NCBI RefSeq assembly: GCF_024972735.1
Contig: NZ_CP087723.1
Coordinates: 2,480,001 to 2,544,000, forward strand
Direction of reading: 5' to 3'
Source: Halalkaliarchaeum sp. AArc-CO
GTDB lineage: Archaea > Halobacteriota > Halobacteria > Halobacteriales > Haloferacaceae
DNA length: 64,000 nt
A program made the position numbers and the translations under genes. Below the pieces are notes generated by a model. The model was not told where the DNA came from. It did no database searches and saw nothing but the letters and a program-made list of their open reading frames with translations. Below are positions 1-64,000 of the stretch, one piece after another; the first letter of the stretch is position 1; the number at the start of each line of letters is the position of its first letter.

Positions 1-1621
1 CGCGTCCTACTACGCCCACGCCGGCCCCGGCGTGCTTCACATCCGCCCCCTCATCAACACGAAAACCGTCGAGGGGACCGAGGACATCGAATCGATCGCC
101 GAGGGGATCACCGACCTCGTCGTGGAGTACAACGGTTCGATATCGGGCGAACACGGCGACGGACGCGCCCGGACCCAGTGGAACCGGAAGCTGTACGGCG
201 AACAGCTCTGGCAGGCCATGCGGGAGTTGAAGACCGCAGTCGATCCCGACTGGATACTGAATCCGGGGATGGTGTGTGGCGACGTCAAACTCACCGAGAA
301 CCTCCGGTTCGGTCCGGACTACGAGTTCGACTTCCCGTTCGAGCCGACGCTGAACTGGGAGAACGACAACGGATTCCAGGGAATGGTGGAACTGTGTCAC
401 GGCTGTGCCGGCTGCCGTGGCGACCAGAAACACACCGGCGGCATGATGTGTCCCACCTACCGGGCGGCCGAAGAGGAGATCCTCTCGACCCGGGGGCGGG
501 CGAACATGCTCCGGAACGCGATGAACGGCAACCTCGAGGACGACGTGCTGTTCAGCGACGAGTTCGTCCACGAGGTGCTGGACCTGTGTGTGAGCTGCAA
601 AGGCTGTATGAACGACTGCCCAAGCGGCGTCGACATGGCGAAGCTGAAGGCGGAAGTGGAGTACCACTACAAGCGAAAACACGGCGGCGCCAGCCTCCGC
701 GACAAGCTGTTCGGCAACGCCGGGACAATGTTGAAGGTCGGCAGCGCCTTTGCCCCCCTTTCGAACGTCGCGATGCGGCTGCCCGGCGTCGGAACGGTGA
801 TGGAAAAGACGATCGGTATCGCCCGAGAGCGGGCGTTACCGGAGTTCAAACGCAACACCGTCGTCGACTGGTTCGAGGACCGCGGCGGCCCAGCGGTTCC
901 GGAGTCGGACGCCGATCGCCGGGTGCTGTTCGTGGTGGATCCGTACACGAACTACATGTACGTCGAACGCGGGAAGGCGGCGATCCGCGTGCTCGAGGCG
1001 GCGGGCTGTCGCGTCCAGTTGCCGGAGGGGGTGACCGACACCGGTCGGCCGGCGTACTCGAAGGCGCTGATCGACGTCGCCCGCGAGACGGCCCGCGAGA
1101 ACGTCGCCCGGCTGGCGCCGAAGATCAGCGAGGGCTGGGACGTCGTGACCGTCGAACCATCGGCGTCCGTGATGTTCCAGTCGGACTATCCGGACCTGAT
1201 ATCGGGGGAGAGCGTCGACGCCGTCTCCCAGAACAGTTACTCGACCCTCGAGTATCTGGACACGTTCGGGCTCGTCGAGAACCTGACGTTCGGCGCGGTC
1301 GACGAGTCGCTCACCTACCACGGCAACTGTCTGCACAAGGCGACCAAAAAGGGTCACCACGCCGCGACCGTGATGGCACAGGCCGGCTACGACGTCGATT
1401 ACCTCGACAGTACCTGCTGTGGGATGGCCGGCTCGTTCGGCTACGAGGCGGAACACTACTCGCTGAGTCAGTCGGTGTTCGAGATCCTGCGCGGGCAGAT
1501 CGACGACAGCCCCGGCGACACGGTGGTCGCCACCGGCGCATCCTGTAAAAAGCAGATCGGCGACGGGCTCGGCGAGAAGCCGCCCCATCCGGTGCAGATG
1601 GTCGCCGACGCCCTGGAGTAG
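1..1621 (+). CDS. FAD/Fe-S oxidoreductase, D-lactate dehydrogenase-like (3' part only)
   Basis: The reading frame is open from base 2, so the gene begins upstream of the window and only about 540 C-terminal residues are visible. The visible start is the end of an FAD-linked oxidase domain (SGEHGDGRAR). A GlpC-like region follows, with two 4Fe-4S motifs (CHGCAGC near base 395 and CVSCKGCMNDCP near base 590), then a cysteine-rich CCG domain (CCGMAGSFGYE near base 1418). In this family the FAD half oxidises a 2-hydroxy acid and the Fe-S half passes electrons on. The neighbours (lactate permease, LutC, LutAB) make D-lactate the likeliest substrate. Its C-terminal third resembles that of the LutAB fusion at 4501-6783, so the two share ancestry there. 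The family call is firm; the substrate is inferred. Confidence 0.88.
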   Translation, partial: ASYYAHAGPGVLHIRPLINTKTVEGTEDIESIAEGITDLVVEYNGSISGEHGDGRARTQWNRKLYGEQLWQAMRELKTAVDPDWILNPGMVCGDVKLTENLRFGPDYEFDFPFEPTLNWENDNGFQGMVELCHGCAGCRGDQKHTGGMMCPTYRAAEEEILSTRGRANMLRNAMNGNLEDDVLFSDEFVHEVLDLCVSCKGCMNDCPSGVDMAKLKAEVEYHYKRKHGGASLRDKLFGNAGTMLKVGSAFAPLSNVAMRLPGVGTVMEKTIGIARERALPEFKRNTVVDWFEDRGGPAVPESDADRRVLFVVDPYTNYMYVERGKAAIRVLEAAGCRVQLPEGVTDTGRPAYSKALIDVARETARENVARLAPKISEGWDVVTVEPSASVMFQSDYPDLISGESVDAVSQNSYSTLEYLDTFGLVENLTFGAVDESLTYHGNCLHKATKKGHHAATVMAQAGYDVDYLDSTCCGMAGSFGYEAEHYSLSQSVFEILRGQIDDSPGDTVVATGASCKKQIGDGLGEKPPHPVQMVADALE

Positions 1622-1640
1622 CGACAAGCAGTTTGCCGTC

Positions 1641-1650
1641 GCTTTTTCCG
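1641..1650 (+). terminator. T-tract terminator after the FAD/Fe-S gene
   Basis: A run of five T follows a GC-rich stretch about 20 bases after the stop codon. Archaeal termination commonly uses such T tracts without a hairpin. Confidence 0.4.
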
Positions 1651-1690
1651 TACGATCGTTCAAAAATCCGATCAAATTCCGTCGGTGGAA

Positions 1691-1739
1691 CCGCGAGCCC
1701 CGAGCCCCGAGCCGCGAGTCCCGAGCCCCGAGCCGCGAA
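1691..1739. repeat. CGAGCCC / CGAGCCG minirepeat
   Basis: Six to seven near-tandem copies of a 7-8 base unit (CGAGCCC, CGAGCCG, CGAGTCC) fill the gap between two convergent genes. It is probably a simple low-complexity expansion. No function is evident. Confidence 0.6.
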
Positions 1740-1761
1740 CCGGAAAGATCCTGTGTCGGCC

Positions 1762-3552
1762 TCAGAACAGGCCGGGGAACAGGATGTAGCTGAACAGCAT
1801 CGTCAGGATGCCCACCATCAGCGCGTAGTAGAACAGCGGGATCAGGTTGAGCCGCATCACGCGACCCTCCTGCCCGACGAGGCCGACGGTCGCCAGCGCG
1901 GCGACCACGTTGTGGATCGCCACGAGGTTCCCGATCGCGCCCCCGACCGCCTGCGCGCCGACGATGATCTGCGTCGAGATGCCCAGTTCCTGTGCGGCCG
2001 TGAACTGGAAGCCGCCGAACGTGATGTTCGAGACGGTGTTCGATCCGGCCATGGCCGCCCCGAGCGCGCCGATGAGCGACGCGACGAACGGGTAGGCGCT
2101 CCCGAGCGTGCCGGCGGTCGCGACCGCGAGCACCTCAATCATGCTCTGATCGTACGCGGCAGTCCCGGCGAACGTCTCCGGATCGACTGCCGGCAGCCCC
2201 GAGGAGAGCATGACCTCTACCATCGCGATGACGAACACCAGCGCGATGAACGGCGAAACGATCTTTTCGGCCGCCTCGCCCCAGGCGTCTTTTACCTGCT
2301 GGCCGTTCATGCCGAACAGCGGGATCGCGATGATCGCCGACAGGATGAGCCAGAATCCGGGGACGTTAACCCAGGCAATACTGTCGGAGAGACCGGTACC
2401 GAGGATGTTCTCCCACACCAGTACCATTCCGATCGTGACGTCGCCGATCGTGACGCCCAGGTCAGCGTCGTTGATGAAGCCGCTGATCGGATCGGAGACA
2501 CGCGTCACTACGAGGAGAAGGACCAGGATGATGTACGGAGACCAGGCTTTGAGCAGTCCCATCTCCCCGGTGTCCGCGTTCGACCGGACGCCCTCCGCAC
2601 CGGGTTCGATCGTCCCGACCCAGTGGCTGGGCCACTCTTCCCTCGGCGGGAAGTCCCACTCGTCGTCGGGGAGGAGGTATCCTCTCCGCAGCAGGGCCAC
2701 CGTGATCCCGCCACCGACCATGGAGCCGATGAGTGCTGGGAATTCTGCAGTGATGAACCACGCCGAGATCCAGTAGGGAATCGCGAAGATGATCCCGGCG
2801 AACAGTGCCAGGGGAACGACTTCTTTTACCGGTTCAAGCGACCGGTCGTCCGGATCGCCGAAGAAGTACACGATCATCCCGACGGCGAACAGTGGCATCA
2901 CGAACCCGACAAGGGCGTGGTAGGTCGCCGCCCAGGCCGCGACGTCGTTCGAGAACTGCGTGACTGCCACCGCCTCGTCGAGGCCCGCATACGGGGCCCC
3001 CTCCATGATGCGATCGATGTACGGCGGCCCGTCGAGCGGGTCCCGTATACCGATGACGATCGGCGTCCCGACCGCGCCGTAGGTGACCGCGATGATGTGA
3101 CCGATCAGTGCCGCGACCACCGCCGCGAGCGCCGGGAAGCCCAGCGCGAGCAGCAGCGGTGCCACGACCGCCGCGGGCGTCCCGAAGCCTGCCGCCCCCT
3201 CGATGAACGTCGCGAGGAAGAACGCCAGCAGGATGATCTGGACGCGTCGGTCGTCCGATATCGCGGCGAACCCCTGGTTGATCACGTCGATCGCCCCCGC
3301 CTGCATCAGCGTGTACAGCAACACCAGCGCGCCGAAGACGATCCAGAGGATGGTCAACGCCGTTATGATTCCGGTTATCGACGCTCCTGCAAGCCACAGG
3401 GCGGAGTTTTCCCACACGAAGTAGCCGACGAGCAACGCCGCGATCCACGCGATCGGCATCGCGCGGGTCGCCGGCCACAGGAAGCCGACCAGCAGTATCC
3501 CGGCGATCAGTAACGGCGACGCCGCGAGGAGTAGTTCGACTGCGCTAACCAT
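1762..3552 (-). CDS. lctP: L-lactate permease (LctP family)
   Basis: This is a 596-residue polytopic membrane protein with about a dozen or more hydrophobic segments, typical in length for LctP/LldP lactate permeases (about 530-600 residues). Conserved-looking stretches include the EGAAGFGTPAAV segment and the GSNTVSNITFGGFQ segment, both hallmarks of the family. It would import lactate, and possibly glycolate, with protons or sodium. It sits between the FAD/Fe-S lactate dehydrogenase-like gene and lutC/lutAB but on the opposite strand, so it shares the 3553-3953 control region with lutC as a divergent unit. The ATG at 3552 gives a first membrane segment close to the N-terminus. Confidence 0.93.
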   Translation of the reverse strand: MVSAVELLLAASPLLIAGILLVGFLWPATRAMPIAWIAALLVGYFVWENSALWLAGASITGIITALTILWIVFGALVLLYTLMQAGAIDVINQGFAAISDDRRVQIILLAFFLATFIEGAAGFGTPAAVVAPLLLALGFPALAAVVAALIGHIIAVTYGAVGTPIVIGIRDPLDGPPYIDRIMEGAPYAGLDEAVAVTQFSNDVAAWAATYHALVGFVMPLFAVGMIVYFFGDPDDRSLEPVKEVVPLALFAGIIFAIPYWISAWFITAEFPALIGSMVGGGITVALLRRGYLLPDDEWDFPPREEWPSHWVGTIEPGAEGVRSNADTGEMGLLKAWSPYIILVLLLVVTRVSDPISGFINDADLGVTIGDVTIGMVLVWENILGTGLSDSIAWVNVPGFWLILSAIIAIPLFGMNGQQVKDAWGEAAEKIVSPFIALVFVIAMVEVMLSSGLPAVDPETFAGTAAYDQSMIEVLAVATAGTLGSAYPFVASLIGALGAAMAGSNTVSNITFGGFQFTAAQELGISTQIIVGAQAVGGAIGNLVAIHNVVAALATVGLVGQEGRVMRLNLIPLFYYALMVGILTMLFSYILFPGLF

Positions 3553-3953
3553 GGTTCTCCCCCACGGATAGCCCGATCAGTACGAGTCCATTACGTGTGT
3601 TTGCCTGCCACATACCTCGTGAGATCTGACAAAACCTCGTGACATAAAGACTTCCCTAATTGTCACTATTTAATTATATATTTACCCCCAACCCACACGA
3701 ATAATAGTTATTATAATTTATCTACATCAATACAGATGTCGAAAAGACAGCCGGATAGTACGCTCCGTGGGCTGCCTCCCGACCCCGTAGTGCGAACGGC
3801 CAGTTCGAACGATTGATTCGTTCTTCACGCGAAAACGTGCCTCTCGCGAACGATTTCAGCAAATTCTGACTGTCGCGGCCGGACTCGTTTTCCGGCCGAT
3901 TGTAGGGGAGATTCCACCTCGCATTTATTGCGAGTTCGAGCGAAGGTGTCGAC
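3553..3953. other. Divergent control region between lctP and lutC
   Basis: This 400-base gap holds a markedly AT-rich island at about 3630-3735 (runs of TTAATTATATATTT and ATAGTTATTATAA) inside an otherwise GC-rich window. The island lies 80-180 bases before the lctP start and probably contains its promoter and regulator sites. I see no convincing ORF here; the longer frames are shadows or lack homologous features. Confidence 0.55.
3921..3931 (+). promoter_or_regulatory. TATA box of lutC
   Basis: CATTTATTG lies 24-32 bases before the lutC ATG, the spacing expected for a leaderless haloarchaeal transcript. Confidence 0.6.
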
Positions 3954-4508
3954 ATGGTAACGAACACGGTCGAGACGTTCGCGTCGAAGCTCGACGAGAT
4001 CGACGTGGCCGTCTCGCGGATCGAACGGGGAGAGCTCGCGGGAACCCTCGACAGGGTAGTTCGAACGCCAGCGGTAGGCGTTCCAGTCGGCACCGACAGC
4101 GGGTCGCTTCCCGACATCGTCGAGATGGAGCCGACCATCGAGGACGTCCGGGCCGCACGCACTGGAGTAACCCCGGCAGCGCTCGGGATCGCCGAGTACG
4201 GGAGCGTCGTTCTCGAGATCGATCCGTTCGGAAGCGAGATCGCAAGCGTGTTCCCGGAGCTCCACGTCGCCGTGTTGCACGAATCCGACGTCGTCGGAGA
4301 GATGCGGGAGGCGTTCGAATGGCTCGGCCCCAGACTCAGGGAGAAGCGGTCCTCGGAGATCATCGCAACTGGGCCGAGCGCGACCGCCGACATGGGCGGG
4401 CTCGTACGTGGGGCACACGGTCCCGAGGAAGTACACGTGGTACTCGTCGCCGATGAGGGGACGGAACCCGATGATTCCGGACCGGAAGCGGGGGGCATCG
4501 ATGAGTAG
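3954..4508 (+). CDS. lutC: LUD-domain protein LutC
   Basis: This 184-residue protein has the LUD-domain signature TGPSATADMGGLVRGAHGP near its C-terminus, which matches LutC (YkgG) of lactate-utilisation operons. LutC acts with LutA and LutB in an Fe-S complex that oxidises L-lactate to pyruvate in other organisms. The stop codon overlaps the start of the next gene by eight bases, which argues for a single operon and translational coupling. The promoter spacing supports this ATG. LutC proteins are usually somewhat longer (about 200-240 residues), so this is a compact form. Confidence 0.88.
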   Translation: MVTNTVETFASKLDEIDVAVSRIERGELAGTLDRVVRTPAVGVPVGTDSGSLPDIVEMEPTIEDVRAARTGVTPAALGIAEYGSVVLEIDPFGSEIASVFPELHVAVLHESDVVGEMREAFEWLGPRLREKRSSEIIATGPSATADMGGLVRGAHGPEEVHVVLVADEGTEPDDSGPEAGGIDE

Positions 4509-6783
4509 CGAGGTTCGGCCCGGGGACCAGGAGGGGAACCGAGGATCCAAACGGGCGAGGAAGGCCGCCCGGATCCGCGAGATCATGGAGTCGGAGGGCG
4601 CCGCCGTCGCGGAGAACACCCGTGGATTCAACCAGGGGCGGTACGACTCGGTCGCCGACCTCGCAGCCTACGAAGAGCTCAAATCGGAGGCCCGCGAGAT
4701 CAAGGAGGACGCGATCGAGCGACTGCCCGAACTCCTCGACCTGCTCGAAGAAACTGTCGAGGAGAACGGCGGCACGGTGTATCTCGCCGACGACGCCGCG
4801 GACGCGAACCGCTACATCCGGGAGGTCGTCGCCGAGAAGGACGCCGAGCGGCTGGTGAAGTCGAAGTCGATGACAACCGAGGAGATCGAGGTGAACGAGG
4901 CGCTGGAAGCCGACGGCGTCGAAGTCGTCGAAACCGACCTCGGGGAGTGGGTGCTGCAGGTGGCCGACGAGGCGCCGTCCCACATCGTCGCGCCCGCGAT
5001 CCACAAATCCAGAGCGGAGATCGCCGAGCTGTTCAACGAGGTGTTCGATCCCGACGAGGAGCTGGAGACCGCCGAGGAACTCACGAAGTTCGCCCGCGAT
5101 CGGCTGGGCGAGTTGATCGAGGGGGCCGACGTCGGGATGACGGGTGCGAACTTCATCACTGCCGATTCGGGGACGATCGCACTGGTGACAAGCGAGGGCA
5201 ACGCCCGGAAATCGGCCGTCGTCCCGGACACCCACATCGCGGTCGCGGGCGTAGAGAAGGTGATCCCGCGGGTCGAGGATCTCTCGCCGTTCGTCGAGCT
5301 CATCGGTCGGTCGGGAACCGGACAGGACATCACCTCCTACATTTCGCTTTTGACGCCGCCGGGTACCTCACCGGTGCCGGACTTCGAGGACGGTGGGGCC
5401 GCGCTCGCTGGCGATCACGAGGGGATCAGCGCCGGCGACAACCCCGACCGCGAGTTCCACCTGGTGTTGATCGACAACGGCCGGCTCGCGATGCGCCAGG
5501 ACGAGGATCTCAAGGAGACGCTGTACTGTATCCGGTGTTCGGCGTGTTCGAACTCCTGTGGGAACTTCCAGAGCGTCGGGGGCCACGTCTTCGGCGGGGA
5601 GACGTACTCCGGCGGCATCGCGACCGGCTGGGAAGCCGGGATCGAAGGCCTGGACGTCGCCAGCGAGTTCAACGACCTCTGTACGAGCTGTAGCCGGTGT
5701 GTGAACGCCTGTCCGGTGAAGATCGACATCCCGTGGATCAACACCGTCGTTCGCGACCGGATCAACCGCCAGGCCGACAGCAACGCCGACTGGCTGGTCG
5801 AGGGGCTGGTCCCGGACGAGGAACCGGGCGGGATGGACGTCCAGAAGCGTCTGTTCGGCAACTTCGAGACGTTCGCGGGGCTCGGGAGCGCGCTGGCGCC
5901 AGTCTCGAACTGGCTGGCCGACCTGTCGGTCAGTCGTCGGGTCATGGAGCGCGTCTTCGGTGTCGACCGGCGGCGTGAGTTGCCCACCTTCCAGCGGATG
6001 ACCCTCAAGAAGTGGTACGACGACCGGGGGCCGAAGGTGTCGGCGCCGAGAACGCAGGTCGTGCTGTATCCGGACCTGTACACGAACACGATGCAGGTCG
6101 AGCGGGGGAAAGCCGCAGTGCGGGCGCTGGAGGCGCTTGGCGCAGAGGTCGTGATCCCCGACGTCCGGTCGACGGGGCGGGCGCCCCTCTCGCAGGGGAT
6201 GATCGCGACCGCCCGCGAGCACGCCGAGGACGTCTACTCCGGGCTGGCGTTGCATCTCGACGCCGACCGCGACGTCGTCGTGATCGAGCCGAGCGATCTG
6301 GCAATGTTCAAGAGTGAGTACGGGAAGCTGCTCCCCGAACAGTCGTTTCGACGGCTTTCCGAAAACAGCTACGACGTGATGGAGTACCTCCTCGAACTGG
6401 CGTCCGAAGACGGCGGGCCGGGTCTCGAGGTGCTGCGATCGCCCGCCGACGATCGGTCCCGAGAGGTGGCGTATCATCCCAACTGCCAGCAGAGGACGAT
6501 CCGGAAAGCGGAGTTCACGGTGGCGCTGCTCGAGGAGCTCGGCTACGACGTCGTCACGTCGGACGTCGAGTGCTGCGGGATGGCCGGTTCGTTCGGCTAC
6601 AAGACGGAGTATTACGAGCTGAGTATGGACGTCGGCGAGACGCTGAAAGACCAGTTCACGGCAGCCGACACGCGGAGACGGACAGTCGTCGACAGCGGGA
6701 CCTCCTGTCACAAGCAGCTCGAGTCGCTGCTGCCGCGGGAGAGTCGCCACGCCGTCGAGGTGGTGGCGCCGGACCCCCAGTAG
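4501..6783 (+). CDS. LutB-LutA fusion: LUD + 4Fe-4S ferredoxin + CCG-domain lactate oxidation protein
   Basis: Taking the ATG at 4501 gives 760 residues. The N-terminal 360 residues are a LUD domain (TGANFITADSGTIALVTSEG). A ferredoxin-like region follows with two cysteine clusters (CIRCSACSNSC and CTSCSRCVNACP). The C-terminal 350 residues carry CCG-type motifs (YHPNC and ECCGMAGSFGY). In bacteria, LutB supplies the first two parts and LutA the CCG part as separate subunits, so this gene fuses them. It would form the electron-transferring body of an L-lactate dehydrogenase complex with the overlapping LutC. An upstream in-frame start at 4408 lies inside lutC and is less likely. The C-terminus resembles that of the 1-1621 gene. 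Confidence 0.88.
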   Translation: MSSEVRPGDQEGNRGSKRARKAARIREIMESEGAAVAENTRGFNQGRYDSVADLAAYEELKSEAREIKEDAIERLPELLDLLEETVEENGGTVYLADDAADANRYIREVVAEKDAERLVKSKSMTTEEIEVNEALEADGVEVVETDLGEWVLQVADEAPSHIVAPAIHKSRAEIAELFNEVFDPDEELETAEELTKFARDRLGELIEGADVGMTGANFITADSGTIALVTSEGNARKSAVVPDTHIAVAGVEKVIPRVEDLSPFVELIGRSGTGQDITSYISLLTPPGTSPVPDFEDGGAALAGDHEGISAGDNPDREFHLVLIDNGRLAMRQDEDLKETLYCIRCSACSNSCGNFQSVGGHVFGGETYSGGIATGWEAGIEGLDVASEFNDLCTSCSRCVNACPVKIDIPWINTVVRDRINRQADSNADWLVEGLVPDEEPGGMDVQKRLFGNFETFAGLGSALAPVSNWLADLSVSRRVMERVFGVDRRRELPTFQRMTLKKWYDDRGPKVSAPRTQVVLYPDLYTNTMQVERGKAAVRALEALGAEVVIPDVRSTGRAPLSQGMIATAREHAEDVYSGLALHLDADRDVVVIEPSDLAMFKSEYGKLLPEQSFRRLSENSYDVMEYLLELASEDGGPGLEVLRSPADDRSREVAYHPNCQQRTIRKAEFTVALLEELGYDVVTSDVECCGMAGSFGYKTEYYELSMDVGETLKDQFTAADTRRRTVVDSGTSCHKQLESLLPRESRHAVEVVAPDPQ

Positions 6784-6820
6784 ACTGTCCGCGCGTCCGA
6801 CGGGCGTCTGCCGACAACGA

Positions 6821-6830
6821 ACGCTTATTA
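6821..6830 (+). promoter_or_regulatory. TATA-like box before the PRC-barrel gene
   Basis: CTTATTA is centred about 27 bases before the ATG at 6854, matching a leaderless promoter. Confidence 0.5.
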
Positions 6831-6853
6831 GCCGGGCACACCACGTTCGGAGC

Positions 6854-7153
6854 ATGAACGGCGATTCACAGGAGATCACCACGCTCGTGGGCCGCGAGGT
6901 GTACTCGAACAACGGCGTGTTCGTCGGCGAAATCGAGGACGTCAGGCTCAACCTGGACCAGGAAGTCGTGACCGGACTCGCCGTCGGGGAGATAAACAGG
7001 GAGCTGTTCTCGACGCAGGTCGACCCCGGAAAGGGCGTGTTGGTCCCGTACCGGTGGGTTCGGTCGGTCGGGGACGTCGTGCTCGTAAACGACGTCGTCG
7101 AGCGGATGAAAACCGACGACGACTCCTCCGAGGACGAGGAAGTCGTCGCCTGA
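6854..7153 (+). CDS. PRC-barrel domain protein
   Basis: This 99-residue acidic protein begins with a PRC-barrel fold (TLVGREVYSNNGVFVGEIEDV) over roughly residues 8-75 and ends in an Asp/Glu-rich tail. Small PRC-barrel proteins are abundant in haloarchaea; some have been linked to cell division (CdpB-type) and others to RNA metabolism. The sequence alone does not say which group this belongs to. It stands alone between convergent neighbours and has its own TATA box. Confidence 0.8.
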   Translation: MNGDSQEITTLVGREVYSNNGVFVGEIEDVRLNLDQEVVTGLAVGEINRELFSTQVDPGKGVLVPYRWVRSVGDVVLVNDVVERMKTDDDSSEDEEVVA

Positions 7154-7188
7154 TCGCCTGCTCTCGCCCGGCGGAGAACCGCTGCCGT

Positions 7189-8658
7189 TCAGGAACCGTT
7201 CCCGCCTTCGCCCGTTCCTTCCACGCCCATCGCGTCGAACAGCCGGCGCCGGACCGCCTCCTCGGTGAGTTGCAACAGGGTGTCGCGGTTCTCCCCGCTG
7301 GATTCGATCCCCTGGAAGATGCCCAGCGGGATCTCCACGTTGCCCTGCGTGGAGTGGCCGGCGGCCTCGCCCATCTCCGAGAACGCGTCCTCGAGGACCC
7401 GGCCGATGTTGATCCGGATGTCCTTCGAGCGCGCCGCGAGGTAGATCCGTTCGTCGGCAATTCCGAGTACGGCCGTCGTCGTGATCCCCTCAAGGTTCAG
7501 GAGATGTTGCGCCGCCTGGGTGAGCGCCTCCCGATCCCGGATGAAGCCCGCCGAGGAGAACAGGTGTGATCCCTGGACCTGGCGGTTCTGGATCGCCTCC
7601 GCGAGCACGTCCAGCGTCTCCGGGCTCATCGACGGCGACTCCACCTGTTCGAGGGTGTCGTGGTTGGCAAACGGGTGGAGATACGCCGCCGCGGTGAGAT
7701 CTGCGGGCGTAGTGTCGCGCTTGAAGTCGAGCGTCTCCGCGCGGATGCCGTACAAAAGCGCGGTCGCGACCGTCTCCGAGGGGGAGAGGTTGAACTCCTG
7801 GAGATACTTCGTCAACACCGTCGACGTCGAGGAGACGTTCGTTCGGACGTCCGCGAACCTGGCGTCGAGTTCCTCTTCCGGCTCGACGTGATCGAGATAG
7901 ACGTCAACCGCCGGGAACTCCGGAGCGCCGGCGGCGTCCCGTTCGGCGCTCGCGTAGTCGACCAGCGCGACGGTGTCGTAGTCGTCGATCGGGCCGGCCT
8001 CCTCGCGGGAAAGCAGCTCGATCCCGAGCAGGTTGACGAACGCCCGGTTCTCCTGGTGGCCGATCTCGCCGTCGTAGACGATGTCGGCCTCCACGTCGTA
8101 CGCCTCGGCGATCGCCCGCAGCGCCGTCGCGGAAGCAATTGCGTCCGGGTCCGGCGTGTCCTGGATGAGGATCGCCATCCGACCGTCCGACTGGGTGAAG
8201 ATCTCTGCAAGCTGACGGGCTTTATATTCGAGTTCCCCGGTTTCGAGGCTCCGAAGCGCGGAGTCGGCGATCACCGTCGAGGGGTTGATGACGACGTCGG
8301 CACCGAGTTCGTGGAGTTCGTCCTCGCTGATCGGATCCGAGGCGCGGACGACGAGATACTGGTCGCCACCCCGGTTGCGGATCGCCGAGACGGCCGCCTT
8401 GTTCACCTCGACGTCGGAGGCGAGCACGAGCACGATGTCGCGATCGGAGACGACCTCCGCGACTTCGGGGTCGCTTATGTCCTGTACTCGCGCGTTGAGG
8501 TCCTGATCGCGAAGCGCTTCGACCCGGGATTCGTCCCAGTCGAGCAGGAGGACGTCCTCGCCGTCCTCCACAAGTGATTCGGCGACTGCGTGTCCGACGC
8601 TCCCGCAGCCCAAAATGGCGTACGTCGACCGCGAGGAGCCGATTCCGGCAGCGCTCAT
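7189..8658 (-). CDS. TrkA-N / DHH-DHHA1 phosphoesterase
   Basis: Starting at the ATG at 8658 gives 489 residues. The N-terminus is a nucleotide-binding TrkA-N/RCK domain (YAILGCGSVGHAVAESL, about residues 7-120). It is followed by a DHH-type phosphoesterase core with DTPDPDAIASA and VALVDYASAERD metal-site segments, and a DHHA1-like substrate-binding C-terminus. Proteins of this layout in archaea are thought to hydrolyse small phosphodiesters such as cyclic dinucleotides or nanoRNA, with the RCK part sensing a nucleotide; that role is inferred from family. The longer frame from 8685 adds nine residues without support. Confidence 0.82.
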   Translation of the reverse strand: MSAAGIGSSRSTYAILGCGSVGHAVAESLVEDGEDVLLLDWDESRVEALRDQDLNARVQDISDPEVAEVVSDRDIVLVLASDVEVNKAAVSAIRNRGGDQYLVVRASDPISEDELHELGADVVINPSTVIADSALRSLETGELEYKARQLAEIFTQSDGRMAILIQDTPDPDAIASATALRAIAEAYDVEADIVYDGEIGHQENRAFVNLLGIELLSREEAGPIDDYDTVALVDYASAERDAAGAPEFPAVDVYLDHVEPEEELDARFADVRTNVSSTSTVLTKYLQEFNLSPSETVATALLYGIRAETLDFKRDTTPADLTAAAYLHPFANHDTLEQVESPSMSPETLDVLAEAIQNRQVQGSHLFSSAGFIRDREALTQAAQHLLNLEGITTTAVLGIADERIYLAARSKDIRINIGRVLEDAFSEMGEAAGHSTQGNVEIPLGIFQGIESSGENRDTLLQLTEEAVRRRLFDAMGVEGTGEGGNGS

Positions 8659-8756
8659 TACGATCCTCTTTCTCCGGCACGACACTTAACGCCACTCGTT
8701 CGCAGTCGGTCGGGAATGGAAATCCCTTTACCGCCCCCTGTGTTATCCGGATTCGA

Positions 8757-8830
8757 GGGCCGGTAGCTCAGTTAGGGAGAGCGACGGACTCTTAATCCGT
8801 CGGTCGGGGGTTCAAATCCCTCCCGGCCCG
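8757..8830 (+). tRNA. tRNA-Lys (CUU)
   Basis: A 74-nt cloverleaf: acceptor stem GGGCCGG/CCGGCCC, D-arm GCTC/GAGC, anticodon loop CTCTTAA (anticodon CTT), T-arm GGGGG-TTCAAAT-CCCTC, discriminator G. No intron and no encoded CCA. Confidence 0.97.
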
Positions 8831-8954
8831 CTTCTGCGACGACCGAAGGGAGGAGCGAAGCGGCTACGGAGGGATTTGAATCCTCCCAGTCGCGCGCAGC
8901 GAACGGAGTGAGCGAGCACGTCCGGTTTCGGTTCAAATCCCTCCCGGCCCGCTT
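8831..8954 (+). repeat. tRNA-Lys 3'-end duplication cassette
   Basis: Right after the tRNA lies a cassette of about 121 bp. It contains an inverted copy of the T-arm (GAGGGATTTGAA, 8869-8880), then a palindrome-rich core (from CAGTCGCGCGCAGCGA at 8887), and ends with a perfect 25-base copy (8930-8954) of the tRNA 3' end (8809-8833). The core aligns with the core of the cassettes behind tRNA-Arg (about 40 of 48 positions by eye). This looks like an insertion that regenerated the tRNA 3' end, as site-specific integration into tRNA genes does, but it has no room for an integrase. Confidence 0.8.
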
Positions 8955-9009
8955 ATAAAAGACCGACGTCGGCGACATCGTTTTCCTTCGGAGTCCCGTC
9001 GAGCAAGCC

Positions 9010-9219
9010 ATGCTGGAGTGGCTCCGAACAGACGCTGGCGTGTACACCGTTTCGGGGCTCTTCTCGGTGCTCGTGTTCGTCGTCGCCGTGGCGATCGTGA
9101 TCGAAACTGGAACCGTCACTCCCGGAGATCCGGCGTTTTCTGGATTCTTGGTGGGTTTCGGGGCGTTCGTGGCGGTGTATTTCATTTCGCTGGGGATCTG
9201 GCACGCGGTGTCGGAGTGA
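9010..9219 (+). CDS. Small two-TM membrane protein, unknown
   Basis: This 69-residue protein has two hydrophobic helices (about residues 13-35 and 43-62) and a short Gly/Pro-containing loop. I do not recognise the family. It lies between two tRNA genes on the same strand, and a TATA-like TTATAAAA at 8954-8961 is about 50 bases upstream, which would imply a short leader. Amino-acid usage is typical of a haloarchaeal membrane protein, which supports its being real. Confidence 0.6.
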   Translation: MLEWLRTDAGVYTVSGLFSVLVFVVAVAIVIETGTVTPGDPAFSGFLVGFGAFVAVYFISLGIWHAVSE

Positions 9220-9289
9220 GTCGTCGGCCGGATCTGGTTGCCGGCTTTCGAAATCCTTTTGTCCCGAATCGGCCTTGGGTAGGATGCAC

Positions 9290-9363
9290 GCCGCCTTAGC
9301 TCAGACTGGGAGAGCACTCGACTGAAGATCGAGCTGTCCCCGGTTCAAATCCGGGAGGCGGCA
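9290..9363 (+). tRNA. tRNA-Phe (GAA)
   Basis: A 74-nt cloverleaf: acceptor stem GCCGCCT/AGGCGGC, D-arm GCTC/GAGC, anticodon stem CTCGA/TCGAG around CTGAAGA (anticodon GAA), T-arm CCCGG-TTCAAAT-CCGGG, discriminator A. Confidence 0.97.
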
Positions 9364-9372
9364 TCATACTCA

Positions 9373-9410
9373 CGGTTCAAATGCCTGCGGTGGAGCGCAG
9401 GTGATTTGCC
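9373..9410 (+). repeat. Degenerate T-loop copy and hairpin after tRNA-Phe
   Basis: Ten bases after the tRNA a CGGTTCAAAT segment recurs, matching the tRNA T-arm, and runs into an imperfect hairpin (AAATGCCTGCG against CGCAGGTGATTT). It may be a decayed relative of the cassettes behind the Lys, Arg and Ala tRNAs, though the match is short. Confidence 0.4.
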
Positions 9411-9490
9411 AGAGTTTCTCGGAACCAACTCACCGGCCACGAGCGACGACCTGACTTCTGGTGTCGCCCAGAATGCAGTAAAATATGGGC

Positions 9491-9979
9491 CTAATCAAGT
9501 CCGACGGGCCGTCCCTGCTCCCACTCGACCGCGAGGATCGCGTCTCGAAGCGAGCTGAGTCTGCGCTCGACGACATCCAGCGGATGTGAGTCGATGAACT
9601 GCGCTGGTTCGTGGGCGACGGGTGTCGCGCCGTCGTTCACCTGCAGATGAACTGGCCCAAGGTCGTCGTGCGTGTCGTCCTGATGACAGTCCAATAGCAG
9701 ACTTCGATCTGGCTCGATCCAGTTGAACCAATAGTACTCGTGTGGCTCCCCAGTCTGCAGTTGAAACCCTATCTCAACCCGCGCGGCCGTCACCGGGTAG
9801 TCGTCATCACCGAGGAATTGGCGTGGGTCTACCTCAGCGACGACCCGGTACGGGCCTGCTTCACGCGGTTCAGCACGTCGTCGATGAACGCTCTCGAACG
9901 CTCCGCTGAGGCGGTTCTGGATACGGTCGTGGAGCCGCTTGCTCTGCAGGTTCGCCCGGTTAGCGAGGAAAATGACCAT
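9491..9979 (-). CDS. Uncharacterised protein, possible toxin partner of the upstream HTH gene
   Basis: This 162-residue soluble protein starts one base inside the stop codon of the HTH gene 9979-10518 (ATGA-type junction), so the two form a coupled pair. It has no signal or membrane segment. A central stretch rich in Trp, Tyr, Asp and His (EYYWFNWIEP, then LLLDCHQDDTHDDLGPVHLQV) recalls the layout of TumE/DUF6516-like toxins, but the similarity is weak and I would not assign it. An HTH regulator and a small partner in one transcript fits a toxin-antitoxin or accessory regulatory pair. Confidence 0.6.
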   Translation of the reverse strand: MVIFLANRANLQSKRLHDRIQNRLSGAFESVHRRRAEPREAGPYRVVAEVDPRQFLGDDDYPVTAARVEIGFQLQTGEPHEYYWFNWIEPDRSLLLDCHQDDTHDDLGPVHLQVNDGATPVAHEPAQFIDSHPLDVVERRLSSLRDAILAVEWEQGRPVGLD

Positions 9980-10518
9980 CAGGCGAGTGTCGAGGGAGAG
10001 TCCGTCCGCGTTGACGAGAGTTCGATAACGTCGTCATACAGTTGGAGGGCGTGCCTCACGAGCCCGAGTTCCGTGTTGATCGTTTCCCACGTGGCGATCA
10101 CATTGCGACGCTCACGGAGTTCCTCTGCCGAGAACTCATCGGCGGCGAGTTGCTGCCGGAACTCGCCAAGTGAACTGACGTCGTGCTCCGACACCAACTC
10201 TTCTTGTTCCTCTTTTAGCTCCGTAAGTCGGCTCTCCAGCTTGTCACGCGAGTGGGTCTCGATCAGGTCCGTTACCTCGTCGAAGAGCATCCGCACCGGA
10301 TTCAGGTCGTACGCCTTCGTCCCGTCGACAGTCGTCTCAGTGACCCAGTCGTCACTCTCCAGTCGCTGAAGTTCATCGTCGGCTGTCGCGCGAGAGACAT
10401 CTGCCTGGTCGGCGATCTCCTGCACCGGCGTTGGTTTGTCCAGCAGTTCCACGACGTGCCGGACGCGCTCGCGACCGCTCGTACTCTCCGTCCACGAGCC
10501 CGGATTCGATTCGACCAT
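9979..10518 (-). CDS. Winged-HTH protein, DUF7342-like
   Basis: The ATG at 10518 gives 179 residues: an N-terminal winged helix (about residues 12-75; VQEIADQADVSRATADDELQ), then a long helical region (LETHSRDKLE-type heptads) likely to be a coiled-coil. It resembles a common haloarchaeal family annotated DUF7342. The frame is open further upstream to 10671, but that extension runs through the AT-rich promoter region and is unlikely to be translated. It probably regulates its own operon with the 9491-9979 gene; candidate operator repeats lie just upstream. Confidence 0.75.
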   Translation of the reverse strand: MVESNPGSWTESTSGRERVRHVVELLDKPTPVQEIADQADVSRATADDELQRLESDDWVTETTVDGTKAYDLNPVRMLFDEVTDLIETHSRDKLESRLTELKEEQEELVSEHDVSSLGEFRQQLAADEFSAEELRERRNVIATWETINTELGLVRHALQLYDDVIELSSTRTDSPSTLA

Positions 10519-10572
10519 CTGTAGCTGTCTACAGCCCGCTAACTCAAATAATTTAGTAGTTTTCAAATAATT
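10519..10572 (-). promoter_or_regulatory. Promoter/operator of the HTH operon with inverted and direct repeats
   Basis: A perfect inverted repeat CTGTAG-CTGT-CTACAG (10519-10534) abuts the start codon. Two identical direct repeats TCAAATAATT (10544-10553 and 10563-10572) lie 19 bases apart, about two helical turns, and are AT-rich enough to include the TATA element. This arrangement suits autoregulation by the HTH protein. Confidence 0.5.
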
Positions 10573-10651
10573 GAAACAGGAACCGGCTCGAAACACCCGT
10601 CGTTTCGTCGAACGGACCGCTGTTTGCGTCACTCGGAATCGCAGAGCTGAT

Positions 10652-11248
10652 TCAATCCGAAGACGACACACTCGAGTCGGAGTCCCAGTAGACCGACGAC
10701 AGCTCCGTTTCCGTATCCGTCTCCGTCTCGGACTCCTCTTTCCGATACCGTTCTTTGAGTTCCTCGAGGTCGAACTCGTCGATCAGTTCGATCGCCTCCC
10801 GGAACCACTGGTACAGCCCCCGCCGGTAGATCCGACGCTGGGTTTCTGCAGACACCGCCGTGTAAACGTTCACCGAACCGCCGTTCGTGAGGTTGCGCTG
10901 TGACCGCTCGAGGATCCCCGCCTCGACGAGGTGCGTGAGCTTCGTCGACACCGCGCTCTCGCTTAACCCCACGTCTTCGGCGATCTCCGGAACCGTCGTC
11001 GGGCCGCGCTCCATGACGTAAATGCAGACGACGATGGTGTTCCGCGAGAGGCCGAGGACCTCCTCGAGAACGGCTTCGAGATCCGGATCCTGAAGCGGGG
11101 TGGAGACGCGGTCGACCCGCGTCATCGGCTCCCCACAACAGACCACACCGTCGGGATCCCGGGAAGCGATCAGTGTCGCGGTACACTCCGAACACTCGTA
11201 CAGTCTCGGGCGTTCCGTCCCGTTCGTTCCGACGTCGAGGGAGACCAT
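10652..11248 (-). CDS. Zinc-ribbon winged-HTH transcriptional regulator (MarR/TrmB-like)
   Basis: The ATG at 11248 gives 198 residues. The N-terminus has a zinc-ribbon-like pattern (YECSECTATL...VVCCGEPM). A winged helix follows (about residues 75-145: PTTVPEIAEDVGLSESAVSTKLTHLVEAGIL) and the tail is rich in Ser, Glu and Asp. It reads as a DNA-binding regulator; the ligand or redox signal sensed by the cysteines is unknown. It is divergent from the MFS gene at 11393 and could control it. Confidence 0.78.
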   Translation of the reverse strand: MVSLDVGTNGTERPRLYECSECTATLIASRDPDGVVCCGEPMTRVDRVSTPLQDPDLEAVLEEVLGLSRNTIVVCIYVMERGPTTVPEIAEDVGLSESAVSTKLTHLVEAGILERSQRNLTNGGSVNVYTAVSAETQRRIYRRGLYQWFREAIELIDEFDLEELKERYRKEESETETDTETELSSVYWDSDSSVSSSD

Positions 11249-11392
11249 TCTGTATACCGTCGGCCACAACGAGCAAAAGGTTTTCGTGGAGACCTCGTCA
11301 GCAGGACGGAGACGGTCGAAAAATCGGTAACGCCGTACGGTTGCAAAAACAGTATCCCGGCCCTCTCGAAACCACGATACGGAACGTTCTGA

Positions 11393-12595
11393 ATGGAGAT
11401 CGTCGCATCCATCAAACGGGAAGCAAGCGCGCTGCTAGGGAGAGGCAAGGGAAAGCTGCTCGTCCCGATCGCAGTCGGGTGGGGGCTGTTGATCGGCACG
11501 CGGATGATCTATCCGGTGTTGCTCCCGTCGCTCCGGCGAAGCTTCGATCTGGATCTCGCGACTGCGGGCCTGCTCGTCACCGTCATCTGGCTGGGCTCTG
11601 CGATCGGACAGCTCCCGAGCGGAATGCTCGCAGACCGGTTCAGTGAGCGCTCCGTAATGGTCTCGAGCACGCTCGTCGTTTCGGGCGCGCTGGTAGCCGT
11701 CGTGTTCGCACCGACCGCGAGCGTGCTCTTTGCTGCGACCGGACTCGTCGGACTGGGACTGTCGCTGTATCCGATCGCCCGGATCACCATCCTCACGGAG
11801 ATCTATCCGGACCGGCTCGGCAGCGCGCTCGGTGTCACGATGGCAACGGGAGACCTCGGACAGACGGTTCTGCCTCCGCTTGCAGGGGTTCTGGCGGCCG
11901 CGCTCGCCTGGCAGGTCGGATTCGCCTTCGTGATCCCGTTTCTCTTCCTTTTGGCCCTCGTGCTCTGGATCACGCTGCCGAATCCCACCCCACAGGAATC
12001 AGACGGCGAGGGCCTCTCGAGGGAGCGAGCGCGATACGTCCTCGGAGAGTTGAACGATCCGGCGTTGATCTTCATGACGGTCGTGCTGTTCCTGTTCATC
12101 TTCATCTGGCAGACGTTCTCGGCGTTTTACCCGACGTATCTCGCAGAACAGAAGGGGCTGTCCCCCTCGCTTGCGGGCGGGCTCTTCGGACTGTTTTTCG
12201 CGTTCGGCGTCGTGGTCAAGCCGCTTGCTGGCTCGGCGTACGACCGGGTCGGCATGCGGACCTCCCTCGCAGTCGCGCTCGTCGGCCCGGTGTTCGGGCT
12301 GTTCCTCCTGCCGGCCGTCGACGGCTTCTGGCCCCTCGTCGGCATCACCGCCCTCGTCAGCACCATGCTCGGGACCGGCGCGATCACGCAGTCGTATCTC
12401 AGTGAGCTGTTCGCCGACGACATGCGCGGGACCGGACTGGGGATTGTCCGCACGACTGCAGCGACACTCGGGGCGGCAGGACCGGTCGTGTTCGGCGCGA
12501 TCGCGGATCGCGGCTACTTCGACGAGGGGTATCTCCTCCTCGGTGCCATCATGGTGGTCGTCATCCTGCTGACGCTCCGGATGCCGGAAGTCTGA
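11393..12595 (+). CDS. Major facilitator superfamily transporter
   Basis: This 400-residue protein has about 12 hydrophobic segments with an MFS motif-A-like loop after helix 2 (GMLADRFSERSVM) and a related loop in the second half (KPLAGSAYDRVGMR). That duplicated 6+6 layout is diagnostic of MFS. The substrate cannot be deduced. A divergent regulator lies 145 bases upstream, a common arrangement for an efflux or uptake carrier and its controller. Confidence 0.85.
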   Translation: MEIVASIKREASALLGRGKGKLLVPIAVGWGLLIGTRMIYPVLLPSLRRSFDLDLATAGLLVTVIWLGSAIGQLPSGMLADRFSERSVMVSSTLVVSGALVAVVFAPTASVLFAATGLVGLGLSLYPIARITILTEIYPDRLGSALGVTMATGDLGQTVLPPLAGVLAAALAWQVGFAFVIPFLFLLALVLWITLPNPTPQESDGEGLSRERARYVLGELNDPALIFMTVVLFLFIFIWQTFSAFYPTYLAEQKGLSPSLAGGLFGLFFAFGVVVKPLAGSAYDRVGMRTSLAVALVGPVFGLFLLPAVDGFWPLVGITALVSTMLGTGAITQSYLSELFADDMRGTGLGIVRTTAATLGAAGPVVFGAIADRGYFDEGYLLLGAIMVVVILLTLRMPEV

Positions 12596-12604
12596 AATTA
12601 CCAG

Positions 12605-13066
12605 TCATTGCAGGGGGACGCCGGTCGCGAGCAGCGCGACGAAAAGCGCCGACAGGACTGCGATCGCCGAGGCGACGTAAAACAGGGTCGCCGTGGCTTC
12701 CACCGAATCGCTCACCTGTCCTCCGTCGAGTTCACTTTCGAGTTTCCCGGCCCCGGCCTCGACCGCTCCCGCGAGCGCGACCCACAGGACGACTTTCCCG
12801 ATCACCAGCCACCCGTCCGTCGTTCCGAGTAACCGGTCGACTGTGTACAGATTCAGACCCATGAGGATCCCCGAGAGCAACAGCACCAGCGCGCTCACCC
12901 GCGTCACTGTCGTCAACCCGCCGAGGAGATCCTCCAGCGGTTCACGGCCGAGAGCCCCGCCGCGACCCGACGAAAGCACAGCGTAGGAGAAAAAGAGGAC
13001 GGTTCCGACCCAGAGCATCGCAAACAGGTTGTGCAAGAACACCATCGCGGTAGCGAGAACTGACAT
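12605..13066 (-). CDS. Four-TM membrane protein, CopD-like
   Basis: This 153-residue protein has four hydrophobic helices, with a His near the start (MVFLHNLFAMLWVGTVLFF) and a conserved-looking SGILMGLNLY segment. The H...W-VG arrangement in helix 1 resembles CopD/DUF2214-type copper or heme-binding membrane proteins, but no function can be claimed. It converges on the MFS gene with only a nine-base gap. Confidence 0.6.
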   Translation of the reverse strand: MSVLATAMVFLHNLFAMLWVGTVLFFSYAVLSSGRGGALGREPLEDLLGGLTTVTRVSALVLLLSGILMGLNLYTVDRLLGTTDGWLVIGKVVLWVALAGAVEAGAGKLESELDGGQVSDSVEATATLFYVASAIAVLSALFVALLATGVPLQ

Positions 13067-13181
13067 ACCCGCAGTCGTGCGTCAGGAACAATCAAGGTTG
13101 GTGCCTCGGTTTGCGGTAACGCAGACGAGTTGTCCACCGGGACCAGAGGAGTAAAAGGGAACCGGGGCCCCACCATCACGC

Positions 13182-13880
13182 ATGCCCGAAACCACGCTGG
13201 CGGAACTGCTGGAGCGCAACGCCCGCCACGTCGACTCGCTCCCGGACGGACACTTCTCGGCGGTGGAAGCCGGACAGGAGCCCGCGGCCGTCTCCGTCTG
13301 TTGTTCCGACTCTCGTGTGTCCCAGGAAGGGATGTGGGACGTCACCGAACCCGGATTCCTGTTTACACCGAGCACGATCGGTAACCAGGTTTGGGACCGA
13401 TACGACGGCGACATCGTCGTCGACGGCAGCGTCCTGTATCCGGTGACACACACAGACACGGGAGTGATTCTGGTCGTGGGACACACCGGCTGTGGGGCTG
13501 TGACTGCGGCCCTGGATGCGGTTCGACGCACGGACGACGGTAGTGACGGGGATGCAGCCGGGATCGCGAAGTGGATCGACCTCCTCGTCCCGGTCATCGA
13601 GGACGGCCTCGCCGACGACCGCGTCGATCCGGACAGGGAGGCGAGTCTCGTCGATCAACTCGTCGAGTACAACGTCGACAGGCAGGTGCAGTTCCTGCTC
13701 GAAAGCGACGACGTCCCCGACGAGGAGACGGTGTACGGGTTCGTCTACGACTTCCAGGGCGTGTACGGCGACGATCGGGGACGCGCGTATCTGGTCAACG
13801 CAGACGGGGAGACACAGCCGGATCACCTCCGGGAGCTGGTCGACGAGGAGTTCACCGACCGAGTCCTGCGGCTCCTGTAG
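13182..13880 (+). CDS. Beta-class carbonic anhydrase
   Basis: This 232-residue protein carries both beta-carbonic-anhydrase zinc motifs: CCSDSRV (Cys and the Asp-Arg dyad, about residue 43) and VVGHTGCGAV (His and Cys, about residue 105). It would interconvert carbon dioxide and bicarbonate in the cytoplasm. The length is close to the family norm. The ATG at 13182 begins directly with the N-terminal helices. It is followed on the same strand by the UbiA-type gene with a 100-base gap, so it is probably a separate transcript. Confidence 0.9.
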   Translation: MPETTLAELLERNARHVDSLPDGHFSAVEAGQEPAAVSVCCSDSRVSQEGMWDVTEPGFLFTPSTIGNQVWDRYDGDIVVDGSVLYPVTHTDTGVILVVGHTGCGAVTAALDAVRRTDDGSDGDAAGIAKWIDLLVPVIEDGLADDRVDPDREASLVDQLVEYNVDRQVQFLLESDDVPDEETVYGFVYDFQGVYGDDRGRAYLVNADGETQPDHLRELVDEEFTDRVLRLL

Positions 13881-13984
13881 CGACGGCAATAAGGGCTCCC
13901 AGCCCCGGAGGCCGGCTCGGGAACAGTCGGCCGAACCTGTCGCTGTGCCAACAGCGTTAATCGTATTCAGCCCTTTGTCAATCC

Positions 13985-15160
13985 ATGACAATCGCCCGCC
14001 ACGGGAGAGGAATTCGGGCGGATCTGCGGGCGCTACTCTCGCAGGTCCACCCCGTTTTTATGCTGCCGCCGCTTGCCGCCTCGTGGTTCGGCGCCGTCGT
14101 GGCCGGCGAGTTCTCGGTCGGGATCGGCACCGTGCACATGGCGGCGATGTTTTTCGCGGTGTACACCGCCCACGTAAAGGACGGCTACGTCGACTTCTAC
14201 CGACGCGGGGAGGACGACGATCACCCGATGACGGTTCGCGGCTGTCGAATCGCGCTCGTCGCAGCCACCGCCGGGTTCGCGATCTGTACCGCACTGCTCG
14301 GTGTCGTCGTCGGGATCGGTGCGGCGCTTGTCACGCTCCCCGTCTGGTTTCTGGGCTATCTGCACGCCCCACAGCTCGACACCAATCCGGTCACGGCGAC
14401 GCTCGGCTATCCGGTCGGGATCGCGCTTGCGATCCTGGGCGGGTTCTACGTCCAGACGACTGCAGTGACGCCACCGGCGCTGGGGTTTGCACTCGTGTTC
14501 CTCGTAACCCTCGCGGGAGTGAAAATCATCGACGACGAGCAGGACTACGCGTACGACCGGTCGATCGACAAACGGACGGTCGCAGTGCTGCTGAATCCGA
14601 CTCGGGCGAGAAGTCTGGCACTTTCTCTCCTGTTTCTCGGACTCGTGGGGGTGCTCTGGGGGACGGTCGGGGGACTGTTCCCGCCCTCGGCGCCGGCGGG
14701 GGCACTCGCGTTCGGGTCGATCGTCCTCGTCGCACGGCGGGCCCCACCGACGCTCGCGACGATGCTGCTGGTTCGTGGGGCGTACGTCTTCCTTGCAGTG
14801 TTGATCGTGTCGGTGTGGTTTCGGCCGCTGTCGGGTACACCGCTCCCCGATATCACGGCCCTCGGTCCCTACACGTATCTCGCCACGGAGGTGTTCTTCG
14901 GGGCGATCGCGTTCGGGCTGTTGTACTACGCCGACGCACTCCGGAGCGCCGCCCGAACGATCGCGGCGCTGTACCCGGTGGCGTACGTCTGGGACTGGTA
15001 TACGCTCGAGGTCGGGGTCTTCGAGATCAGGATGCGCACCGGCTACGACCTGTTTGGAATCCCGATCGAGGAACACCTGTTCATGATCGTCGTCCCGGCG
15101 CTCGTGGTCGGGTTACACGAGACGATAACGAAGCTCTCTGCGGAGTCGGATCACGGGTGA
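13985..15160 (+). CDS. UbiA-type prenyltransferase fused to a lycopene-cyclase domain
   Basis: This 391-residue membrane protein has UbiA-like segments in its first 290 residues: a first Asp-rich loop VKDGYVDFYRRGEDDD (about residue 61) and a second DDEQDYAYD (about residue 183). The last 80 residues resemble a CrtYc/CrtYd lycopene-cyclase domain, with WDWYTLEVGVFEI and FGIPIEEHLF. UbiA enzymes such as LyeJ extend lycopene in bacterioruberin synthesis, and heterodimeric cyclases carry the second domain. The fusion points to C40/C50 carotenoid or another isoprenoid modification, but the product is unknown. The first Asp motif departs from the usual NDxxDxxxD. Confidence 0.75.
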   Translation: MTIARHGRGIRADLRALLSQVHPVFMLPPLAASWFGAVVAGEFSVGIGTVHMAAMFFAVYTAHVKDGYVDFYRRGEDDDHPMTVRGCRIALVAATAGFAICTALLGVVVGIGAALVTLPVWFLGYLHAPQLDTNPVTATLGYPVGIALAILGGFYVQTTAVTPPALGFALVFLVTLAGVKIIDDEQDYAYDRSIDKRTVAVLLNPTRARSLALSLLFLGLVGVLWGTVGGLFPPSAPAGALAFGSIVLVARRAPPTLATMLLVRGAYVFLAVLIVSVWFRPLSGTPLPDITALGPYTYLATEVFFGAIAFGLLYYADALRSAARTIAALYPVAYVWDWYTLEVGVFEIRMRTGYDLFGIPIEEHLFMIVVPALVVGLHETITKLSAESDHG

Positions 15161-15385
15161 ATCCGGTGGTGCTACAGCCCGACGATGAGCCGGGCCCCGA
15201 TCGTCACTCCCAGGATCGTGGTGTCTGACGGATCGAGGACGGTGATGTAGTAGGCAACAGCGTGATCAGCGTGATGAACCCGAACCCCTCGGCGAACCGG
15301 ACGAGAGAGAGTATCCAGAACTGCAGCCGGTCGGAGGCTACTTGTCGCAATCGCTCGTTTCGAGTCTATGGACGGAGGACCGAGC

Positions 15386-16342
15386 ATGCTCCGCCGCCGT
15401 GGGTTGCTGGCCGCTGCCTCGTGTGCCGGCGCCGCGATGGCAGGGTGTCTCGACGGGACCGAAGACGAAAGCGAGGTCGGTGAGGAGGCTGACGGACCTT
15501 CCGACGCCGTCACCGCCGCCACAGACCACTACGAGTTCGACGACCGGCCGACTGTCATCGCCCACCGGGGGTACGCCGGAACGTACCCCGAGAACACGGT
15601 CGACGCGTTCGAGGCATCTGTCGATGACCCGAACGGCGGCGGCCACTCCCGGCGGACAGACTGGATCGAACTCGACGTCGTTCCGACCAGCGACGGCGAG
15701 ATCGTCGTGTTCCACGACGAGGAGCTCGGCGGACTGACCGACGCCCGTGGAGTGATCTACGAAACCCCCGCGGCGGACGTTCTTTCGGCGGAGATACTCC
15801 AGAGCGGAAATACGGTGCCGACGCTCGCAGATGCGATGGCGACGATTCCAGCCGACGTCGGCGTCAACGTGGACATCAAGAACGGTTCCGGGAGCGTCGA
15901 ACGCGGGCGAGTCGCCGATCCGCCCGGGGAACGCGAGGAGTGGGCGTGGCTGGAGACCGTGGTCGACGTCCTGTCGGAACACGACAACGAGGTTCTGTGT
16001 TCGTCCTTCTGGGAGGGCGCACTGTTTGCGCTCCGCGAGATCGACCCCGAGATACCGATCGCGTACATCTTCTCGGAGTCGATCCGGGAAGGACTATCGG
16101 TCACTGACGACTACGATGCGGCGGCCGTGAGTGCACCCGTACGGATGATCCTCGGAACGCCGTACTTCGATCCGACCAGCCACGCCCCAATCGATCTCGT
16201 CGAGGAGGCACACGATCGTGGGCTCCCGATCCACGTCTGGACCGTCGAGACGTGGCACCAGGCCGAACAGCTGAACGCCGTCGGCGTCGACGGACTGTTC
16301 CTGGACTATCCGGGCGCCGTCCACTGGGGCAATTCGCGGTGA
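15386..16342 (+). CDS. Glycerophosphodiester phosphodiesterase, Tat lipoprotein
   Basis: Using the ATG at 15386 gives 318 residues. The N-terminus is a twin-arginine lipoprotein signal (RRRGLLAAASCAGAAMAGC) ending in a lipobox cysteine, so the protein is exported folded and anchored outside. The mature domain has the GDPD signature (HRGYAGTYPENTVDAF, then ELDVVPTSDGEIVVFHDE) with the catalytic His and acidic metal ligands. It would release glycerol 3-phosphate from glycerophosphodiesters derived from lipids. An upstream in-frame ATG at 15368 would displace the arginines by six residues and is less likely. Confidence 0.88.
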   Translation: MLRRRGLLAAASCAGAAMAGCLDGTEDESEVGEEADGPSDAVTAATDHYEFDDRPTVIAHRGYAGTYPENTVDAFEASVDDPNGGGHSRRTDWIELDVVPTSDGEIVVFHDEELGGLTDARGVIYETPAADVLSAEILQSGNTVPTLADAMATIPADVGVNVDIKNGSGSVERGRVADPPGEREEWAWLETVVDVLSEHDNEVLCSSFWEGALFALREIDPEIPIAYIFSESIREGLSVTDDYDAAAVSAPVRMILGTPYFDPTSHAPIDLVEEAHDRGLPIHVWTVETWHQAEQLNAVGVDGLFLDYPGAVHWGNSR

Positions 16343-16402
16343 GCAGAGGGGAGTGATCCGGCGACGCGTTCAAGCCCACCCCGGCCCAATTTCGAGCCGT
16401 CA

Positions 16403-18730
16403 ATGAGTGATTCGCCAGGGGCGTCACCCCCCAGTTCCGAGGACGCCCCGGTTCCCTGCAGGCCGGCCCCGGACGCGTCGGACGCGGATCTTTCGGACGA
16501 GTTTATCGATTCCCTCGAAGCGTGTACGATCCGGATCGATCCGCTTTCGGGACGAAGCTGCGAGTCGTGTGCGCTGGCGCTGGAGCGAAAGCTCGCCAGC
16601 GCCGACGGCGTGTACGACGTCTCGGCGTCGTCTCGCGGCGGCGTCGTCCGGATCAGGCACGATGGGGACGCCATCTCCCCCGAGGAACTGGAACGGCTCA
16701 CCGAGGAGTACGGTGCGACCGTTCGCGACGTGGACGCTTCCGGGATCGATTCCCCCGGTGAAGATCCCACAGACGTCGTAGACGGATCGAAACTCCGTCG
16801 AGAGACAGTTTTCGTCGCGCTCACGTTCCTGGGAATGACGGTCGGGCTGCTCGGAAGCTGGCTGGACGCTGCACAGGCGGTCGTCTGGGGGAGCTACGGG
16901 GCGGCGTACGTCTTCGGCGGGTGGTACGGCCTCAAGGCCGGGATCGAGACGCTCCGGCACCGCGCGGTCGACATCGATCTGCTGATGGTGATAGCCGCGC
17001 TCGGCGCGCTGGTCGTCGGGGCGCCCTTCGAGGGGGCGATGCTCCTGTTCCTGTTTTCGCTCTCGAACGTGTTGCAGGGCTACGCGATCGGACGCTCGCG
17101 GCGGGCGATCGAGTCGCTCATGGAACTGCGCCCGGAGTCCGCGACGCTGCTTCGGGACGGCAAGGAGGTGACGGTGCCGATCGACGAGGTGTCGGTCGGC
17201 GACGTGTTCCTCGTGCGACCGGGCGACCGCATCCCGCTGGACGGCACCGTCGAGTCCGGAGAGAGCGCGGTCGACCAGTCGTCGCTCACCGGCGAGTCGA
17301 TGCCAGTGTCGAAAGAGCCCGGCGAGGAGGTGTACGGCGGGACGATAAACGGCGACGGGAGCCTCGAGGTCCGGGTGACTCGGGAGGCACACGAGTCGGC
17401 TATCGCCCGACTGATCCACATGGTCGAGGAGGCTCAAAGCGAGAAGGCGCCGACTCAGCGGTTGATCGATCGGTTCGAACAGCCGTACGTGCTGGGCGTG
17501 TTCGGGCTCACCGCGGCCGCGATCGCGATCCCCCTATCGCTGGGCTACGCGTTCGACAGCACCTTCTACCGTGCGATGACGCTGATGGTCGCCGCGTCCC
17601 CGTGTGCGGTGATCATCTCGACGCCCGCGGCCGTCCTGTCGGCGATCACTGCGGGGGCACGCCGGGGTGTCCTGTTCAAAGGCGGGGAGCACGTCGAGGT
17701 GGCCGCCACTATCGACGCGGTGGCGTTCGACAAGACTGGGACGCTCACCGAGGGCAACACCCGGCTGACCGACGCGACCGCGCGGTCGGGAGCGACGGTC
17801 GACGGGTCGCCGGCGACGGACGACCGACTGTTGTCGTTTGCGGCAGCCGTCCAGGGACGATCGGAACACCACCTCGCCCGGGCGACCGTCGAGGCCGCCG
17901 AGGAACAGGATCTGGAGATACCCGACGCTCGGGGATTCAAAGCGACACCCGGCAAGGGCGTCCGCGCAAGCGTCGACGGGGAGACGATCCACATCGGCAA
18001 CGCCCGGTACGTTGCGTCGCTTGCGGGATCGACCGAGCAACCGGTCGCAAGGCTGGAGAACGAGCCGATCGAAGGGATCCGGGAGGGGACGACCGCGCTG
18101 GAGTCGCTCCAGGCCGACGGGAAAACGAGCGTTCTGGTCGTGCGCGAGTCGGACGACGGGATGTCCGTCCTCGGCTGGCTCGCATTCACCGACACGATCC
18201 GTCCGGCGGCCGCCGAGACGATCGAGCGACTCCGGGCGCTCGGCATCGAGCACGTGGTCATGCTGACCGGCGACAACGATCGCGTGGCCCGACACGTCGG
18301 CGAGGCCGTCGGCGTCGACGAGGTCCGGTCCGAGCTGTTGCCCGAGCAGAAAGTCGAACACGTCGAGGAGCTAGTGGAACGACACGACGGGGTGGCAATG
18401 GTCGGAGACGGAGTGAACGACGCGCCGGCACTGGCGAGGGCGACGCTCGGGGTGGGCATGGGCGGAGCCGGCACCGACGTCGCGCTGGAGACGGCCGACG
18501 TCGTGTTGATGTCCGACGATCTCGGAGGAATCCCGTACGCCTTCGGTCTCGGGCGACGTACCCGCCGGACCCTGTTCGCGAACTTCGGGATCGCCTTCGG
18601 CGCGATCGCGATCATGCTCGTGGCGATCCTCACGCGGGGAATCCCACTTCCGATCGCCGTCGTCGGTCACGAAGGGTCGACCGTCCTCGTCTCGCTGAAC
18701 GGGCTCCGGCTGCTCGGCTTCCGGGAGTAG
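16403..18730 (+). CDS. Heavy-metal P1B-type ATPase, P1B-4-like
   Basis: This 775-residue pump has an N-terminal HMA-like domain with CESC (about residue 53), the TGES actuator motif (about 297), the membrane motif SPC (399-401), the phosphorylation motif DKTGT (443-447), GDGVND in the hinge, and HEGST near the C-terminus (756). SPC with HEG(G/S)T is the P1B-4 signature, a subgroup linked to cobalt, zinc or iron efflux rather than copper (CPC). The exact metal is inferred. The HMA domain lacks the usual GMTCxxC, having SGRSCESC instead. No metal-sensing regulator is adjacent. Confidence 0.9.
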   Translation: MSDSPGASPPSSEDAPVPCRPAPDASDADLSDEFIDSLEACTIRIDPLSGRSCESCALALERKLASADGVYDVSASSRGGVVRIRHDGDAISPEELERLTEEYGATVRDVDASGIDSPGEDPTDVVDGSKLRRETVFVALTFLGMTVGLLGSWLDAAQAVVWGSYGAAYVFGGWYGLKAGIETLRHRAVDIDLLMVIAALGALVVGAPFEGAMLLFLFSLSNVLQGYAIGRSRRAIESLMELRPESATLLRDGKEVTVPIDEVSVGDVFLVRPGDRIPLDGTVESGESAVDQSSLTGESMPVSKEPGEEVYGGTINGDGSLEVRVTREAHESAIARLIHMVEEAQSEKAPTQRLIDRFEQPYVLGVFGLTAAAIAIPLSLGYAFDSTFYRAMTLMVAASPCAVIISTPAAVLSAITAGARRGVLFKGGEHVEVAATIDAVAFDKTGTLTEGNTRLTDATARSGATVDGSPATDDRLLSFAAAVQGRSEHHLARATVEAAEEQDLEIPDARGFKATPGKGVRASVDGETIHIGNARYVASLAGSTEQPVARLENEPIEGIREGTTALESLQADGKTSVLVVRESDDGMSVLGWLAFTDTIRPAAAETIERLRALGIEHVVMLTGDNDRVARHVGEAVGVDEVRSELLPEQKVEHVEELVERHDGVAMVGDGVNDAPALARATLGVGMGGAGTDVALETADVVLMSDDLGGIPYAFGLGRRTRRTLFANFGIAFGAIAIMLVAILTRGIPLPIAVVGHEGSTVLVSLNGLRLLGFRE

Positions 18731-18756
18731 CCGCTATCACCAGCGTCCACTGGTGC

Positions 18757-19209
18757 TCACCTCCGCCGTCGCCAGAACAGCTTCACCCATCCGATTGTCC
18801 CGCCGACGACGACCCCGAAGAAGACGAATCCCGGCAACAGCATCACCGCCTGGGAGAGCGCGAGAGTGATGTACTCGCCGAACATCCACGTCGCGAGGAC
18901 GTACTCGAAGCCCGAAGCGACGTACGCCCCGTAAACGAGCACGCCGAGCAGATACAGACAGCCACCCAACACGCCCGCGAGCGGGGCGTCGACCCACCCC
19001 GCGTCGGGTTGGGTGAGCAGCGCGGCGACGGTCGGGCCGACCGTTCCGACGGCGAATATCTCCGGCTCCGTTCCGTAGCTGACGACGTACCACCCCAGGA
19101 GGACCGCCTGGAGGAGGCCGCCGACGAGCACCGGTAGTCGGACGTGATCTCGAAGGCGGCTGTTGGACGTGTGCGACCGAACGAACTCGGTCGGGAGGGC
19201 GTCACGCAT
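18757..19209 (-). CDS. Four-TM membrane protein, unknown
   Basis: This protein of about 150 residues has four hydrophobic helices with Gly-rich segments (LAGVLGGCLYLLGVLVYGAY) and an Arg-rich C-terminus, resembling haloarchaeal DUF5518-type proteins only loosely. I choose the ATG at 19209 because the TATA box at 19234-19245 would put transcription start next to it; the upstream ATG at 19236 lies inside that TATA region. It converges on the P-type ATPase. Confidence 0.65.
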   Translation of the reverse strand: MRDALPTEFVRSHTSNSRLRDHVRLPVLVGGLLQAVLLGWYVVSYGTEPEIFAVGTVGPTVAALLTQPDAGWVDAPLAGVLGGCLYLLGVLVYGAYVASGFEYVLATWMFGEYITLALSQAVMLLPGFVFFGVVVGGTIGWVKLFWRRRR

Positions 19210-19233
19210 ACGCCGCGTGAAGCGCGGAATCCA

Positions 19234-19245
19234 CATATAAATACT
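19234..19245 (-). promoter_or_regulatory. TATA box deciding the start at 19209
   Basis: On the minus strand TATTTATATG lies about 27-35 bases upstream of the ATG at 19209, so the transcript would begin close to that codon. Confidence 0.6.
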
Positions 19246-19310
19246 GCCGGTTCGAGCGCCGAACGGGGTGAAAAAAAAAGCTGCGCCGACCGAGCGGCCG
19301 GGCGTCCTCG

Positions 19311-19320
19311 GACTTTTATC
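19311..19320 (+). promoter_or_regulatory. TATA box of the pilin-like gene
   Basis: CTTTTATC lies 23-30 bases before the GTG at 19343, supporting that start rather than the ATG at 19268. Confidence 0.55.
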
Positions 19321-19342
19321 CGGGGACGCGGGAGCCGTTCAC

Positions 19343-19885
19343 GTGTCGATCCCCCCTTCCCGCGATCCGAACGGCGTCCGCGCCAGTGCCCCCGTCGGCG
19401 TGGTGTTGCTCGTCGGCCTCGCGGTCGCGCTCTCGACCGGCGTCGGCGCGGCCGCGCTGGGAAGTGGCGTACTCGGGACCGACGGGTTCGACGCCGAGTC
19501 CCCCGACTCCGAGGAGCTCGGGTTCGGATCGACAGCATCGGCGTCGCTTTCCGCATCGGCGACGGGCGAGGGACGAATCCAGCTACGTCACGAGGGGGGC
19601 GACACACTCGACGTGCGGGAGCTCCGGCTTCGGGTTCGCGTGGACGGCGAAGAGTTGGCTCGACAGCCGCCGGTACCGTTCTTCTCTGCGGAGGGGTTCA
19701 AAAGCGGTCCGACGGGACCGTTCAACCCGGCGGCGGAGCCGACCTGGCGGGCTGGGGAGTCTGCCTCGCTGGAGGTAGCCGGCACGAACGAACCGACGGT
19801 GGATGACGGCTCTCTGGTCGAGATCGAGGTGTACGTCGGGAGCACACCGGTGGCAACGTTGGAGACGACCGCAGAGGGGGACTGA
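19343..19885 (+). CDS. Type IV pilin-like secreted protein
   Basis: From the GTG at 19343 the protein has 180 residues. Near the N-terminus is a charged stretch (SRDPNGVRAS), then a single hydrophobic helix APVGVVLLVGLAVALSTGVG, and then a beta-rich acidic ectodomain with repeated Gly/Ser. This is the layout of haloarchaeal type IV pilins, whose signal is cut just before the hydrophobic helix by PibD. The cleavage motif is not textbook, so the class is likely rather than sure. It stands alone, with no pilus assembly genes nearby. Confidence 0.6.
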   Translation: MSIPPSRDPNGVRASAPVGVVLLVGLAVALSTGVGAAALGSGVLGTDGFDAESPDSEELGFGSTASASLSASATGEGRIQLRHEGGDTLDVRELRLRVRVDGEELARQPPVPFFSAEGFKSGPTGPFNPAAEPTWRAGESASLEVAGTNEPTVDDGSLVEIEVYVGSTPVATLETTAEGD

Positions 19886-19950
19886 ACCGGGGACCGTGCC
19901 ACGGACGGGATTGAGGTGAGATCCGTGGAGTGATTTCGAGTTCCGGACGT

Positions 19951-20571
19951 TCACTCCGGGACGGTAGCGACGGTCGTAATCGCGACGTCGGGGTTCCGCG
20001 GCGGCCCCATGACGTGGTGGTCGATCTCGGTGAAGCCGGCCTCGCGGAACATCCGGTCGGCCTCCTCCTCGTCGTAAAACAGCATGATCGCGTCGGCGAT
20101 GCGTGCCTTGATCGGGTTCGTCGGGTGGTTGGGCCCCACCACGAGCACCTGACCACCGGGTTCGACCACGCGCCGGAAGTCGCGCAGGGCGGTCACCGGA
20201 TTGGGCCAGTACTCGATCGAGCCCGACGACCAGACGTAATCGAAGCTGTCGTCGACGAACGGGAGCCGTTCGGCGTCCCCACGGTAGAACGCCACCCGGT
20301 CGTGCTTGCCGAACTTCTCGAACGCCTTCTCCATCTGGTGGCGACTCTGATCGAGCCCGTGGACGTCGTCGGTGTACTGGAGCAGCCCTTCGGTTCCGAA
20401 CCCGGTGCCACAGCCGACGTCGAGCACCCGGTCGCCCTGCTGGATGTCGAGCAACTCCAGTGCCTCCGCCCGCATCTCCTCGGTCCAGAAGAAGGGATTC
20501 ACGCGGTCGTACACCTTCGAGAGGTACTTGTAAAACAGCCGCGCGCGGTCTTTGTCCTCGAGGATTCCCAT
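19951..20571 (-). CDS. SAM-dependent methyltransferase (MenG/UbiE-like)
   Basis: This 206-residue class I methyltransferase has motif I VLDVGCGTGFGTEGLL (about residue 48), an acidic residue after strand 2 (GLDQSRHQM) and a GDAERLPFVDDSFD motif. The N-terminal RLFYKYLSKVYDRVNPFFW stretch resembles quinone methyltransferases. A role in menaquinone methylation is plausible but not proven by sequence. It converges with the pilin-like gene. Confidence 0.75.
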   Translation of the reverse strand: MGILEDKDRARLFYKYLSKVYDRVNPFFWTEEMRAEALELLDIQQGDRVLDVGCGTGFGTEGLLQYTDDVHGLDQSRHQMEKAFEKFGKHDRVAFYRGDAERLPFVDDSFDYVWSSGSIEYWPNPVTALRDFRRVVEPGGQVLVVGPNHPTNPIKARIADAIMLFYDEEEADRMFREAGFTEIDHHVMGPPRNPDVAITTVATVPE

Positions 20572-20633
20572 CGCCGGTTGGTTGGGCTTCCGGCGGTATA
20601 ACTCCAGCTTTTTGCCGGCTCCCGATAGCGGGA

Positions 20634-21059
20634 TTACTCTCCCCCGATTCGATCGGGATCGACCGGCTGGCCGTCCTCCGTCTCCGGCACGACGTGGTCG
20701 AGGAACGTCTCGACGTCGGGTTCGCGGACGATCACGTCGACCTCGACGTCGCCGAGTTCGTCCGGGTTCCCCACGGCGAAGTTGATCACGCCCTGGAACG
20801 CCGCCTGCTTTTTGAGCCGGAACGAAAAGCCGCCCTTGCGTGCGTTTTTCAGGAACTCCCGACGCGCAGTGTCGAGGATCTCCTGTTCGTGGAGCCGGTC
20901 GGAAAGCGGATCCAGCGTGTGGGTTTCGGCGACGAGCCGACCCGGTTGCTGTTCGATCTCGGCGTCCGGGAACAGATTTCGGATCGCGTCGGCGACCCGG
21001 TCGGTCACTTCAGTGTCGTTTACGGGTGCCTCGATGTGGACGTCGATGCTGTAGATCAT
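20634..21059 (-). CDS. COG1325/UPF0201-type RNA-binding domain protein
   Basis: This 141-residue protein contains a conserved archaeal RNA-binding-type fold (IDVHIEAPVNDTEVTDRVADAIRNLF at the start and FLKNARKGGFSFRLKKQAAFQGVINF in the middle). Members are widely conserved in archaea and are suspected to act in exosome or RNA processing. The start overlaps the end of the UPF0200 gene by four bases (ATGA), so the two form an operon read leftwards. Function is from family only. Confidence 0.8.
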   Translation of the reverse strand: MIYSIDVHIEAPVNDTEVTDRVADAIRNLFPDAEIEQQPGRLVAETHTLDPLSDRLHEQEILDTARREFLKNARKGGFSFRLKKQAAFQGVINFAVGNPDELGDVEVDVIVREPDVETFLDHVVPETEDGQPVDPDRIGGE

Positions 21060-21616
21060 TGTTCGATCGCCTCGGGTCCGTCCTCGAGGATCCGACGGAC
21101 CGTCCGTCGAAACGCCTCGAGAGAGTCGGTGTTCTCGACGGTGAGGTCGGCCTGGTTCATCACCTCGCCCATGCCGAAGGAGAGTTCACGCTCGTCGCGG
21201 GCCCGCAGGGCTTCGGTTTTCACGTCGGAGGCGTCCCGGCCGCGTTCGCCGAGCCGTTCGACACGAAGCTCGAACGGCGCCTCGATACTGACCAGGAGGA
21301 AGCCGTCGCCGAACGCCTCCCGGAACCGCTCGACCTCGACCATCGATCGGAGACCGTCGACGAGCACCGTCTCGGCGGTGTCGAGTTCGCGTTCGATCAG
21401 CGGGAGCGACCGCTCCGCGACCGCGTCCGGGCCGTTCTCCTCGCGGAGTGCCTTTGCGACCTCGCCGTGGTGTTCGGCCGGGTCGAGCCCGCGGTCGCGA
21501 CACTCCTCGCGGATGACATCGCCCATCGTCACGACCGGGATCCCCTCCTCGCGGGCCACGGACGCAGCCTCGCCTTTCCCGCTGCCCGGCAGGCCGACAG
21601 TCCCGATAACTCTCAT
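21056..21616 (-). CDS. UPF0200-type P-loop nucleotide kinase-like protein
   Basis: This 186-residue protein has a Walker A motif at its N-terminus (GTVGLPGSGKGEAAS) and resembles adenylate- and dephospho-CoA-kinase folds, as UPF0200 proteins do. No substrate is known for the family. It leads a two-gene operon with the overlapping RNA-binding protein gene, an association that suggests an RNA- or nucleotide-related role. The ATG at 21616 lies about 110 bases from the divergent tRNA-Arg. Confidence 0.82.
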   Translation of the reverse strand: MRVIGTVGLPGSGKGEAASVAREEGIPVVTMGDVIREECRDRGLDPAEHHGEVAKALREENGPDAVAERSLPLIERELDTAETVLVDGLRSMVEVERFREAFGDGFLLVSIEAPFELRVERLGERGRDASDVKTEALRARDERELSFGMGEVMNQADLTVENTDSLEAFRRTVRRILEDGPEAIEQ

Positions 21617-21725
21617 CGAGGGGTTCTACTGGCGTCGTGGACTTATATACACGGATGTGGACCGTCCGCTTCGGTGGCCCGGACCCAAATCCCTTTTGTA
21701 TCGACGGCAGGTAATCCGGTAGTGA

Positions 21726-21829
21726 GGGCACGTAGCTCAGCCAGGATAGAGCGTCGGACTTCTATCCCGTCCAGGTTGGTGGGTGGGGAAGACATCCGAT
21801 GGTCGTGGGTTCGAATCCCACCGTGCCCG
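21726..21829 (+). tRNA. tRNA-Arg (UCU) with a 29-nt intron
   Basis: The mature tRNA is 75 nt: acceptor GGGCACG/CGTGCCC, D-arm GCTC/GAGC, anticodon stem TCGGA/TCCGA, anticodon TCT, T-arm GTGGG-TTCGAAT-CCCAC, discriminator G. An intron follows position 37 (21765-21793). No CCA is encoded. Confidence 0.93.
21765..21793 (+). other. tRNA-Arg intron with bulge-helix-bulge splice sites
   Basis: The canonical archaeal splice motif is visible. A 4-bp helix CTTC (21759-21762)/GAAG (21788-21791) is flanked by 3-nt bulges TA^T (21763-21765) and AC^A (21792-21794). Three GC pairs inside (21766-21768 with 21785-21787) close the intron loop. The splicing endonuclease would cut after 21764 and after 21793. 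Confidence 0.88.
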
Positions 21830-22192
21830 TAAGACCGGCGAGCGTAAGCGAGCCGTGTCGAACTTTCTCGAGGTGGGATTCGAAGCCTATCAGTCGCGCG
21901 CAGCGAGCGACGCGAGCGAGCACGTCTGATTTCGGTTCGAATCCCACCGTGCCCGTAAGACCGGCGAGCGTAAGCGAGCCGTGTCGAACTTTCTCGAGGT
22001 GGGATTCGAACTACGCGAGACGAACGCAGTGAGTCTCGCCATCGAGTTCGAATCCCACCGGGTCCGTAAGACCGGCGAGCGTAAGCGAGCCGTGTCGAAC
22101 TTTCTCGAGGTGGGATTCGAAGCCTATCAGTCGCGCGCAGCGAGCGACGCGAGCGAGCACGTCTGATTTCGGTTCGAATCCCACCGTGCCCG
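21830..22192 (+). repeat. Three tandem tRNA-Arg 3'-end cassettes (126, 111, 126 bp)
   Basis: Unit 1 is 21830-21955, unit 2 is 21956-22066 and unit 3 is 22067-22192. Units 1 and 3 appear identical. Each begins TAAGACCGGCGAGCG, contains an inverted T-arm copy (GGTGGGATTCGAA), a GC-rich palindromic core and ends with the tRNA 3' end (TTCGAATCCCACC plus acceptor and discriminator). Unit 2 has a different core and altered acceptor bases (GGGTCCG for CGTGCCCG). The inverted and direct T-arm copies could pair over 13 bp. The core of units 1 and 3 matches that of the tRNA-Lys cassette. Confidence 0.85.
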
Positions 22193-22272
22193 TGAGATGC
22201 GAGGCGCGAGCACAGCGAGCGCCTCGAAAAGCGAGCGGCGAAGCCGCAAGCGAGGTGAGTGAACCGACACGC

Positions 22273-22280
22273 TTTATAAA
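22273..22280 (+). promoter_or_regulatory. TATA box of the 66-residue membrane protein gene
   Basis: TTTATAAA lies 28-35 bases before the ATG at 22308. Confidence 0.65.
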
Positions 22281-22307
22281 TTCGCCGCCCTCGTCCACCC
22301 CGACGCC

Positions 22308-22508
22308 ATGGTCGACTCCCGTATGATACTCGAGTTGATACCCCACTACTTCGCCATGCTTTTCCTCATCGTGATCAGCGTCGCCGCCCTCCGGATGTAT
22401 CTGGGCGACGTCTCCCTCCCAGCGGAGTTCGGGCTCGCACTGGTAATCGTCGTTCTGTATCCCTTCACGGTCCGGCATCTCGGCATCGAACCCGGCATCT
22501 GGGAGTGA
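22308..22508 (+). CDS. Small two-TM membrane protein, unknown
   Basis: This 66-residue protein has two hydrophobic helices (about residues 8-30 and 38-55) joined by LGDVSLPAEFG. A strong TATA box at the right spacing and a complete small reading frame support expression. I do not recognise the family, and its neighbours (a tRNA-Arg array and mutY) give no clue. Confidence 0.65.
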   Translation: MVDSRMILELIPHYFAMLFLIVISVAALRMYLGDVSLPAEFGLALVIVVLYPFTVRHLGIEPGIWE

Positions 22509-22566
22509 GGAGCTTCGAACACGAGATGGCCACACTCATTAGCGTCGAGCCCTCCTCCGAACGCGT

Positions 22567-23580
22567 ATGCCGGACGCCGGCGACGACGCCGACCCCGCCG
22601 AGCGCGAGACTCCCGATTCCGATCCCGAAGAGCGCGAAATCGCCCTTCCGTCGGATCTAAAGCCGATCCAAACCGCCCTCATCGAGTGGTACGAATCGGA
22701 CCACCGCGAGTTCCCGTGGCGGGAGACGACCGCCCCGTACCCGGTTCTCGTCTCGGAGGTGATGAGCCAGCAGACCCAGCTCGACCGGGTGATAGACGCC
22801 TGGGAGGCGTTCCTCGAGGAGTGGCCGACGGTCGAATCCCTCGCCGAGGCCGACCGGGCCGACGTCGTCGCGTTCTGGAGCGACCACTCGCTGGGGTACA
22901 ACAACCGGGCGCGCTACCTCCACGAGGCCGCAAACCAGGTCCTCGAGGAGTTCGACGGCGACGTTCCGGAAACGCCCGCGGATCTCCAGGAGCTGATGGG
23001 CGTCGGGCCCTACACCGCCAACGCGGTGGCGTCGTTCGCGTTCAACGCGGGCGACGCCGTCGTCGACACGAACGTGAAACGAGTGTTGTACCGCGCCTTT
23101 TCAGTCCCCGACGACGACCGGACGTTCGAACGGGTCGCCACGCGGCTCATGCCGCCGGGCGAGTCCCGGGCCTGGAACAACGCGATCATGGAACTCGGCG
23201 GGGTCGCCTGTGGGCAGACGCCACACTGCGACGAAGCGGGCTGTCCGTGGCGACAGTGGTGTCGCGCCTACGAAACGGGCGACTTCACCGCGCCGGACGT
23301 CCCCGAACAGCCGAGCTTCGAGGGGAGCCGCCGGCAGTTCCGTGGACGGGTGATTCGGGCGCTTTCGGAGTACGACGAACTCGCACTCGACGAACTCGGA
23401 CCGCGCGTGCGCGTCGACTACTCGCCGGCGGGCGACCACGGTCGGGAGTGGCTCGGTGACCTGCTCTCCGGGCTGGAAGACGACGGGCTCGTCGAACTCG
23501 ACTACCGGAACGGGGGGGACCCCCGGGACGACGAAGACGGCACCGAATCCGACAAACTGACGGTCCGCTTGCGACGGTGA
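22567..23580 (+). CDS. mutY: A/G-specific adenine DNA glycosylase MutY-like
   Basis: This 337-residue HhH-GPD glycosylase has the helix-hairpin-helix GVGPYTANAVASFAF, the catalytic Asp in VVDTNVKRVLYR and an Fe-S cluster loop (CGQTPHCDEAGCPWRQWC). It would remove adenine mispaired with 8-oxoguanine. The cysteine spacing is C-x5-C-x4-C-x5-C, not the usual C-x6-C-x2-C-x5-C. The NUDIX-like recognition domain of bacterial MutY is missing; instead the last 100 residues look like a small winged-helix domain (RRQFRGRVIRALSEYDELALDEL). This seems to be the haloarchaeal form. Confidence 0.88.
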   Translation: MPDAGDDADPAERETPDSDPEEREIALPSDLKPIQTALIEWYESDHREFPWRETTAPYPVLVSEVMSQQTQLDRVIDAWEAFLEEWPTVESLAEADRADVVAFWSDHSLGYNNRARYLHEAANQVLEEFDGDVPETPADLQELMGVGPYTANAVASFAFNAGDAVVDTNVKRVLYRAFSVPDDDRTFERVATRLMPPGESRAWNNAIMELGGVACGQTPHCDEAGCPWRQWCRAYETGDFTAPDVPEQPSFEGSRRQFRGRVIRALSEYDELALDELGPRVRVDYSPAGDHGREWLGDLLSGLEDDGLVELDYRNGGDPRDDEDGTESDKLTVRLRR

Positions 23581-23644
23581 CCGACGCCGGGACGCGCCGA
23601 CCTCGCGACCGGCCGGTTATATTCCCGGCGTCCCACCGTCGCGT

Positions 23645-24202
23645 ATGGGCCATCACACCTTCGACATCGAGAAGGCCGAGAACCTGGAAGACGAGGGACG
23701 CTACCGCTATCTCTCTGCCGAGGAGTTCCGGTCGCTGGTCCGTCCGGCGTCGGGGGAGACGCTGGCGGATCTCGGCTCCGGCACCGGCTTTTATACCGAC
23801 CTGATCGCGCCGGACGTCGAGACGCTGTACGCCGTCGACGTCCAGGCGAAGATGCACGAGTACTACCGCGAGAAGGGCCTCCCGGGCTCCGTCGAGCCGG
23901 TCACGGCCGACGTGTCGGACCTGCCGTTTTCGGACGACGAACTCGACGGCGCGGCCTCGACGATGACTTACCACGAGTTCGTCGGCGACGGCGCGCTCGC
24001 TGAACTCGCGCGCGTGATCCGCCCGGGCGGGCGTCTCGTCGTCGTCGACTGGTCGGGCCGCGGCGACGGCGAATCCGGCCCGCCGGTCGACGAACGGGAG
24101 GACCTCGCGGCGGCCGCCGACGCGCTCGGAGAGGCGGGCTTTCGGGTCGTCCGGGGCGAGGAGCGCGACGAGACGTTCCTCGTCGTGGCGCTCCGGTCGT
24201 AA
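23645..24202 (+). CDS. SAM-dependent methyltransferase, class I
   Basis: This 185-residue protein has motif I LADLGSGTGFYTDLIAPDV (about residue 43), an acidic VDVQAKM after strand 2 and VIRPGGRLVVVDWSG typical of methyltransferase domain 11/25. The substrate is unknown. It lies 65 bases after mutY on the same strand, with its own probable promoter (GTTATATTCC, about 25-33 bases before the ATG), so it may be transcribed alone. Confidence 0.8.
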   Translation: MGHHTFDIEKAENLEDEGRYRYLSAEEFRSLVRPASGETLADLGSGTGFYTDLIAPDVETLYAVDVQAKMHEYYREKGLPGSVEPVTADVSDLPFSDDELDGAASTMTYHEFVGDGALAELARVIRPGGRLVVVDWSGRGDGESGPPVDEREDLAAAADALGEAGFRVVRGEERDETFLVVALRS

Positions 24203-24269
24203 TCCGACCCTGTCCCTTATACTCCTCCGACCCCGCCCCTTATACCCCTCCGACCCTGTCCCTTCTGGC
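24203..24269 (+). repeat. Three tandem 23-bp promoter repeats before bolA
   Basis: Units start at 24203, 24226 and 24249 with consensus TCCGACCCTGTCCCTTATAC. The TTATAC of unit 2 lies 26-31 bases before the bolA ATG, the position of a TATA box. Unit 1 carries a second TATA 23 bases further up, and unit 3 has lost it (CCTTCTGG). This looks like a duplicated core promoter. Confidence 0.65.
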
Positions 24270-24539
24270 ATGGACGTCGAGGCAATCGAGGCGCGGATCG
24301 AGGAGGCGATCGCGGACGCGGAGGCGACCGTCTCGCGACCGCGGACATACGACGAGAATCACGAGGACGAACACTTCGCGGCCGTCGTCGTCTCCCCTGC
24401 GTTCGACGGGCTCTCGCTCGTCGAGCAACACCAGCTCGTGTACGACGCGCTCGACGACTGGATGACCGAGGAGATCCACGCCCTGGAGATCAAGACGTAC
24501 ACCCCCGCAGAGTACGAGGAGTTCGGCGGGGGCGCGTAG
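24270..24539 (+). CDS. BolA family protein
   Basis: This 89-residue protein matches BolA over its whole length: HFAAVVVSPAFDGLSLVEQHQLVYDAL has the class-typical helix and the invariant His, followed by EEIHALEIKTYTP. BolA proteins work with monothiol glutaredoxins in Fe-S cluster handling, or bind DNA. No glutaredoxin gene is adjacent here. The duplicated promoter just upstream is unusual. Confidence 0.88.
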   Translation: MDVEAIEARIEEAIADAEATVSRPRTYDENHEDEHFAAVVVSPAFDGLSLVEQHQLVYDALDDWMTEEIHALEIKTYTPAEYEEFGGGA

Positions 24540-24632
24540 CCGACCGGACGCCGACGGGATTCGTCGGTCGATCCATCGGATATCTGATCGATGTAGGTAG
24601 TTTTTACTCGCCGTCCGGCGGAGGTTCGATTT

Positions 24633-26039
24633 ATGGGTGAGGATTACCGAACCGAAGCGGACAGTCTCGGCGAGATGCAGGTACCGGCGGACGCCTACTG
24701 GGGGGCCCAGACCCAGCGCGCAGTAGAGAACTTCCCGATCTCGGGGATCACGTTCGGGCGACGGTTCGTCCGTGCGCTCGGCGTGGTGAAGAAAGGCGCC
24801 GCACAGGCGAACCGCGAGCTGGGCCTCCTCGAGGCGGACGTCGCCGACGCGATCGTCGAGGCGGCAGACGAGGTGATCGCTGGCGAACACGACGATCAGT
24901 TCCCGGTGGACGTGTTCCAGACCGGCTCGGGCACCTCCTCGAACATGAACGCAAACGAGGTGATCGCCAACCGGGCGGCCGAGCTCATGGGTGCCGAGAT
25001 CGGCGACCGGGTCGTCCACCCGAACGACCACGTCAACTACGGCCAGTCGAGCAACGACGTGATCCCGACGGCGATGCACGTCGCCGCCCTGGAGGCCGTC
25101 GAGAAGGACCTCGTGCCCGCCCTCGAGACGCTGCAGGCCGAACTCGCCGAAAAGGAGGCGGAGTTCGACGGCGTGGTGAAAACGGGGCGGACACACCTCC
25201 AGGACGCCACCCCCGTCCGGCTGGGCCAGGAGTTCGGCGGCTACCGCACGCAGATCGAGAAGGGGATCAAACGCGTCACCGACGTCCAGGATCACCTCCG
25301 GGAACTCGCGCTCGGCGGGACTGCGACGGGCACCGGGCTGAACACCCATCCCGACTTCCCGGGACTGGCCGCCGAGTACATCTCCGAGGAGACCGGTACG
25401 GAGTTCCGCGAGGCCGACGACCACTTCGAGGCGCAGGCGGCCCACGACGCGATGGGCGAGGCCCACGGTGCGCTCCGGACGGTCGCCGGCTCGATGAACA
25501 AGATCGCAAACGACCTCCGCCTGCTCGCGTCGGGGCCGCGAAACGGGCTCGGCGAGATCGAACAGCCCGAAAACCAGCCCGGCAGCAGCATCATGCCCGG
25601 CAAGATCAACCCGGTCGTGGCGGAGGCGGTCAACCAGGTGCACAAGCAGGTCGTCGGCAACGACGCTGCGGTCTCGGCCGGCGCGGCCCGGGGCGAGCTG
25701 GACCTCAACCTCTACAAGCCGGTGCTCGCGCACAACTTCCTGCAGTCGAGTGAGCTGCTCGCAAACGCCGCCGAAACGTTCGGCGAACGGTTCGTCGCGA
25801 AGCTCGAGGCCAACGAGGAGCACTGCAGCGATCAGGTCGAACAGGCGATGGCACTGGCGACGGCGCTCAACCCCGCGATCGGCTACGACAACGCCGCGAA
25901 GGTCGCCAAGAAGGCGCTCGCGGAGGGCAAGACCGTCCGTGAGGTCGCCATCGCGGAGGGGCACCTCACCGAGGAGGAAGCCGACGAGGTGCTCGATCCG
26001 GAGAAGATGACCCACCGGGGCATCCTCGGGGGCGACTGA
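24633..26039 (+). CDS. fumC: Fumarate hydratase, class II
   Basis: This 468-residue protein has the fumarase/aspartase signature GSSIMPGKINPV (about residue 318), TGSGTSSNMNANEV and GRTHLQDATPV active-site segments, and the length of class II fumarases. It interconverts fumarate and malate in the citric acid cycle. The ATG at 24633 gives the conserved ADSLGEMQVPADAYWGAQTQRA start. It is a single gene with a convergent neighbour six bases after the stop. Confidence 0.95.
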   Translation: MGEDYRTEADSLGEMQVPADAYWGAQTQRAVENFPISGITFGRRFVRALGVVKKGAAQANRELGLLEADVADAIVEAADEVIAGEHDDQFPVDVFQTGSGTSSNMNANEVIANRAAELMGAEIGDRVVHPNDHVNYGQSSNDVIPTAMHVAALEAVEKDLVPALETLQAELAEKEAEFDGVVKTGRTHLQDATPVRLGQEFGGYRTQIEKGIKRVTDVQDHLRELALGGTATGTGLNTHPDFPGLAAEYISEETGTEFREADDHFEAQAAHDAMGEAHGALRTVAGSMNKIANDLRLLASGPRNGLGEIEQPENQPGSSIMPGKINPVVAEAVNQVHKQVVGNDAAVSAGAARGELDLNLYKPVLAHNFLQSSELLANAAETFGERFVAKLEANEEHCSDQVEQAMALATALNPAIGYDNAAKVAKKALAEGKTVREVAIAEGHLTEEEADEVLDPEKMTHRGILGGD

Positions 26040-26045
26040 TACCGA

Positions 26046-26930
26046 TCAAAGCTCCGCCAACAACGCCTGCAGCCGTCCCCTCGCCTCGGCGTCGGGCTCC
26101 CGGTGTGGCGACCGGGGATACCCTGCCGGCGCGTCCCGCTCCCGCATTGCCCACTTCAGACCCGGGACGCCGTAATCGGCTGTGATGGCCGTGTTGAGTT
26201 CCACGAGATCCTCGTTCAGGCGTCTGGCGCGCTCGGGGTCGTTTCTGTGAGCCTCGAACACCTCGACTGTCGCCGCCGGCGCGAGGTTCGCCAGCGCGAG
26301 CACGCCCCCGACCCCGCCGGCGGAAAGCGCCTGTGCGAGGACGCTCCCGCTCCCGATCAGGAGGTCGAACTCCCCGGCAGAGCCGCCGGCGTCGGCGATC
26401 GCTTCGGCGACCCGCCGCTTCGTCCGGACGAACTCCGGAAGCGACGCGTGGGAGTCTTTCATCCCGACGACGTTCGGGTGCGTCGCGAGGCGACCGACAG
26501 TGTCCGGCTCCAGCCGCACGCCGGTGTACGCCGGCACCGAGTAGAGGTAGATCGGCAGCGGCGCGTCGCCGGCGAGTTCCCGATAGTACGCCTCCAGCGT
26601 CGCCTGATCGTGGTCGTAATAAAAAGGCGTGACGACGAGAGCGGCGTCGGCACCGGCGTCCGCCGCCGCGCGGGTCGCCGAAAGCGTCTCCCGGAGCCCC
26701 GGGCTCCCGGTGCCGGCGACCACCGGCACCGACGCCTCCTCGACGACCGTCTCGATCACCCGCGTCCGCTCTCCGGCGGTCATGAGTTCCGCCTCGCTGT
26801 TCGATCCACACGGCACCAGGAAGTCGACACCCCGGCTCTCGATCCAGTCGACGAGCTCGCGGAGCCGTCCGTAATCGACGTCGCCAGCCTCGTCGAACGG
26901 CGTCACGAGCGGCGGTCCGATTCCGTTCAT
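26046..26930 (-). CDS. DapA-family aldolase (dihydrodipicolinate synthase/KDG aldolase type)
   Basis: This 294-residue TIM-barrel protein has the conserved N-terminal PPLVTPFDEAGDVDY, a CGSNSEAELMT phosphate-site-like loop, the Tyr in YLYSVPAYTG and the Schiff-base Lys in VVGMKDSH. It belongs to the DHDPS/NAL superfamily. Haloarchaeal homologues serve either as KDG aldolases or as DapA; the CGSNSE loop rather than GTTGE makes true DapA less likely. The next gene on the same strand encodes a glycosidase-like protein, so a sugar role is possible. Confidence 0.85.
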   Translation of the reverse strand: MNGIGPPLVTPFDEAGDVDYGRLRELVDWIESRGVDFLVPCGSNSEAELMTAGERTRVIETVVEEASVPVVAGTGSPGLRETLSATRAAADAGADAALVVTPFYYDHDQATLEAYYRELAGDAPLPIYLYSVPAYTGVRLEPDTVGRLATHPNVVGMKDSHASLPEFVRTKRRVAEAIADAGGSAGEFDLLIGSGSVLAQALSAGGVGGVLALANLAPAATVEVFEAHRNDPERARRLNEDLVELNTAITADYGVPGLKWAMRERDAPAGYPRSPHREPDAEARGRLQALLAEL

Positions 26931-26979
26931 GCCGACGCCTACGTTCAGGGGGGTCTTTATTCGTCCGGGCGGAATGTCG

Positions 26980-27846
26980 TCATTCGTCCGGGCGGTGTGT
27001 CTTTCCCTCGTCGCTTTCCTCCGCCCGGATTCGGCGGATCGTCGCCGCCGCCTGCGAGGCGTCGTAGCCGAAGAAGACGTCCTTGGCGTACCGGTTTGTG
27101 ACCTCCGTCGCGTGCTGGAGGTTTTCGATCTCGACGTCGACCGCGTACAGTTCGATCGAGAACGGCGTCGCCGGTGGCTCCCCGTCGGGGTCGTACGAGC
27201 CGCCCAGCCGGGACCGGAACCCGCGGGCGATCGACTCGAGCCAGTAGGTCGTCCCGTAGTCCAGATCGTAGAGAGGAACGACGAACTCGTCGACGACCTC
27301 CGCGAGCGCGTCGACGTCCAGTCCCGATCGCTTCGAGAGGTGATCGGGGTACGGGTCGGGGTACAGCGTCAGATACGACCGGCCGGGGATCCGGTCGACC
27401 GCCTCCGTGACGAACTCGGTGATCACTGCCTCGCGCCACTCGTCGCGATCGTCGTGCGGACTCTCCTCGAACAGCCGGTTGCACCGCTCACACCGGCAGT
27501 ACCCCTCCCGGGGGAACCCGACGTCGTCGAGCCTGACGTCGGGTTCGACGGCGGCACAGTCCGCGATCGTCTCGAGCAGCCCCTCGCGATAGCGCTCGTG
27601 AGTCGGACAGACGTACGACCAGTCGAAGTACGGGCGTTCCCGGGTGGCGGGTTCGCCGTCAGCATCGACCGCCGCAAGCGACGGGTCACCCCGGACGGCG
27701 GCGTTGTCACCGAAACACGACACCATGTTGACCGCGCCGGCGAGCGGCTCGCCGCCCCGTCCGGAGACGTCTTTTACCTCGTAGAACCCGCGGTCGAACT
27801 CCGGCCAATCCGCCTCGTCTTCGTTCCGTGTGACGACTCCGTACAT
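26980..27846 (-). CDS. Uncharacterised TIM-barrel glycosidase-like protein
   Basis: This 288-residue soluble protein has a Cys4-like pattern embedded in a barrel strand (DVGFPREGYCRCERCNRLF, about residue 110), which is seen in hypothetical glycoside-hydrolase-like families. SYVCPTHERYREGLLETI precedes it and YLTLYPDPYPDH follows. Catalytic residues cannot be assigned. It is read in the same direction as the small protein at 27856 and the aldolase at 26046. Confidence 0.6.
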   Translation of the reverse strand: MYGVVTRNEDEADWPEFDRGFYEVKDVSGRGGEPLAGAVNMVSCFGDNAAVRGDPSLAAVDADGEPATRERPYFDWSYVCPTHERYREGLLETIADCAAVEPDVRLDDVGFPREGYCRCERCNRLFEESPHDDRDEWREAVITEFVTEAVDRIPGRSYLTLYPDPYPDHLSKRSGLDVDALAEVVDEFVVPLYDLDYGTTYWLESIARGFRSRLGGSYDPDGEPPATPFSIELYAVDVEIENLQHATEVTNRYAKDVFFGYDASQAAATIRRIRAEESDEGKTHRPDE

Positions 27847-27855
27847 CCAACCGCG

Positions 27856-27960
27856 TTACTCCTGCACCTCGACCTCGACGGGCTCTTTGTCGCCCGAAAA
27901 GAGGACGTACACCAGGATCAGGAACACGACGACCAGGAGCAACTTCGCTTTCGTGGACAT
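27856..27960 (-). CDS. 34-residue single-TM small protein
   Basis: An ATG at 27960 opens a 34-codon frame ending in TAA. It encodes a basic N-terminus (MSTKAK), one hydrophobic helix (LLLVVVFLILVYVLF) and an acidic tail (GDKEPVEVEVQE). That is the classic layout of a small membrane protein with an outside-negative tail. It lies nine bases before the 26980-27846 gene on the same strand, suggesting co-transcription. I do not know the family. Confidence 0.6.
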   Translation of the reverse strand: MSTKAKLLLVVVFLILVYVLFSGDKEPVEVEVQE

Positions 27961-28023
27961 ACGCGTACCTCCAACCTCCGGCGGCTAAAACGCTTCGGCG
28001 TCCCCGGTCCGTGTCGGGGAAAC

Positions 28024-28485
28024 TCACTCCACCGCGAGATGCTCGGCGATCCCCTCGTGGATGATCGTCCCGCAGTAGTTACACCGGACGCCGTCGGAGA
28101 TGACGTCGAAAGCGGTCTCGACGGGCTCGTCGGCGTTCGTGATGCAGTTGTGGTTCGGACACGAGAGCAGCCCCGACACCCGGTCGGGGCGTTCGACGCG
28201 GTTCTTCTCGACGACGTCGAAGTCGCGGACGATGTTGATCGTCGCCTCCGGCGCGATCAACGAGAGCACGTCCACCTCCGACTGACTCAGTTCCCTGTCC
28301 TCGACCTTCAGGATGTCTTTCCGGCCGAGCCGGTCGGAGGAGACGTTCATCCCGATCGAGACGCCGTGGCCATCCGAGCCGTCGATGCCCAAAATCGCGA
28401 GCACGTTGAGTGCCTGGCCGGCCGCGATGTGATCGATGACGGTGCCGTTCCGGATCTTCGAAACGCGGAGTTGGTGGTCGCTCAT
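28024..28485 (-). CDS. pyrI: Aspartate carbamoyltransferase regulatory chain
   Basis: This 153-residue protein has the PyrI N-terminal nucleotide-binding domain (GTVIDHIAAGQALNVLAIL) and the C-terminal zinc domain with CPNHNC and CNYC. It binds CTP/ATP to regulate the catalytic trimers. It follows pyrB by 13 bases in one operon, the order pyrB-pyrI being standard. Confidence 0.96.
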   Translation of the reverse strand: MSDHQLRVSKIRNGTVIDHIAAGQALNVLAILGIDGSDGHGVSIGMNVSSDRLGRKDILKVEDRELSQSEVDVLSLIAPEATINIVRDFDVVEKNRVERPDRVSGLLSCPNHNCITNADEPVETAFDVISDGVRCNYCGTIIHEGIAEHLAVE

Positions 28486-28498
28486 GGTACTGTGGAAC

Positions 28499-29413
28499 TC
28501 ACCCGTGGTTCTCCAGCAGCATCTCCAGAAGCGCCATCCGCACGGGGACGCCGTTGTGGGCCTGCTGGAAGTAGCTCGCGTGGTCTGTCTCGTCGACGTC
28601 CGGGGCGATCTCGTCGACCCGCGGGAGCGGATGCATGACCGTGAGATCGTCTGGCCCGGCCGCGAGCGTCTCTGCGTCGATCTGATACTCGCCGGCGACG
28701 GCGCGGTACTCGGTCTCGTCGGGGAACCGCTCTCTCTGGATCCGGGTCACGTACAGGACGTCCAGTTCCGACAACACCGGCTCGAGATCGGTGTGTTCCC
28801 GGACCTGTGCGCCGGCCTCGTGGAGATCGAACCGGACGCTTCGGGGAAGTCGAAGCGACTCCGGGCTGATGAAGTGCTGGCTCACCTCGAAGTTCGCCAG
28901 CGCCGACGCCAGCGAGTGAACGGTCCGCCCGTACTTCAGATCTCCCATGATCCCGACCGTGAGATCGTCGAGACCGTGCTCCTCCCGGATCGTGTACAGA
29001 TCCAGGAGCGTCTGACTCGGGTGCTGACCGGCGCCGTCGCCCGCGTTTATCACCGGCACGTCGACGAACTCGCTCGCGAGTTTCGCCGCCCCCTCGCTTG
29101 GATGGCGCAGCACGATCGCGTCGGCGTATCCCTCGATGACCCGCACCGTATCAGCCAGCGATTCCCCCTTGGTGACCGACGAGGATTCGACCGACCCCAT
29201 GTCGATCGTACTGCCACCGAGACGCTTTGCGGCCGCATCGAAGCTCATCTTCGTCCGCGTGCTCGGCTCGAAAAAGCAGAGCCCGAGGACGAGGCCGGGA
29301 CAGCTGTCCCGGGAGGCCCCGAGGTCGTCGGCAACGTCGCCAGCCCGGTCGAGCACCGCCTCGACGTCCGACCGGGACAGCTGTGCCGCCGAGATGAGAT
29401 GGTCGTGACGCAT
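28499..29413 (-). CDS. pyrB: Aspartate carbamoyltransferase catalytic chain
   Basis: This 304-residue protein has the carbamoyl-phosphate-binding [11 protein letters not shown] motif and the [12 protein letters not shown] motif of ATCases. It makes N-carbamoyl-aspartate, the committed step of pyrimidine synthesis. I take the ATG at 29413; a GTG just before it is less likely. pyrI follows in the operon. Confidence 0.97.
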
Positions 29414-29495
29414 CACTGTACACCGCGTGTGACATCGACTTGAATCTCACGGGTATCGGATCTCGAAGAGACACCCACGAACGTGGATAGAATCG

Positions 29496-29840
29496 TCAGT
29501 CGTCGGCGCCTGCGGCTTCCTCGCCGGATGCGGGCTCGCGTTCGTCGCCGTCGATGCTCGGCGGGTACTCGCCGCGTCTGAGTCGCAGGTCCGACTGGGG
29601 ACGCGCCATACACGTCAACGCGAACTCTTCGGCTTCCTGTTCGGTGAGCCCACGGGCGATGGCGGCCGGCTGGGCCACTTCGCCCTCGAGGATCCGCGCC
29701 GAACAGGCGAGACACATGCCGACGCGACACGAGTACTCGTGGGCGATACCCTCCTCGATACAGGCGTTGAGAATCGTCTGCGTGTCCGACACCCGAACGC
29801 GTTCGCCGGTGCCGGCGAACTCCACCGTGTACTCGGCCAT
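29496..29840 (-). CDS. 2Fe-2S ferredoxin (plant type)
   Basis: This 114-residue acidic protein has the [2Fe-2S] ligands CRVGMCLAC (C-x4-C-x2-C) and a fourth Cys in FALTCMARPQ, in the beta-grasp fold of plant-type ferredoxins. It lacks the N-terminal acidic insertion of the main halophilic ferredoxin and has a long acidic C-terminus. It would carry electrons for oxidoreductases; the partner is unknown. Confidence 0.9.
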   Translation of the reverse strand: MAEYTVEFAGTGERVRVSDTQTILNACIEEGIAHEYSCRVGMCLACSARILEGEVAQPAAIARGLTEQEAEEFALTCMARPQSDLRLRRGEYPPSIDGDEREPASGEEAAGADD

Positions 29841-29972
29841 GTCGAACCGCTTCGGTCAGGTGTAGCAAAACTCTTGTCACTGCCTGCGCGCGTCGGGGGC
29901 GTCGAACGGTTCCCGCAGACGACACACGAAACGGAACGACTAACCGCTCTCCCGCCTCCAACCCGATAAACG

Positions 29973-30968
29973 ATGAAGGCGACAGCGAGAGCACACCCCA
30001 TCCAGGGGCTCGTGAAGTATCACGGACTCAAGCAAAACGACCCGCGGATCCCGTACCACGACAGTATCTCCGTGTGTACCGCACCCACACACACCACGAC
30101 GACCGTCGAGTGGCAACCGGACGCCGCCGAGGACGTCTTCTACATCGACGGCGAGGAGGTCGACGGGCACGCCGAAGACAGGATCCAACTGGTGGTCGAC
30201 CACGTGCGGGACCTCGCCGGGATCGATCACCCGGTCCGGTTCGAGTCGGAGAACTCGTTCCCGTCGAACATCGGGTTCGGCTCCTCCTCGTCGGGGTTTG
30301 CGGCGGCGGCGCTTGCGCTGACCGAAGCTGCGGGGCTGGACTTCTCCCGGCAGGAGATCTCCGCGGTCGCACGGCGCGGGTCGCTTTCGGCGGCGCGGTC
30401 GGTGACCGGCGCCTACTCCCAGCTGTTTGCGGGTCTCAACGACGAGGACTGCATCTCCCGGCGGCTCCCGACGGGCACGGGTGACGACGGCTTCCATCCG
30501 GAGACAGACCTCCGGACGATCGCGGTGCACGTGCCGGCGTTCAAACAGACCGAACGGGCCCACGAGGAAGCCGAAGAGAGTCACATGTTTCAGGCGCGGC
30601 TGGCGCACATCCACGAACAGCTCGGGGAGATGCGCGACGCGCTCCGGGAGGGATCGTTCGACCGGATCTTCGAGCTCGCCGAACACGACTCGCTTTCCCT
30701 CACCGCGGCGACGATGACCGGACCATCCGGGTGGGTGTACTGGCAGCCCGAGACGATCGCCGTCTTCAACGCGGTCCGGGAGCTCCGAAAGGAGGAAGAC
30801 GTCCCAGTCTATTTCTCGACGGACACGGGCGCATCCGTCTACGTGAACACCCAGGAGGGCTACGAGGACAGGGTCGAAGAGCGGATCGCAGAAATCGGCG
30901 TCGACACCGAGGTCTGGAGCGTCGGCGGGCCGGCGGAGGTCCTCGGTCCGGGCGACGCACTGTTTTAA
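29973..30968 (+). CDS. mvaD: Phosphomevalonate decarboxylase (MvaD family)
   Basis: This 331-residue GHMP-superfamily protein has SENSFPSNIGFGSSSSGFAAAA as the ATP-binding loop and the typical N-terminal KYHGLKQNDPRIPYHDSISV. In Haloferax volcanii the orthologous protein decarboxylates mevalonate 5-phosphate to isopentenyl phosphate in the alternative mevalonate route; this close-looking homologue should do the same, feeding archaeal lipids and carotenoids. The ATG at 29973 fits the family start. Confidence 0.9.
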   Translation: MKATARAHPIQGLVKYHGLKQNDPRIPYHDSISVCTAPTHTTTTVEWQPDAAEDVFYIDGEEVDGHAEDRIQLVVDHVRDLAGIDHPVRFESENSFPSNIGFGSSSSGFAAAALALTEAAGLDFSRQEISAVARRGSLSAARSVTGAYSQLFAGLNDEDCISRRLPTGTGDDGFHPETDLRTIAVHVPAFKQTERAHEEAEESHMFQARLAHIHEQLGEMRDALREGSFDRIFELAEHDSLSLTAATMTGPSGWVYWQPETIAVFNAVRELRKEEDVPVYFSTDTGASVYVNTQEGYEDRVEERIAEIGVDTEVWSVGGPAEVLGPGDALF

Positions 30969-31042
30969 GTGTTCGCTCGACCGCCGCGCGTTTCGCCGGT
31001 CGGGCCCGGAGGCTCAAGAGGCTGCGGCACCTCCCTTCGGGT

Positions 31043-32290
31043 ATGCGAGTCGTGGTTTTCGGCGCGGGCTATGCAGGACTGACGCTCACACAGCGGCTCG
31101 AATCGAGCCTTCCGGATTCGGTCGAACTGCTGCTCGTCGACGAGACTGAAACACATCTCGTTCGTCACGAGCTCCACCGCGTGATCCGGCGCCCGGCCGT
31201 GATCGACGCGATCGAGGTGCCGCTGGGATCGGTGCTCGATCGCGCCAGGGTGGTGACGGGAAGCATCGACGGGATCGATCCCGAGGCCGGCCTCGCGACG
31301 TTTCGGGACGGACAGGTTCCGGAGGTCGCACGCGAGGACGGGACGCTGGCGTACGATTACGGTGCCGTCTGTCTCGGCTCCGAGACCGCGTTTTACGACC
31401 TCCCGGGGGTAAAGGAGCACGGGCTCCCGCTGAAGCGGAAGGAGCACGCGCTTTCGATCCGAGATCGGTTCCTCGACCTGTGTGAGACTCTCGAGCCCCG
31501 AGAGACCAGGCGGGTCGTGGTCGGTGGCGGCGGGCTCTCGGGCATCCAGATCGCCGGCGAACTCGCCGCACTCGCCCGAGAACGGAGCGTCCCGGTCGGA
31601 CCAGCAAACGGAACCGATGCGACGAACGCGGGTCGGATCGAGATCGTGCTCCTCGAACAGCTAGAGACGCTGGCCCCCGGGTTCGGCTCCGCCTTCCAGC
31701 GAGCGATCCGGGCAGCACTCGTCGACCACGGCGTCGACGTCAGAACGAAAACGCCGGTGCGCGAGGCGACCGCCGACGCGGTCGAGACCGACGCGGGAAC
31801 CCTCGAAACAGACCTGTTCGTGTGGGCCGGGGGTATTCGAGGACCGGACGCGACCGCGGGGGAACGACCGACGGTACGTGCGGACCTCCGGCTCTCCGAG
31901 TCGACGTTCGTCGTCGGCGACGCCGGCCGGATCGTCGACGCCGACGGACGGTCGGTTCCGGCGACGGCCTCGGCGGCCATCCGGGCCAGCGAGACTGCAG
32001 CCGAGAACCTCACGCGACTGGTCGAGCACGCTCTCGATGACACCACCGAGTTCGAGCCGTCGCTCGAGCGGTACCGGTATTCGGTGCCTGGATGGGCAGT
32101 CTCGGTCGGAGACGAGGCCGTGGCTGTCGTCGGCGGACAGGTTCTCACCGGACAGCCCGCCCGGAAGCTGAAAGCCGCCATCGGCGGCGGGTACCTGGCG
32201 TCGACCCGCGCGACCCGGCAGGCGATACAGCTCGTGCAATCGGAGCTGGGCCTGCCGACGCGTGGACTGCCGGACCGATCCGAGCGGTAA
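31043..32290 (+). CDS. FAD-dependent NADH dehydrogenase (NDH-2 type)
   Basis: From the ATG at 31043 the protein has 415 residues. It opens with a Rossmann FAD motif (VVVFGAGYAGLTLTQRL), has a second dinucleotide fold (RRVVVGGGGLSGIQIAGEL) and a flavin-binding C-terminal motif (STFVVGDAGRIVD). This is the pyridine nucleotide-disulfide oxidoreductase layout of type II NADH dehydrogenases, which pass electrons to menaquinone without pumping protons. The final 60 residues may anchor it to the membrane. The frame runs upstream through mvaD, but that is a shadow. Confidence 0.85.
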   Translation: MRVVVFGAGYAGLTLTQRLESSLPDSVELLLVDETETHLVRHELHRVIRRPAVIDAIEVPLGSVLDRARVVTGSIDGIDPEAGLATFRDGQVPEVAREDGTLAYDYGAVCLGSETAFYDLPGVKEHGLPLKRKEHALSIRDRFLDLCETLEPRETRRVVVGGGGLSGIQIAGELAALARERSVPVGPANGTDATNAGRIEIVLLEQLETLAPGFGSAFQRAIRAALVDHGVDVRTKTPVREATADAVETDAGTLETDLFVWAGGIRGPDATAGERPTVRADLRLSESTFVVGDAGRIVDADGRSVPATASAAIRASETAAENLTRLVEHALDDTTEFEPSLERYRYSVPGWAVSVGDEAVAVVGGQVLTGQPARKLKAAIGGGYLASTRATRQAIQLVQSELGLPTRGLPDRSER

Positions 32291-32296
32291 CCAGTC

Positions 32297-33634
32297 TCAC
32301 TCCTCGGGACGCCGAACGGGTTTCGGGTCGTCGATTCGGCGGCTCACGTCCAGGTGATAATGTTTCAACACGTCGCGACCGAGCAACAGCGGATGGCTCA
32401 TGTGGGCCCTGTCCGCGATGCTGGCTTCGACGGTGTGCTGGGTGCCGCCGATCCCGAGCACGATGTCTACGACCGGGCGTGATCGGCCCTTCTTCTGGGA
32501 GCCTGACCGGACCTTGCTCACGGTGTGGATCGGTCCCGCCCCGATATCGGCGGCCAGCTGGAGATCGATCGAGCTCCGGTCGGCACCCGTGTCCGACTTC
32601 CCGACGACGGTTCTGGTCCCCCGGGTTCCCGTGACGACGACGTGCTCGGTGAAGCCGATGACGGCGGGATCGACGTAGCGTTCCGGCTCGTCTGCGGGCA
32701 TACAGGACGGGACTGAGTCGTCGAGCGTCGCCGCCAGGTCGGCCACCTGGTCGTCGTCGACCGACCCGCCGCCGCGTTCGATCGCCAGCTTCGCGATGTA
32801 GGGGGCCGGGCTGGTTTCGGTCGCCTCGTAGAGCCCCCGGAACCCCGCGGTGGGGTTCACTTCGAGCACGTGCCAACCGTCCGTCCCCTCGATGAGGTCC
32901 ACGCCGGCGTAATCCAGGCCCAGAACCGCCGTCGCCTCGAGCGCGTAGGCCGCCGCCGCTTTCGGGAGGCTGTCGGTACAGCCCTCGACACGGCCGCCCC
33001 GGGCGACGTTGGTTCGCCACTCCGACTCGGCGGCGTGCCGGACCATCGCGCCGACGATCTCCTCGCCGACGACGTACACGCGGAGGTCACGAGGGGGGCG
33101 ATCGTTCATCCCAATCAGCTCCTGTAGAAACGCCCGGCGCTGTCCGACCACCGGGCTGAGCGACTCGGCGGTGTCGACCTTCCAGGCACCGCCACCGTGG
33201 GTCCCGATCGCGGTCTTGTACACCGCTTCCGGGCCGAACGTCTCCCGATGCCGGTTGAGAAGCTCTCCACTCAGCGCGAAGATGGTACCGGGGATCGGAA
33301 TGCCGGCGTTCACCAGTCGCGCCGCGCTCGCGATCTTGTGGGTCGCAAGCGCCGTCGCGTGGGGATCGTTGAGCGTCGGCCGCAGCGCAGCGATCGTCTC
33401 CGCGATCCCGACGTGTTCGGCGGGCTGTTCCGTGCTCGAAAGCAACAGTCGATTGGCGACGACGTCGACGTCGGGCTCGAGTCGGATCGCTCCGTCTCGC
33501 ATGTGCACGATCGTATTCGGCTCGCGGAGCCACTCGGGGTGATGGCCCAGCGCCTCGACAGCGTTACAGATCGCCTTCGATTCCTTGCTGTCGTGCAGGC
33601 TCAACACCCCCACGCGCACGGGATCAGATTCCAT
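32297..33634 (-). CDS. RimK-like ATP-grasp ligase fused to a RimB-type aspartic protease domain
   Basis: From the ATG at 33634 there are 445 residues. The first 290 form an ATP-grasp glutamate ligase like RimK (YKTAIGTHGGGAWKVDT, VLEVNPTAGFRGLYEAT). The last 130 resemble the RimB/retropepsin-like ATP-dependent zinc protease family (VVGKSDTGADRSSIDL with the DTGA active site, and HPLLLGRDVL). RimK adds glutamate residues to a protein C-terminus or small peptide and RimB-type enzymes act on the same pathway. Here both are in one chain. The target is unknown. Confidence 0.8.
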   Translation of the reverse strand: MESDPVRVGVLSLHDSKESKAICNAVEALGHHPEWLREPNTIVHMRDGAIRLEPDVDVVANRLLLSSTEQPAEHVGIAETIAALRPTLNDPHATALATHKIASAARLVNAGIPIPGTIFALSGELLNRHRETFGPEAVYKTAIGTHGGGAWKVDTAESLSPVVGQRRAFLQELIGMNDRPPRDLRVYVVGEEIVGAMVRHAAESEWRTNVARGGRVEGCTDSLPKAAAAYALEATAVLGLDYAGVDLIEGTDGWHVLEVNPTAGFRGLYEATETSPAPYIAKLAIERGGGSVDDDQVADLAATLDDSVPSCMPADEPERYVDPAVIGFTEHVVVTGTRGTRTVVGKSDTGADRSSIDLQLAADIGAGPIHTVSKVRSGSQKKGRSRPVVDIVLGIGGTQHTVEASIADRAHMSHPLLLGRDVLKHYHLDVSRRIDDPKPVRRPEE

Positions 33635-33805
33635 ATACACCCTTTGGAGGGGCCGGGAATAACCATAACTATTGTTTGTGAATATTGATTCGGCCGACGC
33701 ACCATCCCGCAGGTGCCGCGACCGTAGCTACGGATCACGACCGTTTCGACGTCCGTTCACTCACGAGTGATGGGCTTTTTGAGGCCGCTACGACAACTGT
33801 GAGAT

Positions 33806-33928
33806 ATGCTGGGTACACTGACCACGGTACTGATGTGGGGCCTGCTCGTCGTCGTCGGGCTCATCGCCATCGGGTCGATCCTGTTTTTCACCTACGACAC
33901 CGTGGCGACGTTCATGAAAGGGGCGTAG
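33806..33928 (+). CDS. 40-residue single-TM small protein
   Basis: ATG to TAG gives 40 residues: MLGTLTTVLMWG, a hydrophobic helix (LLVVVGLIAIGSILFFTY) and DTVATFMKGA. Compact single-helix proteins of this type are conserved in haloarchaea. A TTTTT tract follows. It lies between the RimK-like gene and tRNA-Ala. Confidence 0.6.
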   Translation: MLGTLTTVLMWGLLVVVGLIAIGSILFFTYDTVATFMKGA

Positions 33929-33987
33929 GCTCCGCGCGAGCGACGCGAGCGCGGTTCACCGGACGCGAGACCGGCGGTCGAGCGTCC

Positions 33988-34009
33988 GGCTTTTTGGTCC
34001 AGCTTTTTA
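33988..34009 (+). terminator. Double T-tract terminator after the 40-residue gene
   Basis: Two TTTTT runs, GGCTTTTTGG and AGCTTTTTAC, follow about 60 bases after the stop. Confidence 0.5.
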
Positions 34010-34047
34010 CGAGCGGTTCGAGCGAACGCAGTGAGCGAGGACCCGAA

Positions 34048-34059
34048 GTAAAAAGGTGG
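34048..34059 (-). terminator. T-tract terminator downstream of the tRNA-Ala cassette
   Basis: Read on the minus strand, CACCTTTTTACT follows the duplicated tRNA 3' end directly, so the tRNA transcript probably runs through the cassette before stopping here. Confidence 0.45.
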
Positions 34060-34061
34060 GA

Positions 34062-34207
34062 TGGACTCGCTGGGATTTGAACCCAGAGGAAGACGGTCGC
34101 CTCGCTTCGCTCGGCGCTGCGTCTTCCAGGGCTTCAAATCCACGCGTCCGCAAGGCGGACGCTCAGCTCGTCCATTCTCGCTCCCTCGTAAAACTCGGTC
34201 GCTCCGA
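34062..34207 (-). repeat. tRNA-Ala 3'-end duplication cassette
   Basis: Downstream of tRNA-Ala (to the left) is a cassette with an inverted T-arm-like copy (about 34127-34145), a GC-rich palindromic middle with a CGTCTTCC/GGAAGACG stem, and at its far end a perfect 25-base copy (34062-34086) of the tRNA 3' end (34208-34232). The overall plan matches the Lys and Arg cassettes, though the middle sequence differs. Confidence 0.75.
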
Positions 34208-34279
34208 TGGACTCGCTGGGATTTGAACCCAGGGCCTCTTCCTTGCGAAGGAAGCGATCTACCACTGATCTACGAGCCC
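34208..34279 (-). tRNA. tRNA-Ala (CGC)
   Basis: A 72-nt cloverleaf on the minus strand: acceptor GGGCTCG/CGAGTCC with one G-T pair, D-arm GATC/GATC, anticodon stem CTTCC/GGAAG around TTCGCAA (anticodon CGC), T-arm CTGGG-TTCAAAT-CCCAG, discriminator A. Confidence 0.93.
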
Positions 34280-34302
34280 GCATACGATCGAAGTCGTCGG
34301 GC

Positions 34303-34899
34303 TCACTTGTACCTTCTGTTTCCATCCGCCACTGAAAGGAGCCGGAGCCGTCCGGCGATCAGGCCGATCACGAATCCGGTGAAGTGAGCCAAAAGCGCCA
34401 CGCCCGGCCCCCCGGTCGCGATCGTAACCACGACCGCGACGGCGACGAACAGCGCCAGCTGCAGCCGAGGGCTCACCTCGACCCGGTCGAACAGCGCCGC
34501 CGACATCCGATTGCCGGCCAAGAGATACCCCAGCAGCGCGAACACCGCCCCGGAGGCGCCCAGTACCGCCCGCGCCCCCACGAGCCCGCCGAACCACACC
34601 TCCGCGATCCCGGCGGCCGCCCCCGTCGAGACGAAAAACAGGTGAAACCGGAGCCGGGTCGTCCGGCGCGCCACCAGCGGCCCCACGATCGCGAGCGCGA
34701 GGGCGTTCCCCAGCAAGTGGGCGAGATCCGCGTGGGCGTACACGCTCGTGATCAACGTCCACGGTGCGACAGTCACCGGTGCCGACAGCACGAAGAGGTA
34801 CGCTGCAAGCCCAGCCAGCGCCGTGAGTCGCTGGAGCAGATACACGACGGCGAACGCGCCGAGCGTCTCGAGCGTGGGGCTGCGAGGGAGCGACGACAC
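34303..34899 (-). CDS. Rhomboid family intramembrane serine protease
   Basis: This 198-residue protein has six hydrophobic helices with the rhomboid motifs: HLLGNALAL (HxxxN, helix 2), GASGAVFALLGY with the catalytic Ser (about residue 119), and the catalytic His in LLAHFTGFVIG. It would cleave membrane-spanning substrates. It is followed by tRNA-Ala on the same strand, with only 23 bases between them. Confidence 0.85.
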   Translation of the reverse strand: MSSLPRSPTLETLGAFAVVYLLQRLTALAGLAAYLFVLSAPVTVAPWTLITSVYAHADLAHLLGNALALAIVGPLVARRTTRLRFHLFFVSTGAAAGIAEVWFGGLVGARAVLGASGAVFALLGYLLAGNRMSAALFDRVEVSPRLQLALFVAVAVVVTIATGGPGVALLAHFTGFVIGLIAGRLRLLSVADGNRRYK

Positions 34900-35067
34900 A
34901 CCTCCCGTTACGACCCACGGTATATAAGTGGCCGAGGCTGTCGCCGGAGCGGTGACCCAGGCAGTGACCGAAGAGTCGAATTCACGGGAGCGGCGAGGCT
35001 ACGACCGGAAAAATACGGAGAAGATAGCGTGTGAGACGGGCTGGCGCCCGTGTGACGCCTTAGCGCT

Positions 35068-35376
35068 TCAGTCTTCCAGGACGATCTCGATGCTCACGTC
35101 GTTGGGCACCTGAATGCGCATGAGCTGACGAAGCGCGCGTTCGTCGGCGTCGATGTCGATCAGACGCTTGTGGACGCGCATCTCCCAGTGCTCCCAGGTC
35201 GCCGTGCCCTCGCCGTCGGGGGACTTCCGTGCCGGCACCTCCAGCGTCTTCGTCGGAAGCGGGATCGGTCCCGACAGGGAGACGCCGGTGGAGTCGGCAA
35301 TCTCGCGGACGTCGGCGCAGATGTCGTCGAGGTCCTCGGGGCTCGTACCGGCGAGGCGGACGCGTGCCTGCTGCAT
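35068..35376 (-). CDS. rpsJ: Ribosomal protein S10 (uS10)
   Basis: This 102-residue protein aligns with archaeal S10 throughout ([41 protein letters not shown]). It follows the EF-1 alpha gene by three bases, the standard archaeal order, so both are in one transcript. No tRNA follows it here. Confidence 0.97.
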
Positions 35377-35379
35377 CGA

Positions 35380-36645
35380 TTATCGCTCGTTGACCTCGAG
35401 CACCTTGCCGGCGGCGATGGTCTGACCCATGTCGCGGATGGCGAAGGAGCCGAGCTCCGGGATCTCCGAGGACGGTTCGATGCTGAGCGGCTTCTGCGGG
35501 CGCACGGTGACGACCGCGGCGTCGCCGGACTTGATGAAGTCCGGGTTCTCTTCGGCGACCTCACCGGAGGCCGGGTCGATCTTCTGGTCGATCGACTCGA
35601 TCGTACACGCCACCTGCGCGGTGTGGGCGTGGAACACCGGCGTGTAGCCGGCGGTGATGACGCTCGGGTGCTGCATCACGACGATCTGGGCGGTGAACGT
35701 CTCCGCGACCGACGGCGGGTCCTCGGCGGGACCACAGACGTCGCCCCGGCGGATGTCGTCCTTGCCGATGCCGCGGACGTTGAACCCGACGTTGTCGCCG
35801 GGGCCGGCCTCGGGCACTTCCTCGTGGTGCATCTCGATCGTCTTCACCTCGCCGCCGACGTCCGACGGCTGGAAGGAGACGTTGTCACCGGTGTGCATGA
35901 TCCCCGTCTCGACGCGGCCGACCGGGACCGTCCCGATGCCGGAGATAGTGTAGACGTCCTGGATCGGGAGCCGAAGCGGCGCGTCCGTCGGCGGCTCGGC
36001 TTCCGGAAGGTCGTTGAGCGCCTCCAGCAGGGTCGGACCGTCGTACCAGTCCAGTTCGCCGGAGTCTTCCGCGACGTTGTCGCCCTCGAAGGCGGAGATC
36101 GGGATGAACGTGGCGTCGTCGGCCTTGAAGCGGACCTGCTTGAGGAGCTGCTTGACCTCCTCGACGACCTCCTTGTACTTCGCCTCGTCGTAGTCGACGA
36201 GGTCCATCTTGTTGACGCCGATGATGAGCTCGCCGATCCCCAGCGTGCGGGCCAGGAAGACGTGCTCTCGGGTCTGGGGCGCGACGCCGTCGTCGGCCGC
36301 GACGACGAGCACCGCGTTGTCGGCCTGCGAGGCGCCCGTGATCATGTTCTTCACGAAGTCACGGTGACCCGGACAGTCGACGATGGTGAAGTAGTAGTCG
36401 TCGGTGTCGAACTCCTGGTGGGCGATGTCGATGGTGACCCCGCGCTCTCGCTCCTCGGCGAGGTTGTCCATCACGTAGGCGAACTCGAATCCGCCCTTGC
36501 CCTTCTCTTCTGCTTCCTCTCGGTGCTGCTCGATTACGTGCTCGGGAACGCTCCCCGTTTCGAAGAGGAGACGGCCCACGAGCGTACTCTTGCCGTGGTC
36601 GACGTGGCCGATGATGGCCAGATTCTGGTGCGGTTTGTCACTCAT
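35380..36645 (-). CDS. tuf: Translation elongation factor EF-1 alpha
   Basis: This 421-residue GTPase has GHVDHGKS (G1), DCPGHRDF (G3) and NKMD (G4) and the archaeal/eukaryotic insertions. It delivers aminoacyl-tRNA to the ribosome. Upstream (36646-36821) an AT-rich block (ATATTATATTTGG on the minus strand at about 36776-36788) probably holds the main promoter, which would leave a leader of about 100 bases. Confidence 0.98.
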
Positions 36646-36821
36646 GGGTAATCACGCGCTAAGGCGCTGTGTAGGGGTTCTTTCGGTTGATTCCACTAAA
36701 ACGGTTTCGATACGCACTACAGCACACCCCGACGCCATCTTGCGGTTTTTTCCGAGACGACGTGGTGGAGGGTACCAAATATAATATATCTGTTACGTCT
36801 GTCGCCGACCGAAGACCGCCC

Positions 36822-37799
36822 CTAAGAGAGCCGGCCGACGTCCGCCAGCACGGCGCTTGCGGTTTCGGGCCCGCCGGCGCCGCGGCCGCTCACGTTCAGG
36901 CGACCGGCGTAGTCGGTGTCCAGCTGGACGATGTTCTGAGTGCCGGTCACTGCGAGCGTCCCGTTTTCGGGGACGAGCCGGGGACCGACCCGGACCGACT
37001 CCCGGCTCGCTTCGCCGACGAGCCGGACGGTTCGGCCGTCCTCGGCGGCGAGTTCCAGCGCGCTGCCGGGCACGTTTTCGATCCCCTCGACGTCCGCATC
37101 CGCAAGCGAAAACTCCCTGGCGTCGCCGGGATCGTCGGCGACGCCGAACGAGAGTACGTTCGCCAGGATCACGCATTTCAGCGCCGCGTCGGTCCCGTTG
37201 ACGTCGAATGAGGGGTCCGCCTCCGCGACACCGAGATCCTGTGCCTCCGCGAGGACGTGGTCGTAATCCAGCCCTTCGGCGGCCATCCGGGTGAGGATGA
37301 AGTTCGCGGTCCCGTTGAGCACGCCGCGGACGGCCGACACGCGCGCGGGACCGACATCCTCGACGGTTGATATCGCCGGGATCGCACCACCTACGGTCGC
37401 CTCGAACCGCACGTCACCGGCGCTTTCGCGGGCCAGCTCGGCGAGGTCGCCGTACCGTTCCGCGACGGGACCTTTGTTCGCGAGCACGACGTGTTTGTCC
37501 CGATCCAGGGCGGCCGCCGCGTGAGAGAACCCCGGTTCGGCGTCGCCCAGCGTCGTCGGCGTCGCCTCCACCAGAACGTCGTAGTCGGCTGCGAGCACGT
37601 CGTCGGGATCCGCGTCGCCGACACCGCCCGTATCGTCCTTTCTGTCGCAGACGGCGTCGACGTCGACGCCTCCCTCTCCGTCCCCTGCGAGGGCGGCGCT
37701 CGTCGAGTCCGCAATCGCCGTGACGGCGTGTCCGTAGTCGCCGGCGAGTTCGGCAACCGACCGGCCGACCGCGCCGAACCCGAGGATCGCGAGTTTCAC
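36822..37799 (-). CDS. hom: Homoserine dehydrogenase
   Basis: This 325-residue protein has an N-terminal NAD(P) fold (LAILGFGAVGRSVAELAG) and the catalytic domain segments GTANFILTRMAAEG and DPSFDVNGTDAALKCVIL of homoserine dehydrogenases. It makes homoserine for threonine and methionine. Its start overlaps the stop of the ACT-domain gene by four bases (ATGA), indicating an operon and likely feedback by that partner. It has no ACT domain itself. Confidence 0.93.
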   Translation of the reverse strand: MKLAILGFGAVGRSVAELAGDYGHAVTAIADSTSAALAGDGEGGVDVDAVCDRKDDTGGVGDADPDDVLAADYDVLVEATPTTLGDAEPGFSHAAAALDRDKHVVLANKGPVAERYGDLAELARESAGDVRFEATVGGAIPAISTVEDVGPARVSAVRGVLNGTANFILTRMAAEGLDYDHVLAEAQDLGVAEADPSFDVNGTDAALKCVILANVLSFGVADDPGDAREFSLADADVEGIENVPGSALELAAEDGRTVRLVGEASRESVRVGPRLVPENGTLAVTGTQNIVQLDTDYAGRLNVSGRGAGGPETASAVLADVGRLS

Positions 37800-38371
37800 G
37801 GCTCCACCCCCACGAGCGGCTCGACGACGTCGAACCCCTTCTCGTCGGCCACCTCCCGCACCGTCTCCAGTGCCCGCTCGGTCTCGCCCGCCCGAGCCGC
37901 AAGGCGCACCCGAGCGCTGGAGGCCCGTTCGGTCCCTTCCGGTGCGGAAAGCGAAACGTCGGCCACCGAGGACGCCTCGCAGTCCTCGATCCGACGGAGC
38001 GTATCCGAGAGATCGGTGTCGATCAGATGCCCCACGAGGACGACCGTGAGCTCTTCGCTGTACCGTTCCGTGCCGGCCTGGATGACGTTCACGCCGGCGT
38101 CCCGGAGCGCGTCGACGATGCCCTCGAACCGGTCGTCCGGCGCCTCGAGGTCGATTTCGACCGGGATCCGCCCCCGTGGGGTGATGTTTCCGCGCTCGTG
38201 ATAGATCGAAAGCAGATTGCCCCCGTTGTCCGCGATCGGGCTGAGCGCCCGGAGCAGCTCACCCGGCTCGTCTGCAAGCTCGAGTCGAACGGTGTGAGTC
38301 GACGTCGACGCCACCTGGCCGCCGTCGGTGTCCGCCTGCAGATCGGCCTCCGGGCCGTCGCGGGCGGTCAC
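37796..38371 (-). CDS. ACT-domain amino acid-binding regulatory protein
   Basis: Starting at the GTG at 38371 gives 191 residues. An ACT domain (HTVRLELADEPGELLRALSPI, about residues 23-95) is followed by a second ACT-like half (ELTVVLVGHLIDTDLSDTLRRI). It lies upstream of hom with a four-base overlap, so it probably senses threonine or another product for homoserine dehydrogenase. The frame is open further upstream but there is no ATG; the GTG overlaps the stop of a short upstream ORF (GTGA), which is why I chose it. Confidence 0.7.
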   Translation of the reverse strand: MTARDGPEADLQADTDGGQVASTSTHTVRLELADEPGELLRALSPIADNGGNLLSIYHERGNITPRGRIPVEIDLEAPDDRFEGIVDALRDAGVNVIQAGTERYSEELTVVLVGHLIDTDLSDTLRRIEDCEASSVADVSLSAPEGTERASSARVRLAARAGETERALETVREVADEKGFDVVEPLVGVEP

Positions 38372-38421
38372 GACGACACCTCCCAGTCGATACGAGAGAC
38401 GGCGGTCGTTTCCGTGTGCAT
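38368..38421 (-). CDS. Candidate leader peptide / upstream ORF before the ACT-hom operon
   Basis: An ATG at 38421 opens a 17-codon frame, MHTETTAVSRIDWEVSS, ending in a TGA that overlaps the GTG of the ACT gene. A TATA box (CCTTATACC, 38445-38453) lies 24-32 bases upstream of this ATG, so the transcript should begin almost at it. The peptide has three Thr within its first six residues, in front of a threonine-pathway operon. Translation is not shown. A single-base error merging it with the ACT gene is an alternative. Confidence 0.4.
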   Translation of the reverse strand: MHTETTAVSRIDWEVSS

Positions 38422-38444
38422 ACTCGGTGTGAAACGGGCGAGTC

Positions 38445-38453
38445 GGTATAAGG
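38445..38453 (-). promoter_or_regulatory. TATA box of the ACT-hom operon
   Basis: CCTTATACC on the minus strand, 24-32 bases before the upstream ORF ATG. Confidence 0.6.
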
Positions 38454-38538
38454 CTTCGTCGAAGGCAGGCGTTGCCTCTCTTCGGGTTCACCGTCACCGG
38501 GACACACGACCATCGAAAGCGGCCCAGCCTGGTGCCGA

Positions 38539-40878
38539 TCAACGGATCTGTACGGTCCGGGTCGCGCGAACCGGCATCAACGGTAGCTCCGGAAACGTCG
38601 CCTCGAGGACGTACTCGAGTTCGTCTGCTTCCGGTGCACCGAACACCGCGGCGGGGACCGTCGACGCGTCCGAGAGGTACACCGACTTCGCGGTCATCTC
38701 GGTCCCGTTTACGGTGACGCGGATTCCGACCTGGGCCCCTCCGCCGACGTTCCGGACCGTCAGTTCGTGCATCTCGTGGGCTCCGCGGTCGATGTCGTCG
38801 GGGAACTCCCCCCACTCGACGACGATCCGCGGCAGCTCCCGGGCCGCGTCGACGATCCGCGATGCGACCCCGTCGGACAGTCCCGCTGCGGAGAGTTCCT
38901 CGGTCCCGGCGGCGACGACTTCGGCGGGCGACTCGAAGCCTGCGTCCGCGAGCCGCTCTGCGCGGCCGGCGCCGACCCCCTCGATCGCCGAAAGCGGCAC
39001 CGCCCGCCGGGAGACCCCGTGATCGACCCTGGCCTCGATCCGCCGTGCCAGGTTCGCCGCACGGGGGCCCGCAAACCGCTGGAGGAACTCCGACAGCGCA
39101 GCGAGCAACCGGAGCGCATTCTGTCGGATTACCCACGCGTCTGCGCTCAGGTCTGCCGGAATCGAGTCGTTCGTCCCCGCATACAGGATCGCGAGCACCT
39201 TCCGGTTCCCGCCCTCGAGAGAGCTGTCGACGTCCGAGAGCACTGCGTCGATGGCGTCACGCTCGGACTGCCTGGCGGACACGGAGTCGAACTCCGCCGC
39301 TCCGGCGACGGTCTCGAGGACGTCCCCGACCGCGAGCCGTTCGCGGCCGCCGAGTTCGTGGAACCGGACAGCCGTCTCCAGACGGAGATAGTACTTCGAG
39401 GTGAGCCGACCCAGCTCCGTGGGTGCGACCGCGAGCTCCTCGGTTTCGACGAACCCTCGCTCGACGAGGTCGTCGAGCGTCTCCCGGACCCGGTCGCGGA
39501 GCCCGTCGAACCCGTACTCCGCCGGCTCGGAGGCCGCCCGGACGTAATAAAAGGTCGTCTCCAGCCAGGACATCACGTCCTCGAGGTCGCCGATCGTCCC
39601 CATCGCGATTTCGGCGTTGAGGTGGGCCGGGAGGTCCTCTGCGAGCTGCGATTCGATCGGCTTGCCCCGTTTTAACAGCGTCCGGTAGCGGTCGGCGTCC
39701 GACCGATCACAGACCACCCAGCCGTAGCCGACGTCGTCGTAGCCGGGACGCCCCGCGCGGCCGATCATCTGCAGGACGTCCAGCGGGCTGATGTCGGTCT
39801 CGCCCTCCAGGGGATCGTGGTACTTCGTGTCCCTGATGACCACACACCGCGCCGGCAGGTTCACACCCCACGCCAGCGTCGACGTCGAGAACAGCAGTTC
39901 GACGTGGCCCTCCCGGAACCAGCGCTCGATCATGTCGCGGTCGTCCTTCGCCAGCCCGGCGTGGTGAAAGGCGACGCCGTCGAGGACGGAGTTCCGGAGC
40001 CGGTCGTTCGACAGCGCCTCCGCCTCCTGGTGGAACTCGTAGTCCCCACGTGCGCCCATCGGGACGTCCCGTTCTGCCAGTGCGTCGCGCGCCTTTTCGG
40101 CCGCCCGGACGGTGTCCTGTCTGGACGAGACGAACACGAGCGCCTGGCCGTCCTCCCGGAGGTGCGGCTCCGCCAGGTCCAGCGCACGGTAGAGCCGGCG
40201 GTACTTGTCGGCGAAGGCGTTCTCCCCGTGGGTGTAGGTTTTGACGCCGGTGTGGAGATCCACGGGTCGGTAGTCGTCGCCGAACTGGAAGGTACACGCC
40301 GGCGGAGCGTCGAGCCAGTCGGCGACGTCCTCGACGTTGGACATCGTCGCCGACAGCGCGATGATCCGGGGGTCACACAGCCGGCGGAGCCGAGAGACGG
40401 TCACCTCGAGCACGCTTCCGCGGCGGTCCGAATCCAGCAGGTGAACCTCGTCGATGACACAGCAGTCGATGTCCCTGATAAAGGCGTATCGCGGCGACTC
40501 GTGTTTCCGGGTCGCCGAGTCGGCCTTCTCGGGAGTCATCACCAGAATGTCGGCCCGCTTTGCGCGACGCGGATTCAGGTCGCGTTCGCCGGTGACGACG
40601 TAGACGGAGTAGCCCAACTGCTCGAACCGTTCCCAGTCGCGTTCCTTCTCGTTGGTGAGCGCGCGCAAGGGAGCGAGAAACAGCGCGGTGCCGCCGTCGG
40701 CGAGCGTGCGACAGATCGCCAGCTCCGCGAGCGCGGTCTTGCCGGAGGCGGTGGGCGCGGCGGCGACGACGTTGTCCCCCCGTTCCAGAAGCGCCGGCAG
40801 CGCCTCGCGTTGCATCCGATTGAACTCGTCGAACTCGAAGGCGTCGGCGAATTCGGGGACGGCCTCCGCGACTCTCAC
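38539..40878 (-). CDS. Hel308-like DEAD/DEAH helicase
   Basis: This 779-residue superfamily 2 helicase has the Q-motif/Walker A region AAPTASGKTALAELAI (about residue 40), the DEVH box (CCVIDEVHLLD), SATM (motif III) and QMIGRAGRPGYD (motif VI). A winged-helix and Sec63/ratchet-like region (about 420-600) follows, then a helix-hairpin-helix (PLSAIEGVGAGRAERLADAGF), then a beta-rich end. The Hel308/Ski2-like order suggests DNA unwinding at stalled forks. The last 100 residues (TVRNVGGGAQVGIRVTVNG) resemble an FN3-like C-terminal domain seen in some archaeal paralogues rather than in canonical Hel308. Confidence 0.85.
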   Translation of the reverse strand: MRVAEAVPEFADAFEFDEFNRMQREALPALLERGDNVVAAAPTASGKTALAELAICRTLADGGTALFLAPLRALTNEKERDWERFEQLGYSVYVVTGERDLNPRRAKRADILVMTPEKADSATRKHESPRYAFIRDIDCCVIDEVHLLDSDRRGSVLEVTVSRLRRLCDPRIIALSATMSNVEDVADWLDAPPACTFQFGDDYRPVDLHTGVKTYTHGENAFADKYRRLYRALDLAEPHLREDGQALVFVSSRQDTVRAAEKARDALAERDVPMGARGDYEFHQEAEALSNDRLRNSVLDGVAFHHAGLAKDDRDMIERWFREGHVELLFSTSTLAWGVNLPARCVVIRDTKYHDPLEGETDISPLDVLQMIGRAGRPGYDDVGYGWVVCDRSDADRYRTLLKRGKPIESQLAEDLPAHLNAEIAMGTIGDLEDVMSWLETTFYYVRAASEPAEYGFDGLRDRVRETLDDLVERGFVETEELAVAPTELGRLTSKYYLRLETAVRFHELGGRERLAVGDVLETVAGAAEFDSVSARQSERDAIDAVLSDVDSSLEGGNRKVLAILYAGTNDSIPADLSADAWVIRQNALRLLAALSEFLQRFAGPRAANLARRIEARVDHGVSRRAVPLSAIEGVGAGRAERLADAGFESPAEVVAAGTEELSAAGLSDGVASRIVDAARELPRIVVEWGEFPDDIDRGAHEMHELTVRNVGGGAQVGIRVTVNGTEMTAKSVYLSDASTVPAAVFGAPEADELEYVLEATFPELPLMPVRATRTVQIR

Positions 40879-40912
40879 CGCCGATCACCAGCGCGGGTTC
40901 CCATCAGTAGCG

Positions 40913-41010
40913 TGGGGGGGCCTGCCCCCCAAAGGCGTTACGGGACGTGTCCCTCGGCAGTGGAACAGCCGAGGGACGCGGGATTTCTCCCGCGACGATT
41001 CACAGCCGCG
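40913..41010. other. Stacked GC-rich hairpins between the helicase gene and rio1
   Basis: Three strong hairpins follow one another: GGGGGG-CCTG-CCCCCC (40915-40930), a perfect 10-bp stem GTCCCTCGGC/GCCGAGGGAC (40949-40958 with 40968-40977) and CGCGGGA-TTTC-TCCCGCG (40977-40983 with 40988-40994). A further CCGCGGGAGG follows. They lie 80-175 bases before rio1 and could be in its leader, or be the remains of a palindrome-ended element. No ORF is evident. Confidence 0.5.
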
Positions 41011-41089
41011 GGAGGACGGGATAAAAGTAGCCGCGACCCATCCACGAGAGTCTCCACACTTTTCACGCGTCCCGACGTAGGTGGACCGA

Positions 41090-41959
41090 ATGACAGAGGA
41101 TTTCGGGCTGCTCGACCCCGAGGAGGGCGAGGCGTTCGGCGACGAGTGGGAGTCGATCGACGTCTCCGACACCGAGGCGGACCGCATCGTTCGCCGGCAG
41201 GACCTCGCATTCGACGAGTTCCGCAAGCGGATCAAGGACACCGAGCAGTTCAAAGTCGAAGGCAACGTCTTCGACGACGCCACGCTCGCGGCCATCTACA
41301 AGCTCGTCCAGGACGGCCACGTCGAAGCGTTCGGCGGCCCGATTTCCACCGGCAAGGAGGCGAACGTCTACGAGGCACTGGGCGACGACCGCGAGGTTGC
41401 AATCAAGGTGTACCGGATCACTACCTCCAACTTCAGGCAGATGCGCGACTACCTCGAGGGCGACCCTCGCTTCGAGGGGATCGGCAACGACAAAAAGGAG
41501 GTCGTGCTCGCCTGGACCCGCAAGGAGTTTGCCAACCTGAAGCGCGCGCGCCTGGCAGGCGTCCGAGTCCCCGAACCGATCGCAGTCGAGCGGAACGTCC
41601 TCGTGATGGAACTCGTCGGACTGGTCGAGGACCGCGCCCGTCGGCTCGCGGAGGTTCACGTCGAGAACCCCCAGACCGCCTACGAGGTGGTTCGCGAGTA
41701 CATGCGCCGGCTCTACTCGGCGGGGCTCGTCCACGGCGACCTCTCCGAGTACAACCTCATCATCCACGACGGCGAACTCGTCGTCATCGACATGGGACAG
41801 GCAGTGACGGTCCATCACCCCAACGCCAGGGAGTTCCTCGAACGCGACTGCCGAAACGTCGCGACGTTCTTCACCAGACAGGGGCTGGACGTGACCGGCG
41901 AGGAACTGCTCGCGTTCGTCACCGAGGTCGAACCGGAGCCCTCCGAGGAACCGGAGTAG
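41090..41959 (+). CDS. rio1: Serine protein kinase Rio1
   Basis: From the ATG at 41090 the protein has 289 residues. It has the RIO signature: STGKEANVYEAL (P-loop), the Lys in VAIKVYR, the catalytic HGDLSEYNLIIHDG and the metal-binding VVIDMGQAV. Rio1 acts in late maturation of the small ribosomal subunit. The KH-domain gene 2.8 kb downstream is often its neighbour in archaea, with the sensor kinase inserted between here. An upstream ATG at 41081 adds three residues. Confidence 0.95.
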   Translation: MTEDFGLLDPEEGEAFGDEWESIDVSDTEADRIVRRQDLAFDEFRKRIKDTEQFKVEGNVFDDATLAAIYKLVQDGHVEAFGGPISTGKEANVYEALGDDREVAIKVYRITTSNFRQMRDYLEGDPRFEGIGNDKKEVVLAWTRKEFANLKRARLAGVRVPEPIAVERNVLVMELVGLVEDRARRLAEVHVENPQTAYEVVREYMRRLYSAGLVHGDLSEYNLIIHDGELVVIDMGQAVTVHHPNAREFLERDCRNVATFFTRQGLDVTGEELLAFVTEVEPEPSEEPE

Positions 41960-41981
41960 CCGATCCGTCGCAGCCAGCCGC

Positions 41982-44462
41982 CTACGAAATCAAAATTTCC
42001 ACGCGCGCACCGCCGTCCCTGCTTTCTGTCATCGCGACGTCCCAGCCGTGTGCCTCGGCGATGCGTTGGACGATCGCGAGCCCGAATCCAGTTCCCTCAC
42101 TCGAAGTGGTGTAACCCTGATCGAACACGTCCTCTCTCTCCTCCGGGGGGATCCCGGGACCGTCGTCGGCGACGTAGATCCGATCCTCCGTTCGCCCCAC
42201 CCTGACGGTGACGTCCTCGCCACCGTGTTCGACGGCGTTCCGGAACAGGTTCGCAAAGAGGTCCTCGAGTCGTTCCCGATCGGCATCGACTTCGCCGAGT
42301 GACCCCGGTACCGATAGCGTCGCCTCGGGTGAGCCGATCGTCTCCCAGCTGCGTTCGACCAGGCTCTCGAGATCGATCAGTTCGGTCTCGCCGACCACCT
42401 CGCCGTGGCGGGCGAGCGTGAGCAGGTCGTCGATCAGGCGCTCCATCTTGTCGTGGGCGCGTTCGATCCGTTCGAAGTGTTCCGGATCGGGATCCTCCCG
42501 GACGAGGTCCAGGTAGCCGTCCGCCACCGAAAGCGGATTCCGAAGGTCGTGGGAGACGACGCTGGCGAACTCCTCCAGCCGATCGCGCTCCCGCCTGAGT
42601 TCCGTCGCGGTGTCGGCCCGATCGAGCGCGATCTTCGTGTGGGATCCCAAAAGCGACAACACCTCGGCGTCCTCCTGATCGAACGCACCCCGTTCGGTGG
42701 CGAACACCTGCAGAACGCCCAGATCGTCGATCGGGACGGTTATGACGGAGGCGAAGAGGTCCTCGATGAGCGGATCGTTCCGCCGTGGGTCCGCCGTGCC
42801 GTCGTCCACCCACTCGAAGAGATCGTCGAGACTCCCGCCGCTTTTGACCCCCGTCCCGCCGCCGTCGGTCGAAGACTGTGCCTGGCCGTGCGCCCCCGAG
42901 CCGGGAGTACGGGCGGTGTCCGGAGTGATGTCGGCCTGGAGCGTGGATCCGACGGCGTCGACGCCCGCTCGGGATCCGTCGGCAGACTCGACCGCCGACA
43001 GCCACGCGTCCGCCCCTCCCTCGGCGGCGGCACCGCGGATCGTGAGGTCGTCGACGACGTGCGCCTGTCCGGCGGAAAACACCCGCCTGGCGATGCCGGA
43101 ACTCACGGCGCCGGTCAACGGACCGTCCCACTGCCCCGTCTCGGCGGTAACCTCGAGTTCCCCGTCGGACGCGAGGAACAGTCGGGCGTGTTCGACCTCG
43201 AGGATCGACACCGCGCCCTCGACCGCCCGGTCACACACCGCCTCCCGCTCGTCGGCGGACGCCAGATCGTGTGTCACGCCCAGCAGGGCTTCCGCCATGT
43301 GTCGGCGGCGCGCGAGCGCGGTTTCCGCTCGGGTCCGGTCGGTGATGTCGTGCAGGAGGATCAGGAACCCTCGATGTCGGTCCGGCGAGGTTACAGTCAC
43401 CGCAAACGTCCGGGAGCCCGACGGCGTCTCGAGCGTGATTTCCCGGCGATCAGTGGAGATCCAGCCGTCGGATTCGAGCGCCGAAAGCAGGTCGGATTGG
43501 TCCGGTGAACCGGTCGAATCGCCGCCGGACGATCGCTCGTCGGCGACGAGGTCGGAGAATTCGTCTTCGACGATCGCTTCGACGACGTCGACCAGCGGCG
43601 GAGACAGCGCCGACAGCGATGTGCCGACGAGTTGACTGGACGCGAACAGCTCGTCTGCGGCATCGTTGTAGTCGACGACATCGTACCGGTCGTTGACGAC
43701 GATCATCGCTTCGGCCATCGAATCGACGACGTCCCCGCGTCCGACCGGCGTGAGATCGAACCAGCGGTACCGGAAGACGCTGGCTGCCGCCGCGACGACG
43801 ACGAGAACAGTCGACAGCGCGGCGACGTTCACGCCGGGAGTAGGAACCGGGCCGAGCAGGTAGATCCCACCGACGACGGCAGGGGAAAGCGAAAACACGA
43901 ACAGCGTCGCAACCTGTTTGCGGAGGACGCCACGGGTAGAAAGGACCGCAGAGACGAGGAAAGCGGTCGCGGTCGCGAGAAGCACCGTAACGAACGAGAG
44001 ATACAGCCAGAACAGCGGCCCCCACTCGACGGCGATCGTGTGGGGCGACTCACTCGCGAAGGTAAATCCTGTCCAGAACAGCCAGTGGACCTCGTTCAGC
44101 GAGATGAGAAACAGAAACAGCGTCGCGATCGCACCAAGGGGTGCAAACACCGTCGCCGTCAGCCAGTCGGTTCGGCCGGTGTACCAGCAGACGTACGCGA
44201 ACCACAGGATCGGTAGCGGTACCGTCCCGACGTACTCCATCTTCAGGAGGAACACGGAGCCGGCCGGAGCTGCGTACACCACCTGGAGCGCGTGGGCGAG
44301 CACCCAGATGGCCCCGCTTCCGACCAGCGCTGCGGCTATCCACGCCCCGGTTTTCGGTCCGGAGCGTTCGCGGGCGAGCAGCAGGAAGTACACCGCGAAC
44401 GCGGCCAACGACACCCCAGCCAGGGCCAGCGGCACGGCGTACAGGTGTGGGTCCCACCCCAT
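41982..44462 (-). CDS. Membrane sensor histidine kinase (7TM-PAS-GAF-HisKA)
   Basis: This 826-residue kinase has seven or so N-terminal hydrophobic helices (residues 1-230, the 7TM_His_kinase layout), a PAS domain (about 245-370), a GAF domain (about 385-615), a dimerisation/phosphoacceptor helix with His638 (VVSHDLRNPLS), and an ATPase domain (FRNAVEHGG, DDGPGIPPEE, GFGLAIVQRIAEAHGW). The GAF domain carries a long, low-complexity insertion of about 90 residues (DITPDTARTPGSGAHGQAQS region). The signal is unknown, and no response regulator is adjacent. Confidence 0.88.
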   Translation of the reverse strand: MGWDPHLYAVPLALAGVSLAAFAVYFLLLARERSGPKTGAWIAAALVGSGAIWVLAHALQVVYAAPAGSVFLLKMEYVGTVPLPILWFAYVCWYTGRTDWLTATVFAPLGAIATLFLFLISLNEVHWLFWTGFTFASESPHTIAVEWGPLFWLYLSFVTVLLATATAFLVSAVLSTRGVLRKQVATLFVFSLSPAVVGGIYLLGPVPTPGVNVAALSTVLVVVAAAASVFRYRWFDLTPVGRGDVVDSMAEAMIVVNDRYDVVDYNDAADELFASSQLVGTSLSALSPPLVDVVEAIVEDEFSDLVADERSSGGDSTGSPDQSDLLSALESDGWISTDRREITLETPSGSRTFAVTVTSPDRHRGFLILLHDITDRTRAETALARRRHMAEALLGVTHDLASADEREAVCDRAVEGAVSILEVEHARLFLASDGELEVTAETGQWDGPLTGAVSSGIARRVFSAGQAHVVDDLTIRGAAAEGGADAWLSAVESADGSRAGVDAVGSTLQADITPDTARTPGSGAHGQAQSSTDGGGTGVKSGGSLDDLFEWVDDGTADPRRNDPLIEDLFASVITVPIDDLGVLQVFATERGAFDQEDAEVLSLLGSHTKIALDRADTATELRRERDRLEEFASVVSHDLRNPLSVADGYLDLVREDPDPEHFERIERAHDKMERLIDDLLTLARHGEVVGETELIDLESLVERSWETIGSPEATLSVPGSLGEVDADRERLEDLFANLFRNAVEHGGEDVTVRVGRTEDRIYVADDGPGIPPEEREDVFDQGYTTSSEGTGFGLAIVQRIAEAHGWDVAMTESRDGGARVEILIS

Positions 44463-44754
44463 CTAGCGAATACCACACAGGGAGGGGTCAAATCAGTTTT
44501 CATCTATTTTCGTTCGTGAGAATCAATTTCTCTGATACGTTAGAAGTCGCTTCAGTCCCCGTTTTGGACACCGATCGATCAGTCACAAAAGGTGATAGCC
44601 ACCCATTTAGTGCTCGAGTGCGGCAGTCGGACGCTCGATTGGGGCAGTCGGACACGGGGGAGGCCGCAAACGGACGTCCGAACGCCGGCAGTCCGGGAGA
44701 AGCGCCGCGCTCGACCTTGAAACCCTTAAACGTCTCCGTCGACAAACGGTAGTT

Positions 44755-45297
44755 ATGCAACACGTGAAGGTCCCGAAGGACCGCATCGGTACGCTCATCG
44801 GCGAGGGGGGCGAAACGATGCGGGAGATCGAAGACCGGGCGGAGGTCCGGCTCGACATCGACTCCGAGACCGGGGCGGTCCGGATCGAGGAGACGGGCGA
44901 TCCCGTCACGGCGCTTTCGGCACCCGACATCGTCCGGGCGATCGGTCGCGGCTTCTCTCCCGAGTCGGCGCTGAGTCTCCTGGACAACGACCTGCGGATG
45001 TTCGATCTGATCGATCTCGCGGATCACACTCGAAACGACAACGATCTCACGCGACAGAAGGGCCGAATCATCGGCGAAAACGGTCGGACGCGAGAACTGA
45101 TGGAGGAGCTCTCCGGCGCCGACGTCGTCGTCTACGGCACGACCGTCGGCATCATCGGACAACCCGACGAAGTCGAGGTGGTCCGCCGCGCAGTGGGGAT
45201 GCTGCTTGAAGGAGCCCCACACGGGTCGGTGTACTCGTTCCTCGAACGCAAACACAACGAACTGACGAACGACGTGACGTTCGAGCGAACGCACTGA
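44755..45297 (+). CDS. KH-domain pre-rRNA processing protein (Pno1/Dim2-like)
   Basis: This 180-residue protein has two KH-type segments (VPKDRIGTLIGEGGETMREIE and KGRIIGENGRTRELMEEL, each with GxxG). It matches the archaeal relative of Pno1/Dim2, which works with Rio-family kinases in 40S assembly. A TATA box (CCTTAAAC at 44724-44731) lies 24-31 bases before the ATG. Its proximity to rio1 supports the role. Confidence 0.92.
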   Translation: MQHVKVPKDRIGTLIGEGGETMREIEDRAEVRLDIDSETGAVRIEETGDPVTALSAPDIVRAIGRGFSPESALSLLDNDLRMFDLIDLADHTRNDNDLTRQKGRIIGENGRTRELMEELSGADVVVYGTTVGIIGQPDEVEVVRRAVGMLLEGAPHGSVYSFLERKHNELTNDVTFERTH

Positions 45298-45333
45298 AAC
45301 GCGGTCTTCGATCCAGTTCTCGGCTCTCGTCGT

Positions 45334-46236
45334 TCAGATCTCGATGATGTCGTCCTGGTCGGGGTCGGGGATCGCGATCGATCCCTCCAGACTCTCGACT
45401 GCAGTACCCCCCACGTGGATCCCGTCCTCGAGGCGCACCCGGGCGATTCCGGCTCGATCCAGGAAGTGACCCTGCTCGAAGCGTAGCTCCGCGGGTGCGT
45501 CGCCGTCGAAGGCACCGACGTAGTCGAGATACGCGCCACACGCACCCGACGCCGTCCCGGTGACCGGGTCCTCCGGAACGCCGACAGCGGGGGCAAACAT
45601 GCGGGCGTGGAGGGTCGACTCGGCGGAAAGCGTATCGAAGGTGAACGCGTAGACGCCGGCGACGTCGTAGGTCGCCGACAGCTCCTCGACCGCCTCGAAA
45701 TCGGGCGACGCGTCGCCGAGGCTCTCGAGGAACGCCACCGGGACGACGAGGAACGCGAGCCCGGTGGAGGCGACCGCGATCGGGAGGTCGGCACCGATGT
45801 CGGAAAGCGCCGCCGGGTCGATCCCCAGCGCCTCCGCGAATCGGTCGTAATCGGGGTCGACCTGCCGGACGGACGGCTCCTCGCCCGTCATCCACACCGT
45901 GCCGTCCTCCTCGAGTTCGATCTCGAGGACGCCCACGTTCGTCTCGAGCGTGGAGACGCCCGGATCGAGAGTCCCGTTCCCGGCGAGGAGTCCGTGGCTC
46001 GCGATCGTGGCGTGTCCGCAGAGATCGACCTCCGTTTCGGGTGTGAAATAGCGGATACGGCGGTCGGCTGCCTCCGAGGGAAACAGGAACGCGGTTTCGC
46101 TGGCACCGAGTTCCGCTGCGATCGCCTGGAGCTGTTCGTCCCCGAGGCCGTCGGCGTCGGGGACGACGCCGGCGACGTTACCTGACAGCGGTTCCTCGGC
46201 GAATGCGTCGACGAGGTGGACGCGACGGGTTTCCAT
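45334..46236 (-). CDS. PhzF family isomerase-like protein
   Basis: The ATG at 46236 gives 300 residues with the PhzF fold: HLVDAFAEEPLSGNVAGVV at the start, the conserved Glu in AAELGASETAFLF and HATIASHGLL. The family is an isomerase/epimerase group of diverse substrates. The metabolic role is unknown. Confidence 0.88.
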   Translation of the reverse strand: METRRVHLVDAFAEEPLSGNVAGVVPDADGLGDEQLQAIAAELGASETAFLFPSEAADRRIRYFTPETEVDLCGHATIASHGLLAGNGTLDPGVSTLETNVGVLEIELEEDGTVWMTGEEPSVRQVDPDYDRFAEALGIDPAALSDIGADLPIAVASTGLAFLVVPVAFLESLGDASPDFEAVEELSATYDVAGVYAFTFDTLSAESTLHARMFAPAVGVPEDPVTGTASGACGAYLDYVGAFDGDAPAELRFEQGHFLDRAGIARVRLEDGIHVGGTAVESLEGSIAIPDPDQDDIIEI

Positions 46237-46336
46237 ACCCACCCGTGAAGAGCCGATCGGTTAAAACCGGACGAAACAGCAGCCGTCCCGCGCCGGAACC
46301 GGGAAGGTTGATATGTTGTTCGCCGCTATGGCCGGT

Positions 46337-47680
46337 ATGGGACTGTTCGATCGGCTTCGCGGCGAGGACAACCCGCGGGTCGCTTTCGTCGGCATCGACG
46401 GCGTGCCGTTCCGGCTCATCGACAACCACGGCGACCGGTTCCCGAACCTCGCCGCGCTCGCGTCGGACGGCACCGCGGGAGCGATCGAGAGCATCGTCCC
46501 GCCGGAGTCGAGCGCGTGCTGGCCGGCGCTCACGACAGGAAAAAACCCCGGTGAGACCGGCGTCTACGGTTTTCAAGACCGCGAGATCGGGTCCTACGAC
46601 ACGTACGTTCCGATGGGCCGGGACGTCCAGGCGACACGGGTGTGGGACCGGGTCACCAAGGCCGGGCACAACGCGACGGTGATGAACGTCCCGGTGACGT
46701 TCCCGCCACAGCGCAACGTCCAGCGAATGGTTTCGGGCTTTCTCTCGCCGGAGATCGACAAGGCCGCGCGCCCGGACGAGCTTCGGGACCGACTGCAAGA
46801 GAGCGGCTATGTCATCGATGTCAACGCCAAGCTCGGGCACAAAGAGGACAAATCCGCGTTCATGGAGCACGCCCACAAGACGCTCCGCAAACGTCAGAAG
46901 GCGTTTACCCACTACCTGAAGGCCGACGACTGGGACCTGTTTTTCGGCGTGTTCATGACGACCGATCGCGTGAACCACTTCCTGTTTCGCGACTACGAAA
47001 AGAACGGCCCCAACTACGAGGCGTTCATGGAGTTTTACGAGCAGCTCGACGAGTACATCGGCGAGATCCGGTCGCTGCTCCCCAAAGACGTCACGCTGAT
47101 CGTCGCCTCCGACCACGGGTTCACCACGCTGGAACACGAAGTCAACTGCAACGAGTGGCTCCGCAGGGAGGGGTGGCTCGAGTACGAGGACGACGACCAC
47201 GACTCGCTTTCGGACATCGACGACGACACGAGAGCGTACTCGCTCATCCCGGGACGGTTCTATCTCAACCTCGAAGGCCGGGAGCCGCGTGGGAGCGTGC
47301 CGAAAGACGACTACGAGTCGGTTCGTGCGGAGCTGAAAGCCGACCTCAAGGCGCTCGAGGGGCCCGATGGCACCCCGGTGTGCAAACGCGTCGTCGAACG
47401 GGAGACTGCCTTCCGGGGAGACCACAGCGAGATCGCCCCGGACCTGGTCGTGATCCCGAACGACGGATTCGACCTGAAGGCGGGATTCAAGCCGAAAGAC
47501 GAGGTGTTCGCTGCCGGTCCCCGGAACGGGATGCACACCTTCGACGACGCCAGCCTGCTGATCGACAGTCCGAACGCGACTACCGAGGACGCAGATCTGC
47601 TCGACATCGCGCCGACCATCCTGGATCTCATGGATGTCGACTACAAGCGGACGGCGTTCGACGGTGCAGGACTCGTGTGA
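46337..47680 (+). CDS. Alkaline phosphatase superfamily phosphodiesterase/nucleotide pyrophosphatase
   Basis: From the ATG at 46337 there are 447 residues with the superfamily metal motifs: FVGIDGVPFRL (first Asp), SACWPALTTGKNPGETGVYGF (Ser/Thr nucleophile region) and VASDHGF near residue 262. Such proteins hydrolyse phosphate diesters or transfer phosphate-linked groups. Two earlier in-frame ATGs (46313, 46328) exist; MGLFDRLRG fits the family start best. No signal peptide is seen. Confidence 0.85.
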   Translation: MGLFDRLRGEDNPRVAFVGIDGVPFRLIDNHGDRFPNLAALASDGTAGAIESIVPPESSACWPALTTGKNPGETGVYGFQDREIGSYDTYVPMGRDVQATRVWDRVTKAGHNATVMNVPVTFPPQRNVQRMVSGFLSPEIDKAARPDELRDRLQESGYVIDVNAKLGHKEDKSAFMEHAHKTLRKRQKAFTHYLKADDWDLFFGVFMTTDRVNHFLFRDYEKNGPNYEAFMEFYEQLDEYIGEIRSLLPKDVTLIVASDHGFTTLEHEVNCNEWLRREGWLEYEDDDHDSLSDIDDDTRAYSLIPGRFYLNLEGREPRGSVPKDDYESVRAELKADLKALEGPDGTPVCKRVVERETAFRGDHSEIAPDLVVIPNDGFDLKAGFKPKDEVFAAGPRNGMHTFDDASLLIDSPNATTEDADLLDIAPTILDLMDVDYKRTAFDGAGLV

Positions 47681-47778
47681 CCACGTCCGTGGATATCTTT
47701 CCCACATAAACAGTGGAAAAAGTCACATAATTGCCTAGATTCCGAGTCGCTTTTGCCGATCGGTGCCGAACGGGCAGT

Positions 47779-48342
47779 ATGACTCGGATCCTCGTCGTCG
47801 ACAATCACGGTCAGTTTACCCACCTGGAGCGTCGAGCGCTTCGGGATCTGGGTGTGGAGACGGAACTCGTAGACAACGACACGCCGCCCGAAGAGATCGA
47901 CGCCGACGGCCTGGTGCTTTCGGGGGGGCCGGACATCGATCGGATCGGAAACTCCCCGGCGTATCTCGATCTCGGGATTCCGGTGTTGGGGATCTGTCTG
48001 GGAATGCAGTTGATGGCCGCCGAACTCGGCGGCGCCGTGGGCTCGGGAGAGTACGGCGGCTACGCCGACGTCGACGTGGAGATCCTCGATCCCGACGATC
48101 CCCTCGTGGGGTCGCTGTCGCCCGAGACGCGGGTGTGGGCGAGTCACGGCGACGAGGTCCGGGAGGTTCCGTCGGGCTTTGTCCGGACGGCAACCTCGTC
48201 GGTGTGTGACATCGAGGCGATGTCAGACGTCGACCGGGATCTCTACGGGGTGCAGTGGCATCCGGAGGTCGCCCACACCGAGCGCGGCGAGGAGGTCTTC
48301 GAGAACTTCCTCGCGATCTGTGAGACGGGCAGGTCCCGATAG
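47779..48342 (+). CDS. guaA: GMP synthase glutamine amidotransferase subunit
   Basis: From the ATG at 47779, 187 residues form a class I glutamine amidotransferase with GICLGMQLM (catalytic Cys, about residue 76) and GVQWHPEVAHTERG (His and Glu). In archaea this domain is a separate small subunit of GMP synthase; the ATP-pyrophosphatase subunit is not in the window. It supplies ammonia to convert XMP to GMP. Confidence 0.93.
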   Translation: MTRILVVDNHGQFTHLERRALRDLGVETELVDNDTPPEEIDADGLVLSGGPDIDRIGNSPAYLDLGIPVLGICLGMQLMAAELGGAVGSGEYGGYADVDVEILDPDDPLVGSLSPETRVWASHGDEVREVPSGFVRTATSSVCDIEAMSDVDRDLYGVQWHPEVAHTERGEEVFENFLAICETGRSR

Positions 48343-48423
48343 CGAACGGACCGCCAGCCCGGTCGGGTACGTGTGCAGCCGGAAACGTGTACAGTCGAAC
48401 CCGGGGTCTGTTCGGTCGGGAAC

Positions 48424-48430
48424 GTTTTTA
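48424..48430 (+). promoter_or_regulatory. TATA box of the UspA-like gene at 48454
   Basis: GTTTTTA lies 24-30 bases before the ATG, supporting the start at 48454. Confidence 0.55.
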
Positions 48431-48453
48431 TCGTCCCCGCCGAGGGATCACCC

Positions 48454-48825
48454 ATGAAGATACTCCTCGGTCTGGGAACAGGTGACGACCCCATGCACGC
48501 GCTGGCGCGCACCGCACGACGGGTGGACGCTGCGGGCGACGAGTTGTCGGTCGCCGTCGGCGGTCCCGGACCGCTGTCGTCGATCGAGGAGCTCGAAGGG
48601 CGGGTGCGGTCGGAGCTTTCCGAACTGGGCGTCGACGCCGACGTCCGGACGATCGGCGGCGACGAGGATCTGGGAGGCTATCTCGTCGAGACTGCAGAAC
48701 GGGAGGAGTTCGACAGGATCGTCCTGGAGGGCGGAGACAGGAGCCCGATGGGGAAGATACAGCTCAGCAGCACCGCCGAGTTCGTGCTGCTCAACGCCAG
48801 GACGTCGGTGACTCTCGTGCGATGA
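48454..48825 (+). CDS. Universal stress protein-like
   Basis: The protein has 123 residues from the ATG at 48454, with a UspA-like alpha/beta fold (ILLGLGTGDDPMHALARTARR start, then GGDRSPMGKIQLSSTAEFVLLN near the end). The GDRSPMGK loop lies where UspA binds nucleotide. The start of the following GNAT gene overlaps its stop by four bases (ATGA), so the two are co-translated. Confidence 0.8.
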   Translation: MKILLGLGTGDDPMHALARTARRVDAAGDELSVAVGGPGPLSSIEELEGRVRSELSELGVDADVRTIGGDEDLGGYLVETAEREEFDRIVLEGGDRSPMGKIQLSSTAEFVLLNARTSVTLVR

Positions 48826-49367
48826 CTGGGAGCCGACGCTATCCCGACGAGCCGGCCGGACCGTTCCAAGAGCCGCCGCGTGTCTTCACCGACCGCGAGG
48901 GGCGGGAGATCGAAATCCGTGCCTGTCGAGGGGAGGTGGCCGAGTACGACGCGCTCGTCGAAATGTACACGTGTTTCGACCCGTCCGACCGCGCCCAGGG
49001 GATCCCCCCGGCACGGGACTCCCGGATCCGATCGTGGCTCGACACGATCCTCGAGGAGGACTGTCACAACGTGGTCGCCTGGCACGGGGAGTCGGCGGTG
49101 GGGCACGCGACGCTGGTGCCGGACGACGAGGCGTACGAACTCGCGATCTTCGTGCTCCAGGAGTACCAGAAAGCGGGTATCGGCACCGAACTCATCGAAG
49201 CGCTGCTGGGCCACGGCGCGAGCGAAGGCGCCAGAAAGGTGTGGCTCACGGTCGAACGGTGGAATCACGCTGCGGTGGAACTGTACCGGAAGACGGGATT
49301 CGAGACGAGCAACGCAGAAAGCTTCGAACTGGAGATGGGGATCCGGCTGGCCGAACCGGAGGAGTGA
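48822..49367 (+). CDS. GNAT family N-acetyltransferase
   Basis: This 181-residue protein has the GNAT acetyl-CoA loop (EYQKAGIGTELIEALLG, Q/RxxGxG/A) and flanking strands (AIFVLQ). It would acetylate an amine on a protein or small molecule that I cannot identify. It forms a pair with the UspA-like gene. Confidence 0.85.
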   Translation: MTGSRRYPDEPAGPFQEPPRVFTDREGREIEIRACRGEVAEYDALVEMYTCFDPSDRAQGIPPARDSRIRSWLDTILEEDCHNVVAWHGESAVGHATLVPDDEAYELAIFVLQEYQKAGIGTELIEALLGHGASEGARKVWLTVERWNHAAVELYRKTGFETSNAESFELEMGIRLAEPEE

Positions 49368-49387
49368 CGCCGCGAGGCGAACGAGGG

Positions 49388-49834
49388 CTACACCGACAGG
49401 ACGGGCTGGCTGGCGTACAGCAGGACGTATTCGGCGGCCTTCTCGAGTACTTCACCCGGGTCGCCCGCCGTGGGCTCCCGGGGGACGACGATGAAGTCGG
49501 CGTCGATCGACTCGGCGGTGTCGAGGACGACACTGCCGGGATGGCGGGTCTTGATCCGGGTCGAGAACCCGTAGGCGATCGACGTGGAGACGTCGACCCC
49601 ACGTTCCTCGCCCTGCCGGCGGATTCCCTCGGTGTAGAACTCGGTCTCGTCGGCCACCTCGTCGGCGTCGACCGCGCCGGTTTCGATCGCCCGGACCGCC
49701 TCCTCCCCGAGGACGTACATCGCGTGGATGGCCGCGTCGTACGTCTCGGCGATAGTGAGGGCGTACTCGACGGCGTCGGAAGACTCGTCGCTGCCGTCGA
49801 CCGGCACCAGCACCAGGTCAACTTCCAGGGTCAT
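49388..49834 (-). CDS. Universal stress protein UspA family
   Basis: From the ATG at 49834, 148 residues form a UspA fold (LVPVDGSDESSDAVEYALTIA start). The nucleotide-binding GxxGxxxxG motif is missing, replaced by EPTAGDPGEVLEKAAEYVLLY, so it probably belongs to the non-ATP-binding UspA group. It is the second of three Usp-like genes within 2 kb and runs opposite to the others. Confidence 0.88.
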   Translation of the reverse strand: MTLEVDLVLVPVDGSDESSDAVEYALTIAETYDAAIHAMYVLGEEAVRAIETGAVDADEVADETEFYTEGIRRQGEERGVDVSTSIAYGFSTRIKTRHPGSVVLDTAESIDADFIVVPREPTAGDPGEVLEKAAEYVLLYASQPVLSV

Positions 49835-49956
49835 ACCGAAGACTGGGGTCGCAGCCCTCAAAAGAGTGACTTCCTCCCGCGTGAGAGATGGATGTCTTGT
49901 CAGGTTCGCCAGCGCGAAGGGGGCGTTTAAAGTCGGTGCCCCCGGTATCTCACGCC

Positions 49957-50391
49957 ATGTTCGAGACGGTCGTCATCGCAACCGACGGCTCCGAGAGCGT
50001 CCAGCGCGCGGTGGACGTCGCCCTGGATCTCGCCGCGCGGTTCGACGCGGAGGTCCACGCACTGTACGTCGTCGACGCCGGGGACGTCGAGTCCTCGCCC
50101 GAAGAGATCCGATCGGAGCTCCGGGACGCGCTCTCCGATCGCGGGCGAGAAGCCCTCTCGGCGGTCGAATCCAGCGCCGGGCGGGACGTCGTCACGGCGG
50201 TCCGGGAGGGCCGCCCCGCCAGTGAGATCACCGCGTACGCGCGCGAAGTAGACGCCGACCTGGTCGCGACCGGCACCCGCGGGCGACACGGCGAGAACCG
50301 CTTTCTCATCGGGAGCGTCGCCGAACGCGTCGTCCGGACCTGCCCCGTGCCGGTGTTGACCGTCCGGCAACTGGCCGACGAAGGCGAATAG
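49957..50391 (+). CDS. Universal stress protein UspA family (ATP-binding type)
   Basis: From the ATG at 49957 there are 144 residues: FETVVIATDGSESVQRAVDVA at the start and the ATP-binding GTRGRHGENRFLIGSVAERV motif with PVPVLTVR. Unlike the neighbour at 49388, this one has the full G-x2-G-x9-G(S) motif. It stands alone before the ADH gene. Confidence 0.92.
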   Translation: MFETVVIATDGSESVQRAVDVALDLAARFDAEVHALYVVDAGDVESSPEEIRSELRDALSDRGREALSAVESSAGRDVVTAVREGRPASEITAYAREVDADLVATGTRGRHGENRFLIGSVAERVVRTCPVPVLTVRQLADEGE

Positions 50392-50422
50392 CGACGGGGG
50401 TGGGGGCTCCCGGCGTCAGCAC

Positions 50423-50431
50423 ACTTAATTG
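50423..50431 (+). promoter_or_regulatory. Possible TATA box of the alcohol dehydrogenase gene
   Basis: CTTAATTG is centred about 30 bases before the ATG at 50457. Confidence 0.45.
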
Positions 50432-50456
50432 ACATGTGTGCGTAGTCTCAGCTGTC

Positions 50457-51518
50457 ATGAAGGCGGCTGTACTCGAAGACCACGGGGAACCGCTCGCGAT
50501 CCAGGAGGTCGACGCGCCGTCGGCGGAGCCGGAGGGGGCAGTCGTCGAGATCGAGGCGTGTGGCATCTGTCGAAGCGACTGGCACGGCTGGCAGGGCGAC
50601 TGGGCGTGGCTCGGGATCCAGCCCCAGCCCGGGCAGATCCTCGGCCACGAGCCCGCGGGTCGGGTCGTCGAGGTCGGCGAGGAGGTGGAGAACGTCCGGG
50701 AGGGCGATCACGTCGCCATCCCCTTCAACATCGGCGACGGGACGTGTCCGGAGTGTCGGCGTGGCCACGGAAACACCTGCGAGAACGTGCTGCCGCTGGG
50801 GTTCGTGGAACCGGTCCAGGGCGCCTTCGCGGAGTACACTCACGTGCCGGCGGCGGATCACAACCTCGTGCAGTTGCCCGACGGGGTGTCCTCGACGGAG
50901 ATGGCGGGGCTGGGCTGTCGGTTCATGACCTCCTTCCACGCGCTGGCCCACAGGGCCGACGTCGACGCCGGCGACTGGGTCGCAGTCCACGGCTGTGGCG
51001 GCATCGGCCTGTCGGCGGTCCACATCGCCGACGCGCTGGGGGCGAACGTGATCGCGGTCGACCTGACCGACGAGAAGCTCGAGGCAGCGACCGATCTGGG
51101 TGCCGTCGAGACCGTAAACGCCTCCGAGACCGGCAACGTCTCCGGCGAGGTGGCCGCGATCGCCGGCGGCGGCGCCGACGTGTCGGTCGACGCGCTCGGG
51201 ATCGCCGAGACCTGCCGGAACTCGATCGAGAGCCTGGGCACCCGCGGGCAGCACCTCCAGATCGGGCTAACGACCGAAGACGAGGGGGGCGAGGTGTCGC
51301 TGCCGACAGACAAGATGGTGATGCAGGAGATCGAGTTCTACGGGTCGCTCGGGATGCCCCCGACGCAGTACGACGAGATCTTCCGGATGGTCGAGACCGG
51401 GAAGCTGCAGCCGGCGGAGATCGTCTCCGAGACGGTCGCGCTGGAGGACGTGTCGGCGAAACTCGAGGCGATGACCGACTTCGAGACGACCGGGATCCCG
51501 GTGATCGAGGAGTTCTGA
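50457..51518 (+). CDS. adh: Zinc-dependent alcohol dehydrogenase (MDR family)
   Basis: From the ATG at 50457 there are 353 residues. The catalytic zinc site is CGICRSDWHGW, GHEPAG and a distal Cys (GLGCRFMTSFHAL). The cofactor fold is VHGCGGIGLSAVHIADALGANVIAVDL, whose Asp after the glycines suggests NAD. The structural-zinc loop has only three cysteines (TCPECRRGHGNTC) rather than four. It reduces or oxidises alcohols/aldehydes; the substrate is unknown. Confidence 0.9.
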   Translation: MKAAVLEDHGEPLAIQEVDAPSAEPEGAVVEIEACGICRSDWHGWQGDWAWLGIQPQPGQILGHEPAGRVVEVGEEVENVREGDHVAIPFNIGDGTCPECRRGHGNTCENVLPLGFVEPVQGAFAEYTHVPAADHNLVQLPDGVSSTEMAGLGCRFMTSFHALAHRADVDAGDWVAVHGCGGIGLSAVHIADALGANVIAVDLTDEKLEAATDLGAVETVNASETGNVSGEVAAIAGGGADVSVDALGIAETCRNSIESLGTRGQHLQIGLTTEDEGGEVSLPTDKMVMQEIEFYGSLGMPPTQYDEIFRMVETGKLQPAEIVSETVALEDVSAKLEAMTDFETTGIPVIEEF

Positions 51519-51604
51519 GGGCGGGTCGGCGGGAGACAGAGGAGTTCACAAACTGGATCTGTTCCGGCAGAGCAATTATCACACCGCGCGTGTAATACGT
51601 GGGT

Positions 51605-51898
51605 ATGTCGGAAACAGGTACAGGTGACGGCGACGTCGAGGAACCGGAGACGACGACGATCAACATCCGGGTCTCGCGTCGACAGCTCGAGGAGATCGAC
51701 ACCGTCTGGAAGGAGGAGGGGTACACCTCCAGAAGCGAGTTCCTCAGGCACGCCATCCGCGATGCGACGGACCACCCCGGTGCGTCGCGTGCAATGTTGG
51801 CGAGTATCGCTGCCGAGGAATACGCGATGCGCAAGGGAGAGTCGGAGGCCGTCTCTCGAGACGACGTGCTGGCGATGATGGATGACGACGAACAGTGA
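51605..51898 (+). CDS. Ribbon-helix-helix antitoxin (CopG/ParD-like)
   Basis: From the ATG at 51605 there are 97 residues. The N-terminal ribbon-helix-helix is clear (TTINIRVSRRQLEEIDTVWKEEGYTSRSEFLRHAI, about residues 20-55) and is followed by an acidic helical tail that would cover the toxin. Its end overlaps the toxin start by 17 bases. An inverted-repeat-like ACACCGCGCGTGT lies about 15 bases upstream (51580-51592), a possible autorepression site. Confidence 0.85.
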   Translation: MSETGTGDGDVEEPETTTINIRVSRRQLEEIDTVWKEEGYTSRSEFLRHAIRDATDHPGASRAMLASIAAEEYAMRKGESEAVSRDDVLAMMDDDEQ

Positions 51899-52169
51899 CT
51901 GGGACTGGGAGTTTCGTCCACCTGCGGCCCAGGCGTTCGAAGCTCTCGACGGACGTGTTCAGGAACGTATCGTTTCGAAACTCGATGCGATCGTTTCGGA
52001 CGAATGGAGGGAACCGTACGAGTACATCGAACCGCTCACCGGACTTCCTCACGGGAAGATTCGCATCGGTGACTTCAGACTGGGAGCAGCTGCGGATCGG
52101 GAGCGAAAGACGATAGTCATCTACGACATCGAACATCGATCCGGAGCGTACAGGCCCGGTGACGACTGA
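51882..52169 (+). CDS. ParE/RelE-family toxin
   Basis: This 95-residue protein has the ParE/RelE layout: WEFRPPAAQAFEALDGRVQERIVSKLDAIV, then PLTGLPHGKIRIGDFRLGA and KTIVIYDIEHRSGAY with the final basic strand. The RIGDFR and IEHR residues match RelE-type catalytic or core positions. It overlaps the antitoxin gene by 17 bases. It would poison translation (RelE) or gyrase (ParE); the subclass is unclear. Confidence 0.85.
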   Translation: MTTNSDWDWEFRPPAAQAFEALDGRVQERIVSKLDAIVSDEWREPYEYIEPLTGLPHGKIRIGDFRLGAAADRERKTIVIYDIEHRSGAYRPGDD

Positions 52170-52211
52170 GCACTGTCACAACACAGTTGCCGCCGGGAAG
52201 TCGATACGCCA

Positions 52212-52496
52212 TCAGCCACGGACGTCGTCGGGATCCGTGGTCAGGTGAGCGTGCTCCTCGACGGCAGAGTGGCGCTTTCGTTCGATCGTCCGCATTTCTT
52301 TGGGATTGTCGTGATAGTACGTCAACGCACGATACACGTCCGCGACGTTGAGGTCGTACCGATCGGCGACAGTTCTCGGAAAGCGGTCACGATCCTCCAC
52401 CTGTTTTTTGATAAATCGGACAGTGAGCCGTCAACCCTCGAGATGTGGCTCGTCGTGAACCTCGGTTACGATCCGTGATGCCGTTGCGCTCGCCAT
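52212..52496 (-). pseudogene. DUF433 antitoxin gene with an in-frame TGA
   Basis: From the ATG at 52496 the frame encodes a complete DUF433-type protein of 93 residues except for one stop: after VHDEPHLEG comes TGA (52431-52433), then RLTVRFIKKQVEDRDRFP, the central family motif, and on to HLTTDPDDVRG. One C-to-T change (CGA to TGA) would explain it. A downstream GTG (52400) would give only the C-terminal half. The matching DUF5615 toxin is absent. DUF433 proteins are antitoxins of such PIN-like toxins. Confidence 0.75.
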
Positions 52497-52703
52497 CAAT
52501 GGAGAGTACAGCGTCAACCAGTATAGCCTCCGGCTGTCGATACGGTGATGTTCGGAGACGCGCCGATCGGCGTAACTGGATCGCCGGGCGGGATAAAAGG
52601 GGTGTTTAAACGCGGGAGCCAGTCCCGAACGCGTCTCTCGTAGCTGAACACTGCCGACTCGACCGACCGAATATTTACGAACTTCCGCATACATGCTGTA
52701 TAC

Positions 52704-52904
52704 GTGAGTACCAGTATCCGGGTCTCCACGGAGACGAAAGAGAAACTCGAGGCGCTCAAGCGGGAGGACGAGACGTTCGACGAGCTACTGGATCGGTTGG
52801 CGAGCTACGAAGGGCCGAAAAACGCCGGGGCCTGGGCCGGCACAGGAAAGGCCGAGGCGGCACGCGAGGCGATCCGTCGAAGTCGGGAGAGTTTCGAGCA
52901 GTGA
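52704..52904 (+). CDS. vapB: VapB-type antitoxin
   Basis: This 66-residue protein begins at a GTG (52704), 30 bases after a TATA box (GAATATTTACG at 52666-52676). TSIRVSTETKEKLEALKREDETFDELLDRL is the DNA-binding start of haloarchaeal VapB-like proteins, and the C-terminus (RESFEQ) would bind the toxin. It overlaps the VapC gene by four bases (GTGA). Confidence 0.85.
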   Translation: MSTSIRVSTETKEKLEALKREDETFDELLDRLASYEGPKNAGAWAGTGKAEAAREAIRRSRESFEQ

Positions 52905-53290
52905 CGTTTCTCGACAGCTCCGTCGTCATCGACTATCTCGACGGCAGGGATGCCGCCGTCGAATACCTGGATGCGCAGTCCCCGCCGTACCTGACGTCTC
53001 CGGTCTGCGTATACGAAGTTCTCGCAGGGGAGGTATTTTCGACCGGACCGACTGACGTCGAACGGGCGCGTCGGGACTTCGGCCACGTCGAAACGGTCCC
53101 GTTCACCGAGGAGGTCGCCATCGAAGCGGCGCGATTGCAGGCGGAGCTTTTGAGTCAGGGCGATCCGCTGAGCCCCCGCGATCTGTTCGTGGCTGCGGGG
53201 GCTCGATGGAGCGGCGAAACGCTCGCTGTCTCCGACGGCGACTTCGACACGGAGGGACTGCGTCGTCACCTCTCCGTCACTCGGATCTAG
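52901..53290 (+). CDS. vapC: VapC-type PIN-domain toxin
   Basis: This 129-residue PIN ribonuclease has the acidic residues expected: FLDSSVVIDYLDG (Asp5), YEVLAGEV (Glu) and SPRDLFVAAGARW, SDGDFDT (Asp near the end). It starts at a GTG overlapping the VapB stop. It would cut RNA when free of VapB. The gene is intact. Confidence 0.87.
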   Translation: MTFLDSSVVIDYLDGRDAAVEYLDAQSPPYLTSPVCVYEVLAGEVFSTGPTDVERARRDFGHVETVPFTEEVAIEAARLQAELLSQGDPLSPRDLFVAAGARWSGETLAVSDGDFDTEGLRRHLSVTRI

Positions 53291-53375
53291 GGAACGTCGC
53301 CGTCCCGAGCGAACCCGAGACGACCGGTGGTTCGGGCGGCGGCGAATCGTTCGTCATCGAGTGTTCGATACGCCA

Positions 53376-53463
53376 TCAGTCGCGAACGTCGTCGGGATCC
53401 GTGGTCACGTGAGCGTGCTCCTCGACGGCTGACTGGCGCTTTCGTTCGGCCGCCCGCATCTGG
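53376..53463 (-). pseudogene. C-terminal fragment of a second DUF433 gene
   Basis: The last 28 codons of a DUF433-like gene (MRAAERKRQSAVEEHAHVTTDPDDVRD and stop) survive here. They match the tail of the broken gene at 52212-52496 at most bases. The 5' part is missing, so this is a truncated duplicate. Confidence 0.65.
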
Positions 53464-53592
53464 AATCCTCGTGGGAACACGTGTGCTCGACAAGCCTCCG
53501 GCTGTCGATGGGAGTCACGGGCGGTCAGGAGTGACACGTAGCGAGCGGAAGGCGGTCGAAAGACGGATTCGAATCGGACGCTCGCAGCCGAC

Positions 53593-55611
53593 TTACAGCG
53601 CGTCGACGATGTTCAAGAACCCGCTCCCGTAGTACGTCTTGTCGTAGCCGTCGGGCACGTCGGCGGCCCGCTCGAGCGCCGACTGGACCTGGTTGGCGTT
53701 GTACGACGGGTTCGCGCTCTTGACCAGCGCGGCGGCGCCGGCGACCTGCGGGGCGGCCATCGAGGTGCCGGCGGCCCAGCCGTAAGAGTACACGACGTCG
53801 GCGATGCCGGTGACGTTACCCTCGTCGTCGGTTTCGTAGATCGGCTCCGCGATCGTGTTGTACACGAGGTCGAGATACCAGCCGGGAGTGCCGAGAGCCA
53901 GTGCGGTCGGATCGTAGTTGCCGCCCGGCGCCCCCAGGTTGATGTCGTTCGTACCGTAGTTCGTGTACAGTGCCGGCGTGTAAACCGGCGCGTCCAGCGG
54001 ACTGTCGGGATCGAACTCGCCGCCGAGCAGCAGGTCGTTCCCGTTGAACGAGATCTGCCCATAGGCGATGTCGACGCCGTCGTCTCGGCCGACGCCGCCA
54101 CCGCTGTAGACGCCGACGGCGGTGATCGGGAGCCCCGCGACGTCGCTGGCCGACGCAGATGGGTTACTCGGATCGATATCGTCGGATTCGAAGATCTCCG
54201 TGATCGAGGCGGCCTCGAATATCCCGCCGGCGCCGTCCCCGAACGCGTCGTCCTCGTTCCAGGAGAGCGTCTCCCCGCTGCCGACGTCGACCTCCCAGTC
54301 GACGGCGACGTAGTGGGTCTCGTTCTCGTCGTCGCCCCCCTCGTCCACCAGGTGATACGCGATCCAGTCGGGGGCCCATCGGTCGTGATCGGGACCGGTC
54401 GTGTACTCGACCGCCACGGCGTTTCCGTCCCCGAACGCCGCCCCGTAGGGAGAGACGTCGAAGGTGACGCCGCCGAAGCCGACCGCCCGATACCAGGGTC
54501 CGGTGTCCGAATACGGTGGATTCCCTTCGACGCGAACCCCGAGGGCGTCCTCGTCGTCGTAATCGAAGTCGTAGGCGGCGGACATCTCCGCGTCCTCGAA
54601 CTCGTCGGCGTCCGGACCGAACACGCCCGCGATCAGCGTTCCGGTAGCGTCGACCAGGAGATCGTCCCCGTCCGGCACCAGCGGCCACCCGTACCCGACC
54701 GGCCCGGTCGCGGCGACCGACAGCCCCTGGGCCCCCTCGTTGGGCAGGCTGATGAAGTTCTTGTCGTGCTGGAGGTCCGCGGAGTCGTTTCCGGCGGCGA
54801 TGACCAGAAGCGTCCCCTCCTTGTTCGCGTAGGTCATCGTTCGGTTCAGCGCCTGGCCGTAGAACTGTCCCTGTCCCTCGGCCTGACGCGGAATAGGATA
54901 CGCACCCAGCGAGAGGTTCGCCGCGTCGGCGTCGATCGCTGCGCTGTACACGATGGCCGCGAGGACGTCGCCGAACGACGCCAGCGCGCCCGGCGAGAAC
55001 ACCCGACAGTCCACGAGATCGGTCCCGGGAGCGGTGCCGGCGACGCCCGCCCCGTTCGTCTGGGCGGCGACGATCCCCCCGACGTGGGTCCCGTGGTAGC
55101 CGCCGGCCGGGACGCCCGCCCCGAAGTCGTCGTCCGTGAAGTTCTGCGATAGTTCCTCGTTGACCTCGAGGTCGGGATGACCGGCCGCGACGCCGGTGTC
55201 GATGATCGCGACCGGGGAGCCCTCCCCCGTCGTCGTTTCGTGGGCCGTCTCGACGTCGAGGGCCTGTTTGTCCCACTGGAGCGGATAGCCCGGTTCGTCC
55301 GCGACCGACGTCTCCCCGACCGTCGGCGCCTCCTGGTTCACGTCCGGATCGTCCAGCCGGATTTCGACGTCCGGCGCGTAGTCTTTGACTCCCCGGGCGT
55401 CCTGTAGCTCGGACGCGGAGGCGCGAACGACCGCGAAGTCGACGCCCGGCATCTCGTGGACGACCTCCAGCTCCCGGGGGAGCGATTCCCCGTTCGTCTG
55501 GACGATGAACCGGTCGGTCCGCTCGGCGGCCGTCACCGTCGTTCCGGTCGCGATTCCACCCAGTACTGCCCCACTCACCTTGAGAAAGGTTCGCCTGGTC
55601 TGTGATGACAT
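53593..55611 (-). CDS. Subtilisin-like serine protease with Tat signal
   Basis: This 672-residue secreted protease has a Tat signal (SSQTRRTFLKVSGAVLGGIA), an I9-type propeptide (about residues 30-110) and the catalytic triad in VAIIDTGVAAGHPDL (Asp), YHGTHVGGIVAAQ (His) and AAGTSMAAPQVAG (Ser). A long insertion of about 250 residues between His and Ser is unusual for halolysins and may be a separate beta domain. An IS element now sits 21 bases before the ATG, between it and the old TATA box. Confidence 0.92.
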   Translation of the reverse strand: MSSQTRRTFLKVSGAVLGGIATGTTVTAAERTDRFIVQTNGESLPRELEVVHEMPGVDFAVVRASASELQDARGVKDYAPDVEIRLDDPDVNQEAPTVGETSVADEPGYPLQWDKQALDVETAHETTTGEGSPVAIIDTGVAAGHPDLEVNEELSQNFTDDDFGAGVPAGGYHGTHVGGIVAAQTNGAGVAGTAPGTDLVDCRVFSPGALASFGDVLAAIVYSAAIDADAANLSLGAYPIPRQAEGQGQFYGQALNRTMTYANKEGTLLVIAAGNDSADLQHDKNFISLPNEGAQGLSVAATGPVGYGWPLVPDGDDLLVDATGTLIAGVFGPDADEFEDAEMSAAYDFDYDDEDALGVRVEGNPPYSDTGPWYRAVGFGGVTFDVSPYGAAFGDGNAVAVEYTTGPDHDRWAPDWIAYHLVDEGGDDENETHYVAVDWEVDVGSGETLSWNEDDAFGDGAGGIFEAASITEIFESDDIDPSNPSASASDVAGLPITAVGVYSGGGVGRDDGVDIAYGQISFNGNDLLLGGEFDPDSPLDAPVYTPALYTNYGTNDINLGAPGGNYDPTALALGTPGWYLDLVYNTIAEPIYETDDEGNVTGIADVVYSYGWAAGTSMAAPQVAGAAALVKSANPSYNANQVQSALERAADVPDGYDKTYYGSGFLNIVDAL

Positions 55612-55632
55612 ACCCGAGCTATTGTTGTATTA

Positions 55633-56877
55633 CTTGACTTCGCACGTTAGACGAACATCCCGTCGATCTGGTGCATGAGCTCGTCAATACTCCGGTTTGG
55701 ACTGTTGATCGCCCAAGAGAGAAGGTTCTGAACGCTTTCGCGGAAGGATCGTTTGATGTCGTTGCGGAGTGAGCTCGCGCGGGCGAGAGTCGTTCCAAGA
55801 GCGCTTTCTGCAGCACCGAGCTTGAGAAGGCTGTAGGCCAACATCAGCAGGTGCCAGTGGCGACTGGCACCTGCGGTATGCCGGAGCTCGCAGTCTCCAA
55901 AACCAAGATCCTGCTTGGTGTCCCTGAAGAACGTCTCCACCCGCCATCTCAGCGCGTACAGCTCGATGAGATGGCTTGCCGACGCGTCGATCTTGTTCGA
56001 CACGATGTACTTCACGCTCGGTTCGTCGTCTTCGTCATCGTCGCTGAGTTTTTTCTTCGTGATTAGCAACTTCACCGCACCGAGCCGTCCGACCTCACGT
56101 TTCTGTGTCCAGATGTGATAGGTGTCGCCGTCGATCGTTCGCGGCACCGTGTCGACGCGCTCAGCCAGCGCGTCGACACGGATGCGCTCTCCACCGTACG
56201 TGACGCGCGTGTCACTCTTGACCGCTGAGACCCACTGTTTCCCGTAGCTTTCGAGGTGCGTGACGAACTCCTCGGAACAGTAGAGCATATCGAAGAGATA
56301 GGTGTCCGCCGGAACACCTATCTCGATGAGTTCGTCGACGAGTTCGATAGCAAGTTCGACACGCCGTTTGTCGTTTTTCTCGTAGAGCCGAAAGCCGAGT
56401 GGATAGGTAGTTTTCTCGTCGGCGTACAGCGCATAGATAAGGTTTTGTCCCCAGATGTAGCTGTGGATTGCGTGGTCGTAGAACTTCCCTGCGTGAGGAA
56501 TCTTCTCACCGGTTTTGTGCGTGAAGGTGTCGTCAATGATGACGACACCGTCACTGCTCCACTTCGTGTCGTTGGCCTGTTGGAGCAGTGCAAGCCGTTC
56601 TCTGTTGAGTTGATCTTCATCCCAGTCGTATTCGGTGAGGAACTTGTTCAAAGCGCTTCACTTTTCGCTGGGAGAACGTGGTTCGAGATACCCTGAACGG
56701 TCTTGTTGCTGGCCGCAACAAGACCTGTGACGTACGTCTTGGCGTGGTGTTTCTGCCTCGTCGAGAAACACGCTAACTGATCGATTGGCTCAGTGCATGA
56801 CAAGAACGACGTAATCGGGAGCATCAACGGTTCACGGACTCTCTACGCGCTCTACCAGCATAAGGTGCGAAGTCAAG
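55633..56877. mobile_element. IS4-superfamily insertion sequence, 1245 bp, 6-bp TSD
   Basis: Terminal inverted repeats of 17 bp (CTTGACTTCGCACGTTA at 55633 and the reverse of CTTGACTTCGCACCTTA ending at 56877; one mismatch) bound the element. The 6-bp target duplication GTATTA is seen at 55627-55632 and 56878-56883. It carries a single transposase gene with a frameshift. Intact ends and an exact duplication suggest a recent insertion. Confidence 0.92.
55647..56824 (-). pseudogene. IS4-superfamily DDE transposase, frameshifted
   Basis: The main frame (334 residues from a TTG at 56651) has DDE residues in VVIIDDTFTH, LFDMLYCSE and the Y-(2)-R-(3)-E-(6)-K signature YALRWRVETFFRDTK. Upstream, a 58-codon frame starting at the ATG at 56824 and ending at TGA (56648-56650) supplies the missing N-terminus, in the other register. 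The two overlap at about 56648-56651 (GCGCTTTGAAC), so one base was lost or gained, or the ribosome shifts. The joined protein would have about 392 residues. No slippery heptamer is evident, so inactivation is more likely. Confidence 0.8.
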
Positions 56878-56889
56878 GTATTATTGACT

Positions 56890-56896
56890 TATAAAA
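56890..56896 (-). promoter_or_regulatory. Displaced TATA box of the subtilase gene
   Basis: TTTATAA on the minus strand lies just past the IS. If the IS and one target copy are removed, it falls 28-34 bases before the subtilase ATG, which is right for a leaderless promoter. The insertion therefore separated the TATA box from the gene. Confidence 0.65.
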
Positions 56897-56938
56897 GTAT
56901 AGTCCTCGTACGGTGTGAGCGGGATCGAGTTCGGTCGG

Positions 56939-57112
56939 TGTCCGGTTCTGTTACGGACGTCGACACGAGGGGGACGTCCGACTACCGGTATCGATGGAGT
57001 CCAGCCCGTTCACGCGCTCGAAGTGGTCGACCGCGGTCACCAGGGTCGCGCCCGCCTCCCGAGCGACGCCCGCGATGAGGGTGTCGAGCGCGCCGATTGG
57101 CGTCCCGGAGGT
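56939..57112 (-). pseudogene. PIN-domain toxin remnant (copy 1 of a direct repeat)
   Basis: Read leftwards, codons for TPIGALDTLIAGVAREAG and HFERVNG survive, the C-terminal half of a VapC-like PIN protein. A one-base loss after VNG puts the tail out of frame. The same segment occurs in better shape at 57880-58053; the first 50 bases of overlap are identical. The N-terminal half, with the first catalytic Asp, is missing. Bases 57113-57273 hold only fragments I cannot assign. Confidence 0.6.
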
Positions 57113-57273
57113 CGATCCCGCTCCCCGCTCCGAACCCCTTCATGACGTCGCGCTCCTCTCTCGTGAATCGAAACAGGACGGCGGTAAAGAGGTGGGAGAG
57201 ATTTTCGGCGACGGAGACACTCGAGACCTCGGTGATGCGACTCTTTATCAGTGATCAGGCGCTACGAAACGGT

Positions 57274-57558
57274 ATGAGCGGAATCGTCTCGACGGATGGC
57301 GTGATGGGTGGGCAGCCACGAATCGCCGGACGTCGAATAAGCGTCCTGCAGATCGTCGAGTGGATCAACGAGGAGCGAATGGATCCGGAGACCGTCGCCG
57401 CCGAGTTCGATCTCGATATGGCCGACATCTACCGCGCACTCGTCTACTACTACGAGAACATCGACGAGATGGATACCTGGCGGGATCGCCGAAAGCGCCG
57501 CCTCCACGAGAGCCGGGCGGAACAGTCCGCTCCCGACTCGGTCTCCGAACGCGCATGA
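57274..57558 (+). CDS. DUF433 antitoxin
   Basis: From the ATG at 57274 there are 94 residues with the DUF433 HTH-like motif (GVMGGQPRIAGRRISVLQIVEWI, then PETVAAEFDLDMADIYRALVYYYENIDEM). It is complete, unlike the copies at 52212 and 53376. Its stop overlaps the DUF5615 toxin start by four bases. It should bind DNA and neutralise the toxin. Confidence 0.85.
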   Translation: MSGIVSTDGVMGGQPRIAGRRISVLQIVEWINEERMDPETVAAEFDLDMADIYRALVYYYENIDEMDTWRDRRKRRLHESRAEQSAPDSVSERA

Positions 57559-57878
57559 AGCTCTGTTGTGACGAGAACGTCAAACGCTCGATCACGACGC
57601 TTCTGGAACAGGAGGGATACGACGTCGTGCGGGTACAGGACGACCTCGAACTCGGTATCGAGGACGCCGAGATCGTTCGGTTCTGTCGTGCTGACGATCG
57701 GGTTCTCCTGACGAACGACGACGACTTCTTCGAGTTCGACGATCATCCCGGTATTCTCTTTCTCGACGAGCAACGAACACCGCCACGAACGGTCGTGACA
57801 GCACTCCAGCGTATCGATCGACACGTCGACGACGTTTCTGGGCAGATCTGGCACCTCCCGGACGGCTGGGTTCGATGA
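57555..57878 (+). CDS. DUF5615 PIN-like toxin
   Basis: From the ATG at 57555 there are 107 residues. The family pattern is clear: LCCDENVKRSITTLLEQEGYDVVRV (Asp-Glu near the start), DAEIVRFCRADDRVLLTNDDDFFEF, and HPGILFL. This is a Mut7-C/PIN-like nuclease fold. It forms a coupled pair with the DUF433 gene, and both are intact. Confidence 0.85.
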   Translation: MKLCCDENVKRSITTLLEQEGYDVVRVQDDLELGIEDAEIVRFCRADDRVLLTNDDDFFEFDDHPGILFLDEQRTPPRTVVTALQRIDRHVDDVSGQIWHLPDGWVR

Positions 57879-57879
57879 T

Positions 57880-58053
57880 GTGCCCGATTCTGTTACGGAC
57901 GTCGACACGAGGGGGACGTCCGACTACCGGTATCGATGAACGTCCGGGCCGTTCACGCGCTCGAAGTGGTCGTCCGCGGCCACCAGAATCGCGCCCGCCT
58001 CCCGGGCGACGCCCGCGATGAGGGTGTCGAGCGCGCCGATCGGCGTCCCGGAG
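57880..58053. repeat. Direct repeat copy 2 (partner of 56939-57112)
   Basis: About 174 bases repeat the segment at 56939-57112 with few differences, including an exact run of 50 bases. The two copies bracket the DUF433-DUF5615 pair at a distance of about 940 bp, as if the pair had been inserted with duplication of its target or captured by recombination. Confidence 0.7.
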
Positions 58054-58133
58054 TCGTGGAGTTCGGCGTCGACGAGCGCGGCCTCAGCGGCGAGGGCGAC
58101 CTGTGCCGCCGTGTCGTCGAGAAATTCATACAT
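57924..58133 (-). pseudogene. Truncated VapC-like PIN toxin (C-terminal half)
   Basis: Seventy codons from an ATG at 58133 encode LDDTAAQVALAAEAALVDAEL, TPIGALDTLIAGVAREAG and the final AADDHFERV of PIN toxins. The first half with its catalytic Asp is gone, so it cannot be a working ribonuclease. No antitoxin adjoins it. Confidence 0.65.
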
Positions 58134-58221
58134 TTGATTGATACCAATAATACGGTAATCGATAGAAAAGCTATGTCATCTGCTCACACAGAGACGTACA
58201 CGAAGACGGCGATCGAGACGG

Positions 58222-58265
58222 GAATATTTATGACCTTTACAGACATACACTGACACATACTGACA
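58222..58265 (+). promoter_or_regulatory. Promoter and ACTGACA repeats before the MarR-like gene
   Basis: A TATA-like AATATTTAT (58223-58231) is followed by two direct repeats ACTGACA (58249-58255 and 58259-58265) ten bases apart, and a related CAGACA at 58240-58245. One repeat per helical turn on the same face suits cooperative binding of the HTH protein and autoregulation. Confidence 0.5.
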
Positions 58266-58267
58266 TC

Positions 58268-58627
58268 ATGCCGATCCAACTAGACTCGAACGACGAGAAC
58301 GAGGTGCCGCCGGTTCGACCCGGGACGAACGCCCACGAACTCCTCAGTGTTCTTTTGGACCATCCCGACATGGGGTTCACCCCGAAAGAGTTGGCCGAAC
58401 TGACCACCGTCCCGCATTCGAGCGTCCACAAGACGCTCGCGCGGCTTCGGGAGAAGGGGCTCGTCCGGAAAGTCGATTCCTACTGGGCGCTCGCCGAGGA
58501 CGTTGCGGCTTCGCGGGTCGCCAACGTGGTGAGTCTCCAGCAGATCGAGGCGGAGTACGGCGACGACGCATACGGGAACGACGACGAGTGGGCAGCCGAG
58601 GTTCCGGATCTCGGCGAAAACGCGTGA
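58268..58627 (+). CDS. Winged-HTH MarR-like antitoxin/regulator
   Basis: This 119-residue protein has a winged helix (about residues 20-80: NAHELLSVLLDHPDMGFTPKELAELTTVPHSSVHKTLARL) and an acidic tail. In haloarchaea such genes usually precede a small toxin gene. Here the toxin has been lost (58631-58700), so it may remain as a free regulator. Confidence 0.75.
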   Translation: MPIQLDSNDENEVPPVRPGTNAHELLSVLLDHPDMGFTPKELAELTTVPHSSVHKTLARLREKGLVRKVDSYWALAEDVAASRVANVVSLQQIEAEYGDDAYGNDDEWAAEVPDLGENA

Positions 58628-58630
58628 TTC

Positions 58631-58700
58631 ATGGCGTACGCATAGGGGAGCGTCGTTCTGGCACCGGCAACGTTCAAAAGTGGGTCCATAAGAGGGCTAC
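58631..58700 (+). pseudogene. Dead toxin gene start after the MarR-like gene
   Basis: ATG GCG TAC GCA is followed by TAG (58643-58645), then GSVVLAPATFKSGS in frame. That stretch resembles the start of PemK/MazF-like toxins that follow such MarR-type antitoxins in haloarchaea (recalled, not searched). The frame is lost within about 20 codons and the next gene's 3' end begins at 58704. It is best read as a 5' relic. Confidence 0.5.
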
Positions 58701-58703
58701 CGA

Positions 58704-60026
58704 TCAGGGATCGTACTCATCAGCCAGATTCCGTATCTCTGTGGCCGTGAGATCTCGATTGTAGACGCGTACCTCATCAAGACGTCCCTGGAAATATCGA
58801 TTGTTATCGCCGGTGTACCCGATACGAGTCTGAATATTGTCGACGTCCATGTTCTCGTCTAGCGCCGCCTCGTCCGAGGCTCGTAGTTCACCGTTGACGT
58901 AGATTTCTCGTCGTTCGTTTTGCTCCCAGACCGCGGCGACATGAGTCCACTCCTCTTCGGGTACCTCTGTCTCATCGTGTAGCCAGTTTCCGCCACCGGT
59001 TCCGTCCCAGAATCGAGTTCCGGAGAGGTCCGAATCAATCTCGAAGATCCAGGTCTTGTCCTGTGAGCTACCCGGATATTGTGATACGACACCCAGATTT
59101 TCGGGAAAGTCGTAACTTTCCGACTTTTGTTCGGGATAGACCCATGCTGAGACGGTGAGGCCATCTTCGATTTCGAGAGGGTCGCATTTCACGTAAGCGC
59201 CGTCCCCGCCGAATTCGGCCGCATTGCCCTCAATTCCGTCGACGCCTTCTGCACTGCTCGCGCCATCGGGGTTTTCGACGGACCCATTATTCCCGTTTCC
59301 GCTCGCGTCGATGACCGGGTCGGTTTCGATGTCTCCGTCGTCGAACGGCCAGTGAGCGAGCGGGTTCGTCGGCGTCGGATCGGAAGGATCAGTACCATCG
59401 GCAAGCTGGCAGTCGGCATCGGCGTCTGCACGGATCGTCAGATCGACCTCCTCGAATAGATCCTCTCCGGAGTCGAAGCCGAATGCACGAACCTCGAACC
59501 CAATACATTCGGAGCTGCCATTCTGGAGGGGGAGACTGATTGCGCCGTCGCGGTCGGTATCCAGTCGGTTATTGATGACGTAGTCATCCCGGCTGGATCC
59601 CCGATAGAAGACGACAGCCGGGTCACCGGTATCGAACTCGTAGCGATCCGGCACGTCGGCGTCGTCCGGAATCGGTGGGACGTCGACTTCGAAATCAACG
59701 CATACGTCCTGTGTGCCCTGATTTCCGATCTCGAAGACGTTGTGGAATACCGACAGCGCTTCCGGGTTGACACCGCTCCCGCCAGGTGGATCGTTCTCGT
59801 TTCCGGCGGAGAGGTCGATAGTCAATAGCCCATCGGTGTTGTCGACGTATTTGCCGTTGGGCGAACCGGTACAGGGTGCCAGACGAAGGAACGCATCTGT
59901 GTCGTCAGCGACGTTGACCGTAATGCCTCGTTCAGCGCTGACACTCGAGAATGCGCCGGAGCCGACAGTGAAGGCGCCGCCTGCACTCAGTGTACCGAGC
60001 GCGGCCAGGATGTTGCGTCGTTTCAT
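58704..60026 (-). CDS. Tat-secreted DUF1102-type protein with a C-terminal LamG-like domain
   Basis: This 440-residue protein has a Tat-type signal (MKRRNILAALGTLSAGGAFT), a DUF1102-like N-terminal region of about 190 residues (FNVFEIGNQGTQDVCVDFEV-type strands), and a concanavalin/LamG-like domain (about 215-440; ASGNGNNGSVENPDG, ENLGVVSQYPG, RIGYTGDNNRYFQGRLDEV). LamG domains bind sugars or proteins outside the cell. It is the last of three related genes. A Pro/Thr/Asp linker joins the two halves. Confidence 0.8.
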   Translation of the reverse strand: MKRRNILAALGTLSAGGAFTVGSGAFSSVSAERGITVNVADDTDAFLRLAPCTGSPNGKYVDNTDGLLTIDLSAGNENDPPGGSGVNPEALSVFHNVFEIGNQGTQDVCVDFEVDVPPIPDDADVPDRYEFDTGDPAVVFYRGSSRDDYVINNRLDTDRDGAISLPLQNGSSECIGFEVRAFGFDSGEDLFEEVDLTIRADADADCQLADGTDPSDPTPTNPLAHWPFDDGDIETDPVIDASGNGNNGSVENPDGASSAEGVDGIEGNAAEFGGDGAYVKCDPLEIEDGLTVSAWVYPEQKSESYDFPENLGVVSQYPGSSQDKTWIFEIDSDLSGTRFWDGTGGGNWLHDETEVPEEEWTHVAAVWEQNERREIYVNGELRASDEAALDENMDVDNIQTRIGYTGDNNRYFQGRLDEVRVYNRDLTATEIRNLADEYDP

Positions 60027-60048
60027 TTGTCATCCCACCTTCGGGGAA

Positions 60049-60090
60049 ACCCACCGGCGGAATCGAACCGCCGTAAACACCAGCGTGGGT
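60049..60090 (-). other. tRNA-like minihelix in the intercistronic gap (second)
   Basis: On the minus strand: A-CCCAC, an 11-nt spacer, then CGGCGG-TTCGATT-CCGCCG, then GTGGG-T. The T-loop fits TTCRANY, and the 6-bp T-stem continues without break into a 6-bp outer stem, 12 bp in all, as in a tRNA acceptor/T stack. It lies 23 bases before the ATG at 60026, with the 3' end of the preceding gene 30 bases on the other side. The spacing to the start codon is almost the same in both copies. Confidence 0.65.
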
Positions 60091-60119
60091 GGTGTCAGTA
60101 TTTCTGTAGATGCCAACTA

Positions 60120-60725
60120 TTACTCGGGGTCCTCTCGGTCCCAGCCACCGCCGGACGGCAGTTTCTCCACGTCGGTTTCGGCGATGATCGTCGCGGTCCC
60201 ATCGCGGTCAAACGGTGTTCCGATCGTATCGATGCCGAGACCGACGCGGATACTTTCGCCGACTTCGAGATACTGTATTTCTGGGCGAGGCCCGATGTCG
60301 CCAAGGGCGTCGACACCATTCGCCGTTCCTCCTGCGTCAATTTGCCGCCGGTCACCGCCCTCGATTCGATAGAAGTTGACACCGGCAAGTTCGGTGTCCA
60401 TGTAGACGTAGGTGCCTTGCGTTCCCTGGTTCGTGATCGTGAAGAGGTCGTCAAACAGATACGCCGACTGTTCGTTGACTCCCTCTCCACCGATTTCATT
60501 CTCGGTAATGTGTACTCGTAGAGTATGGCCGTCGACCGTCACGAACTCCTCAGCGTTGGGGTCACCGTCGATGGCCTCCAGTGCGAGGAAGGCGGCGTCG
60601 TCTCCAACGACGCTGACTTCAATCTCGCGCTCTGCCTCGACACTCGTGAACGCACCCGATCCGACGAGCGTGGCGCTACCCGCTGCGATCGTGCCCATCC
60701 CAGCAAGCAGATGTCGTCGTTTCAT
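60120..60725 (-). CDS. Tat-secreted DUF1102-type protein
   Basis: This 201-residue protein has a Tat-type signal (MKRRHLLAGMGTIAAGSATLVG), then a beta-rich domain with the family pattern (VHITENEIGGEGVNEQSAYLFDDLFTITNQGTQGTYVYM). It resembles the N-terminal half of the 58704 protein and the 60812 protein; the three are clearly related. Its role at the surface is unknown. Confidence 0.8.
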   Translation of the reverse strand: MKRRHLLAGMGTIAAGSATLVGSGAFTSVEAEREIEVSVVGDDAAFLALEAIDGDPNAEEFVTVDGHTLRVHITENEIGGEGVNEQSAYLFDDLFTITNQGTQGTYVYMDTELAGVNFYRIEGGDRRQIDAGGTANGVDALGDIGPRPEIQYLEVGESIRVGLGIDTIGTPFDRDGTATIIAETDVEKLPSGGGWDREDPE

Positions 60726-60747
60726 GTTTTTCCCTTCTTCGGGGGAA

Positions 60748-60788
60748 ACCCACCGGCGGAATCGAACCGCCGAGATGCCGACGTGGGT
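60748..60788 (-). other. tRNA-like minihelix in the intercistronic gap (first)
   Basis: The same structure as at 60049-60090: A-CCCAC, a 10-nt spacer, CGGCGG-TTCGATT-CCGCCG, GTGGG-T, again 22-23 bases before the next ATG (60725). The stem and loop are identical to the other copy and the spacers are different, as expected for a structure under selection or a recent duplication. Confidence 0.65.
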
Positions 60789-60811
60789 GATGTCGTCGTT
60801 ACCCGATGCCG

Positions 60812-61381
60812 TCAGTCGTCTGCTTCCTCTGCGACGAACCGGATCGTCTCCAACTCGTCAAGGACCGTTTCGAGATCCGCGTTGGGAGTTCCAAAGTTGA
60901 AGAAAAGTCCGAAGGGGACAGAATTTCCGGGGTCGAGGTCATCGCGGTCCGCAAAGCCGGGGCCGCCTTCGTCCAGACGCAGGATTGGACCACCGACCCC
61001 AACCTGCGCCTGATCACTTACAAGATTGCCGTCACTATCTTCGAGGCCCACACCGACGACGATTTCCTGGCTTCCCTGATTGGTGATGGTGAGAATATCA
61101 TCAATCACCGTGAAGGCCTGGTCGTTCACGCCATCAGGTGCCCCAGCGACCCCGGAAGTTGTGGTAAGATCGATACTAACTATTCCATCATCGACTTCCG
61201 CATAGGCGTCACCGTTCGGTGTATCAGCGGGTTCGATCCCGAGCAGACCACCAGCGTCACCAGCGGCCTCGACCACGAGATCACGCTCGGCCTCGACACT
61301 ACTAAACGCACCACTACCCATTGCAGCCGCCCCGCCCGCGGCGAGCGATCCAAGACCGATCACGAACTTGCGTCGTTCCAT
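60812..61381 (-). CDS. Tat-secreted DUF1102-type protein, first of the operon
   Basis: This 189-residue protein has a Tat-like signal (MERRKFVIGLGSLAAGGAAA) and the same domain as the two genes after it (FTVIDDILTITNQGSQEIVVGVGL). It is the first gene of the operon. A clear Shine-Dalgarno-like AAGGTGAG stands 8-15 bases before the ATG, so this operon uses a leader rather than leaderless translation. Confidence 0.8.
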   Translation of the reverse strand: MERRKFVIGLGSLAAGGAAAMGSGAFSSVEAERDLVVEAAGDAGGLLGIEPADTPNGDAYAEVDDGIVSIDLTTTSGVAGAPDGVNDQAFTVIDDILTITNQGSQEIVVGVGLEDSDGNLVSDQAQVGVGGPILRLDEGGPGFADRDDLDPGNSVPFGLFFNFGTPNADLETVLDELETIRFVAEEADD

Positions 61382-61720
61382 AGGTTATCTCACCTTCGTT
61401 TGCATGCACGCCCTCACGGGCACGGAACCGCACCGCGCCCAACCGGACGCGCTTCACTCCCTCCTATACCCCAAGGGGATGTTGTTGTGAGGTGCCTGAG
61501 ATCTATCACGAAGACTCTGAAATCCGGGGCGAACCCCTCAGGCCGCCGCTGAAGTCCAACGAACGCACGTCAAGCGACTCCTGAACCGGCGGCAACGGTC
61601 GTCACATCGGCGAGTCGTAAGCAACCCTAAACCGCCGGTAGAACCGATATACGGCCGGAACCTCCGATTAACACGTCGTTTAAGCAACCATCCACCCATC
61701 GCCTTGCACGTCACCCGGGG
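61382..61720. other. Upstream region of the DUF1102 operon, no gene seen
   Basis: A TATA box (GGTATAGG on the minus strand, 61462-61469) could drive the operon with a leader of about 55 bases. The remaining bases to 61720 hold no ORF or repeat I can support. Confidence 0.5.
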
Positions 61721-61987
61721 TTGAGCGACGCCGACGTCGTAGTCCTCGTCTGTGCGGACGCACGCGACGCCGGCGCCGTCGTGGACCAGGACGTCGGCCG
61801 ATCCGTCGCCGAAGTAGAGGGGATCGAGACGCGCGGGACCGCCTTTCTCGTGCTCTCGGCCGTGAAAGAGGGTACAATCGCTCCCGAAGCGGAGCGGGAG
61901 ACGATCGACGCGATGGTCGACCGCGGGTGGTACCTCGCCCCAGACCTGTACGCGAGAGTCGTCCGGAAACTGGAGTCGTTCGAATAG
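61721..61987 (+). pseudogene. Truncated PIN/DUF3368-type toxin (C-terminal part)
   Basis: A frame of 88 codons from a TTG encodes the second half of a PIN toxin: VVVLVCADARDAGAVVDQD (Asp near the catalytic core), then IETRGTAFLVLSAVKEGTIA and the DUF3368-like end GWYLAPDLYARVVRKL. The N-terminal half with its first Asp and an antitoxin partner are both missing. Confidence 0.6.
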
Positions 61988-62176
61988 GAAACGTTCGAGT
62001 CAGCGACAGACGGGAGGGAAATTCTCGGCGCAGACTCGAAAATGGGTTCACACTCGCCCACGGGAGATATGGTATTTTCCACCCCACGACACACGTTTTA
62101 GCTACCATCTCGTCACCGCTCAGTCCGGCGGTTTCCCGTTGGTTTTTTTAGCTATGCGTCGATTCGATTTCTCCGT

Positions 62177-62269
62177 ATGGCCCAGGAAACTCCCGCAGCT
62201 TCGGATCACGGCGAACAGGACGAAAACGGACTGATCGCCAAAATGACGCGGCTTCTGCGCCTCGACTGA
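62177..62269 (+). CDS. 30-residue small protein (candidate)
   Basis: The ATG at 62177 opens 30 codons: MAQETPAASDHGEQDENGLIAKMTRLLRLD. A T-rich box (TTTTTTTAGCTA, 62141-62152) is about 27-36 bases upstream and a TTTTT run follows near 62306, so the frame is framed like a leaderless gene. An amphipathic helix at the C-terminus (IAKMTRLLRL) is visible. Small frames occur by chance, so this is a candidate only. Confidence 0.4.
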   Translation: MAQETPAASDHGEQDENGLIAKMTRLLRLD

Positions 62270-62439
62270 TCCAAGTCGGGGGAGAGTGGCCCCCCGACAT
62301 TGCGGTTTTTCGGTCGAACGGCACTATTCAGATTACACCCTCGGATGCATTGAAATGACTGTGAACACCTCGAGAGCTCCTCAACCCCTTTCATAGTGTT
62401 TAAGGAAGATATTTACCGATAGACGTAGTAGAGTGGGTA

Positions 62440-63509
62440 ATGGGTCGGCTCGACGAGGTTTCGCTTGAGGAACTCTACGAACTCAAAGAGGAGATTGATC
62501 AGGGAAAGCCGCGAGAACGTGTTCTCGCGGCGATCGGGCGCAAGCAGGGCGACCAACTCGATACGTTGGCTGAGCGGCATGGCGTCGTTGAGAAAACGAT
62601 CCGCAACTGGCTCGATCGGTTCGAGGAAGAACCGATCGAGCAAGCTCCCTACGACGCTCCTCGACCGGGGGGTCCAGCAAAGATCGAGGGAGAAGAACGC
62701 CAACAGCTGTTCGAACAGTTGCAACAGCCGCCAACCGAACTCGGCTACGACCAACAAGCGTGGTCAGCGAAGCTCTTGCTTCATCACGTCAAAGAGGAGT
62801 ATGACGTCGAATACCACGAGAACTACGCCTACGAGTTGTTGAGAGAGGCCGGGCTGTCCTTGCGGACAGCACGGCCTCAACACCACGAGGCTGACCCCGA
62901 GGAGAAGGCCGAGTTCCAGGAGACAGTCGAAAAAAACGGCCCGAACTGAGCGAGAAAACCGTCGTTGTCGTCGATCAATTCACCAAACACGTCGGAACTG
63001 TCCAGCGGCGTGGCTGGTACCCAATCGGTTCAGATCCGACGATAGAGACGTCAACGTCCTGGGAGTCGGTGACAGTGCTGGGCGCTGTCACCGACGACGG
63101 TGACAGCTTCTACTGCTGGACAGAGGAGAACTTGACCAGATTCCACGGGATTCGGTTGTTAGAGGCATTGAAAGACAAGTTTGGCGAGGAGTTAGTGGTG
63201 TTTCTGGATCGAGCGGGCTACTTCTACGCGAGGGATCTCTGGGAACACGTGAGCGGAAAGCGCGAGACCGAAACTGTCGGAGACAGTTCGGTCTCGTGCG
63301 TGCGCGGTGACGATCTCGAAGTGTGGTACTTCCCATCGAAACTCCCCGAATTGAACGCTGTCGAAGGGTGCTGGGACCAACTGCAGGAGTGGTTCAAGTA
63401 CCGCCTTATGCCAGATCTCTTGACGCTGAAAGACTACATTCCGCGAGGACTGAGCGCGATCACCGAACCGAACATCTGGCCGTATCTTACCGGTAAAGAT
63501 TCGAACTAA
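62440..63509 (+). CDS. IS630 transposase, two frames joined by a likely -1 frameshift
   Basis: Frame 0 (62440-62949, 169 codons) holds the N-terminal HTH domains (LDTLAERHGVVEKTIRNWLDRF) and stops at TGA. The -1 frame carries the catalytic part (62938-63509), with TVVVVDQFTK (Asp), VVFLDRAGYF (Asp) and ELNAVEGCWDQL (Glu). The heptamer A AAA AAC at 62931-62937 sits at the join in the right register; slipping would read CGG CCC GAA CTG AGC and continue into the DDE domain. The fused protein would be about 356 residues with the whole triad intact. Confidence 0.82.
62931..62937 (+). promoter_or_regulatory. A AAA AAC slippery heptamer (-1 frameshift site)
   Basis: In frame 0 the bases read GAA AAA AAC, so the heptamer A AAA AAC is in the register required for simultaneous slippage. 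The frame 0 stop lies ten bases later. No strong pseudoknot or hairpin is evident downstream. Confidence 0.6.
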
Positions 63510-63558
63510 ACACTATCAGTCCCACCCGCGTCAGTTGCTCACCCGGCATGGGCGGGAC

Positions 63559-63697
63559 TGAAAGGGGCCGCCCTCGCAGCCAGCCCCGCCGACGCAAGCA
63601 CCGCAGGCGAACGCCGAGGAGCGCAGCGAGCGCGAACGCGCTCGAACGGCTCCCGCTGGGAGCCGTGAGAGGCGCGGCGGCTGCGAGGGCGGGGGCT
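63559..63697. repeat. Large palindromic repeat, about 140 bp
   Basis: Arms near 63560-63581 and 63679-63697 are inverted over about 22 bases with three mismatches, including a perfect 13-bp core (CGCCCTCGCAGCC). A small inner hairpin CGGCTCCC-GCT-GGGAGCCG lies between them. It is just past the IS630 element and has no ORF I trust. It may be a MITE-like or REP-like element. Confidence 0.5.
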
Positions 63698-63783
63698 TTC
63701 GAGGTGGTCTTCGTTCTCGCGAGAGTACTCAAGGTATTATCTCAACACTACCCGCGGTTCGACCCCGCGACTCAAAAACCCCC

Positions 63784-63936
63784 TCACGCGATCTCGTATC
63801 GAACGACCGACTCCGTCTCGCACTCCGGACACTCCGACACCTCTTCGTCAAGGGTCCGCCCGCATCGACGACACTCGTAAACCACCGCCGTTTGCTCCCG
63901 TCGCCCGAACCAGTCCCCGCTCGTGAGCCCTCCCAT
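63784..63936 (-). CDS. Small zinc-ribbon protein
   Basis: From the ATG at 63936 there are 50 residues with two CxxC-type knuckles (YECRRCGRTL and SECPEC), the zinc-ribbon layout of many haloarchaeal proteins of under 70 residues. The upstream in-frame start at 63969 would add eleven residues (FIRGGRVASPM) and is less typical. A TATA-like TTTATCC lies at 63959-63965, about 25 bases before 63936, which supports this start. Confidence 0.75.
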   Translation of the reverse strand: MGGLTSGDWFGRREQTAVVYECRRCGRTLDEEVSECPECETESVVRYEIA

Positions 63937-64000
63937 GGGAGAAGCCACACGTCCGCCACGGATAAACATGGGTGACTGTTCATCCCCGCGCAGTACCCCG

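Follow-up and report, generated by a model that had tools for sequence, protein, structure and literature searches.

Tandem hairpin cassettes that end in a copy of the host tRNA 3′ end: a class-wide repeat family behind haloarchaeal tRNA genes

In E. coli, the 178-bp tyrT repeats (rtT RNA) reportedly lie in tandem behind a tRNA gene, each of them with the terminal ~19 bp of the tRNA. Casposons integrate at tRNA genes, where the tRNA end is the target that becomes duplicated, and in A. boonei the T-loop motif recognised by the casposase is TCAAATC (PMC6614799). The attC sites of integrons are imperfect hairpins bounded by an inverted and a direct core, and are recognised via their structure and extrahelical bases (PMC3053210). 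Here we describe short cassettes behind haloarchaeal tRNA genes, covering their anatomy, the exact repeat, their tailoring to the local tRNA, the covariation of their hairpins, their class-wide distribution, the sharing of modules and the turnover of copy number.

The window, that is the whole 64-kb stretch of DNA that was analysed (C2:2480001-2544000 in a 3.18-Mb haloarchaeal genome), contains a tandem array of three units behind a tRNA-Arg(TCT) gene and two further cases of a cassette, at tRNA-Lys(CTT) and tRNA-Ala(CGC). The features are as follows, in window coordinates.

21726-21829, + strand: tRNA-Arg(TCT), the host gene, with a 31-nt intron (cmscan RF00005, 61.8 bits)
21810-21829, + strand: positions 54-73 of tRNA-Arg(TCT), the repeated block
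21830-21955, + strand: unit 1, 126 bp
21830-21876, + strand: 47-nt spacer of unit 1, which units 2 and 3 carry unchanged
21872-21884, + strand: GGTGGGATTCGAA, the extended complementarity around the inverted T-loop of unit 1
21877-21884, + strand: inverted T-loop of unit 1, GATTCGAA
21885-21935, + strand: type A hairpin module of unit 1, 51 nt
21936-21955, + strand: direct copy of tRNA-Arg positions 54-73 in unit 1, 20/20 identical
21956-22066, + strand: unit 2, 111 bp, with the same spacer, a different 36-nt hairpin (CGCGAGACGAACGCAGTGAGTCTCGC) and a direct copy identical at 18/20
22067-22192, + strand: unit 3, 126 bp, with the same sequence as unit 1
22198-22266, + strand: GA-loop hairpin-like stretch after the array (CGAGGCGC-GAGCACAGCGA-GCGCCTCG...), judged by its sequence only and probably remnant spacer material
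8757-8951, + strand: tRNA-Lys(CTT) (8757-8830), then one cassette with a type A hairpin and the tRNA's own 3′ end
34062-34279, − strand: tRNA-Ala(CGC), then one cassette (67-nt spacer, 51-nt hairpin)

The preliminary description of this DNA had reported three units of 126, 111 and 126 bp behind the tRNA, each ending in the tRNA's own 3′ end and containing an inverted T-arm copy able to pair with the direct one over 13 bp, with units 1 and 3 looking identical, and our analysis bears this out in full. Every unit is closed by TTCGAATCCCACCGTGCCCG, with two substitutions in unit 2, and the 13-nt inverted copy GGTGGGATTCGAA pairs perfectly with the direct copy in each unit, the pairing extending to 15 nt in unit 2. 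The 152-nt copies that include units 1 and 3 differ at three positions, two in the preceding 3′ copy and one past the end; since all three fall outside the units, the units themselves are identical over 126/126. When the array region was folded and compared with dinucleotide shuffles, it reached z = −7.9, and 0/100 shuffles folded as well. The type A module of unit 1 is common to the cassettes of Arg(CCT), Lys, Gly, Pro and Val tRNAs in this genome. The host gene was missed by ARAGORN run on the window, and its intron (window 21762-21796) is apparently also present in a congener (G001), in which the gene has the same length of 104 nt.

A BLAST search of unit 1 against its own genome returned about 16 strong matches beyond the array, all of them just downstream of other tRNA genes and on the same strand. 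When each of the 44 tRNA genes detected was inspected on its 3′ side, 15 proved to be followed by complete units, 29 in total, and degenerate units were seen as well. Because unit 1 matches so many sites behind other tRNA genes, the BLAST search and the flanks together ruled out that the array is a single local duplication.

Each unit consists, in this order, of a spacer (30-94 nt, often with a hairpin of its own), an inverted T-loop GATTYGAA, an imperfect hairpin as a module of ~28-67 nt between the inverted and the direct T-loop, and a direct copy of positions 54-73 of its own tRNA. The repeat thus comprises 20 nt, from T54 through the discriminator N73, in a unit of 87-190 bp. Both edges are sharp: 5′ of T54 there is no excess of matching to the own tRNA (2.34 nt, compared with 2.22 nt in the shuffled null), and matching usually ends at the discriminator, with runs of 20-22 in 81/130 copies. 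In this genome, the direct copy is identical to the own tRNA at 20/20 positions in 26 of the 29 units. RNA-templated copying of a mature tRNA was ruled out, as the copied discriminator is not followed by CCA. Inverted repeats are only moderately enriched in the spacers: perfect stems of ≥8 bp occur in 19%, compared with 1.4%. A one-base insertion in the copied T-loop (TTCACAATC) recurs at Asp, Pro and Thr(CGT) in this genome and at Thr(TGT), Phe and Pro in G001. These TTCACAATC copies occur at different tRNAs together with different hairpins, as though a portion of the T-loop moved along with the hairpin module; a crossover inside the T-loop therefore fits better than a clean 20-bp target duplication. 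We also observed a second class of cassette in which an inverted copy of the acceptor stem replaces the T-loop (L228, L244 and L250, as well as the flanks of Gly(TCC) and Arg(GCG) in this genome).

The pattern GATTYGAA-N38-68-TTCRAATC was found in 365 of 394 sampled genomes of Halobacteria, with up to 23 copies per genome. The reversed-pattern control gave 0 throughout this sample, and in the same phylum beyond Halobacteria the pattern occurred 0-2 times, similar to the control and hence at chance level. Chance palindromes were ruled out by this control and by shuffles. Our locus set comprises 119 named loci from many genera with 152 hairpins, of which 130 are followed by a copy that matches the upstream T-loop and 3′ end at 18/21 or more positions, compared with 11/152 when loci were mismatched; a same-strand tRNA was called upstream by Aragorn in 122/137. 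Viral or plasmid spread was considered and rejected: IMG/VR yielded one chance match in an unrelated AT-rich sequence, phages yielded none and plasmids one, the sole plasmid match lying inside a plasmid tRNA array.

Cassettes are tailored to the tRNA that they follow and at the same time share their modules. The A/G variant of the inverted T-loop agrees with that of the own tRNA in 173/187 cases, compared with a mean of 98 and a maximum of 127 in 2000 shuffles. Of the 29 units in this genome, 23 have a similar counterpart at another of its tRNA genes; a complete Lys(TTT) cassette, for instance, is 85% identical over 103 nt to one at Arg(CCT), each with the T-loop variant and the 3′ end of its own tRNA. 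Single arrays often combine a constant spacer with differing hairpins; units 1 and 2 of the window and the units at Gly(GCC) are examples. On plasmid NZ_CP119561.1 of Haloarcula halophila, a tRNA-Cys-like gene (2427-2569) carries a spacer and a type A hairpin exactly between positions 53 and 54; the insert adjoins the left end of the repeat, and the duplication is absent. The same plasmid has about 20 tandem tRNA genes at 359-3492, upstream of a gene for a TROVE-domain (Ro60-like) protein.

Comparison of related species revealed turnover at conserved loci. Between two congeneric species, most cassette-bearing tRNA loci differ, in the number of units or the type of hairpin, with conserved flanks: Leu(CAA) has 4 units in one and 1 in the other next to the same flank, and Lys(CTT) differs in spacer and hairpin next to a similar flank. 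Within the family, the tRNA-Arg(TCT) locus is empty in one case (L231) and holds one unit in another (L233), and alignable sequence begins at the same base. At tRNA-Asp, 26 congeners with an alignable flanking gene have 0 (8 genomes), 1 (14), 2 (3) or 3 complete units (1), belonging to several unrelated hairpin families. Since 'empty' Asp loci often retain spacer-like hairpin debris, loss may be as frequent as gain. The preliminary description had proposed a tRNA-targeting mini-element and had pointed to the 3′ flanks of other tRNA genes and to empty sites in relatives as places to look. Similar cassettes are indeed present behind many other tRNA genes, and precise empty sites and varying unit number and content exist at conserved loci of the species compared; the missing integrase and scant cargo also hold, and mobility is inferred from comparative genomics. 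That description saw the array at tRNA-Arg, but missed the class-wide scale, the exact repeat 54-73 and the exchangeable hairpin module.

The hairpins bear the marks of selection or correction, and several lines of indirect evidence suggest that it acts on DNA rather than RNA. An alignment of 25 sequences contains 44 double-sided changes, compared with 12.1 after shuffling, and 97.7% of it is paired, compared with 14-37% when slid. In the inner helix of 134 hairpins the pairs are C-G, G-C, A-T or T-A, with G.T only 2 times and A.C 8 times; at the T-loop pair, T.G occurs 5 times and C.A 10 times, so that the tested pairs sum to G.T 7 versus A.C 18. An identical count in the tRNA stems of two genomes gave G.T 25 versus A.C 0. 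In the 25-sequence subset, G.U occupies 14/575 cells, and a single doubtful pair adjoining an internal loop accounts for 7 of these. Among the loops, C-GNA-G triloops flanked by tandem G-A predominate, not GNRA tetraloops, and the strand with the GNA loops is mainly the sense strand of the tRNA. This type of triloop is exceptionally stable in DNA (PMC4686876). It is the strong covariation, the absence of a G.U excess and the C-GNA-G triloops that lead us to read the hairpins as DNA. A cmscan of the array region at E up to 1 returned only the tRNA and one chance match, with no match to the RtT family. With neither a G.U excess nor a meaningful Rfam score besides that of tRNA, a conserved RNA family was rejected, and the absence of a G.U excess speaks against cassettes that act as RNA.

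Which enzyme might move such cassettes was addressed at the level of protein families. Cas1 (PF01867) is absent from this genome (G000, the richest) and from the cassette-rich genomes G007, G276, G364, G151 and G191, and a casposase was therefore rejected as the general agent. An IS200/IS605-type (Y1/HUH) enzyme was rejected as the general agent on the same grounds, the Y1 transposase (PF01797) being absent from cassette-rich G007, G110 and G342. Tyrosine recombinases (PF00589) are present in 28/28 genomes tested, with 4-17 genes per genome where no cassettes were detected and 3-11 in cassette-rich genomes (28 genomes, phylogeny not controlled); found in all of these genomes and more numerous in the cassette-free ones, their presence discriminates nothing. 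A search of the 119 cassette loci with two local integrases gave no matching ORF, a search that could miss distant integrases. Three orphan cassettes do adjoin integrase genes, and at least two of them are stranded behind the attR of an element integrated in the tRNA. At tRNA-Ala of this genome and at L090, the integrase stands beside the orphan cassette because an element inserted itself into the tRNA, and the older cassette ended up behind attR; with no match to the two local integrases beside ordinary cassettes, an adjacent integrase was rejected as the cassette enzyme. The apparent element in tRNA-Ala(GGC) spans ~28.6 kb (G000:C2:1396568-1425167; L300, L301 and L303) with its integrase just inside attR, the former cassette behind attR and a second integrase gene ~80 bp beyond.

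We tentatively read the units, members of a Halobacteria-wide family, as miniature insertion cassettes that are non-autonomous and target tRNA genes at or beside the T-loop, an interpretation to which we give somewhat less than an even chance. On insertion, the 20 bp that run from T54 through the discriminator would be duplicated; the copy of positions 54-73 that closes the cassette leaves the tRNA intact. As a repeat, the duplicated tRNA end would then allow units to be gained, lost and exchanged, so that tandem arrays arise; the hairpin would be recognised as folded DNA, its stems kept complementary, by a recombinase acting in trans. We infer the insertion origin and the recognition of a DNA hairpin, with a tyrosine recombinase as the most likely candidate enzyme. 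A dedicated tRNA-anchored array system is a bolder version that we consider conceivable but rather unlikely: a candidate recombinase would time and again capture folded-DNA hairpins beside the T-loop, with positions 54-73 duplicated as the repeat, combining a CRISPR/casposon-like duplication with integron-like recognition. Against insertion it must be said that copy number within arrays can change by ordinary recombination between 20-bp repeats and that modules can come to be shared by gene conversion, which is efficient in polyploid haloarchaea. The main rival, which we likewise regard as rather unlikely, is passive DNA dynamics: remnants of old att sites of integrative elements would multiply, disappear and become homogenised through recombination between the 20-bp repeats, through template switching at palindromes and through ectopic conversion, with no dedicated mobility. 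An integrative element whose crossover takes place in the T-loop has to carry precisely the T54-N73 block, and real integrative elements with tyrosine integrases occupy tRNAs of these genomes; moreover, the stems are nearly all Watson-Crick, as correction of palindromes would produce, and arrays vary by whole units. Such passive dynamics, however, explain poorly how the class-wide type A family came to stand behind most tRNA species, each time matched to the 3′ end and T-loop variant found there, and integrase remnants were not found at ordinary cassette loci.

Two other explanations were weighed. A structured RNA element, co-transcribed with the tRNA and functioning in regulation, stability or 3′-end processing, much as has been suggested for rtT RNA, would account for the strong compensatory covariation, the stable RNA fold and the placement of GNA loops mainly on the tRNA sense strand; yet the G.U excess expected by comparison with tRNA stems is absent, the triloops are of the DNA type, presence is erratic between close species and Rfam offers no meaningful match except the tRNA itself, and we consider this explanation improbable. 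Still less probable, in our estimate, is that arrays of tRNA 3′ ends serve as decoy landing sites which divert tRNA-specific integrases from the essential tRNA gene. The repeat does cover the usual target region of integrases, and the larger number of PF00589 genes in genomes without detected cassettes would agree with it (28 genomes, phylogeny not controlled), but the clearest integrated elements, those at tRNA-Ala of this genome and at L090, used the tRNA itself and stranded the cassette behind attR, and the hairpin is left unexplained.

A fast-evolving repeat family occupies the DNA just 3′ of many tRNA genes throughout an entire archaeal class. Should the cassettes prove mobile, haloarchaea would possess a recombination system specific to tRNA genes, with the tRNA end itself as its repeat; this would bear on how tRNA genes came to be frequent targets of integration and on the origins of arrays such as those of CRISPR and integrons.

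In the searchable literature, the coverage of which is incomplete with most subscription journals outside, we found no published description of the cassettes, in agreement with the earlier statement that no named family of this kind was known. Since no known family combines the features tested, we regard them as new as a family, as far as this incomplete literature reaches. The tyrT repeats are the closest precedent, the haloarchaeal cassettes likewise being tandem units with the host tRNA 3′ end, usually at 20/20; the tyrT repeats occupy one enterobacterial locus, whereas cassettes follow many tRNA genes per genome in a whole class, and we know of no inverted T-loop or conserved hairpin module in the tyrT repeats. 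The small mobile repeats of Haloquadratum, PATEs and MITEs are transposase-free haloarchaeal elements as well, some of 80-110 bp with inverted repeats, but the Haloquadratum repeats target other mobile elements rather than tRNA genes and show no target duplication (PMC3119063). Integrative elements targeted to tRNA genes (reviewed for archaea in PMC8371274) share with the cassettes the block of identity from T-loop to tRNA end, the restored tRNA and the target region; the cassettes differ in being 87-190 bp long and tandem, without integrase or genes, and in having hairpins common to different tRNAs. Repeated insertion would yield repeat-insert-repeat arrays, as in casposons and the growth of CRISPR arrays; the casposon target duplication, however, has a length of 14 bp and its start lies 8 bp past the motif, whereas the direct repeat of the cassettes is 20 bp and starts with the T-loop, and the inserts are short hairpins without genes, unlike casposons. 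Compared with integrons, cassettes are anchored by the host tRNA and lack gene cargo, and no IntI-like locus emerged from a search that was for PF00589 in general; their anatomy, as read from the nucleotides, is similar to that of attC sites, with hairpins that have an inverted and a direct core and are arranged in arrays.
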